From: a candidate division TA06 bacterium B3_TA06
Lineage (GTDB): Bacteria > Hydrothermota > Tepidihabitantia > B3-TA06
Length of the DNA stretch: 35,871 bases
Assembly (NCBI GenBank): GCA_005223075.1
Contig: NJBO01000018.1
Span: 1 to 35,871 of the forward strand
Reading direction: 5' to 3'
The notes beneath the pieces were generated by a model. It did not search any database. It was not told the DNA's origin and saw nothing but the letters and a program-made list of their open reading frames with translations. Shown one piece after another: positions 1 through 35,871 of the stretch. Made by a program: the position numbers and the translations under genes. Each line of letters opens with the position of its first letter. The first letter of the stretch is position 1.

Positions 1-29
1 ACTTCTCCGTAGCTCAGGCTACTACTCAT
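1..29 (-). CDS. Start of an unidentified gene, cut by the window edge
   Basis: An ATG on the minus strand at 29-27 is preceded by a strong Shine-Dalgarno (AAAGGAGG, ending about 8 nt upstream), and nine codons (MSSSLSYGE) stay open to the window edge. Too little is visible to name a product. The start lies just downstream of the secreted Asp-box gene on the same strand, so the two could be co-transcribed. If that gene is restored by a frame correction, its stop at 22-24 would overlap this start. The support is the ribosome binding site only. Confidence 0.4.
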
Positions 30-137
30 AGGGCATTCCTCCTTTCACGTTCATTAAATCAACTATACGAGGGATGCCCTCCCATTGCAATATACCCTTC
101 AATAGCACCCAACCCTGGTAACGAGGTGCTGGACAAT

Positions 138-1214
138 CTACAAAAGGTCCTTGACATAGGTTATGTGAAGGATGCTATCTTCGCCAATCCATGGGTAGAC
201 GGAGTGGTACTCCTCGCTTTCACAATCGCCGATCCTGGCGTTAGGGGTGTGTGTGTTTGTAAGGTTGGTGGCGTAGGCAACCAAGCCGAAACCATTTTCG
301 TCGAACTCGCTCTCAGTCCAATCTGCGACTCCACACCATGTTGCACCGCCGTTAGTGGAGATTGCAGCATAGATGTCCGCGTTGATGGTTCCTGCAGCGC
401 TTAGGTCAAGCGAATCCCACTGGCCTGTCCAGGTGTAGACCACACTGCCATCTTCCATTGCCGCAAGCTGCGGGTTCCAGCAGCCAAGACCCGGAATCCA
501 ATACCCATCTACACGTGGACCGAGTCCCCACAAGTGGAGGCCGTATAGATCCCAGACGGTGTCACCTTCCTCGGTGAGGGGAACGAACTGGCTGTAGGGG
601 CCGGAAGCAATGTTGACGTGGTTGGTAACCTCACTCCAGTGCATTATCCTTAGGAAGTAAGAATAGAAGTAGGAAAACCAGAGTGTGTCGTTTCTGACTT
701 CGTAGGAACGGGGTCCTTCGCCGAAGCCGATGTCAAGGTTGCCTTCTGCGTCGTAGGCGCAATCCAGATCACGGGACCAGGCGTAGAGATAGTATTCGTC
801 TAAGGTATTCGGAGCCTTATCCGGATAGTACCCATCGGTAACCTTGACAGGGCTACTCCAGCTTGCGCCATTGTCAGTGGACTCGACGTACTTGACGTGA
901 CCGCTAGGAGTTCTTTTGTTAGCATAGCCCTCGACCGTAACACCGGCGACCCATGCTATCGCCACCTTGCCGTCCGCCGAGACCGCCATAGCAGCGCTAT
1001 TAACGGCATCCTCAGAGATGACTTTCCAATTGGAGAAGGTTTCTCCTTCATCGGTGGAGCGAGAGTAGTAGAGACAGTTGAAAGCATCGGACGAGGGGCT
1101 TGTAAGCGTAACTGACTGCGTCATCAAACCCTTCGGTGCAACGCGATAAGGTCCCATACCCCCAAAGGCGGCCAAGACAAACACCGCCGTCAGCAGTATG
1201 AGCTTTTTGAGCAT
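138..1214 (-). CDS. Secreted Asp-box (BNR/sialidase-fold) repeat protein
   Basis: The 358-residue product opens with a signal peptide (Lys-Lys then a hydrophobic stretch ending near residue 20). It carries at least three Asp-box-like motifs: STDEGETF near residue 53, STDNGASW near 111 and STNGGATW near 286. Asp-boxes mark beta-propellers of the sialidase/exo-alpha-sialidase superfamily, but none of the sialidase catalytic residues can be assigned, so enzymatic activity is not claimed. The ATG start has AAAGGAGG 8 nt upstream. The C-terminus stops abruptly after ITYVKDLL; another frame directly downstream stays open to 22 and reads protein-like, so a 1-nt deletion in a T-run near 143 may have truncated the protein. 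A promoter and roughly 220-nt leader lie upstream. Probably a surface or extracellular protein. Confidence 0.75.
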   Translation of the reverse strand: MLKKLILLTAVFVLAAFGGMGPYRVAPKGLMTQSVTLTSPSSDAFNCLYYSRSTDEGETFSNWKVISEDAVNSAAMAVSADGKVAIAWVAGVTVEGYANKRTPSGHVKYVESTDNGASWSSPVKVTDGYYPDKAPNTLDEYYLYAWSRDLDCAYDAEGNLDIGFGEGPRSYEVRNDTLWFSYFYSYFLRIMHWSEVTNHVNIASGPYSQFVPLTEEGDTVWDLYGLHLWGLGPRVDGYWIPGLGCWNPQLAAMEDGSVVYTWTGQWDSLDLSAAGTINADIYAAISTNGGATWCGVADWTESEFDENGFGLVAYATNLTNTHTPNARIGDCESEEYHSVYPWIGEDSILHITYVKDLL

Positions 1215-1439
1215 CTTCGACCTCCTTTTTGACGAATCGGCCGCCGCCGATTCGCGGTTTCTCCCTACGGGATGGTTCTGTTAGGGGACCATCCTGATGG
1301 GTTAGCTCTTGGTTTAAAGAGTAAGAGTTGGAGGTTTAGGTGGAACTCCTGCCCGATCCATACGTCCACACTATGCCCTTTTGCCTCCTGGGATTGAGCA
1401 TATAGAAGTTCCATCCGACCCATAAAGACCTCTATAATT
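1215..1439 (-). other. Long 5' leader of the Asp-box gene with hairpins
   Basis: This stretch between the promoter at 1440-1467 and the Asp-box gene has no convincing gene. It contains an 8-bp stem (GAATCGGC with GCCGATTC, 1234-1253) just upstream of the ribosome binding site, and a 7-bp stem (GGATGGT with ACCATCC, roughly 1269-1294). A short open frame across 1265-1546 has no ribosome binding site and runs through the promoter and repeat, so it is not called. Whether the hairpins regulate translation is unknown. Confidence 0.45.
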
Positions 1440-1467
1440 ATCATAGGAAGATTTAGGGATATGTCAA
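1440..1467 (-). promoter_or_regulatory. Sigma-70-type promoter for the Asp-box gene
   Basis: On the minus strand TTGACA (1467-1462) is followed by 16 nt and TATGAT (1445-1440). It fires toward the gene starting at 1214, giving a leader of about 220 nt. The -35 box sits at the border of the long dispersed repeat. Confidence 0.6.
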
Positions 1468-1860
1468 GCCCCCCCCAGTTCGTGCGCGGGGAGATGGTTA
1501 CCAGGGTAGCGGAATGGGGTGAGGGAAAGATGGGGAACAGCCTCACCTGCCTCTGTGCACGAGGGTGCCGCTCAATTCAAATTGCAAACTGCAAATTCTA
1601 ATTGCAAATTTGTCTGGACTGTTTGACGATGAACAGTTGGCCTCCAAGTGCTGTGATTATTGAAAGGTTCTTCTTTAATCGATATTCAACCCTCTGCATC
1701 TTCAATTTGATATTTGCACCCTTGAGGGGGCACTTTGCATTTTGAAATTTTCAATTTGCAATGAGCATGCCCAAGTCGTCCTACTCGACGATCTCAACCC
1801 CCTATTACCTGGTAACGATGTATTGACCATGGACACCCCCGTAACACCCGTAACACACCT
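1462..1860. repeat. Long dispersed intergenic repeat, copy 1
   Basis: About 400 bp that recurs in the same orientation at 8557-9150 with high identity in its first 200 bases. Shared blocks include GCGCGGGGAGATGGTTACC, CTCTGTGCACGAGGGTG, TTGCAAACTGCAAATTCT and, at the far end, CAACGATGTATTGAC-type text or its close variant. It is rich in AATTGCAAATT-type inverted repeats and contains no convincing gene. In both copies the left border abuts a C- or G-run and a minus-strand TTGACA promoter box. This copy ends in CCGTAACACCCGTAACAC, an instance of the GTGTTACGGG repeat. Confidence 0.8.
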
Positions 1861-1910
1861 TGCCCCTTCGGGGCATTCCTAACTTCCTATGGGGATAGAT
1901 GATGTATATT

Positions 1911-1956
1911 ATGGGGGTGTTACGGGTGTGTTATGGGTGTGTTACGGGTGTTACGG
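1911..1956. repeat. GTGTTACGGG-type tandem repeat after the second corC gene
   Basis: Several imperfect units (GTGTTACGGG, GTGTGTTATGGG, GTGTGTTACGGG) lie immediately beyond the stop codon of the minus-strand gene at 1958. A shorter copy in the opposite sense lies at 1839-1858. The unit recurs at 9190, 12584, 14959, 17093, 18918 and, inside a gene, at 31625. Confidence 0.8.
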
Positions 1957-1957
1957 G

Positions 1958-2884
1958 TTATTCCTCGCTGCGGATCTCGCCAACGAACTCCTCAAGCAGG
2001 TCCTCAAGGGTTACAAGCCCTACAGGCTTATCCTCCCTGTCTAAAACTATCGCCATGTGCGCCCGGTTGTTCTGCATGGTGCGCAGAAGTTCGGTGATGC
2101 GAGCGCCTGGCGTGGTGAAGAAGGGCCTGCGCAGCCTGGATTTTTCACGCAGAAGATCCTTGGCGTGCAGGACGCCCTTGATGTGGCCGCTGCGGCGATC
2201 CAGAACAGGGTAACGTGTGAACCCTTCCCGCTCAATCACCTTAAGGATCTTACCGCGTTTGGTGCCGGTCTTCAGCGTTACCACACGATCCCATGGGGTC
2301 ATCACGTCACCAAGGGGGGTGTCGAATGCACTGAAGAGGTTGGCGACGCGAGGTGAGGTTTTTTCTTCTATACTCCCAATCTTTTCGCCGAGCCTGAGTG
2401 CGGTGAGCATATCCAGCCGTGTGATGGAGAGACGTTCGCCTCTTTTCTCCTTTCTCTTAGGGCGACGAAAGAGTCTTCTGAAGGGTTTTGAAAGCACTAT
2501 CGCCACGGAATAGAAAGGAGAGGTAGCTATCACCACTTGCTCTGCGTTCAACCGGGCCAGATTCTTGGGCAGATACTCGCCGAGCAGCAATCCTGCCAGC
2601 ACACCTACGATGATAGCCACGATCGTTCCCAAGGTTTCGTTGAGTTGATCCACGAAGAAGGCGGTGAGGAACAACCCTGAGAGGACAACCGCGATGTTGG
2701 TTCCTATAAGGGTGGCTACCAGTAGGAGTTCGGGGTTGTTTAAGAGCTCTATAGCCTTTTCCTGTCTGCGGGTTTTCTTAGAAAGATGAGCTACCCTCAC
2801 CGGGTTCGCCACCACGTAGGCCGTTTCCGAACCGGAAAAGAAGCCCTGGATAAATATGAAGAGTATACCTAAAAGAAGCGTCAC
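1958..2884 (-). CDS. CNNM/CBS-domain membrane protein (HlyC/CorC family), short form
   Basis: The 308-residue protein begins with an N-terminal CNNM-type transmembrane region. The FFSGSETAYVV motif is near residue 15, and further hydrophobic segments lie near residues 55-85, 90-110 and 120-140. A CBS-domain pair follows (about 185-300), including the VGLVTLEDLLEEFVGEI signature at the end. Family members are linked to Mg2+/Co2+ transport or ion homeostasis. Unlike its upstream neighbour it stops right after the second CBS domain and lacks the C-terminal CorC_HlyC domain. The GTG start overlaps the stop of the upstream paralogue by 4 nt (GTGA), implying translational coupling and probably a paired complex. 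The stop codon is followed directly by a GTGTTACGGG repeat tract. Confidence 0.88.
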   Translation of the reverse strand: MTLLLGILFIFIQGFFSGSETAYVVANPVRVAHLSKKTRRQEKAIELLNNPELLLVATLIGTNIAVVLSGLFLTAFFVDQLNETLGTIVAIIVGVLAGLLLGEYLPKNLARLNAEQVVIATSPFYSVAIVLSKPFRRLFRRPKRKEKRGERLSITRLDMLTALRLGEKIGSIEEKTSPRVANLFSAFDTPLGDVMTPWDRVVTLKTGTKRGKILKVIEREGFTRYPVLDRRSGHIKGVLHAKDLLREKSRLRRPFFTTPGARITELLRTMQNNRAHMAIVLDREDKPVGLVTLEDLLEEFVGEIRSEE

Positions 2885-4110
2885 TTGGTCCTCTTTTGTT
2901 CCAGCAGAACCTTTTCTATACGCAGGCGTCTCACACTTCGCATAGTAAGATCAATCCCCTTGTAGCTCATCTTCTCCCCACGCTTCGGTATGTGTCCCAG
3001 CTCGTGTGTTATGAGTTCGGAGAGCCTGTCGAACTCATCCTCTGCTTCTGCGAAGGCATCGTCAAAAAACTCGTTGAGTTTGGCCAGGTCTATATCCCCG
3101 TCTACAAGGTATCTCCCGCGGCCAAGGCGTTTGTAGGGAACCCCGGTGTCGTACTCGTCCACAATCTCACCGAAGATTGCCTCGAGTATATCCTCAAGTG
3201 TCGCCAGGCCTGCGATACCGCCGAACTCGTCCACCACTATAGCTATATGTTGATCGGAGCGCCGCAGCTCTTCCAGAAGCTCTGAAAGGACTTTGGTTTC
3301 AGGCACGAAGTAAGGCTCGCGTAGAAGCCTCCTGATGGAGGTACGCTTTGGGGCTACAATCAGATCCTTGGTGTAGAGCACCCCAACTATCTTGTCGGTG
3401 GTGTCCTCATAGATCGGGTAACGAGATTTATGTGTCCGTTTGACGTAGGCAAGCGCTTTGTAACGACTTGTATTGACAGGCAGGGCACTCATCCCTACAC
3501 GCGGGGTCATCACCTCACTTACTGTGCGTTCGCCCAGATCCACAAGATTCTCCATGATCTGTTCCTCCTCCGGGCGAAGTATGCCGTAACGCACCGCCAT
3601 CTCGATCATGGTTTTGACCTCCTCGTCCGTGGGAAAGGGGCGTTGCTTGGGGCGGCCTCGGAAGATCAATCTGGCGAGGGAGGAGAGAGCCCAGGTTAGG
3701 GGAAAGAATAGCCACCAGAAGAATATCAATACAGGCGCATAGAGCCGGGCAATTTTCATCGGCAGTCTTACCGCAACAATCTTGGGTGTTATCTCGCCTA
3801 GGAGAAGAAGCGTTACAACCATTAAAGCCGCACCTATAGAGAGGGTCTCGGTTTCATTCCACCCCCAACGCTTTGATGCCATTATGAGTAGTGTTGTCCA
3901 GAGCGCGGTAGCGGTGAAGTTGACGATGAGGTTGCCAGAAAGGATTGTTCCCAGAAGCCGGTCGCGTGATGAGAGCAGCCAGCGCACGAGCCCTGCCTGT
4001 CCCAGCTGTGCGCTGCGCAGCGGCGAGATGGAGAAGTATGCGGTCTCCGCACTTGAGAAAAAGGCGCTTGCTACAAGCAGGATAAGGATGGTCGTAAGAA
4101 TCGGGATCAT
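2881..4110 (-). CDS. CNNM/CBS/CorC_HlyC membrane protein (HlyC/CorC family)
   Basis: This 409-residue protein has the full family architecture. CNNM transmembrane segments lie in the first 170 residues (FFSSAETAYFSIS near 18, conserved GEITPK near 105). Two CBS domains occupy about 195-325 (RVGM, YPIYE, DEFGGIAGLATLEDILEAIFGEI), and a C-terminal CorC_HlyC domain about 330-400 (YLVDGDIDLAKLNE). The family is associated with divalent-cation efflux or homeostasis. It is followed by a truncated paralogue, which it overlaps by 4 nt, and lies 9 nt after ybeY. The phoH-ybeY-corC neighbourhood is conserved in many bacteria. Confidence 0.92.
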   Translation of the reverse strand: MIPILTTILILLVASAFFSSAETAYFSISPLRSAQLGQAGLVRWLLSSRDRLLGTILSGNLIVNFTATALWTTLLIMASKRWGWNETETLSIGAALMVVTLLLLGEITPKIVAVRLPMKIARLYAPVLIFFWWLFFPLTWALSSLARLIFRGRPKQRPFPTDEEVKTMIEMAVRYGILRPEEEQIMENLVDLGERTVSEVMTPRVGMSALPVNTSRYKALAYVKRTHKSRYPIYEDTTDKIVGVLYTKDLIVAPKRTSIRRLLREPYFVPETKVLSELLEELRRSDQHIAIVVDEFGGIAGLATLEDILEAIFGEIVDEYDTGVPYKRLGRGRYLVDGDIDLAKLNEFFDDAFAEAEDEFDRLSELITHELGHIPKRGEKMSYKGIDLTMRSVRRLRIEKVLLEQKRTK

Positions 4111-4119
4111 CTTAGATAA

Positions 4120-4500
4120 TCATCCCAGGTACCGCTTCATTATTGGTTCCATCTGTGTGTGTGGGTATCCCAAAAGATGCAGCAGGCCGTGAAGTACGAG
4201 TCTTTCTATCTCTTCTTCCTCGCTTACACCGTAGTCTAGAGCTTGTTCGCGGGCGCGATCGAGGGACACGTAGACCTCTCCAAGGAAATCCGGCTCCTCA
4301 AAGTCAAATGCCAGGACGTCGGTGGGTCCTTTGCGCCCCTTGAAGCGTTCATTTAAATCTCTAAGCGTTTCGTCGTCCGTTAACACGATATTAACCCGCT
4401 TGTTGCAGCCCTGGGCGTCAAGAACGCTTTTTACGAGTCTTCGCAGGGCTGCTTTTCTTTGAATTCTTCTTGTGGCTAGTAGCGTTATTCTTTTTCTCAT
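4120..4500 (-). CDS. ybeY: YbeY, rRNA maturation endoribonuclease
   Basis: The single-strand-specific, metal-dependent RNase YbeY acts in 16S rRNA 3'-end maturation and ribosome quality control. The zinc-binding triad is visible as H104, H108 and H114 in HGLLHLLGYPH; the usual Asp before the last His is Pro here. The conserved GPTDVLAFDF segment (59-67) and GEVYVS (74-79) also match. The chosen ATG (4500) gives 126 residues, slightly short but with the expected N-terminal spacing. The longer frame back to 4590 would add 30 residues not expected in the family. No strong Shine-Dalgarno is seen, and the start lies 83 nt inside the end of pgpH, suggesting translation coupled to pgpH. Confidence 0.9.
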   Translation of the reverse strand: MRKRITLLATRRIQRKAALRRLVKSVLDAQGCNKRVNIVLTDDETLRDLNERFKGRKGPTDVLAFDFEEPDFLGEVYVSLDRAREQALDYGVSEEEEIERLVLHGLLHLLGYPHTQMEPIMKRYLG

Positions 4501-6526
4501 AACGGATTCTTGGGTGAAAGATTCCAATAAGGGTCGAGGTGAAGACCTTACGTACCTCGTGGATGTCTGATGTGGTGAAGTGGCACTCATCCAGCTGACC
4601 GTCCGCGACCTTGTCGTTTATTATCTCCTTTATGAATCTTTCCAGGTCATCACGGTCTGTAAATCCATGGGCGCGTACAGCCGCCTCAACCGAGTCTGCA
4701 AGCATCACCAACGCCGCCTCCTTGGTTTGAGGTTTTGGCCCCGGGTAACGGAAGACCTCCTCTGGTACGGATTCTGCATCCTTGGTCTCAAGATGCTTGC
4801 GATAAAAATACTCCATCCGTGTGGTTCCGTGATGCTGGGCCACTATATCGCGGATGGGACGCGGCAGCCGGTAACGTCCTGCCATCACCAGACCTTTTTT
4901 GACGTGGTTTGCGAGGATCAAGGCGGACATACGAGGCTTGAGCCCATCATGAGGGTTTTCCTCGTCCAGTTGGTTTTCTATAAAGTACTGGGGTTTGGCC
5001 GTCTTGCCTATGTCATGATAGTAGCCGCTTGCAAGGACCAGGGCCGGATTGGCTCCAATTACCCGGGCGGCGCGTTCGGCAAGGCTGCCAACAAGTACGC
5101 TGTGGTGATATGTTCCGGTTGCCTTGAGGGAGAGTTCCTTGAGCAGCGGTTTGTTGAGGTCGGCAAGCTCCGCAAGGGTAAGGGTTGAGGTGAAGCCAAA
5201 TAGACGTTCTGCGGCAAAGAACGCGGCTGCAAGGAATGCGAAGTTGATTGCAGAATTTATACCCACCTCCAATCCCAATACGGGTAGTTCACGAAGCGAG
5301 AAGTTGACCTTGGTCAGGATGAAGATTCCCCGCGCAATGATTCCTCCCCCGAGTATGAAACCGAAGGATGCAACGAACCCTATGCGGCGATGCATTAAAG
5401 GCAAAGCAAGCAGGGCGCCGAAGCCTGAAAGGAGCGCGTAAAGAAGATACTCCGGCTCAGTCTGCCAGGGAAGGTATATCAGTACGGAGGTGATGCCTGC
5501 CAGGAGAATCCCTTCAAGGGGCCCAAGAAACATGGCGACGGCTAGTGCCACAAAGCCGGTTGGAACGAACCACCAGATGGAGAAGCGTCGCAGGATAAGG
5601 CTTGCAGCAAGCCCAAGCACCAGTAACGTTGTCACATAAAGGAACTCACGAACCTCGGGCTCACGTCTTAAGAGGTAAAGACATAATCCCAGGCCCAAAA
5701 GGATTAATATGAAGAGAAGATTCTGGCGGATGAAGAGCTGGATTTTCAATCTCCAGTTGCCCTCTATCTCTGCGTTAAGGGCCGCGATTTTCTTAAGGGT
5801 CAGGGGGTCGATACGGCTGTTGGCCTCGACTATCAACTCTCCCCGTTCAACGAATCCCTCATACGGGCTTACGCGGTTCCGTGCAGCTTCGCGTCTTGCC
5901 TCGGTTTCCTCGCTGTCATACACCAGATTCGGGTTGGGCAGAACGATCCGTCTGAGTATATCTGTTAGCAGGGCTGCCCTTTGTTTATCTGCGGTGAAGT
6001 GGCGTCGGGCTGAGTTCTCAATCAGGGTATCAGCGTCCCAGAAGCCCAGTATGTTGTCTAAAGATTCCCCTATCTCCACCTCTCCCATAAGGACGACTAC
6101 CTTGCGTGCGGCAAGGTCTTCTTTCTCTCGGAAGTAGCCTTGGGAGCTAATCACCTCTACGACGCTGTCTGCGGAGGCAAGCAGTTTCGAGCTGAGCAGT
6201 TCGCGTTTCTCTAAATGGAGTTCACTGGCTATCGAGTCAGAGGTGCGCAGGTCTCGCAAGGTCTGCCGCCACTGGGTCTCGACTTCCTCCTTCAGAGCAA
6301 GGATAGGTAGAATCCCTGCTGCGGCACTGTCTTGCTCGGCCACGAGACGGGTTGAGTCCTTTGGAAGGGGAAAGGAGATTGGAGCGTAGAGATCCTTCTC
6401 TACCACATCACCATCGGCATACTCCATTTTAGGAGGTGGTGAGAGAAGCGGCGCCAGGTTTAGGGTCGCAAGCACCGCTATAGCCGATGCGGCAAGAAGC
6501 AGCCTAGGAGGGTTTTTTCTTCTCAT
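4418..6526 (-). CDS. pgpH: 7TM-HD family phosphohydrolase (PgpH-like)
   Basis: A 702-residue membrane protein. One N-terminal membrane anchor is followed by an extracytoplasmic domain to about 260, roughly seven transmembrane helices (267-440), and a cytoplasmic HD domain with H474/H475, H504-D505, a second HH pair at 565-566 and D611. Characterised family members hydrolyse cyclic di-AMP; that activity is inferred here. The last 25 residues are a Lys/Ser-rich tail encoded by the stretch that also encodes the start of ybeY in another frame. The ATG lies 23 nt inside the end of phoH. The gene belongs to the phoH-pgpH-ybeY cluster conserved in many phyla. Confidence 0.92.
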   Translation of the reverse strand: MRRKNPPRLLLAASAIAVLATLNLAPLLSPPPKMEYADGDVVEKDLYAPISFPLPKDSTRLVAEQDSAAAGILPILALKEEVETQWRQTLRDLRTSDSIASELHLEKRELLSSKLLASADSVVEVISSQGYFREKEDLAARKVVVLMGEVEIGESLDNILGFWDADTLIENSARRHFTADKQRAALLTDILRRIVLPNPNLVYDSEETEARREAARNRVSPYEGFVERGELIVEANSRIDPLTLKKIAALNAEIEGNWRLKIQLFIRQNLLFILILLGLGLCLYLLRREPEVREFLYVTTLLVLGLAASLILRRFSIWWFVPTGFVALAVAMFLGPLEGILLAGITSVLIYLPWQTEPEYLLYALLSGFGALLALPLMHRRIGFVASFGFILGGGIIARGIFILTKVNFSLRELPVLGLEVGINSAINFAFLAAAFFAAERLFGFTSTLTLAELADLNKPLLKELSLKATGTYHHSVLVGSLAERAARVIGANPALVLASGYYHDIGKTAKPQYFIENQLDEENPHDGLKPRMSALILANHVKKGLVMAGRYRLPRPIRDIVAQHHGTTRMEYFYRKHLETKDAESVPEEVFRYPGPKPQTKEAALVMLADSVEAAVRAHGFTDRDDLERFIKEIINDKVADGQLDECHFTTSDIHEVRKVFTSTLIGIFHPRIRYEKKNNATSHKKNSKKSSPAKTRKKRS

Positions 6527-7442
6527 ACGCCTCGATTATTGCCGATACCAGAGGCGGGCGAACCACGTCCGTAGAATCAAAGTAGATGAACATTACCCCT
6601 TCGATCTCCGAGAGTAACTTCCTCGCATCAAGCAGCCCTGACTGCTCGGAATGCCCCAGATCGATCTGGGTAACATCACCGGTTATTATTGAATGTGAGT
6701 TCCAGCCAAGGCGCGTGAGGAACATCTTCATCTGTATGGGGGTGGTGTTCTGGGCCTCGTCAAGGATGATGTAGGCGTCCGAAAGTGTTCTGCCTCTCAT
6801 GAAAGCAAGCGGCGCTATCTCGATAACCTGATTATCCAAAAAGCGTCTCATGCGCTCGGCTGGGATCATGTCGGAGAGCGCATCGTAAAGCGGACGCAGG
6901 TAGGGATCCACCTTCTCCTTCAAGTCCCCTGGCAGGAACCCCAGGGACTCCCCCGCCTCAACCGCTGGTCGGGTGAGGATGATGCGGTCGATCTGGTCGT
7001 TTGTGAGCGCCTCGACCGCCTTGGCAACCGCGAGATAGGTCTTGCCAGTTCCTGCCGGCCCGATGCTGAAGGTTATCGAGTTTTCATCTATACTTTTTAT
7101 GTATCTTTGCTGATGCTCGGACTGGGGGCGGATGACCTTGCGCGGGGTGTAGATCACGCCCTCTTCCTGTTCGCTTCGGTTACGGGTCTTCCGCACGCCT
7201 TCCGTCTCGGCAAGCACTATCTCCGGGGTAATGATTCTTCCCGCGCGTATCATCCTACAGAGGCGTCCCACGAGGTCGGCAACCTTGTCTACCTCGGCAT
7301 CCCTACCCTCAAGAGCAAGTTTCGTGCCCCTTGCCACAATCTGGACATCAAAGTTTCCTCGCAGGACACGCAGATTCTCTTCACCCACCCCGGTTAAAAG
7401 GAGTGGGTCAACGTCCTTTATCTTCAGGATACGTCGTGACAT
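6504..7442 (-). CDS. phoH: PhoH-like ATPase
   Basis: The cytoplasmic PhoH/YbeZ-family ATPase works with YbeY in RNA metabolism. Visible features of the 312-residue protein are an N-terminal KH-like region (to about 100), Walker A GPAGTGKT at 128-135, the TRPAVEAGESLGFLPG block that follows, a Walker B strand (IILDEAQN near 226) and sensor residues ITGDVTQIDL near 255. Length is normal for the family. The ATG start shows no clear Shine-Dalgarno and no promoter immediately upstream. A strong hairpin separates it from the LysM gene, so either read-through or an unrecognised promoter drives the cluster. Confidence 0.93.
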   Translation of the reverse strand: MSRRILKIKDVDPLLLTGVGEENLRVLRGNFDVQIVARGTKLALEGRDAEVDKVADLVGRLCRMIRAGRIITPEIVLAETEGVRKTRNRSEQEEGVIYTPRKVIRPQSEHQQRYIKSIDENSITFSIGPAGTGKTYLAVAKAVEALTNDQIDRIILTRPAVEAGESLGFLPGDLKEKVDPYLRPLYDALSDMIPAERMRRFLDNQVIEIAPLAFMRGRTLSDAYIILDEAQNTTPIQMKMFLTRLGWNSHSIITGDVTQIDLGHSEQSGLLDARKLLSEIEGVMFIYFDSTDVVRPPLVSAIIEAYEKKKPS

Positions 7443-7462
7443 GGGTCAATGGAAGATGGGAA

Positions 7463-7490
7463 GAGGGGAAGACTAATTCGTCTTCCCCTC
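7463..7490 (-). terminator. Hairpin between LysM gene and phoH
   Basis: An 11-bp perfect stem (GAGGGGAAGAC at 7463-7473 with GTCTTCCCCTC at 7480-7490) and 6-nt loop sit just after the LysM gene. It is followed on the minus strand by only a weak pyrimidine tract, so it may be a leaky terminator or an mRNA-stabilising hairpin. Confidence 0.55.
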
Positions 7491-7506
7491 AACAATCATG
7501 TTGCGC

Positions 7507-8094
7507 TTAACGCGGAATAACAAAGACTTGGTTCGGATAGATCAGGTCCGGATCATTAATCTGATCTTTGTTTGCCTCGTAGATTGCCGGCCACTTGGAG
7601 CCGTCTCCGTATACCGCTACAGAGTTGGCGATCTTCCACAGCCAGTTACCCGACTTCACTTTCCATTCGTTGACGCCGGGTATAAAGAGTAGCCAGCCCG
7701 GATAGATCAGATTCGGATCGGAGATGATGTCGTTGTTTGCCTCGTAGATTGCCGGCCACTTGGAGCCGTCATGGTAGACATATTCATCTGCAGCGATCTT
7801 GTAGAGATAGTCCCCAGGCTTAACGGAGTAACGACCCCAGTAGCGCGGTTGCTTCTCGAGTTCGGCAAGACGCGCTTCAAGCTCGGCAATCTTGGTGTCC
7901 AGAGCAGCCACCTCGTCCTTTAAGGCGTTTACTTTAGGATCAATGTTGCCGATTCCTTCTTCAGCAGCAGCCTCACGGATGTTGCAAGCCTCTAGCTGCG
8001 CTTCCGCGTCCTTTTTCTTCATCCTGGCGCCATAGGCCACACCCGCGAACAGAACCAGACCCACTGTCAATAGAATGAGAATCTTCTTCGCCAT
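7507..8094 (-). CDS. Periplasmic protein with coiled coil and two LysM domains
   Basis: The 195 residues start with a signal peptide (to about residue 22). A predicted coiled coil follows (about 28-80), then two LysM-like modules at about 85-135 and 140-195. The modules are near copies: YSVKPGDYLYKIA and WKVKSGNWLWKIA, each followed by DGSKWPAIYEAN and DLIYP-type motifs. LysM domains bind glycan chains such as peptidoglycan, so this is probably a cell-wall-associated periplasmic protein. The ATG has GTAGGAGG 4-5 nt upstream, overlapping the stop codon of the preceding lipoprotein gene. The two therefore form a bicistronic unit and may act together. Confidence 0.88.
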   Translation of the reverse strand: MAKKILILLTVGLVLFAGVAYGARMKKKDAEAQLEACNIREAAAEEGIGNIDPKVNALKDEVAALDTKIAELEARLAELEKQPRYWGRYSVKPGDYLYKIAADEYVYHDGSKWPAIYEANNDIISDPNLIYPGWLLFIPGVNEWKVKSGNWLWKIANSVAVYGDGSKWPAIYEANKDQINDPDLIYPNQVFVIPR

Positions 8095-8102
8095 GGGTCC
8101 TC

Positions 8103-8393
8103 CTACTTTACTGTGGCTCGCGCGGGCTTGCCGCCTTCACCACGGGATGGCTTAGCGCTCTCAAGCTCGGCGATCGTTTCTTCTAGTTCCTGGATGCGGG
8201 CCTCTTTTTCGGCTTTATCAGACTGAAGAGTTTGGAGCTGCGACTCAAGGCTAGCAAGCCTGGCTTCGGCATCGTCCGCTGCTTGGCACGCGGCTTCCAT
8301 CTCAGCGATTAACTGCTTGGAGGCTCCGCAACCCGCAAGCAAGCCAAGTCCGAAGACGACCAGCACACCCAGTGCGATAAGTCGCTTGTGCAT
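8103..8393 (-). CDS. Small coiled-coil lipoprotein
   Basis: A 96-residue protein with a signal peptide and lipobox LLAGC (lipidated Cys22), followed by a long heptad-patterned, Glu/Leu/Ala-rich helix to about residue 83 and a basic tail (KPARATVK). It resembles Lpp/SlyB-sized envelope lipoproteins only in architecture, not in recognisable sequence. The ATG at 8393 is chosen because AAAGGAGG lies 5 nt upstream; an in-frame ATG at 8417 lacks this. It is the first gene of a two-gene unit with the LysM protein, behind a good promoter at 8426-8453. It could tether the outer membrane to the wall or to the LysM partner. Confidence 0.85.
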   Translation of the reverse strand: MHKRLIALGVLVVFGLGLLAGCGASKQLIAEMEAACQAADDAEARLASLESQLQTLQSDKAEKEARIQELEETIAELESAKPSRGEGGKPARATVK

Positions 8394-8425
8394 TTGCACC
8401 TCCTTTAATTTAATCATGTGTGAGT

Positions 8426-8453
8426 ATTATAGAGCCAGACAAAAGTTTGTCAA
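8426..8453 (-). promoter_or_regulatory. Promoter of the lipoprotein-LysM unit
   Basis: TTGACA (8453-8448), 16-nt spacer and perfect TATAAT (8431-8426) on the minus strand, giving a roughly 30-nt leader with a strong ribosome binding site. Confidence 0.8.
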
Positions 8454-8533
8454 GAGCAAAAGCTCCTATTCAGTTTGTTTTTTCCTAACTTCCCAAATTT
8501 CCGAGACAAACCTCGTAGGGCTCTATCTGGAGG

Positions 8534-8562
8534 ATAATAAGGCGGGAATCCATGAATGTCAA
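8534..8562 (-). promoter_or_regulatory. Second, upstream promoter of the lipoprotein-LysM unit
   Basis: TTGACA (8562-8557), 17-nt spacer and TATTAT (8539-8534) on the minus strand. The -35 box lies at the border of the long dispersed repeat, as in copy 1, so the repeat boundary may deliver promoter parts. Confidence 0.5.
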
Positions 8563-8904
8563 GGGGGGGGTCGTGCGCGGGGAGATGGTTACCAGGGTAG
8601 CGGGATGAGGTGAGGGAAAGATGGACAACAGCCTCACCTGTCTCTGTGCACGAGGGTGTCGCTCAATTCAAATTGCAAACTGCAAATTCTAAATTGCAAA
8701 TTTGTCTGGACTGTTTGACGGTGAACAGTTGACCTCCAAGTGTCCTGATTGTTGTAATGCTCTTCTTTATCGATCTCCAACCCACCCCCCATCTTAAATT
8801 TGATATTTACTCCGTAACCGTCGTCCTTCGGTGCTCCGTAAACGTCGCCCTTCGGTGCATTTTGCGATCTTCAATTTGCAATAAACATGCGTGCTGCTGG
8901 AAGC

Positions 8905-8951
8905 TCGTAGGGGCCGACCTCAGCGTGCCCCATTCGGGTATTAGGTCGGCC
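8905..8951 (-). repeat. 47-bp hairpin repeat, copy A
   Basis: Reverse complement of the element at 25074-25120 with about 45 of 47 identical positions. The element is itself a hairpin: GGCCGACCT pairs with AGGTCGGCC around a central segment. Here it interrupts the long dispersed repeat. Confidence 0.85.
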
Positions 8952-9002
8952 AGCCTTCCTCCAACATAAGATTACCTCCCCGCCGGAACAATAAGTTATT
9001 GC

Positions 9003-9024
9003 GGGCGTACCTGAAGGTACGCCC
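9003..9024. repeat. Short palindromic repeat GGGCGTACC/GGTACGCCC
   Basis: A perfect 9-bp stem with TGAA loop followed by CCTACGAG, the same tail seen on other hairpins in this window. Probably another intergenic hairpin element. Confidence 0.6.
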
Positions 9025-9178
9025 CTACGAGAATCGGCTGCGCTCCTCAGCGCTATCTCGCCGGGGGTAGTCGAAAAGACCTGATTTCCTTTGTTGCCTC
9101 TGCTCTTTCTCAACGACCTACCCCTACCACCTGGCAACGATGTATTGACTATGGACAGTCTCAGGATAAGCAGTCTTC

Positions 9179-9206
9179 TTGACAGTTTGTGTGTTACGGG
9201 TAAACT
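9179..9206 (+). promoter_or_regulatory. Leaderless-type promoter of the first 4-TM gene
   Basis: TTGACA (9179-9184), 16-nt spacer and TAAACT (9201-9206). The -10 box ends 9 nt before the ATG at 9216. The spacer itself contains a TGTGTTACGGG repeat unit. Confidence 0.6.
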
Positions 9207-9215
9207 GCGTTCAAG

Positions 9216-9611
9216 ATGAAGAATAATCTCCTCGACACCATCGCTGGCTCCATGGGGCTTGCCCTCCCCATCATCCTTGGCATCTACGCCGTAGGCGCGT
9301 TATTCGTGGGCCAGGTTTCTTTCAAACAGTCCACAATGGTACAGGGTTTCTGGCGATTCTGGGGCTGGCAGATTCTCGGTCACGTTGTCTCGGCCACCGG
9401 CGTTTTGGCCTATACCTGGCTTATCAAGCTCACCTCACTGCATCTGGCATTCGCGGTGTACGGCGGTTTGGGTTTTGTTGCCGTGCAGGTGTTTGGTGCC
9501 TGGCTTATCTTCAAGGAACGCATCTCTCTGGGGCAGTGGCTTGGTGCCTGCCTTGTCTTCGCAGGGATAGTCCTTATCGCTCTCACCCGTCCGGGTGCCT
9601 CCACCCACTAG
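9216..9611 (+). CDS. Small 4-TM EamA/SMR-like membrane protein
   Basis: A 131-residue protein with four hydrophobic helices (about 10-30, 48-72, 75-97, 103-122). It ends in the pattern typical of EamA/SMR half-transporters (LIFKERISLGQWLGACLVF-type). The conserved TM1 glutamate of drug-exporting SMR proteins is not evident, so a multidrug role is not claimed. Lipid-intermediate or metabolite transport is an alternative. It is followed by a paralogue of similar size, and such small proteins commonly work as antiparallel pairs. No Shine-Dalgarno precedes the ATG, and the promoter ends 9 nt upstream, consistent with a leaderless mRNA. Confidence 0.8.
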   Translation: MKNNLLDTIAGSMGLALPIILGIYAVGALFVGQVSFKQSTMVQGFWRFWGWQILGHVVSATGVLAYTWLIKLTSLHLAFAVYGGLGFVAVQVFGAWLIFKERISLGQWLGACLVFAGIVLIALTRPGASTH

Positions 9612-9618
9612 AGGATCA

Positions 9619-9646
9619 TTGACAATCCAGTTTCATGAGCTAAACT
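9619..9646 (+). promoter_or_regulatory. Leaderless-type promoter of the second 4-TM gene
   Basis: TTGACA (9619-9624), 16-nt spacer and TAAACT (9641-9646), ending 6 nt before the ATG at 9653. The boxes and spacing match those of the promoter of the paralogous gene just upstream. Confidence 0.6.
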
Positions 9647-9652
9647 TGCATC

Positions 9653-10015
9653 ATGGATCCCACCCTTAAGATAGTCATGACGGTAGGCATTGTCGTAGTG
9701 GCTTTGGCTGCCCTGGCCGCGAGCCAGATAGGTTTCAAGTACGCATCAGGTGCGCAGAACTTCAAAACAACCATCCTCTGGTTCCTTGCCGCCGGTGTTG
9801 CCGGGACCATCTCCATGGTACTCTACACTGTTCTTTTGCGTTTCATACCTCTGTCGGTTGGTTACGCGGTGCTTTTCGGTCTGGGTTTTGTTCTGGTGCA
9901 GGTGGTTGCGGCGAAGCTGATCCTGAAGGAACAGATCTCCCTGGTGCAGTGGATCGGCGGCGCGGTGATGGTGGCAGGCATTCTTATGATAGCCTTCGGC
10001 GGGCAGAAGGGGTGA
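9653..10015 (+). CDS. Small 4-TM EamA/SMR-like membrane protein, paralogue
   Basis: A 120-residue protein with four predicted helices (about 6-26, 40-60, 66-90, 97-115) and the C-terminal signature LKEQISLVQWIGGAVMVAG, clearly related to the preceding protein. As there, no acidic residue is seen in TM1. It has its own promoter. Its stop overlaps the next gene's GTG start (GTGA), so the YkoP-like protein is probably translationally coupled to it. Together the two small proteins probably form a heterodimeric transporter or flippase; the substrate is unknown. Confidence 0.82.
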   Translation: MDPTLKIVMTVGIVVVALAALAASQIGFKYASGAQNFKTTILWFLAAGVAGTISMVLYTVLLRFIPLSVGYAVLFGLGFVLVQVVAAKLILKEQISLVQWIGGAVMVAGILMIAFGGQKG

Positions 10016-10617
10016 TCCGGACACTGGTACGTGCGATCATCCTGGCGATAGATCGCGCGCTCATACGCCGCTACGGGATCTTTGAATTCAACTCGAACCC
10101 CTCCTCGATCCTGCGAGTATCATTCGAGCACAACAAGAAAGATCGTGTGCTTTCCGACGGATTCCGTGTCGCTCCAGGAGAGAAGGTTTTGGCCGTTCAT
10201 CTCCGGAACGAATACATGCCTTCCTTCTCCACGTGGGGGGCGGACCTAGGCTGGGCCAAACAGTTTCTCAGGCTCTTCGCCGAATCCCTGGTTGATCTTG
10301 CCTTCTTCATCCGCGATGATCCTCGGTGCAAGGATATCCGGCTTATCTGGGGTACGATTCTCCTCTTTGCCGAGCCTCACAGGATGGTCCGCCGATTCGG
10401 ATTCCACCTTGAGCGTATCGAAGGAAAGCACGCATGGGAGAGCTTTCTTCTCTTCTGGCCCAGGCTCTTTGCGTTTGCCTTGATCTGGGCTTTCAATCCC
10501 CGCCGTCTGAAATGCAACGCCTTAAGCCGGGGTCGTCTTTACCGTCTCTACTGGTCTCGGAAGAACCTTGTGGCCTTGACTTCCGACAAATCCTCGCATC
10601 ACAGGAGGATGACGTGA
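10012..10617 (+). CDS. YkoP-like domain protein
   Basis: The GTG at 10012 overlaps the upstream stop and has AGAAGGG in front; it gives 201 residues. The N-terminal half includes VSFEHNKKDRVLSDGFRVAPGE-like text split around LSDG, followed by LAVHLRNEYMP. This resembles the YkoP domain found next to or fused with polysaccharide deacetylases; that assignment is from memory of the family pattern and is weak. The C-terminal part is Arg/Leu-rich with a hydrophobic FLLFWPRLFAFALIW segment. Context with two EamA/SMR-like proteins hints at envelope glycan or lipid handling. The function is unknown. Confidence 0.7.
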   Translation: MIRTLVRAIILAIDRALIRRYGIFEFNSNPSSILRVSFEHNKKDRVLSDGFRVAPGEKVLAVHLRNEYMPSFSTWGADLGWAKQFLRLFAESLVDLAFFIRDDPRCKDIRLIWGTILLFAEPHRMVRRFGFHLERIEGKHAWESFLLFWPRLFAFALIWAFNPRRLKCNALSRGRLYRLYWSRKNLVALTSDKSSHHRRMT

Positions 10618-10803
10618 AAAAAAGAGCTAGACTTCGCTCCGAGACCCGGTCGTAAAAAGCTTTCCCCCTATCTCGCAAGACTGGTTGAGACCGTTGGAGA
10701 TGGATGTGCTCTTCACCGCCTCCCTCTGATACCTATATATGGTCGGGGTCATAGACCCGCTTACGAGACCCGTATCAACGACCTCTGCCGCGAGGTAGGG
10801 GTC
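10618..10803 (+). pseudogene. Possible gene remnant after the YkoP-like gene
   Basis: After the stop at 10615-10617 the same frame stays open through the whole 186-nt gap and reads protein-like (for example LVETVGDGCALHRLP and YETRINDLCREVG). It has no good start of its own. A GTG at 10614 followed by a run of seven A residues would enter this frame only if one A were lost. This could be a decayed 3' gene, a homopolymer frameshift or chance. Its downstream continuation is antisense to lspA and not credible. Confidence 0.3.
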
Positions 10804-11469
10804 TCAGGGCTTCTCTGCTTCGAGGTCGGTTTCTTCGGTTTCGTCTTTCTTCTTGGGTCTCGTGAAGAAGAACTCCGTGATCAAGAGGATTATCACAGCT
10901 ATGACTATGGAACTGTCGGCTATGTTGTAGGTAGCCCAGCGCCAGGTGCGAAGCCCCATGCTTATCCAGTCCACCACGTATCCCAGTCTTACTCGGTCTA
11001 TGAAGTTGCCGAAGCCTCCGCCAAGGATCAGTCCCAGAAGTACCGTAACAAACTTAGGCTGCGGACGAAGCAGAAGGTAGATAACAAATCCAACCGCAAC
11101 CATCGGCAGGATTATGTAGAGCCACTGAGGGCCGAAGGAGAGGCTGAAAATCCCGGCGGTGTTCTGGGCATAGGTTACCTTCAACACGGGATCTATCAGA
11201 GTCACCCACTCATTCAAACCCAGGTTGGCTACGATAAGCACCTTGGAGATCTGATCCAGGAGCAAAACAGCGGACATCGCAATCGCTGCTCTTACCCACT
11301 GCCTCCAGGATGCCCACTGCCACTTTTTTGCTGGGCGTTCGTTTATGGATTCTTTTGGATCCTGCAAGGCAGGTCCGTCCCTTTTCCTTGCTTTCTTCTT
11401 GGGTGTTCCAGTGTTTAGGGAAGATTTTGAGCGATGCACCGGATTAGAAACTGAATTCGCTTTCGTCAA
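10804..11469 (-). CDS. lspA: Lipoprotein signal peptidase (signal peptidase II)
   Basis: The aspartic protease LspA cleaves signal peptides from prolipoproteins in the inner membrane. The catalytic pair is visible as D158 (GNFIDR) and D185 (YNIADSS). LDQISK (71-76) and NTAGIFS (103-109) also match, and four transmembrane helices lie at about 60-82, 116-134, 140-155 and 183-202. A Lys/Arg-rich N-terminal extension of about 50 residues and an acidic C-tail (ETEETDLEAEKP) are unusual. The listed start is a TTG with no ribosome binding site, overlapping the M23 gene end by 26 nt. A TTG near residue 35 with AAGGAAAGGG upstream would remove most of the extension. Its clients include the many lipoproteins in this window. 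Confidence 0.92.
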   Translation of the reverse strand: MTKANSVSNPVHRSKSSLNTGTPKKKARKRDGPALQDPKESINERPAKKWQWASWRQWVRAAIAMSAVLLLDQISKVLIVANLGLNEWVTLIDPVLKVTYAQNTAGIFSLSFGPQWLYIILPMVAVGFVIYLLLRPQPKFVTVLLGLILGGGFGNFIDRVRLGYVVDWISMGLRTWRWATYNIADSSIVIAVIILLITEFFFTRPKKKDETEETDLEAEKP

Positions 11470-12397
11470 TGATGTAGTTGAGCGGGTTAACCGCTTTACC
11501 CCCTACCCTTACCTCGTAGTGCAGATGGGTGCCTGTTGTGCGTCCGGTTGCTCCCATGACTGCTATCACCTGGCCGCGTAATACCTCCTCACCCGGCTTT
11601 ACATATATACCTCCCAGGTGAGCATAGAACGTTTCGATCTCGTTACCGTGATCCAACTTGATGCACAGGCCGTAACCGGAACGCGCACCTATATATGAAA
11701 TCACACCATCGGCGGTCGCCACGATAGGTGTTCCCGGAGCGTTCGAGATGTCAACGCCGTTGTGCATCCTTGGGCGCTTGGTAAAGGGATCTATACGGTA
11801 ACCGAATCCACTACACTGCCAGCCGTTGCAAGGCCGAATCGATGGGGTGTGATCTCGAAGATTCTTGTCTTTCTTGAGTTTCTCCCCGATATCTGCAAAG
11901 CTTTCCTTCTGATATTTTGCCTTGCGCAGGAGTTCGTCAACGGTGTTGGATATCTCGGTTACATCCTGATATTGTTTGCTTTTTATCTGCTCTAATGCCA
12001 GCAGCTCCCTATCCTTTTTCTTTTCTCCGCCCACGCCGAGTTCACGAACATCCTCCGGCAGGACCCTCATATTGGCTTGGACGCGAAGTTGGAGGTCGTG
12101 CTTACCAAGTAGGACAAGCAGGGTCTTGAGTGAATCGATCTGTTCATTGAGCTGTTGGTACTGAATCTCGAGGAGCTTATTGTTTTCTTCAAGACGGGTC
12201 AGTTTATCGTAGTCGATTTGTTCCGTGGCACGAGAGGTTATAAAGAGGCCTGCGAAGCCTATAAGGAGGCTGAAAGCGACCGCAACCGACAATAATCCCC
12301 ATCGTGGTATTGCCAGCCGCGTTACTTTACCGCGTGGTCCCCCATCAATTAAGAAGTTGATACGCTTGAACAGCCAGGAGATGACACGCTTGAACAT
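11444..12397 (-). CDS. Membrane-anchored M23 (LytM) peptidase with coiled coil
   Basis: A 317-residue bitopic protein. It has a cytoplasmic basic N-terminus, one transmembrane helix (about 35-54), a coiled-coil region (about 60-180) and a C-terminal M23 zinc metallopeptidase domain. Zinc ligands H212 and D216 (HNGVD) and H291/H293 (HLHYE) are intact, so it should be an active peptidoglycan DD-endopeptidase. The ATG at 12397 is chosen because the preceding codons of the longer frame are the promoter itself. The -10 box ends 7 nt before this ATG and there is no Shine-Dalgarno, so the mRNA is probably leaderless. It overlaps lspA downstream and is paralogous to the next upstream gene. Confidence 0.9.
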   Translation of the reverse strand: MFKRVISWLFKRINFLIDGGPRGKVTRLAIPRWGLLSVAVAFSLLIGFAGLFITSRATEQIDYDKLTRLEENNKLLEIQYQQLNEQIDSLKTLLVLLGKHDLQLRVQANMRVLPEDVRELGVGGEKKKDRELLALEQIKSKQYQDVTEISNTVDELLRKAKYQKESFADIGEKLKKDKNLRDHTPSIRPCNGWQCSGFGYRIDPFTKRPRMHNGVDISNAPGTPIVATADGVISYIGARSGYGLCIKLDHGNEIETFYAHLGGIYVKPGEEVLRGQVIAVMGATGRTTGTHLHYEVRVGGKAVNPLNYIIDESEFSF

Positions 12398-12404
12398 CAC
12401 AATA

Positions 12405-12433
12405 AGTATATAGCAAACCGAGTATGTTGTCAA
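12405..12433 (-). promoter_or_regulatory. Leaderless-type promoter of the first M23 gene
   Basis: Minus strand TTGACA (12433-12428), 17-nt spacer and TATACT (12410-12405). The expected transcription start falls at or within 1-2 nt of the ATG at 12397. Confidence 0.75.
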
Positions 12434-12583
12434 GAGCTAAAAAGTCTATTTCACAGACCCTTCAAAATCAAGGCTTCGCAAAAGGCTATCGTTTTGATAG
12501 AATTTAGCCGTTTGCTGATTTTTCACAATTTGAGTTATTCACCTTCCATGGTCGGCAAAAAGTAGTCGTTTACACGGGAATCG

Positions 12584-12610
12584 GTGTTACGGTGTTACGG
12601 TGTTACGGGG
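12584..12610. repeat. GTGTTACGG triple tandem repeat
   Basis: Three exact 9-bp units just beyond the terminator hairpin of the second M23 gene. They are one base shorter per unit than the 10-bp GTGTTACGGG form found elsewhere in the window. Confidence 0.85.
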
Positions 12611-12627
12611 AGTTCCGAAGGGAACTC
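12610..12627 (-). terminator. Hairpin after the second M23 gene
   Basis: A 7-bp stem (GAGTTCC at 12610-12616 with GGAACTC at 12621-12627) directly at the stop codon of the minus-strand M23 gene. No U-tract follows; the GTGTTACGG repeats follow instead. Confidence 0.45.
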
Positions 12628-13589
12628 TAAGGCATAGGGTATTGGATCAGGTTTTCTTCGGCGTCAAGGAAGTAGCCCTCGGGGCTGACTGTTTTTCCTG
12701 CGACGCGTACCTCGTAGTGCAGGTGCGGGCCTACGGTTCTGCCGGTGTTGCCTACGGCGGCGATTATCTCGTATCTTTTGATCTCCTGACCGACCTCGAC
12801 ATAGATCTCGGAGAGATGAGCGTAGACCGTCTGGATCTCGTAACCATGGTTTATCTTCACCATGTTGCCGTATCCGGCGAGACGTCCGGCAAACGAGACC
12901 ACGCCGTCTGCTGCAGCAATCACAGGGGTTTCAATCTTGTTGGTTATGTCCACCCCGCAGTGCATCTTACGGATGCCAAGGATCGGGTCGCGGCGGTAGC
13001 CGAACTTGCCGCTGAACCGACCTCTGGTGGGAACGATCGATGGGATGTGATCCCACATCCTGGTATCTTTGCCGAGTTTGGTTTCGACCTCAGCAAAGCT
13101 CTCTCTCTGATAGTTCGCTTTACGCAGAAGTTTGTCGATGTCCTGCGATATCCTGCTGACATCGGAGTAAGACGGACTGTTCATCTTCTGCAGGGCTATT
13201 GCTGCAGGGCTTTCCATCGTTGGACCGCCTACGCCCAGTGCGCGGACATCCGCGGATAATACTTCCATACCTTTCTGGATGCGGAGTTGGATGTCGTGTC
13301 GTTGTATGTAGGCCAGTAACGTTGTCAAAGAATCGGCGGATTTTTCAAGACCCACAAATCGCCGCAGGACCCCTTGATTTTCTCGTTCCAGGCGACTTAA
13401 TTTGTTGTGGAAGAGCGCACTTTTCAGGCCATAAGTACCTAAACCGACTACGAGCGAGATTACGAGGATAGAGATCGTTGCGCAAAGCCACCTGGGCGCG
13501 GCAATTCGTCTTACCTTGTTGCGGTTTCCGGCATCAATAAGAATGGAAATCCGCCCCGAAAGGGCTTTTTTGACACGCTCGAGCCACAT
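12627..13589 (-). CDS. Membrane-anchored M23 (LytM) peptidase with coiled coil, paralogue
   Basis: A 320-residue protein with the same architecture as its downstream neighbour: basic N-terminus, one transmembrane helix (about 36-56), coiled coil (about 60-175) and an M23 domain with H210 and D214 (HCGVD) plus H289/H291 (HLHYE). Stretches such as DVRALGVGG and YQRESFAE align with DVRELGVGG and YQKESFAD in the paralogue, so the pair arose by tandem duplication. It has its own promoter whose -10 box ends 8 nt before the ATG and no Shine-Dalgarno, suggesting a leaderless mRNA. Predicted role: cross-link cleavage in cell-wall growth. Confidence 0.92.
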   Translation of the reverse strand: MWLERVKKALSGRISILIDAGNRNKVRRIAAPRWLCATISILVISLVVGLGTYGLKSALFHNKLSRLERENQGVLRRFVGLEKSADSLTTLLAYIQRHDIQLRIQKGMEVLSADVRALGVGGPTMESPAAIALQKMNSPSYSDVSRISQDIDKLLRKANYQRESFAEVETKLGKDTRMWDHIPSIVPTRGRFSGKFGYRRDPILGIRKMHCGVDITNKIETPVIAAADGVVSFAGRLAGYGNMVKINHGYEIQTVYAHLSEIYVEVGQEIKRYEIIAAVGNTGRTVGPHLHYEVRVAGKTVSPEGYFLDAEENLIQYPMP

Positions 13590-13597
13590 AGGCTAAA

Positions 13598-13626
13598 AAT
13601 ATACGGGAAGAAAAGAAAGGTGTCAA
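13598..13626 (-). promoter_or_regulatory. Leaderless-type promoter of the second M23 gene
   Basis: Minus strand TTGACA (13626-13621), 17-nt spacer and TATATT (13603-13598), with 8 nt to the ATG at 13589. Confidence 0.75.
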
Positions 13627-13671
13627 TAGGGCAAACGCTGTATAGAGAAGAGATTGGTGAGGGCTGGACGG

Positions 13672-14661
13672 TTAAATAAGAGTTTCGGCTATCTGGACGG
13701 CATTCAGTGCAGCCCCCTTGCGCAGGTTGTCGGTGCAAAGCCAGAAGTGAACAACGTTTTCGGCCACAGGGTCTCGGCGCAGCCTTGATAAAAACACCTC
13801 ATCTGAGCCTGTGATCTCGACAGGGGTGATGAGTTCACCTTCCGGCAGAATTTTGAGTCCAGGAAACGAAGCCATAGACTCTCTTACCGCGTTCAAGTCT
13901 ATCGGTTCGGCAAATATGCAGGTGACCGAGAGGGAGTGCCCCACCTCGACCGGTACCCGGACGCAGGTAGCGTGGATAGATAACGTTTCGTCTCCTAAGA
14001 TTTTCCTCGACTCATCCCTCAGCTTGCGCTCCTCGGATGCCTCACCTGCCTCGCTAAACGAGCCGATCTGGGGGATCAGGTTGGCGGCAAGGATCTCGGG
14101 GAAGACCTCTCTTGCGTCTTCAGGCATCTTCTCTCCTGCGGTTACATATTCTCGCTGCAGACGTAGCTCTTCGAGCGCCGCCTTGCCCGCACCTGACGCC
14201 GACTGAAGTGAGGTAACAACCGTCCTTTCAGGTCTTGCCACCTTGCGGATAGCGGCCATGGCCATGACAAAGGGGATGGTGGTGCAGTTGGGGTTGGCGA
14301 CGATCTTTGAGTCCAAGCGCTCTACCGCGTCCCAGTTTACCTCTGGCACAACCAGCGGAACTTTCGGGTCCATCCTGAACACCTTGGACTTGTCGATCAC
14401 CCATGCCTCGCCCTTGTAGTCTTTCAGAATCCCCCGCGCCACATCGTCTGCAACCGAGCAGAAGAAAATGTCGGCAAGAAGGTCCCAGTTCTCTCCGATT
14501 GCCATCACCTCCACCTCTTTGTCCTTGAACTCGATCTTCTCGCCCGCACTGCGCTGTGAGGCAAACAGGATAAGCTCCGATACCGGAAACCCCCGCTCCT
14601 GTAAAATCCTCAAAGTAGTCCTGCCCACCAGCCCGGTGGCTCCGATAATTCCAACTCTCAT
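13672..14661 (-). CDS. asd: Aspartate-semialdehyde dehydrogenase
   Basis: Reduces aspartyl phosphate to aspartate semialdehyde with NADPH, feeding lysine/diaminopimelate, threonine and methionine synthesis. The 329-residue length is normal. The Rossmann motif GATGLVG (7-13) and catalytic C126 in NPNCTTIP are visible, as is SASGAGKAALEEL in the dimerisation domain. It is the only amino-acid biosynthesis gene here and stands alone on its strand. The proximal promoter's -10 box ends 5 nt before the ATG (no Shine-Dalgarno), and a second promoter copy lies 117 bp upstream. Short leaderless and longer leadered mRNAs may therefore both be made. Confidence 0.95.
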   Translation of the reverse strand: MRVGIIGATGLVGRTTLRILQERGFPVSELILFASQRSAGEKIEFKDKEVEVMAIGENWDLLADIFFCSVADDVARGILKDYKGEAWVIDKSKVFRMDPKVPLVVPEVNWDAVERLDSKIVANPNCTTIPFVMAMAAIRKVARPERTVVTSLQSASGAGKAALEELRLQREYVTAGEKMPEDAREVFPEILAANLIPQIGSFSEAGEASEERKLRDESRKILGDETLSIHATCVRVPVEVGHSLSVTCIFAEPIDLNAVRESMASFPGLKILPEGELITPVEITGSDEVFLSRLRRDPVAENVVHFWLCTDNLRKGAALNAVQIAETLI

Positions 14662-14666
14662 ACCCT

Positions 14667-14695
14667 ATTGTAGTAGACGATAAAGCACTAGTCAA
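14667..14695 (-). promoter_or_regulatory. Proximal asd promoter, leaderless type
   Basis: Minus strand TTGACT (14695-14690), 17-nt spacer and TACAAT (14672-14667), 5 nt before the asd ATG. Confidence 0.7.
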
Positions 14696-14783
14696 GTGAA
14701 ACCACAGATTACGCCGATTACACAGATTTATTTAGAAACCTTGAATCAGTGAAATCTGTGCAGTCCGTGGTTATTTCTACCTT

Positions 14784-14812
14784 ATTGTATTTGACGATAA
14801 AGCAAGAGTCAA
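14784..14812 (-). promoter_or_regulatory. Distal asd promoter, duplicated copy
   Basis: Minus strand TTGACT (14812-14807), 17-nt spacer and TACAAT (14789-14784). It is a near copy of the proximal promoter displaced by 117 bp. Confidence 0.6.
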
Positions 14813-14954
14813 GTGAAACCACAGATTACACAGATTACTCAGATTTGGATTTGAAATCATTTAATCTGCGAAAATCTGCGCAATCTGCGGTTGGATTTCC
14901 GGTGGGCTGGAGAGCCTGTGCTCCCTATTTTAAAGAAAGTCCCCGAGTTGTCAA

Positions 14955-14977
14955 AGATGGTGTGTTACGGGTGTTAC
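14955..14977. repeat. GTGTTACGGG repeat at the end of lipoprotein copy 1
   Basis: Two units that supply the TAA stop codon of the minus-strand gene. The sequence before it (TTTTAAAGAAAGTCCCCG and onward, about 14933-14958) is duplicated at about 18886-18917 beside lipoprotein copy 3. Confidence 0.8.
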
Positions 14978-16719
14978 GGGGGGAGGCGGCGTACCTGGAG
15001 ACGATAGTAGTTCTCGCCCTTGACGCAGCATACGTAGCCCGCGTACCGGCCGTCGGGCGAGAAGAAAACGTGCTTGAGCCAGTGTTCGTTTGAAGACATA
15101 AGGGTAATCGCCTCGACGCTACCGTCGCAGGAGCGGAGCCTGGGCGAAGGCCTGTCCCGAACCTCATCCCCAGGTGCCCAATCGACATCCTCATACACCA
15201 GCACCCACTCATCGCCAGGAACGAACCGGAAAGGGGCGGCAGACTGGTATTGGGGTATGTTGACGCAGGATTTCTTGGATTTCAGCAACGACGGATCTGA
15301 AAGCACCTCTGTCGGGATAAGGATATGATCAAAAGGGGGCAGACGTTTGCTTAACCACATGCGCAGACGCAAGAAGCGCTTGTGATTCCGCAGCACCAGC
15401 CAGCGTTTGTCGGGCGAGAGCTCCCAGTCCATCTCCCAGCCCGGTTTTTTGAACCTGCGCAGCTCGGATATCTCGCGAGGTGGTGATTGCAGGTCGGACA
15501 CCGCCGGGAGCTGAACGTAGTTTTCGGGCAAGTCCAGGTCAGGAAACCCCCAGCCACGACGCGGAGAAATGAATAGCGCTTTGCCGGAGGGAGAGAGGAA
15601 AGACTCAGTTGAAGGGTCGTAGGCGTCATCGTACACGTTGGTGGGGATAAGAAGTTCCGCATACGTGGAGTCATCCAACTCAAGATCGTGAACGAGCACC
15701 TGTCGGGATTCTATCTGGTAAGATCGCAAGGGGATCAACTTATGTTTGGCTAGCTCGTAAAGGAATTTGATTTCGGTAAATCTGGTAAGTCTATTGAGAA
15801 ATAAAAGAATACGAAAACGTTTGTAGAAGATATATTGAAATTCGCCAGAAGAAACAACCCGGTCCTGTTCGACAATATAGCAATAGGAAGCGGTAAATTC
15901 AGCTATTGAATCAATCTCCTCGTAAAGCAGCCGGCAGTCGGCAGTGATCCTTACTCGCAGGCTAAGGTTAAGATCCTCAAGCTCAGGAGCCGGTATCCTG
16001 GCGACAACACGCATATCCCGCAGGTCAACCGCCAGGATTTCGTTCGAAGAGAGGTTAATTCTACCAAAAGAAACAATCCCTTTTTCAAGAATATTGTAAC
16101 CGTAACCGGTGAAGAGAAGAAGGTAGGGCTGTTCTACCCGCAGGATAAACCCTTGCACCGCGGCGACGGTTCGCGGCTTGGAAGAGTGCACGTCCACCAC
16201 GTAGAATAGCTCCATGCGGTCAGCCAGCATATTGTTGAACTGGAATTCGGGCAAAGTGCCTGAAACGTTAATCATCTCCACATTCCCTACGTGCACCATC
16301 CGGCTGGTATCGCCTAAAGGCAAGGGGAATAGTATCCACCCCGGATGAAGCTGGTTTGAAAGACGATAACTGGCATTTATGTTTAAATCGAGAGAGTAAA
16401 CCTCGTATGTGTTGCCGAACGCTCGATACGGAGGCTCTCCGCCTGGAATGTTCAGAACGAGCGTATCGCAGGAGCGAGGATTTGCCAGAGGGTAGCGTCG
16501 CAGCATAACCCCCCAGTTGATCGAATCAACCCCGACAAAGGTAGCGACGTAGAGCAGGCTATCTGTGAACCCCAGGATGCTTGACCACTCCCTGTATCTG
16601 CCGGGAAGAGACAAAACAAGCGGCAGTTCAGCCTGCTCAGGGGCTTCTGATTTGGGACATCCCACAACTAAGGCCAAACTGAGATACAAAAAGACTGCTG
16701 CCCAGCTTCTTATCTTCAT
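14974..16719 (-). CDS. Large lipoprotein of a tandem three-gene family, copy 1
   Basis: The 581-residue protein has a signal peptide with lipobox VVGC (lipidated Cys21) and a Ser/Pro-rich start. A long beta-rich body follows, with recurring SPDKRWLVL (C-terminal third) and FFSPDGRYAGY near residue 557, patterns typical of TolB/WD40-like beta-propeller blades. No catalytic motif is visible. The C-terminus YYRLQVRRLPP recurs in both paralogues. Its closest relative in the window is copy 3, very similar over about residues 400-520. The stop codon TAA is itself part of the downstream GTGTTACGGG repeat. No Shine-Dalgarno is present and the promoter is 5 nt from the ATG. The function is unknown. 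Confidence 0.82.
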   Translation of the reverse strand: MKIRSWAAVFLYLSLALVVGCPKSEAPEQAELPLVLSLPGRYREWSSILGFTDSLLYVATFVGVDSINWGVMLRRYPLANPRSCDTLVLNIPGGEPPYRAFGNTYEVYSLDLNINASYRLSNQLHPGWILFPLPLGDTSRMVHVGNVEMINVSGTLPEFQFNNMLADRMELFYVVDVHSSKPRTVAAVQGFILRVEQPYLLLFTGYGYNILEKGIVSFGRINLSSNEILAVDLRDMRVVARIPAPELEDLNLSLRVRITADCRLLYEEIDSIAEFTASYCYIVEQDRVVSSGEFQYIFYKRFRILLFLNRLTRFTEIKFLYELAKHKLIPLRSYQIESRQVLVHDLELDDSTYAELLIPTNVYDDAYDPSTESFLSPSGKALFISPRRGWGFPDLDLPENYVQLPAVSDLQSPPREISELRRFKKPGWEMDWELSPDKRWLVLRNHKRFLRLRMWLSKRLPPFDHILIPTEVLSDPSLLKSKKSCVNIPQYQSAAPFRFVPGDEWVLVYEDVDWAPGDEVRDRPSPRLRSCDGSVEAITLMSSNEHWLKHVFFSPDGRYAGYVCCVKGENYYRLQVRRLPP

Positions 16720-16724
16720 GGGTT

Positions 16725-16752
16725 ATTTTAATTAGGAAACAAAGGTTGTCAA
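16725..16752 (-). promoter_or_regulatory. Leaderless-type promoter of lipoprotein copy 1
   Basis: Minus strand TTGACA (16752-16747), 16-nt spacer and TAAAAT (16730-16725), 5 nt before the ATG. Spacer and upstream sequence are nearly the same as for copy 2. Confidence 0.7.
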
Positions 16753-17106
16753 CTCCTCAAAGGAGTCTTAAGCAACGACCGAGTGGTTGCACTCCACAGA
16801 ACGATTCCCCCTCCCAGGTGGACAGCGTGCCCCTTGGGGCGCCAATTTTACTGCGCCCCATAGGGTAGGGGGATAAAGGGGGAGGGGGAAGCAATAAGAC
16901 ACAGGCCGTTCAGTCAAGTTGAACTGCAGAGATATTGAGATTAGAAGATTTGAAGATGCGAAGATTAAAAGATTGAAGATTAGATTGTGAGCGCGGGTTT
17001 AGTATGCCCCCGTCGGGTGTTCCAACCCGCGGAGAATGGGAATGGCGGACTGGAAAGAGGCGGGAAATTGAGAATGCCCCGCAGGGGTGCGGGGGTGTTA
17101 CGGGTG
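16753..17106. other. Intergenic region between lipoprotein copies 1 and 2
   Basis: No gene seen. From the left it holds a stretch duplicated at 18671-18775 (CTTAAGCAACGACCGAGTGG and onward) and an imperfect CCCCCTCC/GGAGGGGG hairpin (16807-16893). A GAAGATT-type low-complexity tract (16937-16987), a GCGGGTT/AACCCGC inverted repeat (about 16993-17033) and a GTGTTACGGG tract (17095-17115) follow. The tract supplies the stop codon of copy 2. Confidence 0.6.
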
Positions 17107-18636
17107 TTACGGGGGCAATTGGCGAACCTGCAGGCGGTAGAAGTTCTCTCCCTCCAATCGGCAGATGTAACCTAAATGCTTTCCGTCGGGCGAGAAAAAG
17201 GGCCGATGGAAATCTTCTTCGTTTGAGGTGAGAAGCGGGATAATCCGTCTGTCCCTGGAAGGATCGGCGATTCCTACGAGAAAAGGAGAGTCATCGTACT
17301 TATTAATCAGCCCCCAATCTTCTCGCGGGAAAAAGAAGATGCTTCCTTCAAATGCTTGTACCTTAAAGAAAGACCTAGGTTTGAATGCCTTGGGATCAGT
17401 CAAAACCTCAATGGGGGCAAAGATAACTCTACCGGTATCGCGAATGTTCCGGGTAAAGTAATGCAATACGATCCATCTCCTCTCAGGCGAGAGCCACCAG
17501 TCGGTTAACCTTCCTCGAACGCCTGCCTTCTTGAGCCAGGTTACTTCGTATGGCGGGCTTTCGAGGTCCGAAACACCAGGCCCGGGGAAGAAGGGTCTCA
17601 AGAATCCATAGAACCCCGGCGAGTGACACCCCCATCCACCGGACGGTTGAAGGAAAAGCGCTTTGCCGTCAGGGGTATTGAAAGTAAAGGTTGAAGGTTC
17701 GAGATCGCCCCGGTTGATTTCCACCAGGCTGTTAAGAGGAACAAGCATCTGGCGGTGAGCGCTGTCGCCGGATTCCAGCTGCCATTCTGTAATCTCAAGA
17801 CGCTGATATGCGTAGAAAGAAGAATCCCATTCAAGCTCGACATCTCGGAAATCCTGATGACAGTAGAGCAGACGGTTATCTGACGTAAGTCTTGCCCCCC
17901 AGCTATCACCGGCAAGCGGCTGGCTGACCACCTCCTCTTTCTGTAGCAGATCAATTACGACTAACCTGCTGTTTGACGAGTATTCTTTAATGTAACCTAT
18001 ATTCGTAGCGCTTGCATGATAGCCATATCCGGTAAGAACAAGCAGGTAAGGATACTCATAACCCAAAACCGTTCCTTCAATTGCCGCTGTGGTCTTGAGG
18101 TCAGGCGCATGAATATCGACCACGTAGAAGAGTTCATCGTACTTACGTAGATGGTGTTCGAAGAAACCCCGCGCCAGTGGAGGTGAACCGATGCTCCATA
18201 TGTGTCCAAAACGCAGCATATTGGACGTGTCGCCAAGAGGTAGACGTGAGAAGACCAGCCCTTGCCTTGCCATAGGGTAGGGATACATTTCGGTCACATC
18301 GAAGCCTGCATGGAAGTAGTTTTGTATAAAGGTAGGATCGGACGGCGTGTAAGTGATACGGAAAGGAAGAATTAAACTGTCACTTGGAATGGCTTGGGAA
18401 AAAGGAACTCGTCGAACCGTGATTTGATAAGTTGAGTCTGGAAGAAGGGTATACCTGAGCATACAAACGAGGCTGTCGGTGAGAACAAAGTCGTAGTCAT
18501 CGCTCCAACAGGTATAGACGGACAACGGAATGGAAAGCACAAGCGGCAGCTCAACCTGCTCATGAGGCTTGCGGCAATTCGGAAGAAAACCAAGGTTGAG
18601 AAACACGAGAGTTACAAACCAACTTCTTATCCTCAT
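17107..18636 (-). CDS. Large lipoprotein of a tandem three-gene family, copy 2
   Basis: With the ATG at 18636 the protein has 509 residues. A frame starting at 18660 would begin inside the promoter spacer and is rejected. The signal sequence MRIRSWFVTLVFL leads to Cys21, but the lipobox reads LPNC, with an unusual Asn before Cys. The start ELPLVLSIP, a LPLGDTSNMLRFGHI block, a WWLSPERRWIVL blade motif, FFSPDGKHLGYICRLEGENFYRLQVRQLPP-like C-terminal text (here split) and the last ten residues match the paralogues. A beta-propeller-like fold is likely; there are no enzyme motifs. The function is unknown. The promoter ends 6 nt before the ATG. Confidence 0.82.
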   Translation of the reverse strand: MRIRSWFVTLVFLNLGFLPNCRKPHEQVELPLVLSIPLSVYTCWSDDYDFVLTDSLVCMLRYTLLPDSTYQITVRRVPFSQAIPSDSLILPFRITYTPSDPTFIQNYFHAGFDVTEMYPYPMARQGLVFSRLPLGDTSNMLRFGHIWSIGSPPLARGFFEHHLRKYDELFYVVDIHAPDLKTTAAIEGTVLGYEYPYLLVLTGYGYHASATNIGYIKEYSSNSRLVVIDLLQKEEVVSQPLAGDSWGARLTSDNRLLYCHQDFRDVELEWDSSFYAYQRLEITEWQLESGDSAHRQMLVPLNSLVEINRGDLEPSTFTFNTPDGKALFLQPSGGWGCHSPGFYGFLRPFFPGPGVSDLESPPYEVTWLKKAGVRGRLTDWWLSPERRWIVLHYFTRNIRDTGRVIFAPIEVLTDPKAFKPRSFFKVQAFEGSIFFFPREDWGLINKYDDSPFLVGIADPSRDRRIIPLLTSNEEDFHRPFFSPDGKHLGYICRLEGENFYRLQVRQLPP

Positions 18637-18642
18637 ACACCT

Positions 18643-18670
18643 ATTGTAACAAGGAAACAAAGGTTGTCAA
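18643..18670 (-). promoter_or_regulatory. Leaderless-type promoter of lipoprotein copy 2
   Basis: Minus strand TTGACA (18670-18665), 16-nt spacer and TACAAT (18648-18643), 6 nt before the ATG at 18636. Confidence 0.72.
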
Positions 18671-18930
18671 CTCCTCGAATGAGTCTTAAGCAACGACCGA
18701 GTGGTTGCACCCCATAGAACGATTCCCCCTCCTTGGTGGAGGTGGATAAAGGGGGAGGGGGAAGCAATAAGACACAGGCTGGAGTACCCGACAGGGGCAC
18801 GCTGAGCCTGTGCTACCTATTCGACGAACAGCGCGGAGTCAAGGTTTTTCACCTTCAACAAATACCCCTGAGTGCATTTCATGATTTTAAAGAAAGTCCC
18901 CGAGTTGTCAAAGATGGTGTGTTACGGGTG
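18671..18930. other. Intergenic region between lipoprotein copies 2 and 3
   Basis: No gene seen. It repeats the sequence found upstream of copy 1, with a CCCCCTCC/GGAGGGGG hairpin (about 18724-18762). It then has a stretch beside the end of copy 3 that matches 14933-14977 beside copy 1, ending in a GTGTTACGGG tract (18918-18937) that supplies the stop codon of copy 3. The duplications therefore included flanking DNA. Confidence 0.6.
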
Positions 18931-20541
18931 TTACGGGGGCAATTGGCGAACCTGCAGGCGGTAGTAGTTCTCTCCCTCCAATCGGCAGATGTAGCCTACG
19001 TAGCCTCCGTCAGGCGAGAAAAAGGCCTCCTGGAAGTCTGTCTCATTTGACGAAAGCAAGGGAATTGGAGGATTGCCTTGACCGCAGGCGTAAAGAAGTG
19101 GAACCGCACCTGGACGGTTCCCCGTAAGAACCCAATCCTCGCCGGGTGCGAACCGGAACGGGGCGGCAGACTCGTACTGGGGTATATGAACATAGGATTT
19201 CACCGACTCCAGCAACGACGGATCGGCAAGCACCTCCACAGGGATAAGGATGTGATCATAGGGGGGCAGACGTTTGCTTAGCCACTTGCGCAAGCGGGAG
19301 AACTGCTTGTAATAGTCCAGCACCAGCCAGCGTTTGTCGGGCGAGAGTTCCCAGTTCATCTCCCAGCCCGGTTTTTTGAACCTGCGCAGCTCGGAGAGTT
19401 CGCGGGGAGGATTTGTAAGGTCTGAAACCGCCGGAACCTGAACTAACCATGGGTTGTATTCGAACATGTGAAATCCCCAGCCTTGCGGCTCGGAGATGAA
19501 TATAGCCCTGCCCTTATTATCAAGACATCTTTCGGTAGAAGGACTAAACGCAAAGAAAGGGAGGAGGAGTTCGCTGCGTGATACATCTCCGGAGTCAATG
19601 TCCCAGATGAACACGGGTCTGCGCTCCAGCATGTAGTATCGCAACACCTGGGAATTGATCAAGAATCTATACCAGGCAGAAGTCCAGACCTCTTCTTCGG
19701 AAACCAGCTTATCGATCCCTGGGAAATAACGCCAGCATTCAGGCCACTCAACCGTCTCGGTGTAAAGCAGCTTGTGGTCAGGGGTCAGGCAGGCTCGATA
19801 CCATATCTCCCATGCGTCGTTTTCAAGCGTTACCGGCAAACGTCCCATCTCGTGCATGTCTCGCATATCTATGAGGATAAGTTCGCAGCCTTGAACGTAT
19901 CTTGGGGTAGGGTTCACTTCCCCGTAGCTCTGCTCGGTGTAACCGTAACCTGACAGCAAAAGGAGGTACGGGTCGACAAAGTCCACAACCTCTCCTTCGA
20001 CGCAGGCGACCGTTCGGGGGATTGCGGAGTGCATGTCTATTATATAGAAATGCTCCCAACGGCTGCGCAAGGTGCTCTGGAAGGACTCTTGAGAGACGTA
20101 ATCCTGAACGAACGATATTACTTCACCCCGATGAAGCATATTCGAGGTATCCCCAAGCGGCACCGGGAAAAGCTTCCAGCCTCGATGCGGCAGGCGTTCA
20201 AAGTAGCGATCCGAGGCGTATAATTTGACCTCAAACCGCAAGCCGGGATAGAAAAACCAGTCCGAGGAGTCCTTGCAGGGACAAGGAAAAACCTGTGTGT
20301 CGCAGATGCCTGAATTTGCCAGCCAGAACCGGCGAAGCATAAGTCCAAACTCTTCGTTGTCCGTTTGAACCAATCGAACACCATAAAGCAGACTATCAGT
20401 GAGGTCGAAGTATTCGTTGAACCCGCCGTCCACAGAGATGGAAAGTACAAGCGGCAGGCTGGTCTCTTGCTTGGAGGAACGACCGCAACTTGCAAGACAG
20501 ATTAAGATAAAACTCAAGGCGCATGCTCTACCCTCTCGCAT
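18931..20541 (-). CDS. Large lipoprotein of a tandem three-gene family, copy 3
   Basis: A 536-residue protein with a signal peptide and classic lipobox LASC (Cys19). It shares with the other two copies the post-signal LPLVLSI, the LPHRGWKLFPVPLGDTSNML-type block, the DMHSAIPRT strand, a SPDKRWLVL blade and the C-terminus YYRLQVRQLPP. Over roughly residues 370-470 it is nearly identical to copy 1 (FKKPGWEM, SPDKRWLVL, KRLPPYDHILIP), whereas the N-terminal halves differ widely, suggesting recombination or gene conversion. The gene starts 6 nt after its -10 box, and the -35 box contains the stop codon of the upstream gene. The function is unknown. Confidence 0.82.
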   Translation of the reverse strand: MREGRACALSFILICLASCGRSSKQETSLPLVLSISVDGGFNEYFDLTDSLLYGVRLVQTDNEEFGLMLRRFWLANSGICDTQVFPCPCKDSSDWFFYPGLRFEVKLYASDRYFERLPHRGWKLFPVPLGDTSNMLHRGEVISFVQDYVSQESFQSTLRSRWEHFYIIDMHSAIPRTVACVEGEVVDFVDPYLLLLSGYGYTEQSYGEVNPTPRYVQGCELILIDMRDMHEMGRLPVTLENDAWEIWYRACLTPDHKLLYTETVEWPECWRYFPGIDKLVSEEEVWTSAWYRFLINSQVLRYYMLERRPVFIWDIDSGDVSRSELLLPFFAFSPSTERCLDNKGRAIFISEPQGWGFHMFEYNPWLVQVPAVSDLTNPPRELSELRRFKKPGWEMNWELSPDKRWLVLDYYKQFSRLRKWLSKRLPPYDHILIPVEVLADPSLLESVKSYVHIPQYESAAPFRFAPGEDWVLTGNRPGAVPLLYACGQGNPPIPLLSSNETDFQEAFFSPDGGYVGYICRLEGENYYRLQVRQLPP

Positions 20542-20547
20542 ACGTAG

Positions 20548-20575
20548 ATAATAGTCGAAAGTAAACCTTTGTCAA
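20548..20575 (-). promoter_or_regulatory. Leaderless-type promoter of lipoprotein copy 3
   Basis: Minus strand TTGACA (20575-20570), 16-nt spacer and TATTAT (20553-20548), 6 nt before the ATG. The TGA inside TTGACA is the stop codon of the preceding gene. Confidence 0.72.
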
Positions 20576-21423
20576 TGCGAAAACCGTATCCTCCTCCTCT
20601 TTGCCTCCTCGAAGAATTTGCCTATTTGAGATTGACGAGGATTCTGATAAGCTTGCCGAACGTATATCTCACAATACCCAGGTATGTACTTGTGATTGGT
20701 GTTCTTTATCTCCTCGGCGATAGCTTTACACTTCCTGTAGAGCCAATCTTCTCTGCCTTTCTGTTCCTTAATCTTATCACAGATTACTTCCAGTTCGTAT
20801 CTGCAGAGTTTAGTGTTCAATTTGCGCATCATGGTCTCGGAAGGATCCTCAAAAGTAGTAACCTTTTTTTCGCGACTCGCCGCGTTCTTATGACATAGAC
20901 CACTCCCACCCTGGAAACGCAGATTATAATATGCGTACTTGCTCCCTACACGCATCTCGTATACCTCGTGCATGATCCCTGCACGTATAACGGCAAGTGC
21001 CGCACAGTACCCGGAGATGTAAATCTTCGGGTTGCGAATCATTCCGTTTGCTGTGGCAAACTTCAGATCATTTGTTTCGTTTGTGATGCGGTAGTCCCCA
21101 CTCGATATACATAGATGATTTTCCCATTCCCTGAAGCTTGAGTTAAGGTGCTTCAGAGGATAAACAACTACCTTTTTGCCGTTTTCCGTTTTTGTCGGAT
21201 TGGTCCAGTCGTCGGGGTTTGGTTGCCCTTTGTATGAGAGGGGGAAATCTGCCTTCACATCCCTCTCGTCAACAGGACAAGGGTCGCTGGGGTTGGGGGA
21301 TGCTCCAACTAGCCTCATAGCCAGCCATGTCCTGGCTCTGGTGATGTGATCGTTATAAACACATTTCCCATATTTGCTTGTCCCCGTGAAATGACCGTCA
21401 TATCCGTTTATGTTAGTACCCAT
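20572..21423 (-). CDS. Unrecognised cysteine-containing protein
   Basis: I do not recognise this 283-residue protein. It has no signal peptide or membrane segment. Cysteines are scattered (residues near 20, 49, 104, 138, 176, 207, 214, 230 and 249). The C-terminal 80 residues are strongly basic and helical (IKEQKGREDWLYRKCKAIAEE; ending RRRIRFSH). A GIMHEVYEM segment resembles but does not match an HExxH zinc motif. The ATG is well supported by AAAGGAGAG. Its base and codon use look more AT-rich than the lipoprotein genes, and it is flanked by hairpin and 11-bp repeats, so recent acquisition is possible. No conserved neighbour helps to guess its role. Confidence 0.7.
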   Translation of the reverse strand: MGTNINGYDGHFTGTSKYGKCVYNDHITRARTWLAMRLVGASPNPSDPCPVDERDVKADFPLSYKGQPNPDDWTNPTKTENGKKVVVYPLKHLNSSFREWENHLCISSGDYRITNETNDLKFATANGMIRNPKIYISGYCAALAVIRAGIMHEVYEMRVGSKYAYYNLRFQGGSGLCHKNAASREKKVTTFEDPSETMMRKLNTKLCRYELEVICDKIKEQKGREDWLYRKCKAIAEEIKNTNHKYIPGYCEIYVRQAYQNPRQSQIGKFFEEAKRRRIRFSH

Positions 21424-21498
21424 CTTCTCTCCTTTGTGAATTTACCAACCAGTGTAAGCTCCCTTTCTGAAGAACACCATTGAAACCTGACGAACTGA

Positions 21499-21536
21499 CA
21501 CCCCACGTCTTCACTTCGTGAAGCCGCGGGGACCCC
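21499..21536. repeat. CCCC...GGGGACCCC hairpin, copy 1
   Basis: CACCCCACG, then a core palindrome CTTCAC-TTC-GTGAAG, then CGCGGGGACCCC. The outer arms recur at 25225, 26087 and 33812 with different cores. Confidence 0.8.
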
Positions 21537-21540
21537 GGAA

Positions 21541-21658
21541 CTTTGTCCCACTTTTGTCCAACTTTTGTCTACCTTTTGTCCAGCTTAGGCATTGAACCCT
21601 GTCCAACTTTTGGGTAGCTTTTGACCACCTTTTGACCAACTTTTGACCAGCTTTTTTG
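21541..21658. repeat. Phased 11-bp repeats (ACTTTTGTCCA type)
   Basis: Eight imperfect units of ACTTTTGTCCA or GCTTTTGACCA. The G of each TTTTG falls at 21545, 21556, 21567 and 21578, then at 21612, 21623, 21634 and 21645, exactly 11 bp apart within each block. T-tracts phased near the helical repeat suggest intrinsically curved DNA. It lies about 50-165 bp upstream of the nfnAB promoter. Confidence 0.85.
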
Positions 21659-21705
21659 TGACGAGTGCGATGTAAGGCTGACGGGTTCGTGGGGTGCTTT
21701 TCTGA

Positions 21706-21734
21706 TTGACACAGCATTCCAAACCCCGTATAAT
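21706..21734 (+). promoter_or_regulatory. nfnAB promoter
   Basis: Consensus TTGACA (21706-21711), 17-nt spacer and TATAAT (21729-21734). A leader of about 30 nt with AAGGAGG precedes the ATG. Confidence 0.85.
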
Positions 21735-21770
21735 CACGAACTTTGAAATTGAACCCCCCAAGGAGGCTGG

Positions 21771-22637
21771 ATGTTCCGTATCGTTGAGCGCCAACGCGTA
21801 AATCCCGAGGTAAACCGTTTTGTAATCGAGGCTTCCATCATTGCCCAAAAGCGAGAGCCCGGACAGTTCGTTGTATTTCGGTTGCATGAGAAGGGTGAAC
21901 GCATCCCCATCACTATCGCCGACGCGGACGCGCAAGCGGGAACCATCACCGTCTACGTGCAGGAGCTGGGTAAGACTACATTCGAGATGGGGCGAATGAA
22001 TGCCGGTGACGAGATAGCCGACGTAATTGGGCCACTGGGTAATCCTACACCCATCGAAAAACTTGACGGCGAGGTGTTCGCCATCGCTGGCGGCGTAGGC
22101 TCAGCCGAAGTCCTGCCCATCGCCCGCAAGCACAAGGAAGCTGGCAACAAGGTGATCGCCATTCTCGGTTATCGCTCGAAGGATATCGTGATCCTGGAAG
22201 AGGAGTTCCGCTCCTTTGCAGACGAGGTCTACGTCACCACCGACGACGGCTCCTACGGCCGCGAGGGGTTCGTGACCACCGAGCTTGCCGACCATCTGGA
22301 AAAAGGTCGTCCCATCGCCGAGATCATCGCTGTAGGCCCTGCCATCATGATGAAGGCGGTCTGCGATTTGACCCGCCACTATAACATAAAGACGATGGTC
22401 TCGCTCAACTCAATCATGATAGATGCCACCGGCATGTGCGGGGTTTGCCGGGTAGAGGTCGGCGGTGAGACCCGCTACGCCTGCGTGCACGGACCGGAGT
22501 TCGACGGCCACAAGGTGAACTTCGATCTGCTCTTAAAACGTCTGGCCTCCTTCAAGGAAGAAGAAAAGATCTCGCTCGAACGCTACCAGGCCGCGGTTGG
22601 AGATGAGCATACCCCTTGGGGGGCACAAGATGCCTGA
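21771..22637 (+). CDS. nfnA: NADH-dependent ferredoxin:NADP+ oxidoreductase, small subunit (NfnA/SudB-like)
   Basis: The 288-residue protein has an N-terminal FAD-binding barrel (about 1-95), a NAD(P)-binding domain (GGVGSAEVLP, 107-116) and a C-terminal [2Fe-2S] site with D218, C223, C226 and C238 (IDATGMCGVC). The Asp plus three Cys pattern is the one described for NfnA of electron-bifurcating Nfn transhydrogenases. The same protein type is also annotated as sulfide dehydrogenase SudB. The product pairs with NfnB, encoded directly downstream with an 8-nt overlap. The complex exchanges electrons between NADH, NADPH and ferredoxin. The ATG has AAGGAGG and a consensus promoter. Confidence 0.92.
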   Translation: MFRIVERQRVNPEVNRFVIEASIIAQKREPGQFVVFRLHEKGERIPITIADADAQAGTITVYVQELGKTTFEMGRMNAGDEIADVIGPLGNPTPIEKLDGEVFAIAGGVGSAEVLPIARKHKEAGNKVIAILGYRSKDIVILEEEFRSFADEVYVTTDDGSYGREGFVTTELADHLEKGRPIAEIIAVGPAIMMKAVCDLTRHYNIKTMVSLNSIMIDATGMCGVCRVEVGGETRYACVHGPEFDGHKVNFDLLLKRLASFKEEEKISLERYQAAVGDEHTPWGAQDA

Positions 22638-24030
22638 TACCAAGATCCCCCGTCAGGCGATGCCCAAGCAGAGACCAAAAGAGCGTATCCGCAACTTCAA
22701 CGAGGTGGCATTAGGCTTCAGCGCCGAACTTGCCCAAAAGGAGGCCGAGCGCTGCATCCAGTGCAAGAAGCCCTTCTGTATAGAGGGCTGCCCGGTGGAG
22801 ATAGATATTCCCGTATTCATCGAGCTCGTAGCAGAAGGAGATTTCGAGAGCGCTCTGGCCAAGATACGCGAGACCAACCTCCTGCCCGGTGTTTGCGGCA
22901 GGGTCTGCCCCCAGGAGGAGCAGTGCGAGATAGTTTGTGTTCTCTCTAAACGCTTTGAGCCGGTCGCAATAGGCCGGTTGGAGCGCTTCGTTGCCGACTG
23001 GGAGATAAGAGAGGGTAAGATGGACGTTCCCTCAGTGGCCCCATCTACCGGGCACAAGGTAGCGGTAGTCGGTTCGGGTCCGGGCGGACTCACCGTGGCT
23101 GCGGACCTGGCCAGGCTGGGACACAAGGTAACGTTATTCGAAGCGCTGCACAAACCTGGCGGCGTTTTGGTTTACGGCATCCCCGAGTTCCGTCTGCCCA
23201 AGGCGATCGTGGCGCGCGAGTGCGAAATACTAGAAAAGATAGGCGTGGAACTCAAGCTCGACTTCGTGGTCGGCCGTACCGCTACGGTGGACGAGCTCTT
23301 CGAGATGGGATACGAGGCTTGCTTCCTTGGTCTGGGTGCAGGGCTTCCATGGTTCATGAACATACCGGGCGAGAACCTGGTCGGGGTCTACTCGGCCAAC
23401 GAGTACCTTACCCGCATCAACCTGATGAAGGCCTATCTGTTCCCTGAGTACGACACCCCAATCCGGGTGGGTGAGCGTGTGATAGTAATAGGCGGCGGCA
23501 ACGTGGCCATGGACGCGGTTCGTTCCAGCCTCCGGTTGGGAGCCAAGGAGGCCCACATCATCTACCGCCGCTCCCGTAAGGAGATGCCCGCACGTGACGA
23601 GGAGATTGAGAACGCCGAGGACGAAGGGGTCATATTCAACTTCCTGCTCAACCCTGTGCGCTACATAGGCAACGAGGCCGGGCGCGTGAAGCAGGTTGAG
23701 CTTTTAAAGATGGAGCTGGGTGAACCGGACGCATCCGGCCGCCGCAGGCCGGTTCCAATCGAAGGCTCGGAGTACAAGATGGACGTGGACACGGTGGTGG
23801 TGGCTATCGGCAATGGGGCCAACCCCCTGGTTCCCTCCTCGACCCCCGGTCTTGAGACCAACAAGTGGGGCTACATCGTGGCCGATGCAGAGACCGGCAA
23901 GACCACCAAGAAGGGTGTTTGGGCTGGCGGGGACATCGTGACCGGTGCGGCCACCGTAATCCTGGCCATGGGCGCCGGCCGCAAAGCCGCCCGCTCTATG
24001 CACGAGTATCTCACTACCGGCGAGTGGTAA
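22630..24030 (+). CDS. nfnB: NADH-dependent ferredoxin:NADP+ oxidoreductase, large subunit (NfnB/SudA/GltD-like)
   Basis: The chosen ATG at 22630 gives 466 residues, normal for the family. Upstream in-frame starts (22597, 22603) lack a spaced ribosome binding site. Two [4Fe-4S] sites are visible: C42, C45, C50, C54 and C89, C93, C99, C103. They are followed by an FAD motif GSGPGG (148-153), an NADPH-binding GGGNVAMDA near 298 and the C-terminal FAD-binding GGDIVTGAATVILAMG. In Nfn complexes this subunit carries the bifurcating FAD. It resembles the glutamate synthase small subunit, but no large GltB is present and nfnA is adjacent, so Nfn/Sud is preferred. Confidence 0.93.
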   Translation: MPDTKIPRQAMPKQRPKERIRNFNEVALGFSAELAQKEAERCIQCKKPFCIEGCPVEIDIPVFIELVAEGDFESALAKIRETNLLPGVCGRVCPQEEQCEIVCVLSKRFEPVAIGRLERFVADWEIREGKMDVPSVAPSTGHKVAVVGSGPGGLTVAADLARLGHKVTLFEALHKPGGVLVYGIPEFRLPKAIVARECEILEKIGVELKLDFVVGRTATVDELFEMGYEACFLGLGAGLPWFMNIPGENLVGVYSANEYLTRINLMKAYLFPEYDTPIRVGERVIVIGGGNVAMDAVRSSLRLGAKEAHIIYRRSRKEMPARDEEIENAEDEGVIFNFLLNPVRYIGNEAGRVKQVELLKMELGEPDASGRRRPVPIEGSEYKMDVDTVVVAIGNGANPLVPSSTPGLETNKWGYIVADAETGKTTKKGVWAGGDIVTGAATVILAMGAGRKAARSMHEYLTTGEW

Positions 24031-24064
24031 CCACAGATTTCGCAGATTGGCACAGATTATTTTG

Positions 24065-24092
24065 GTAGGGGCACGGCATGCCGTGCCCCTAC
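24065..24092. repeat. Perfect 28-bp palindrome
   Basis: GTAGGGGCACGGCA and its exact reverse complement, a type of GTAGGGGC hairpin. It follows the stop of nfnB and a CACAGATT fragment, and may act as a terminator. Confidence 0.8.
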
Positions 24093-24111
24093 GGTGTTCA
24101 GTAGATTGTGG

Positions 24112-24131
24112 GGCCAGCCGAAAGGCTGGCC
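24112..24131. repeat. GGCCAGCC-GAAA-GGCTGGCC hairpin
   Basis: A perfect 8-bp stem with GAAA tetraloop, followed by TAC as in other hairpins in this window. It lies just before the promoter of the HEPN-like gene. Confidence 0.75.
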
Positions 24132-24144
24132 TACTTGTGCCCAC

Positions 24145-24174
24145 TTGACATTCAAATAATTAGATTCATAATAT
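24145..24174 (+). promoter_or_regulatory. Promoter of the HEPN-like gene
   Basis: TTGACA (24145-24150), 18-nt AT-rich spacer and TAATAT (24169-24174). It is followed by a leader with GGAGG about 12 nt before the ATG. Confidence 0.6.
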
Positions 24175-24203
24175 AACAATTTACACGGAGGCGATAGAAG
24201 TAA

Positions 24204-25064
24204 ATGAAGCCCTTAGATGGTAAAACCTTAGAAGCCTTAGCTAGCCTCATTTGTGGTGATGGTGGTCCTCATTACAGGACAGGTAGGGAGCTACATGTGT
24301 TTTTTAGGGACGCAGGCTTAGATTGTCCAAACCATGATGGCTCAACTAGATGGTGGTGGGCTTTAGAAAGGTTAAAAGAATATAACGCAGATCCTTGGGG
24401 TGAGAATATAGAAAGGGTTGTATTACGGCTAGCTAACCCTAAAGAATATGTGGGGAAACCAGAAGTTTTAAATGAAGTAGTTAATAGATTGAATAAGATT
24501 CTTGCGATTGAAGGATTAAAAGTTATTCTTGAGGGTGTGATACCCAAAGTTAAGGAAATCACCGCCTCAATTCCTGAACCAGAGCCTTCTCAAAAACAGT
24601 TTGCGATACCACTTCCCGATTTTGCAAAGCTGACTGCTGATGCGACCCTAGCTCCTTATTTAGAAAGCCGATGGAAGGAAGTCGTTATCTGTGTTGATTC
24701 TGGTGCTCATCTTTCAGCGATTATTTTGATGGGCAGCATTCTTGAAGGTGTTTTTCTTTCTCTTGTAGCGAACAATCCCGGTCAAGCCAATACCACTACT
24801 GCGGCACCTAAGGATAAGTCAGGAAGAGTTAAAAAGATCAGGGATTGGACTCTAAGCAATCTTATAGATGTTTCACATGAGTGTGGTTGGATTCAGCAAG
24901 ATGCAAAGGAATTCAGTCACACTCTACGCGATTATCGGAATCTCGTTCATCCTTGTGAGCAGAGAAAGCGTAAGGTAGTGCCGGACGAAGATACTTGTAA
25001 GATATGTTGGGAGGTTGTCAATGCGGCAATCAGAGATATTCAAAAATACTTAGGGTTGGTATAA
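24204..25064 (+). CDS. Two-domain protein with HEPN-like C-terminus, possible defence gene
   Basis: The 286-residue protein falls into an N-terminal domain (about 1-115), a Pro/Glu linker (about 120-138) and an all-helical C-terminal domain. The N-terminal domain ends in LNKILAIEGLKVILEG, a pattern I associate with N-terminal domains of AbiJ-type abortive-infection proteins (weak recollection). The C-terminal domain carries R242-x6-H249 in RDYRNLVHP, matching the Rx4-6H motif of HEPN ribonuclease-like domains. The gene is visibly more AT-rich than nfnB and the barrel genes, uses TTA/AGA codons freely, is alone, and is bracketed by palindromic repeats, all suggesting transfer. Alternative: a DUF4145-like helical protein without nuclease activity. 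Confidence 0.72.
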   Translation: MKPLDGKTLEALASLICGDGGPHYRTGRELHVFFRDAGLDCPNHDGSTRWWWALERLKEYNADPWGENIERVVLRLANPKEYVGKPEVLNEVVNRLNKILAIEGLKVILEGVIPKVKEITASIPEPEPSQKQFAIPLPDFAKLTADATLAPYLESRWKEVVICVDSGAHLSAIILMGSILEGVFLSLVANNPGQANTTTAAPKDKSGRVKKIRDWTLSNLIDVSHECGWIQQDAKEFSHTLRDYRNLVHPCEQRKRKVVPDEDTCKICWEVVNAAIRDIQKYLGLV

Positions 25065-25073
25065 TGGTTTTCG

Positions 25074-25120
25074 GGCCGACCTAATACCCGAAGGGGGTAC
25101 GCTGAGGTCGGCCCCTACGA
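25074..25120 (+). repeat. 47-bp hairpin repeat, copy B
   Basis: Near-identical (about 45 of 47) to the reverse complement of 8905-8951, and folds by pairing GGCCGACCT with AGGTCGGCC. It lies 10 nt after the stop of the HEPN-like gene. A CCCCTCCCCC/GGGAGGGGG hairpin follows at about 25166-25219. Confidence 0.85.
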
Positions 25121-25224
25121 GGTTCTGCGATCTTTTTCGCGTAGCGGAAAAGGAGCATTTGTTCCCCTCCCCCTAGCCCCCTCACTCGACGGGAGCACTA
25201 ACGCCACCAGGGAGGGGGATTTTA

Positions 25225-25262
25225 CACCCCACGAATCTGCTCCGCAGCTTCGCGGGGACCCC
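25225..25262. repeat. CCCC...GGGGACCCC hairpin, copy 2
   Basis: CACCCCACGAA, core CTGC-TCC-GCAG, then CGCGGGGACCCC. The same outer arms as copies at 21499, 26087 and 33812. Confidence 0.8.
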
Positions 25263-25296
25263 AAGAATCCTAATGAAGGTTGCAACAACGCGGTTG

Positions 25297-25324
25297 TTGC
25301 ACTCCAAATAATTCACTGTATAAT
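25297..25324 (+). promoter_or_regulatory. Promoter of the first barrel gene
   Basis: TTGCAC (25297-25302), 16-nt spacer and TATAAT (25319-25324), followed by a short leader with GAAGGAAG before the ATG at 25349. Confidence 0.65.
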
Positions 25325-25348
25325 CCCCCAAAACACGAAGGAAGTAAC

Positions 25349-26083
25349 ATGAACGCGTTGATTGTATCAATTGCTCTTATCTCGGCCCCTTGGCACTTCG
25401 GACTTAACGCAGGCTGGAGCGCAGGACTATACGGGATCCAGGAAGCACAGGGTACGTACCTAAATCCCAACACCCACGTTTACGTGGAGGGCAGTCGGCC
25501 GGCTATCCCGCCTCCCGGGTTTTTCCATCTGGGCATCTCGCTGGAAGACGAGCGCTCCATCGGTTTTGCCCTCGACATCGTCACCCATTACAAGAACTAC
25601 ACGGTTACTGTGCTGGTGGACAGCCTCCATAACCTGGGTGTACCTTATCTCCTACCATCCCGCATCGATACCACTGCCCAGGTTCCTTACCTGCACACCC
25701 AGTTCGCCTGGGGCGTCCAGAAGACGTTGGGCGCCGCCGAGGGCAGGGTGCTCTTTCCTCTCGGTCTGCAGTTAACCCACAACTGGTTCATCCCTGCCGC
25801 TACCGACTCTCTGGTGAACCAGTATGTCAATGATCTCAGCAAGGATATCCCCCGCATCATCGAGCTTTACAACAACCCCGAGGAAGCGATCAAAGAGATC
25901 ATCGAAAACGAGAAGCGCATGGGGATGCGGCTTAACCTCGGTCTCCAGGTGGCGGCGGTCAAAGTCGAACACTTCAGCTGGCTCTTCGGCCTCGACCTTG
26001 ACTGGAACGTCCTCTTCGTGGCAAACGGGAACGAGATCGTCTTCTATCCGGAGTTCGGGCTTTCCACTGGGTTCAGGTTCTAA
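25349..26083 (+). CDS. Outer-membrane beta-barrel-like protein
   Basis: The ATG at 25349 (GAAGGAAG upstream) gives 244 residues starting with a short hydrophobic signal (MNALIVSIALISAPW). Alternating hydrophobic strands and a C-terminal Phe (STGFRF) indicate an outer-membrane barrel. An acidic helix-like insert (about 165-190, PEEAIKEIIENEKR) breaks the strand pattern. A longer frame from 25280 would begin upstream of the -10 box and is rejected. No family recognised. It is followed by a hairpin and two further barrel-type genes on the same strand, each apparently a separate lineage. Confidence 0.8.
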   Translation: MNALIVSIALISAPWHFGLNAGWSAGLYGIQEAQGTYLNPNTHVYVEGSRPAIPPPGFFHLGISLEDERSIGFALDIVTHYKNYTVTVLVDSLHNLGVPYLLPSRIDTTAQVPYLHTQFAWGVQKTLGAAEGRVLFPLGLQLTHNWFIPAATDSLVNQYVNDLSKDIPRIIELYNNPEEAIKEIIENEKRMGMRLNLGLQVAAVKVEHFSWLFGLDLDWNVLFVANGNEIVFYPEFGLSTGFRF

Positions 26084-26086
26084 TTT

Positions 26087-26123
26087 ACCCCAAAGAAACA
26101 CGACGTGTTTCGTTGGGGACCCC
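26087..26123 (+). terminator. CCCC...GGGGACCCC hairpin, copy 3, likely terminator
   Basis: ACCCCA, core GAAACAC-GAC-GTGTTTC, then GTTGGGGACCCC, 4 nt after the stop codon of the barrel gene. It shares arms with the copies at 21499, 25225 and 33812. Confidence 0.6.
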
Positions 26124-26163
26124 TTGCTTTGATTCCCCTCTGGTAGTTGCGCGGGATGGGGTA

Positions 26164-26192
26164 TTGACAACTTCCAGGTTCAGCCTTATAGT
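26164..26192 (+). promoter_or_regulatory. Promoter of the barrel gene pair
   Basis: TTGACA (26164-26169), 17-nt spacer and TATAGT (26187-26192), then a leader with AAAAGGAGG before the ATG at 26217. Confidence 0.8.
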
Positions 26193-26216
26193 TACCTTAT
26201 TGAAAAGGAGGCGTGC

Positions 26217-26777
26217 ATGTTGAAAAGAATAACCATTGCACTCGTTGTGTGCACATTGCTTATCCCTGCGGTTGCCGCGGCATCCTATCGTTTCGGATTC
26301 GGCGGCAGGGTTGATCCGGTCTCGGGCGGGCTTGAGTTCCGCCTGTTTGTTCCGCTAAAGGAGCAGGCTGCTTTGTTCGTGGCCCCTCACGGTATAGGGG
26401 TGTTTACCTACGATGAAGGCGGTCAGGATATATTCTACAGCGTCGGCCTCAGGGGCGGGGTGATGTTCTCACAGGATAAGTGGCTTTCACCTTACGTCGG
26501 GCTGGGTTTTGGCAGCACGGGCGAGATCTACGGATCCAGCAGCTATATTGGATTGGGTGGACGTATCTACGTGGGAGCCAGTATAGCTCCTTTGCAGATC
26601 CTTATGCAGATCCTTGTCAAAGACAAGGATCAAGGTTTTGACAGGTTCAGGGTTGAGCTTGAAACCGGATTCCTTTACAGACGCGATATGAGTTCCAGTG
26701 CCTACGGGACCTTCGAGGAAGCAGAAACTCGCTTCTGGTTCCCTGATATTGGTTTCGGGATAAGCTATAACTGGTAG
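26217..26777 (+). CDS. Outer-membrane beta-barrel protein, 186 residues
   Basis: Signal peptide (LKRITIALVVCTLLIPAVAA, cleaved near residue 21), then Gly/aromatic-rich alternating strands (LRGGVMF, YVGLGFGS, YVGASIAP, FGISYNW) ending in Trp. These are hallmarks of small outer-membrane barrels of the OmpA/OmpW/OmpX size class. A strong AAAAGGAGG fixes the start. The next gene follows after 8 nt and encodes another barrel, so they are probably co-expressed. No specific family or substrate can be assigned. Confidence 0.82.
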   Translation: MLKRITIALVVCTLLIPAVAAASYRFGFGGRVDPVSGGLEFRLFVPLKEQAALFVAPHGIGVFTYDEGGQDIFYSVGLRGGVMFSQDKWLSPYVGLGFGSTGEIYGSSSYIGLGGRIYVGASIAPLQILMQILVKDKDQGFDRFRVELETGFLYRRDMSSSAYGTFEEAETRFWFPDIGFGISYNW

Positions 26778-26785
26778 GCGCGGGT

Positions 26786-27364
26786 ATGTCCGGTTCCATG
26801 ACCTGTAAAGTAACACTGCTGCTTTTGTTAGCGGCTGGGCTTAGCACGCCAGTTCTGGCTGAACAGGGTGTCGGCATGCATGCCGATTTCCTTGGACAAG
26901 GCCTCGCTTACCGGCTTCTTTCTGCGGAAGGCCTTGGGTTTGAGATCGTGGCCCGCGGAAGGTTAGATAACCCTGTTACCAGCCCTTCCACCTACCACGT
27001 GGCTGGTGCGCTGCGCATCCTCAAGATCGTGAACCCGGATAACCGATTCAGGATTTATCTGGGTGCAGGGGTGGGCGCATGGTATGTGAAGGGGTGGTTT
27101 GAAGACTGGGATGACTATGAGTATGAAGATTACTGGGACTGGTGGTCACTGGAGACAAAATGGGGGCTTTCCACCGCCTTTATTGTGGGAGCTGACTGGC
27201 TCCTCTTCAAGATGGGCAAGGACAGGTGGCTTTCCGTTACCCCAGAGGTTCAAGGCGGCTTCTACTCGCGACCTTCGCGGTCTTACTACGGCAGGGATTA
27301 CTACAATGAACCCTACTCCTTCGCCTCGCCCGGGGTGGGCATAGGCTTGCGGTACGTTTGGTAG
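26786..27364 (+). CDS. Outer-membrane beta-barrel protein, 192 residues
   Basis: Signal peptide (LLLLLAAGLSTPVLA, cleaved near residue 25). The body has strands such as FRIYLGAGVGAWYV and VGIGLRYVW with a C-terminal Trp. A very acidic-aromatic loop near 108-122 (DWDDYEYEDYWDWW) is followed by SLETKWGLSTAFIVG. The acidic loop could bind cations; this is speculative. The ATG lies 8 nt after the stop of the previous barrel gene without a strong ribosome binding site; the ATG 12 nt later is an alternative. A hairpin follows. Confidence 0.8.
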   Translation: MSGSMTCKVTLLLLLAAGLSTPVLAEQGVGMHADFLGQGLAYRLLSAEGLGFEIVARGRLDNPVTSPSTYHVAGALRILKIVNPDNRFRIYLGAGVGAWYVKGWFEDWDDYEYEDYWDWWSLETKWGLSTAFIVGADWLLFKMGKDRWLSVTPEVQGGFYSRPSRSYYGRDYYNEPYSFASPGVGIGLRYVW

Positions 27365-27366
27365 AT

Positions 27367-27394
27367 GCTCTTTTGAGCTTCGCTCAAAAGGAGC
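27367..27394 (+). terminator. Hairpin after barrel genes
   Basis: GCTCTTTTGAGC (27367-27378), loop TTC, GCTCAAAAGGAGC (27382-27394), immediately after the stop codon. Probably the terminator of the barrel pair. Confidence 0.6.
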
Positions 27395-27422
27395 AATGAA
27401 AACCGCAGATTACGCGGAATCT

Positions 27423-27488
27423 GTAGGGGCGACTTATACCCTATGAGATGTACAACATCTCACGGGGCAGGCCCTGCGTCGCCACTAC
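27423..27488. repeat. GTAGGGGCGAC hairpin between convergent genes
   Basis: An imperfect outer stem (GTAGGGGCGAC with GTCGCCACTAC) encloses an inner GAGATGT/ACATCTC palindrome. It lies between convergent gene ends and may serve both strands as a terminator. Confidence 0.6.
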
Positions 27489-27501
27489 CTTGCTCAAATC
27501 C

Positions 27502-28143
27502 TCAAAGCCTTGTTTTGCCTCGTAAGGGCGGGAACTTGTAACCAGCCCCTACCGTGAAGAAGGGATAGCCGTCGCCGTCATCGAAGGTATCAATGAAGGA
27601 GTTAATCTCGGCACCAGCGAATATTGACCAGCGGGGAGAGATGTGAGCGGTGGCAAAAACGTCCAGAAAGAAAGGGTAGTACGGGGCGCCGAATACTATA
27701 AAATGGGTTCTTGCCCCCAGGGTCACCCGCTCCTCGCGCCCTATTCCCAAAAGAAAAGCAGGCGAAAAGGTTGGTTCTCCCATCATGGGGTTAAGTTCCA
27801 GCTTCACCGCAGGGGCGATCGGTCCTAAGGGCAATGCTGTTTGAAACCCTATACCGGCGTCGGCGAACCCCAGGTAGGCGGTGTTGAGCCCGACCGCTCC
27901 TCTCACGTACGGTTTGAGGTATTTCCCCACCCCGTAACCTATTTCTCCGTCGCATCTTATGCCGACACCATAAACGGGGTCACCACCGTCAAGCACCGGA
28001 ATCAGGGTGGTATGCAGTCCTAGGCCGGTATCAAGCTGCCATCCCGGCTCTATCCTTGCCGTACCGTAGTAAGGGGAGACGCAGCTAGTCATTAAGACCG
28101 CCAAGGCCAGAGCAACGAAAGGAATGTATCTCTTCTTTCGCAT
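27502..28143 (-). CDS. Lipoprotein with barrel-like body, tandem paralogue 1
   Basis: The ATG at 28143 has AGAGGA 7 nt upstream; it gives 213 residues with lipobox MTSC (Cys21). After the Cys, the segment CVSPYYGTARIEPG is identical in the adjacent paralogue. The body has alternating Gly-rich strands (YGVGKYLKPYVRGAVGLNTAYLG-like, FFTVGAGYKF) like a periplasm-facing or surface barrel. An acidic FDDGDGYP loop lies near the end. The lipobox plus barrel-like body is unusual. The function is unknown. It lies 12 nt behind its paralogue and is probably co-transcribed. Confidence 0.8.
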   Translation of the reverse strand: MRKKRYIPFVALALAVLMTSCVSPYYGTARIEPGWQLDTGLGLHTTLIPVLDGGDPVYGVGIRCDGEIGYGVGKYLKPYVRGAVGLNTAYLGFADAGIGFQTALPLGPIAPAVKLELNPMMGEPTFSPAFLLGIGREERVTLGARTHFIVFGAPYYPFFLDVFATAHISPRWSIFAGAEINSFIDTFDDGDGYPFFTVGAGYKFPPLRGKTRL

Positions 28144-28155
28144 CAAGACATCCTC

Positions 28156-28776
28156 TTATCTGAAGAAGGAATAACCTACTCCAAGTGTTGTAAGGGGAAA
28201 AGCTTCGCCCTGGAAGGCACCAATCACACTGGTCGCTTCCAGTCCCACAAAGATCGACCACGGGGAAGAAAGATGTGTGTTAACAAAAATCTCCATAGAG
28301 GAATATGGTTGATCTCCTGGATTGACAACAGCTAACTGTGTTCGTATCCCCAGCGTTACTTTCTCTGCACGTCCGATTCCTAGAAGAAAAGCAGGTGAGA
28401 ACGTAGGTTCCCCCATATGGAGATTTATTTCGGCAAGCAGAGCGGGGGTTATGTACTCAACAGGTAAAGACAGTTGAAGTCCCACCCCTGGGTCCAGGAA
28501 ACCTGCATCCAAACTTACTCCGCCTCCTAACCGAATGTACGGGCTCAGGTACTGACCAATCCCGTAGCCGAGTTCTACATCTCCACGTACACCGAACTCC
28601 TCGGTTGACACACCGCATATGGGAACCACCACGAACGTACTCAGGGCCGCTCCGGCATTGAGGTTCAATCCCGGCTCTATCCTTGCCGTGCCGTAGTAAG
28701 GGGAGACGCAGCTGGTCATCCATATCCCTCCGATAAGGATAAGTGAGAGGGTGATGAGGTGTATTTTCTTTTGCAT
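28156..28776 (-). CDS. Lipoprotein with barrel-like body, tandem paralogue 2
   Basis: 206 residues; signal peptide and lipobox MTSC (Cys23), the same CVSPYYGTARIEPG start after lipidation, then matching strand segments (GEPTFSPAFLLGIGR is common to both copies). It ends LGVGYSFFR. AAGGAGG precedes the ATG and a good promoter lies upstream. The paralogues converge on the barrel genes from the opposite strand. The function is unknown. Confidence 0.82.
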   Translation of the reverse strand: MQKKIHLITLSLILIGGIWMTSCVSPYYGTARIEPGLNLNAGAALSTFVVVPICGVSTEEFGVRGDVELGYGIGQYLSPYIRLGGGVSLDAGFLDPGVGLQLSLPVEYITPALLAEINLHMGEPTFSPAFLLGIGRAEKVTLGIRTQLAVVNPGDQPYSSMEIFVNTHLSSPWSIFVGLEATSVIGAFQGEAFPLTTLGVGYSFFR

Positions 28777-28795
28777 AAAACCTCCTTCTAAGAAT

Positions 28796-28823
28796 AGTGT
28801 AAGGAAATGTATTCTATTGTCAA
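28796..28823 (-). promoter_or_regulatory. Promoter of the lipoprotein pair
   Basis: Minus strand TTGACA (28823-28818), 16-nt spacer and TACACT (28801-28796), with a short leader and AAGGAGG. Confidence 0.7.
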
Positions 28824-28903
28824 TATGTGTTTCCGAAACATTATCCGGCCTTCCATTCCCCCAAAACCGTCAAATTTCGCGCAAAAAGTGCGCCGAATTG
28901 CAT

Positions 28904-28934
28904 TCAAACCTGACGAGTAGGACTCAAACCTGAC
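28904..28934. promoter_or_regulatory. Direct repeats upstream of the Hdr/sulfur operon promoter
   Basis: TCAAACCTGAC occurs at 28904-28914 and again at 28924-28934, exactly 20 bp apart (about two helical turns). The second copy ends 17 nt upstream of the -35 box. The placement suits an activator binding as a dimer. A related AAACCTGACGA occurs at about 21485, some 220 bp upstream of the nfnAB promoter. Confidence 0.45.
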
Positions 28935-28951
28935 TTAAGGACTCTTCCTCA

Positions 28952-28979
28952 TTGACATCCATGCCGATTTTCCTATAAT
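28952..28979 (+). promoter_or_regulatory. Leaderless-type promoter of the Hdr/sulfur operon
   Basis: TTGACA (28952-28957), 16-nt spacer and TATAAT (28974-28979), ending 8 nt before the ATG at 28988. No Shine-Dalgarno is present. Confidence 0.82.
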
Positions 28980-28987
28980 CACGGCTA

Positions 28988-29860
28988 ATGGAACAATCTC
29001 CTGCGGTGAAGTTTTTCTTCAAGCGCTCGAATCCTTACCTGCCTGTGCCCATGCGAATCAAAGATATACGAGTGGAGTCCGAGGACGGGATGCTTAAGAC
29101 GTTTGATCTGGAGTTCGTAAGCCCCGAAGATAAGGAATCTTTCAAGTTCCTGCCCGGTCAGTTCTGCGAGGTTTCTATCTTAGGCAAAGGGGAAGCGCCT
29201 TTCGGTATCGCGTCGGCACCCACCGAGCAAGACTACGTGCGGTTCACCGTAAATCGCGCTGGTTTGGTCACAAATACCATGCACCAGCTTGATGCAGGCG
29301 ATCCCACCGGCATGCGCGGCCCCCTGGGAAACTGGTATCCCCTGGGGCGCTTCAAGGGTTCCAACCTCGTGATTGTCTCGGGCGGCTTCGCGTTTACTAC
29401 CCTGCGGTCGGTCATCCGCTGGCTTCTCGACGGGCACCGAGCTGATTACAAAAACGTTACCGTTATCTACGGTGCGCGCACCCCGGGTATGCTCTTATAT
29501 AAAGACGAGCTGGAGGAGTGGTCCAAGCGCGACGACATCTCGATTCACCTCACCGTGGATAAAGAGGCCGAGGGGTGGAAGGGTCTTGTGGGTTTCGTTC
29601 CAACCGTCACCGAGAAGATTGCCCCAAGCCCGAATAATGCTCTGCTTTTAATGTGCGGGCCACCTGCGATGATACGCTACACCCTGCCCGTGGTTACGAA
29701 GCTAGGCTTCAAACCGGAGCAGATCTACACATCTCTTGAGCGCCGCATGAAGTGCGGGATAGGCAAGTGCGGGCGCTGCAACATCGGGCATTACTACGTG
29801 TGCAAGGACGGGCCGGTGTTTTCCCTCGACCAACTGGAAGCCCTGCCCCACGAGTATTAG
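28988..29860 (+). CDS. FAD/NAD(P)-binding [2Fe-2S] reductase, first gene of the Hdr-like operon
   Basis: The 290-residue protein belongs to the ferredoxin-NADP+ reductase superfamily, dihydroorotate-dehydrogenase-B/AsrB/hydrogenase-gamma branch. An FAD-binding barrel occupies about 20-120 (PGQF 56-59; FGIASAP 72-78). A NAD(P)-binding domain follows (SGGFAFTTLR, 131-140; CGPP 223-226). A C-terminal [2Fe-2S] site has C256, C261, C264 and C272. In related operons such proteins pass electrons between NAD(P)H and HdrC/B or sulfite reductase modules. HdrC and HdrB follow directly, so it is the likely pyridine-nucleotide port of an Hdr-like complex. The FlxA/hydrogenase-gamma labels are alternatives. 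Confidence 0.88.
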   Translation: MEQSPAVKFFFKRSNPYLPVPMRIKDIRVESEDGMLKTFDLEFVSPEDKESFKFLPGQFCEVSILGKGEAPFGIASAPTEQDYVRFTVNRAGLVTNTMHQLDAGDPTGMRGPLGNWYPLGRFKGSNLVIVSGGFAFTTLRSVIRWLLDGHRADYKNVTVIYGARTPGMLLYKDELEEWSKRDDISIHLTVDKEAEGWKGLVGFVPTVTEKIAPSPNNALLLMCGPPAMIRYTLPVVTKLGFKPEQIYTSLERRMKCGIGKCGRCNIGHYYVCKDGPVFSLDQLEALPHEY

Positions 29861-29868
29861 GAGGAATT

Positions 29869-30495
29869 TTGGGAGAAGATAAGGTCATGAACGAAAACCA
29901 AGACGCGGAAGCGGTTGAAGAGGTCACCAAGGCCCAGGAACCGAAAGTGATCAAATTTGATGAATTAGACCCCAACTTCAAATACGAGATTCAGGCCGAG
30001 CCTTCGGGGGAGTTCATCACCAGGTGCTATGCGTGCGGAACCTGCACCGCATCCTGTCCGGTCCGCTCAATCGAAGAGACCTTCAACCCCCGACGCATTA
30101 TCCACATGGCGCTTCTGGGAATGAAGAAGGAAGTGCTATCTTCTGAGTTCGTCTGGCTCTGTTCAACCTGCTATGCCTGTTTCGAACGCTGTCCCCAGGA
30201 CGTGCGCATCACCGAGATGATGAACGCATTAAAGAACCTTGCCGTGAAGAACGGCTACATCCATCCCGCGTTCACCGCACAGATAGATCTTATCCAGGGC
30301 CACGGCAGGCTTTACGAGGCCGATTCGTTCGTCAACAAGAAGCGCGCAAAGATCCGCTTGCCCGAACTCACCGAATCACCGGACCCCATAAAGGCCATCT
30401 TCAAGGCCACCGGACTTTACGAGTATTCTACGGAAGCAAAAGAGTCCAAGGAATTACCTCAATCTGGGAATACCGAGGGAGGCTCTAATGAGTGA
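29869..30495 (+). CDS. hdrC: HdrC-like [4Fe-4S] subunit
   Basis: About 208 residues from a TTG preceded by AGGAGG at 4 nt. An ATG 18 nt downstream (29887) is an equally possible start, with a weaker ribosome binding site. From that ATG, two classical CxxCxxCxxxCP clusters are seen at C47, C50, C53, C57 and C92, C95, C98, C102. The HdrC arrangement is typical: FNPRRIIHMALLG between the clusters and a helical tail without further motifs. An acidic N-terminal extension of about 40 residues precedes the first cluster. In Hdr complexes HdrC wires electrons to HdrB, which overlaps it by 8 nt. Confidence 0.92.
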   Translation: MGEDKVMNENQDAEAVEEVTKAQEPKVIKFDELDPNFKYEIQAEPSGEFITRCYACGTCTASCPVRSIEETFNPRRIIHMALLGMKKEVLSSEFVWLCSTCYACFERCPQDVRITEMMNALKNLAVKNGYIHPAFTAQIDLIQGHGRLYEADSFVNKKRAKIRLPELTESPDPIKAIFKATGLYEYSTEAKESKELPQSGNTEGGSNE

Positions 30496-31399
30496 CGCTA
30501 AGCGGAAGTACGCGCTCTATCTAGGCTGCACCGTTCCTGTTCGTGCGCAGAACTACGAGCTCTCGGCCCGACTTATCGCCAAGCACTTCGGTATCGAGCT
30601 CGTTGACATCCCTGAATTTACCTGCTGCGGCTTTCCTATCAAATCCGTGGATCAGCGCTCTTCCTTAGTCATGGCCGCCCGCAATCTGGCCCTGGCCGAG
30701 AAGCAGGGGCTGGACATGGTCACTTTATGCACCGCGTGCACAGGTACACAGGTCGAGGCCAACCACGAACTTAAGAACGATTCCGACAAACTTGCTGAGG
30801 TGAACAAGATTCTTAAAAAAGATGGTTTGGAATACAAGGGCACGGTGAATGTCCACCATTTCGCGCGGCTGCTCTACGAGGACGTCGGCATCGACCGCAT
30901 CAAACAAGAGGTTAAGGTTGACCTGCAGAACCTTGCCGTGGGTGCGCATCCTGGATGCCACTTCACGAAGCCATCAGAGGCGTTCGAGGACTTCGACGAT
31001 CCTGAGAACCCGCACGTCTACGACGATCTCATCAACGCCACCGGCGCTCGTAGCAATCCATACTCGGAGCGGGAACTCTGTTGCGGCGGTGCGATACTCG
31101 GTATTCGGGTCGACGTGGCTTACGCCATGGTGGGCAAGAAGCTTGCAAGCATCAAGGAGTCAGGCTCCGAGGCGATGATACTTATCTGTCCGTTCTGCAA
31201 CGTCATGTACGAGCAGAATCAAAAAAAGATCGAGAAGGAGCTGGAGCAGGGGTTCGCGATGCCCTGTATCTACTATACCCAGCTTCTGGGACTGGCCCTG
31301 GGTTATAACCCTGACGAGCTGGGCTTCAAGATCAATCGTGTAAAACCTAGCAAGATCCTTGAGCGGATCGGAGTGACTAGTGAAAAAACAACTACCTGA
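30488..31399 (+). CDS. hdrB: HdrB-like heterodisulfide reductase catalytic subunit
   Basis: 303 residues with two complete CCG domains: C14, C46-C47, C81, C84 and C157, C198-C199, C234, C237. In methanogen HdrB each CCG domain holds a noncubane [4Fe-4S] cluster that cleaves the CoM-S-S-CoB disulfide. Bacterial sHdr versions are proposed to act on sulfur bound to carrier proteins. The neighbouring sulfur-carrier genes make a protein-bound persulfide or lipoyl disulfide the attractive substrate (inference). No HdrA flavoprotein gene is in the window; the flavin reductase upstream may substitute. Confidence 0.93.
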   Translation: MSDAKRKYALYLGCTVPVRAQNYELSARLIAKHFGIELVDIPEFTCCGFPIKSVDQRSSLVMAARNLALAEKQGLDMVTLCTACTGTQVEANHELKNDSDKLAEVNKILKKDGLEYKGTVNVHHFARLLYEDVGIDRIKQEVKVDLQNLAVGAHPGCHFTKPSEAFEDFDDPENPHVYDDLINATGARSNPYSERELCCGGAILGIRVDVAYAMVGKKLASIKESGSEAMILICPFCNVMYEQNQKKIEKELEQGFAMPCIYYTQLLGLALGYNPDELGFKINRVKPSKILERIGVTSEKTTT

Positions 31400-31619
31400 C
31401 GAGTTCGAAGACGACATCCCATTAGGGCACGCTCTCTTCCTGATACGGGAAGGGGTGAGGGGTGCCGAGATGATTCCTGAGCTTATGACCTTTCAGATTG
31501 ACGGTAAGCTTTTCGATCCCGATAAGATAGATGCAGATATCTTAGACGAAGAACTCCTTTCCTCTCTTGACAATCTGCGAGATCTTCTCCGGGCCAAGGC
31601 CGAGGAGTGGCCGTCGTGA
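31380..31619 (+). CDS. Small acidic protein in the Hdr-like operon
   Basis: 79 residues from a GTG with GGAG 8 nt upstream, overlapping the end of hdrB by 20 nt in another frame. It is very acidic (DEFEDDIP; DPDKIDADILDEELLSSLDNL), with no signal peptide, Cys or known motif. The HALFLIREGVRGAEMIPELM segment is probably helical (split here as a description only). It ends in a GTGA overlap with the AhpD-like gene. The tight coupling suggests a partner or regulator of the HdrB or AhpD-like protein. I do not recognise a family. Confidence 0.75.
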   Translation: MKKQLPDEFEDDIPLGHALFLIREGVRGAEMIPELMTFQIDGKLFDPDKIDADILDEELLSSLDNLRDLLRAKAEEWPS

Positions 31620-32044
31620 CCCCCAGTAACACACCCTCCCGTACCCGTAACACCCGTAACACAGCACCTCCCTCTGACGCCCGCAATACACATTTTCCTG
31701 AGGAGCCGGAACAAAAGAAAATCTCTAAAGCCCAGGCGCGCTACCGCAGACAGGCAGGGGAGGCGGCTGACGCATTCATGCAGTTCTGGCGCAAGACCAA
31801 GGAAGAAAGCACGGTACCCACGAAGTACAAGGAGCTGATGCAACTGGCGATAGTCCTGGTGCAGCACTGCCGCCCCTGCATCAACCTGCATACCCAGATC
31901 TGCGTCCAGGTGGGGTGTACGCGCGCCGAGATCCTGGATGCGGCTAACATCGCCCTTGCCATGGGCGGCGGGCCGGTCTTTGAATACATCGGATACCTGA
32001 TGCAGGTGCTGGATGAGTTCGATCCCCCCAAAGAGGCAACCTAG
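31616..32044 (+). CDS. AhpD-like (carboxymuconolactone decarboxylase family) CxxC protein
   Basis: The GTG at 31616 overlaps the previous stop and has GAGGAG 8 nt upstream; it gives 142 residues. The AhpD/CMD core (about 45-130) carries the redox motif HCRPC with the following NLH. Cys-x-x-Cys plus a nearby His in this family acts as a disulfide reductase, classically using lipoylated partners in the mycobacterial AhpC/AhpD/Lpd system. A lipoyl-carrier gene lies five genes downstream. The first roughly 25 residues (with TRNTRNT) are encoded by a CCCGTAACAC repeat tract that is intergenic elsewhere, so the N-terminus was apparently created by repeat insertion. Confidence 0.85.
   Translation: MTPSNTPSRTRNTRNTAPPSDARNTHFPEEPEQKKISKAQARYRRQAGEAADAFMQFWRKTKEESTVPTKYKELMQLAIVLVQHCRPCINLHTQICVQVGCTRAEILDAANIALAMGGGPVFEYIGYLMQVLDEFDPPKEAT
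31625..31664. repeat. GTGTTACGGG-family repeat inside the AhpD-like gene
   Basis: AGTAACACACCC, CCCGTAACACCC and CGTAACACAGC units in the complementary sense. They are translated here as SNTPSRTRNTRNT at the N-terminus of the AhpD-like protein. Confidence 0.8.
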
Positions 32045-32070
32045 ATCTGTTTGTAGGAGGGAGAACAGAA

Positions 32071-32322
32071 ATGGATAAAGACCACACATTTGACGCGCGA
32101 GGGATGCTTTGCCCCATACCTGTGCTCAAGACCGCCCAGAAGATAAAAGAGATCGAGATGGGGCAGGTTCTTGAGATTCTTGCCGACGATGAAGGTGCGC
32201 GTGAGGACTTCCCCGCCTGGTGCGACCAGACAGGTAACGAGTTTCTGGGCATGGAGGAAGAGGGTGATACATTAAAATTCTACATCCGTCGGAAGGTCTA
32301 TAGGACTTTCAATCCTTTCTAG
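32071..32322 (+). CDS. tusA: TusA-family sulfur carrier protein
   Basis: 83 residues with the family hallmark CPxP (MLCPIPVLKT, Cys14). In TusA proteins this Cys carries a persulfide sulfur for tRNA thiolation, molybdenum-cofactor synthesis or dissimilatory sulfur metabolism. GGAGGGAG precedes the ATG. The position between the AhpD-like gene and a DsrE/F/H trio argues for a trafficking role in the same relay as HdrB rather than housekeeping tRNA thiolation alone, although TusA-TusBCD in tRNA modification is a fair alternative. A second Cys lies near residue 51. Confidence 0.92.
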   Translation: MDKDHTFDARGMLCPIPVLKTAQKIKEIEMGQVLEILADDEGAREDFPAWCDQTGNEFLGMEEEGDTLKFYIRRKVYRTFNPF

Positions 32323-32331
32323 GATGGATAG

Positions 32332-32682
32332 ATGACTGTCGGTTTTCTTCTACGAACAGGCCCTTACACGTCTCAGAACGTAGACACCTGCTACCAACTT
32401 GCCAGTCGATTTTTGGTCAGGGGGCACGAGGTAAGGATGTTTCTCTACGAAGACGGGGTCTTCAATCTTGACAAAGGAATACAGTCTCCCCAGGAACGCA
32501 ACCTTGCCGAGATAATGGCTGAACTTGCCCGGAAAGGTGCAAAGATACGGGCGTGCGGCACGTGTGCAAAGTTCCGAGGTCTGAAGAGGACCGACATCAT
32601 TGAAGGCACAAAACTTGCGGGTATGGTCGTGTTCTCCAACTACGTCAAGGAGTGCGACCGTTTTCTCTCCTTTGGATTCTAG
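32332..32682 (+). CDS. DsrE/TusD-like sulfur relay protein
   Basis: 116 residues of the DsrE-like fold. C75 and C78 in RACGTCAKFRG lie where DsrE/TusD proteins carry their active persulfide cysteine; here it is a CxxC pair. The C-terminus (FSNYVKECDRFLSFGF) is typical of the family. The gene follows tusA by 9 nt and precedes DsrF- and DsrH-like genes, reproducing the E-F-H order of dsrEFH and tusDCB. It should accept or donate sulfur from TusA. It is the only one of the trio with clear candidate active cysteines. Confidence 0.88.
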   Translation: MTVGFLLRTGPYTSQNVDTCYQLASRFLVRGHEVRMFLYEDGVFNLDKGIQSPQERNLAEIMAELARKGAKIRACGTCAKFRGLKRTDIIEGTKLAGMVVFSNYVKECDRFLSFGF

Positions 32683-32684
32683 TC

Positions 32685-33044
32685 ATGGAAGCAAAGAAGG
32701 TAGCCGTCCTCATCCGTTCGGCTCCTTACGGGATGGCCACAGCTGGCGAGGGTTTCCGCGCATTGATTGGTCTCGCGAGTATGGGAATCCAAACGCACGT
32801 TGTCCTTGTAGACGACGGGGTGATGGTCGCTCTAAAGGGACAGAATCCTGAAGCACTCCAGATGCACAGGCTCTCCGATGCCTACTCTCAGTTGACTGAG
32901 TTCGGTGCCAAACTATACGTCCACCTCCCTTCCCTCACCCAACGCGGACTCTTGCAAGAAGACTGTATATCGGTAGAATTCCTTGATGATGACAAACTGC
33001 GTGGTTTGATCTCATCGGTCGACCACGTTATAACCTTCAGTTAG
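32685..33044 (+). CDS. DsrF/TusC-like protein
   Basis: 119 residues from the ATG at 32685, 2 nt after the upstream stop. An in-frame ATG at 32652 inside the previous gene is less likely. DsrE/DsrF fold: KKVAVLIRSAPYG (4-16), a central VVLVDDGVMVAL strand, LPSLTQRGL near 81-89 and a C-terminal VDHVITFS. Where the DsrE-like protein has its CxxC this one has HLPSLTQRG, with no Cys. The only Cys is C94. A structural role in a heterohexamer like TusBCD or DsrEFH fits. Confidence 0.85.
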   Translation: MEAKKVAVLIRSAPYGMATAGEGFRALIGLASMGIQTHVVLVDDGVMVALKGQNPEALQMHRLSDAYSQLTEFGAKLYVHLPSLTQRGLLQEDCISVEFLDDDKLRGLISSVDHVITFS

Positions 33045-33052
33045 GTGGGAGT

Positions 33053-33346
33053 ATGGAGAATCTCTACCTTGTGACCCGTTCCACCTTTGAGCGCACGGCG
33101 TGGCAGCTGGCTGCCCGTCTGGCCAAGCGAGGCGACACCATCTGCTTTGCCCAGGATGCGGTGCTTGCGGTGAAGGGGCCGAAGGATCTCTCCGAGAAGC
33201 TGGCCGAGCTTGAGTCTTCGGGCGTGGCGGTGCGCTTTCTCAAGGAGGATCTAACGGCCCGGGGGCTTTCTGCCCCGCAGGATAAGGTAATTAACTACGA
33301 TGGGCTTACCAAGCTCATCGAAAACGCAAAGCGTATTATTTCCTAG
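33053..33346 (+). CDS. DsrH/TusB-like protein
   Basis: 97 residues resembling TusB/DsrH: the start LYLVTRSTFER, a strand with FAQDAVLAV near 32-40, then VRFLKEDLTARGL (60-72) and a terminal YDGLTKLIENAKR helix. The Cys20 reported as functional in some sulfur-oxidiser DsrH proteins is absent here (Ala20); a Cys is found at 31. GGTGGGAG precedes the ATG. It completes the DsrE/F/H trio. The next gene is separated by a hairpin. Confidence 0.85.
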   Translation: MENLYLVTRSTFERTAWQLAARLAKRGDTICFAQDAVLAVKGPKDLSEKLAELESSGVAVRFLKEDLTARGLSAPQDKVINYDGLTKLIENAKRIIS

Positions 33347-33373
33347 GAGCAAAGCCCCCAGGACTTTGCTCCT
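33345..33373 (+). terminator. Hairpin between the DsrH-like gene and the lipoyl carrier gene
   Basis: A 10-bp stem (AGGAGCAAAG, 33345-33354, with CTTTGCTCCT, 33364-33373) overlapping the stop codon. No T-tract follows, so partial termination or transcript processing is possible within the operon. Confidence 0.45.
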
Positions 33374-33391
33374 AAAGACAAAGGAGGTAGC

Positions 33392-33811
33392 ATGGCGGAG
33401 ATAGAAGGATACAATCTTCCCGATGAGCTGTTTTATCACAAGGAACACATGTGGGTTCGCAAGGAAGGCGATGTCATTCGTGTTGGCCTCAACGACTTCA
33501 GCCAGAAGCTTTCCGGTGAGCTCTCCTTCATCGAACTGCCTGAGACCTCCTCTGAGGCCCAGGCAGATGAAGTGATTGGCTCATACGAGACCGGCAAGTG
33601 GATGGGCAAGATCTACTCGCCTGTGGCAGGAGAGGTCGTAGAGGTCAACGAAGAGCTCGAGGACGATCCTACGCTCGTGAACTCCGATCCCTACGGGAAG
33701 GGCTGGATATTTACCATGAAACCAGCCGATTCCGCTGAGGTTGACGCTCTCATGCACGGCGAAGCGGCTGCCACCTGGCTCAAGACGGAGATCGCCAAGC
33801 ACGCGAAGTAA
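33392..33811 (+). CDS. Lipoyl carrier protein (GcvH/LbpA-like)
   Basis: 139 residues with the GcvH fold: an N-terminal HKEHMWVRKEGDVIRVGLNDF stretch (split in description), ELPE near 48-51, and ETGK69WMGKIYSP, placing K69 exactly eight residues before the conserved Pro as for the lipoyl-lysine of GcvH. No GcvP, GcvT or Lpd gene is near. Company with HdrB/C, TusA and DsrE/F/H instead resembles LbpA, the lipoate-binding protein required by the sHdr sulfur oxidation pathway. AAAGGAGG fixes the start. A glycine-cleavage H protein encoded apart from its partners is the alternative. Confidence 0.9.
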   Translation: MAEIEGYNLPDELFYHKEHMWVRKEGDVIRVGLNDFSQKLSGELSFIELPETSSEAQADEVIGSYETGKWMGKIYSPVAGEVVEVNEELEDDPTLVNSDPYGKGWIFTMKPADSAEVDALMHGEAAATWLKTEIAKHAK

Positions 33812-33849
33812 CACCCCACGAACGCACTACGTGCGTCCGCGGGGACCCC
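33812..33849 (+). terminator. CCCC...GGGGACCCC hairpin, copy 4, after the sulfur operon
   Basis: CACCCCACG, core AACGCAC-TAC-GTGCGT, CCGCGGGGACCCC, immediately after the stop of the lipoyl carrier gene. It shares the outer arms of three other copies. A smaller GCGAACC-TAAA-GGTTCGC hairpin lies at 33893-33910. Confidence 0.6.
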
Positions 33850-33939
33850 GAAAAGTAGTTCTCATTTTGCGGCGAGCGGTAAAAGATCGAAGGCGAACCT
33901 AAAGGTTCGCACTACGTGAAGACATTTCTGGAGGAGACA

Positions 33940-35319
33940 ATGGCTGAGAAATTAAAGGTATTTAACCCATACGATAATTCCGTAATCGCCGAGCTGGACC
34001 AGGATAGTGAATCTTCTGTCGCTGCAAAACTCTCCTTAACACAAAGCGGCCTGGTAAAGATGCGGGACATCACCCAACAGCGCCGGGCCGAGATACTCAA
34101 CAAAGCTGCAGACATCGTAAAAGAGCGCTCCGAGGAGTTTGCCCGCACCTTAGTTCTCGAGGTAGGCAAGACCTGGCGGGAGGCCTCCGGGGAGGCGGCA
34201 AGATGCGTTAATACCCTCCGGCTCTCTGCAATCGAAGCGATGAAACTGGCAGGCGAGGAGGTTCCATTCTCTTCAGCCAATCACCCCAATAAGCAGGGCT
34301 TCTACCGGAGGGTCCCGTGCGGGGTGGTGGCAGCGATCACGCCCTTCAACTTTCCCTTAAACCTCGTCGCCCACAAGCTGGGTCCAGCATTGGCCGCCGG
34401 ATGCAGCGCGCTGCTAAAGCCTGCATCGGTTACCCCGCTCTCCGGCATCAAGCTAGTCGAAGCTCTCCATGAAGCTGGAGTCCCAAAAGAAGCTTTGCAG
34501 GTGGTGATCGGCCCAGGCTCAACCGTGGGCAACGCATTAGTCACTTCACCTGTTCCCCGCATGGTGACCTTCACCGGCTCCAAGGCGGTAGGAGAGGAGA
34601 TCACCCGTCACGTTGGTCTCAAGAAGATCGCATTAGAGCTAGGCTCAAACTCCGCGGTGGTGATCCTTGAAGATGGTGACCTCGAGCGCGCAGCCAAGCG
34701 TATACGCATCGGTGGCTACTCCCTTGCCGGCCAGGTCTGCATCTCCACCCAAAGAGTCTACGTGGAAGAGGAAGTCTACCAGCCATTCCTCGACTTGCTA
34801 GTCTCCCAAGTCTCTACCCTCAAAACCGGTAACCCACTCGACGAGGCAACCGAACTAGGTCCAATGATCGAGGGGAAACAAATCGAGCGCATTCTTTCCT
34901 GGATAGATGAGGCCAAATCTCGAGGCGCGGAAGTTGTATTAGAAGGCAAACGCGAAAGCTCTCTCCTGGGTCCGTGGATACTCACCCACGTACCCGAAGA
35001 TGCAAAGCTCATCAAGATGGAGGCGTTCGCACCCTTAGTTGTCGTCAATCCTGTCCGCGACCTCGAGGATGCAATCGAGCGGGTCAACGCCACCTGCTAC
35101 GGGTTGCAGGGTGCTGTCTTCACCCGCGACCTTAAGAAGGCGTTTCGCGCCTGCGACGGAATAGACGCCGGCGGGGTGCTGGTGAACGAGATCCCTACCT
35201 TCCGGGTTGACCTTATGCCCTACGGAGGGATGAAAGGCTCAGGCCTTGGCCGCGAAGGCCCGGCCTACGCCGTCAGAGAGATGACTGAGGGAAAACTATA
35301 CCTCTTCGATTTATCATGA
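33940..35319 (+). CDS. Aldehyde dehydrogenase family protein
   Basis: The ATG at 33940, with GGAGGAG in front, gives 459 residues. NAD(P)-dependent oxidation of an aldehyde to an acid is expected. N136 (TPFNFP), the cofactor loop FTGSKAVGEEI (211-221), catalytic base E233 (LELGSNS) and nucleophile C267 (GQVCIST) are all present. The sequence style is that of the lactaldehyde/phosphonoacetaldehyde/non-phosphorylating GAPDH group; the substrate is not assignable. A GNAT gene overlaps by 4 nt. No promoter was recognised in the 90 nt after the preceding hairpin, so read-through from the sulfur operon is possible. Confidence 0.92.
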   Translation: MAEKLKVFNPYDNSVIAELDQDSESSVAAKLSLTQSGLVKMRDITQQRRAEILNKAADIVKERSEEFARTLVLEVGKTWREASGEAARCVNTLRLSAIEAMKLAGEEVPFSSANHPNKQGFYRRVPCGVVAAITPFNFPLNLVAHKLGPALAAGCSALLKPASVTPLSGIKLVEALHEAGVPKEALQVVIGPGSTVGNALVTSPVPRMVTFTGSKAVGEEITRHVGLKKIALELGSNSAVVILEDGDLERAAKRIRIGGYSLAGQVCISTQRVYVEEEVYQPFLDLLVSQVSTLKTGNPLDEATELGPMIEGKQIERILSWIDEAKSRGAEVVLEGKRESSLLGPWILTHVPEDAKLIKMEAFAPLVVVNPVRDLEDAIERVNATCYGLQGAVFTRDLKKAFRACDGIDAGGVLVNEIPTFRVDLMPYGGMKGSGLGREGPAYAVREMTEGKLYLFDLS

Positions 35320-35774
35320 ACACCGGCTTTAGAATCCGTCCTGCGGTCGAGTCGGACATAGAAACGATTACCTCATTGTGCTTAGAAGTTGCGCCATTCG
35401 AAGGGACGGGAGAGCCGGGAGAGGTGGAGTTCTACAACAAACTGTTTGCCGAATCAATCAATAATGAGGAGAAGCTGCTTTTGGTTGCTGAAGCTGATTC
35501 CCAGATCGCAGGTTTCGCCTATGCCGAGATCGAGCATACACCGGATGATTGCACGCCTGCACCATACATCAGTTTAGATATGATCGGAGTGAGCCAATCC
35601 CACCGCGGCCAGGGAATCGCCCGGGCGATTATGAAAGAGGTTGAATCCTGGGCGTGCAAGAAAGGGATGAAGGTAATCCAGCTTGCCGTAGCCGAGGAGA
35701 ACGTCTCCGCGCTCAAACTCTACGAAGGGCTCGGCTACCGCACCGTCATGCGTAAGATGCAGAAGGAGTTGTAG
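35316..35774 (+). CDS. GNAT-family N-acetyltransferase
   Basis: 152 residues with the acetyl-CoA loop in VSQSHRGQGIARAIM (near 88-102) and the C-terminal NVSALKLYEGLGYRTV motif typical of GNAT enzymes. The acceptor (amino acid, protein N-terminus or small amine) is unknown. ATGA overlap with the aldehyde dehydrogenase gene implies coupled translation. It is convergent with a gene entering from the right edge of the window. Confidence 0.9.
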   Translation: MNTGFRIRPAVESDIETITSLCLEVAPFEGTGEPGEVEFYNKLFAESINNEEKLLLVAEADSQIAGFAYAEIEHTPDDCTPAPYISLDMIGVSQSHRGQGIARAIMKEVESWACKKGMKVIQLAVAEENVSALKLYEGLGYRTVMRKMQKEL

Positions 35775-35787
35775 GACAGGCCTTGCT

Positions 35788-35871
35788 CTAAACAGAGAGA
35801 AGCTCACCCCGAAATACTGTAACAGCCTTGCCACCTAGAAAGACCCTGTCACCAGCCAGGCGAACCTTTAC
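35788..35871 (-). CDS. C-terminal end of an unidentified gene cut by the window edge
   Basis: On the minus strand 27 codons are open from the window edge to a TAG at 35790-35788. They read VRLAGDRVFLGGKAV and then TVFRGELLSV, a strand-turn-strand ending reminiscent of PhzF-like epimerase C-termini (GGKAV...RGEL), but this resemblance is slight. Orientation is convergent with the GNAT gene, leaving a 13-nt gap. Confidence 0.45.
   Translation of the reverse strand, partial: VKVRLAGDRVFLGGKAVTVFRGELLSV

Follow-up and report, generated by a model that had tools for sequence, protein, structure and literature searches.

A family-specific microsatellite apparently translated as the N-terminus of an AhpD-like protein

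The AhpD-like locus

The window, i.e. the whole stretch of 35,871 nucleotides analysed here, is contig C18 of a 2.41-Mb genome in 42 contigs (G000), which forms with its sister species (G001) and G002 to G007 the family designated f1, G008 being the order-level outgroup; all the genomes compared are draft assemblies. It carries an ORF whose product is assignable to the AhpD-like/carboxymuconolactone decarboxylase (CMD) family by domain as well as by motif (Table 1). The CMD domain PF02627 is matched at 9.6e-16 with 58 bits for a cut-off of 23, the search having been run on the 145-aa form of the ORF starting at GTG 31607, and TIGR00778 is matched with 31.2 bits for a cut-off of 27.8. In addition, E73, C85, C88 and H92 are invariant across four AhpD-like orthologues and fit E-x11-C-x2-C-x3-H, which we take to be the catalytic motif of the family. 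The best named relative of the locus is the metagenome-assembled genome E44_bin36 of Candidatus Stahlbacteria (phylum Candidatus Stahliibacteriota). The start codon overlaps the stop of an upstream ORF, for which no match was found in Pfam or NCBIfam. At 28988-33811, the AhpD-like gene clusters with genes for HdrB- and HdrC-like heterodisulfide-reductase-like subunits, TusA, two DsrE-like proteins, a TusB/DsrH-like protein and a GcvH-like lipoyl protein, and having Hdr parts and a lipoyl carrier as neighbours suggests a pathway of thiol/sulfur transfer.

Table 1. Features of the AhpD-like locus and copies of the repeat elsewhere in the window
Feature	Position	Strand	Remarks
AhpD-like (carboxymuconolactone decarboxylase family) ORF	31616-32044	+	142 aa; GTG 31616, stop 32042-32044
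GTGA overlap	31616-31619	+	GTG start of AhpD-like ORF and TGA of upstream ORF (31617-31619); kept in sister species (L031)
Upstream 79-aa ORF	31380-31619	+	201/206 nt identical to sister species from 31413 on
GAGGAG, Shine-Dalgarno-like	31602-31607	+	8 nt 5' of GTG 31616; unchanged in L031
Repeat-derived tract of AhpD-like ORF	31620-31696	+	apparent residues ~2-27, TPSNTPSRTRNTRNTAPPSDARNTHF
Perfect part of the tract, two tandem units	31644-31662	+	CCCGTAACACCCGTAACAC
Block between tract and CMD domain	31697-31771	+	divergent but protein-constrained, without start codon; 29/75 nt differ from sister species, codon positions 9/3/17
Repeat	1838-1856	+	intergenic
Repeat	1917-1957	-	right after TAA stop of ORF 1958-2884; missing there in sister species
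Single repeat unit	9191-9200	-	15 nt ahead of ORF 9216; kept in G003
8-bp repeat variant CGGTGTTA	12584-12609	-	intergenic
Repeat	14962-14980	-	gives TAA stop of ORF 14974-16719; unit number different in G001 and G003
Repeat	17095-17113	-	gives TAA stop of ORF 17107-18660
Repeat	18919-18937	-	gives TAA stop of ORF 18931-20541

The protein as encoded begins MTPSNTPSRTRNTRNTAPPSDARNTHF. From 31620 to about 31696 the order is CCCCCAGTAACAC, CCCGTA, CCCGTAACA, CCCGTAACAC and a decayed CGCAATACACAT, the repeat unit across the tract being a degenerate 9-bp CCCGTAACA. Within the ORF, the 10-mer CCCGTAACAC is matched at 31623-31632 (one mismatch), 31644-31653 and 31653-31662, with an extra CCCGTA at 31638 and a decayed unit, CGC AAT ACA CAT reading RNTH, at 31682-31693. 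The initial annotation had attributed roughly the first 25 residues to the repeat and had placed a start codon and a GAGGAG site just before it, all of which agrees with the features in Table 1; as to the repeat itself, the description stands for the two perfect units, the remainder being degenerate.

Translation of the tract

A second in-frame GTG lies at 31607 and is, with that at 31616, the most upstream in-frame start of the AhpD-like ORF. A start downstream of the repeat, for example near the EEPEQKK segment, was looked for; there is no in-frame ATG, GTG or TTG between the tract and Met55 (31778-31780), which itself lies inside the conserved domain. Over the 30 codons preceding Met55 (31682-31771), 33 of 90 nucleotides differ from the sister species, distributed 10/3/20 over the three codon positions (chi-square p=0.0013), which shows the stretch to be under protein-level constraint in this frame. 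RNTH is retained in both species and three of its four codons have changed, at third positions only (CGC/CGT, AAT/AAC, CAT/CAC), these four codons being the part of the constraint that falls within the tract proper. Such a third-position bias, together with the lack of a later start, implies that translation begins at or above the tract, barring a non-canonical codon, and the tract is thus apparently translated as the N-terminus of the protein, as the initial annotation had supposed. The GAGGAG motif is also found inside the upstream gene of G005, whose AhpD-like gene starts about 150 bp further downstream; since the motif is unable to serve the start there, the one at 31602 would at most be co-opted and is no proof of initiation. 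In an AlphaFold model, shallow since built on a four-sequence alignment, residues 1-29 have a pLDDT below 50 and helices begin at residue 32, so that the repeat-coded tail is predicted to be disordered.

Orthologues and age of the extension

In the sister species (L031 and L033, which are one locus on contig C7 of G001), the tract is 42 nt (14 codons) shorter, with the frame kept, the same GTGA in front and RNT still read. The orthologue from G005, of the same family and with 79% identity, has no tract but a spacer of about 150 bp and begins MNPKDKSEQKVISKAQ. Likewise, that from G008, of the same order, lacks the tract and has an unrelated short N-terminus as read from the ATG at L035:1459; no AhpD match was obtained at E<=1e-15 in G002-G004. 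Only one other genome, that of the sister species, has a tract-bearing orthologue. The simplest reading is that the tract was gained on the branch of G000 and G001, and the N-terminal extension is, from these sequence comparisons, lineage-specific and repeat-derived.

On either side of the tract, identity between the two species is 97-98% (5/206 and 9/270 differences) vs. 37% divergence (33/90) at 31682-31771, with a Fisher p of about 1e-18; matches of 150 bp or less were left out of the BLAST comparison of the locus. In the alignment to the sister species the divergent block starts inside the tract, and we read 31632-31772 as a recombination-like mosaic with one boundary in the repeat.

Distribution of the repeat in the window, the genome and the family

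With at most one mismatch, CCCGTAACAC occurs 20 times in the window vs. 1.55 expected, the largest count among 100 shuffles being 5. Window tracts other than that of the AhpD-like ORF all lie at gene ends or in gaps, in line with the intergenic character that the initial annotation had given to the repeat; this character does not extend to the genome sample described below. Three similar consecutive minus-strand ORFs at 14974-20541 each end in ...PP-TAA within the repeat, and the sister species is devoid of a counterpart of about 14813-18928.

Genome-wide, G000 contains 288 exact copies of the 10-mer vs. 6 of the reversed control, and 55 exact copies of a 17-mer vs. 0. This 17-mer is present in 8 of 61 genomes, namely all eight members of family f1 (57 copies in G004), and in 0 of the 53 others. 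Location was assessed on a sample of 68 tracts, drawn from the window and from 40 stretches of G000 that surround 90 of the 100 places listed first among the 288 for the 10-mer; the sample covers part of the genome and its genes are crude codon-score calls, the first 17-mer loci (L001-L030), which these 40 stretches replaced, entering no count. Outside predicted genes lie 31 tracts (13.1 at random), inside them 30 (49.9) and on their edges 7 (5.0), i.e. genes have fewer tracts than expected at random but are far from free of the repeat; 17 of the 30 inside are antisense. A start within 12 nt of a same-strand stop was found for 14 of the 68, the random mean being 0.73 and the largest of 2000 trials 6. 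Six of these 14 are automatic since the CCG-TAA of the repeat itself ends the gene, and the other eight are still in excess. Most tracts consist of 1-3 units only. Copy number varies, one gene end having one unit in G001, two in G000 and more in G003, and tracts can be present or absent at the same stop between sister species. The repeat thereby shows the 6-9-nt unit, head-to-tail arrangement, many loci, lineage restriction and copy-number change of dispersed short tandem repeats, and departs from their predominantly intergenic location by the above counts.

Five of the six reading frames of the unit are open (PVT, RNT, CYG, VTG and LRV) and one contains a stop (CCG TAA). PVT linkers derived from the repeat precede a C-terminal GVYFIRL-type region at L066, L091 and L096. 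At L097 (G000:C3, 1891-2045), a pair of palindromic companions of 75 bp, in frame and flanked by CCCGTA units, makes up the C-terminal tail of a histidine kinase. The palindromic element is about 75 bp long, reads CCCCTTCGGGGC ... CGGAGC/GCTCCG and is CCCGTA-flanked, its hairpin being found at 9 sites in the G000 sample; Rfam gave no match in the window, L097 or L079. In two neighbouring 4Fe-4S proteins (L067:1473-2655, G000:C1), antisense units code CYG beside the cluster cysteines, one of these proteins having a longer insert, CYFLKDGSTNYGNAPKGYGCYG, in its second Fe-S motif. Unit spacings are multiples of 3 in 34 of 42 cases within genes vs. 14 of 23 outside over the 68-tract sample (p=0.07), and this spacing over all genic tracts is not claimed as evidence.

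Regarding a possible mover, Y1 transposases occur in 7 of 9 genomes, including G009 and G010, which are without the 17-mer, and none in G004 with its many copies; a RAYT/Y1 transposase as mover of the repeat is thus uncorrelated with its presence and not supported. Viral contigs as carriers were also set aside: in 2.9 million contigs an exact 17-mer was present in 39 stretches, as a single match in 37, which was taken as background. No description of the repeat was found in the literature searched, and the 10-mer searched as text returned, among the matches listed, papers on unrelated organisms and methods.

Recurrent capture behind start codons

The signature RTGACCCGTAAC was searched in ten genomes (the f1 members, G008 and G009) and has 33 sites in f1 vs. 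8 for the reversed control, distributed as 8 in G000, 9 in G001, 3 in G002, 7 in G003, 3 in G004, 2 in G005, 0 in G006 and 1 in G007; it has 0 in G008 and G009 (control 4 in G009). Among 30 of these f1 sites examined as loci, 18 begin an ORF that is 80 codons or longer, and in 14 of these 18 an RTG is the most upstream start. The remaining four long MTRN openings (L211, L219, L220 and L230) are internal codons of ordinary genes and were dismissed as chance matches. Two further ORFs, at L227 (83 aa) and L217 (109 aa), are mostly repeat and probably not genes.

In a BamB-like beta-propeller protein, MTRNT comes right after AAGGAGGCGYA-ATG, i.e. a strong Shine-Dalgarno and start, in 5/5 members of the genus, and the tract is always in frame, with lengths of 27, 45, 22, 19 and 29 codons, the differences being multiples of 3 and mostly not of 9; 0/3 other f1 members (G005-G007) have it. 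V/A-ATPase subunit B has an MxRNT-type N-terminus in G002-G007, i.e. six of eight f1 genomes across three genera, whereas G000 and G001 have a tail of 20 residues in which no clear RNT is seen; its G008 counterpart, which begins MKEIIDYQTI, has no extension. In a CDP-alcohol phosphatidyltransferase (PgsA-like), an ATGA overlap is followed by RNT tracts in G000, G003 and G004; RNT is present in G001, where the gene is cut by the contig end, G006 and G007 have traces, and no RNT tract was found in G002 and G005. A LUD-domain protein in G001 is a further case. Over the PgsA-like and BamB-like N-termini (eight sequences), 22/22 unit spacings are multiples of 3 vs. 14/23 outside genes (p=0.0009, orthologues being not independent).

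Other candidates were not retained. DUF763 (L101) is ambiguous as a clean case since G006 and G007 read RNTADLPLHG from divergent codons, and CoaE (L083 in G000, L181 in G003) is suggestive, G001 and G004 being without tract and the start codon uncertain. At L083 (G000:C2) and L181 (G003:C58) an antisense tract adjoins the P-loop of the dephospho-CoA kinase, and the repeat may supply the CoaE start in G003 because the only upstream in-frame starts are GTGs within it. Capture behind start codons is, as judged from the ORFs, recurrent in several unrelated genes and species of family f1, which supports the earlier view of the AhpD-like case as a dispersed repeat recruited into a coding sequence.

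Comparison with known repeat systems

Rickettsia palindromic elements (RPEs; Ogata et al., 2000) are protein-coding dispersed repeats, as presented in the available text of PMC10969869 and PMC2229807. Like them, the f1 repeat is lineage-specific and dispersed, in frame in unrelated housekeeping genes and tolerated via an open frame. Unlike the RPEs, which those texts give as stem-loops of about 105-150 bp, the AhpD tract is a direct tandem microsatellite of 9-bp units with no palindrome, and the coding sites of the f1 repeat are typically right after start codons, at stops, in linkers and in tails. An RPE-like palindrome is not in the AhpD tract, but the 75-bp companion flanked by the same unit exists in G000. 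The TAACTGA heptamer repeats of marine Beggiatoaceae and cyanobacteria are also short, direct, dispersed and lineage-patchy and overlap upstream stops; in the portions available of PMC4679880, repeat-bearing proteins are few, with repeats mainly at protein ends, and coding-region repeats are those with units of three-fold length. Their unit is 7 bp with stops in three forward frames, mostly intergenic upstream of starts according to the same portions, whereas the f1 unit is 9 bp, open in five of six frames and often inside genes. With the GGGNATC repeats of Xanthomonas and Nostoc, the f1 repeat shares 6-9-nt units, genome-wide spread and positions near stops and between aligned ORFs; the accessible part of PMC4692102 describes the former as rarer in coding regions and with a four-unit G-quadruplex preference, vs. 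mostly 1-3 units here. MITE/ERIC/YPAL in-frame fusions are similar in that mobile repeats form the ends of proteins, in one case contributing part of a signal peptide (PMC2229807, in its available text). They may differ from the f1 repeat in that terminal inverted repeats or target duplications did not come to light for the AhpD tract. The f1 repeat acts like an RPE, as protein-coding dispersed DNA, without being one, and is of the dispersed short-tandem-repeat kind save that it is not predominantly intergenic. In-frame protein-coding repeats are already known, and what appears new is the microsatellite form seen in f1, for which the family offers unusually rich material for comparison.

Origin of the N-terminus and alternative explanations

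Very probably, the family-specific microsatellite CCCGTAACA, placed behind an upstream stop, became the N-terminus of the AhpD-like protein. The repeat would have arisen or inserted at the junction of two genes of an operon, right behind the upstream TGA, and, owing to the GTGA overlap, the following sequence is read in the stop-free RNT frame (GTG ACC ... CGT AAC ACC). The same holds for RTGA overlaps in general, where the downstream gene automatically reads in the open RNT frame any tract beginning after the stop. The tract would later have changed length through in-frame indels and decayed by point mutation, leaving the CMD enzyme domain untouched, and the tail is probably a near-neutral disordered appendage, for which a role is possible but not needed. 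More generally, the repeat would be tolerated inside genes because its unit is 9 bp with five of six frames open, and many copies would lie at gene ends because the sixth frame (CCG TAA) supplies the stop. Slippage and recombination presumably lengthen and shorten the tracts, new copies would be seeded in some way, and selection would retain those behind stop or start codons, in linkers and in tails.

Were a non-canonical codon beyond the tract, e.g. ATC 31721, to serve as the start of translation, the repeat would be an untranslated spacer and its coding aspect coincidental. This ATC is conserved in both species, GAGGAG occurs again at 31700-31705 and the AhpD-like gene of G005 has a short N-terminus behind its spacer, but this second GAGGAG is 15 nt from the ATC and missing in the sister species, RNTH is kept through synonymous changes, and other f1 genes have the same tract behind an ATG preceded by a strong Shine-Dalgarno, which together make such a start very improbable. 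An assembly error, a pseudogene or a chance resemblance of a native N-terminus is hardly credible: the assemblies are drafts and DUF763 illustrates native codons resembling the repeat (RNTADLPLHG), yet a second, separate assembly also has the tract and the GTGA start, the Cys/His motif lies in an intact domain, and neither the two perfect tandem units nor the 55 exact 17-mers in G000 vs. 0 in the reversed control look like chance.

The repeat could also be a selected regulatory element of operon junctions, acting in translational coupling or as an RNA or G-rich structure, with the protein reading as a side effect. The excess of tracts within 12 nt of same-strand stops (14/68 vs. 0.73 expected) speaks in this direction, as do the regulatory readings given to heptamer repeats near start and stop codons in the available text of PMC4679880 and PMC4692102. 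Six of the 14 stops come automatically from the repeat itself, however, tracts are gained or lost at the same stop between sister species, 30/68 lie in predicted genes with 17 antisense, and most have 1-3 units, so that a regulatory element is rather unlikely as the primary explanation. Slightly less probable is an adaptive extension, i.e. an N/T/R/P-rich disordered tail of use for localisation, for interaction or for the efficiency of initiation. V/A-ATPase subunit B has kept RNT tails over three genera, as has the BamB-like protein of 5/5 genus members, but the tails are free to vary in sequence and length (19-45 codons in the BamB-like protein), subunit B of G000 and G001 is without clear RNT motif and the AhpD tail is predicted unstructured.

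Beyond the capture of the microsatellite by the AhpD-like gene, a bolder and rather improbable extension is that a repeat system that is still active seeds its copies preferentially at start and stop codons, RTGA junctions being repeatedly given expandable N-terminal tails. If true, it would be a continuing source of new protein termini on core proteins such as V/A-ATPase subunit B, the phosphatidyltransferase and the AhpD-like protein. That non-coding or selfish DNA turns into protein is mostly deduced from isolated old examples. Family f1 offers many young ones, of different ages and in orthologous genes, with none in outgroups and with short, long or decayed forms depending on the species, so that one can count directly how far N-terminal additions are tolerated, how the repeat spreads and how selection keeps the frame. 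For annotators, trimming to the conserved domain is no way to place starts in f1, and repeat-coded termini and linkers will turn up in automatic gene calls.

Other repeats in the window

Another dispersed repeat, of about 83 bp and with many copies in genomes of the family, lies at 16805-16888. A second microsatellite family is formed by CACAGATTA-type short tandem repeats of 8-9 bp at 14703-14889, 16938-16984 and 24032-24058, and a third by AATTGCA 7-bp tandem repeats at 1574-1762 and 8665-8702.
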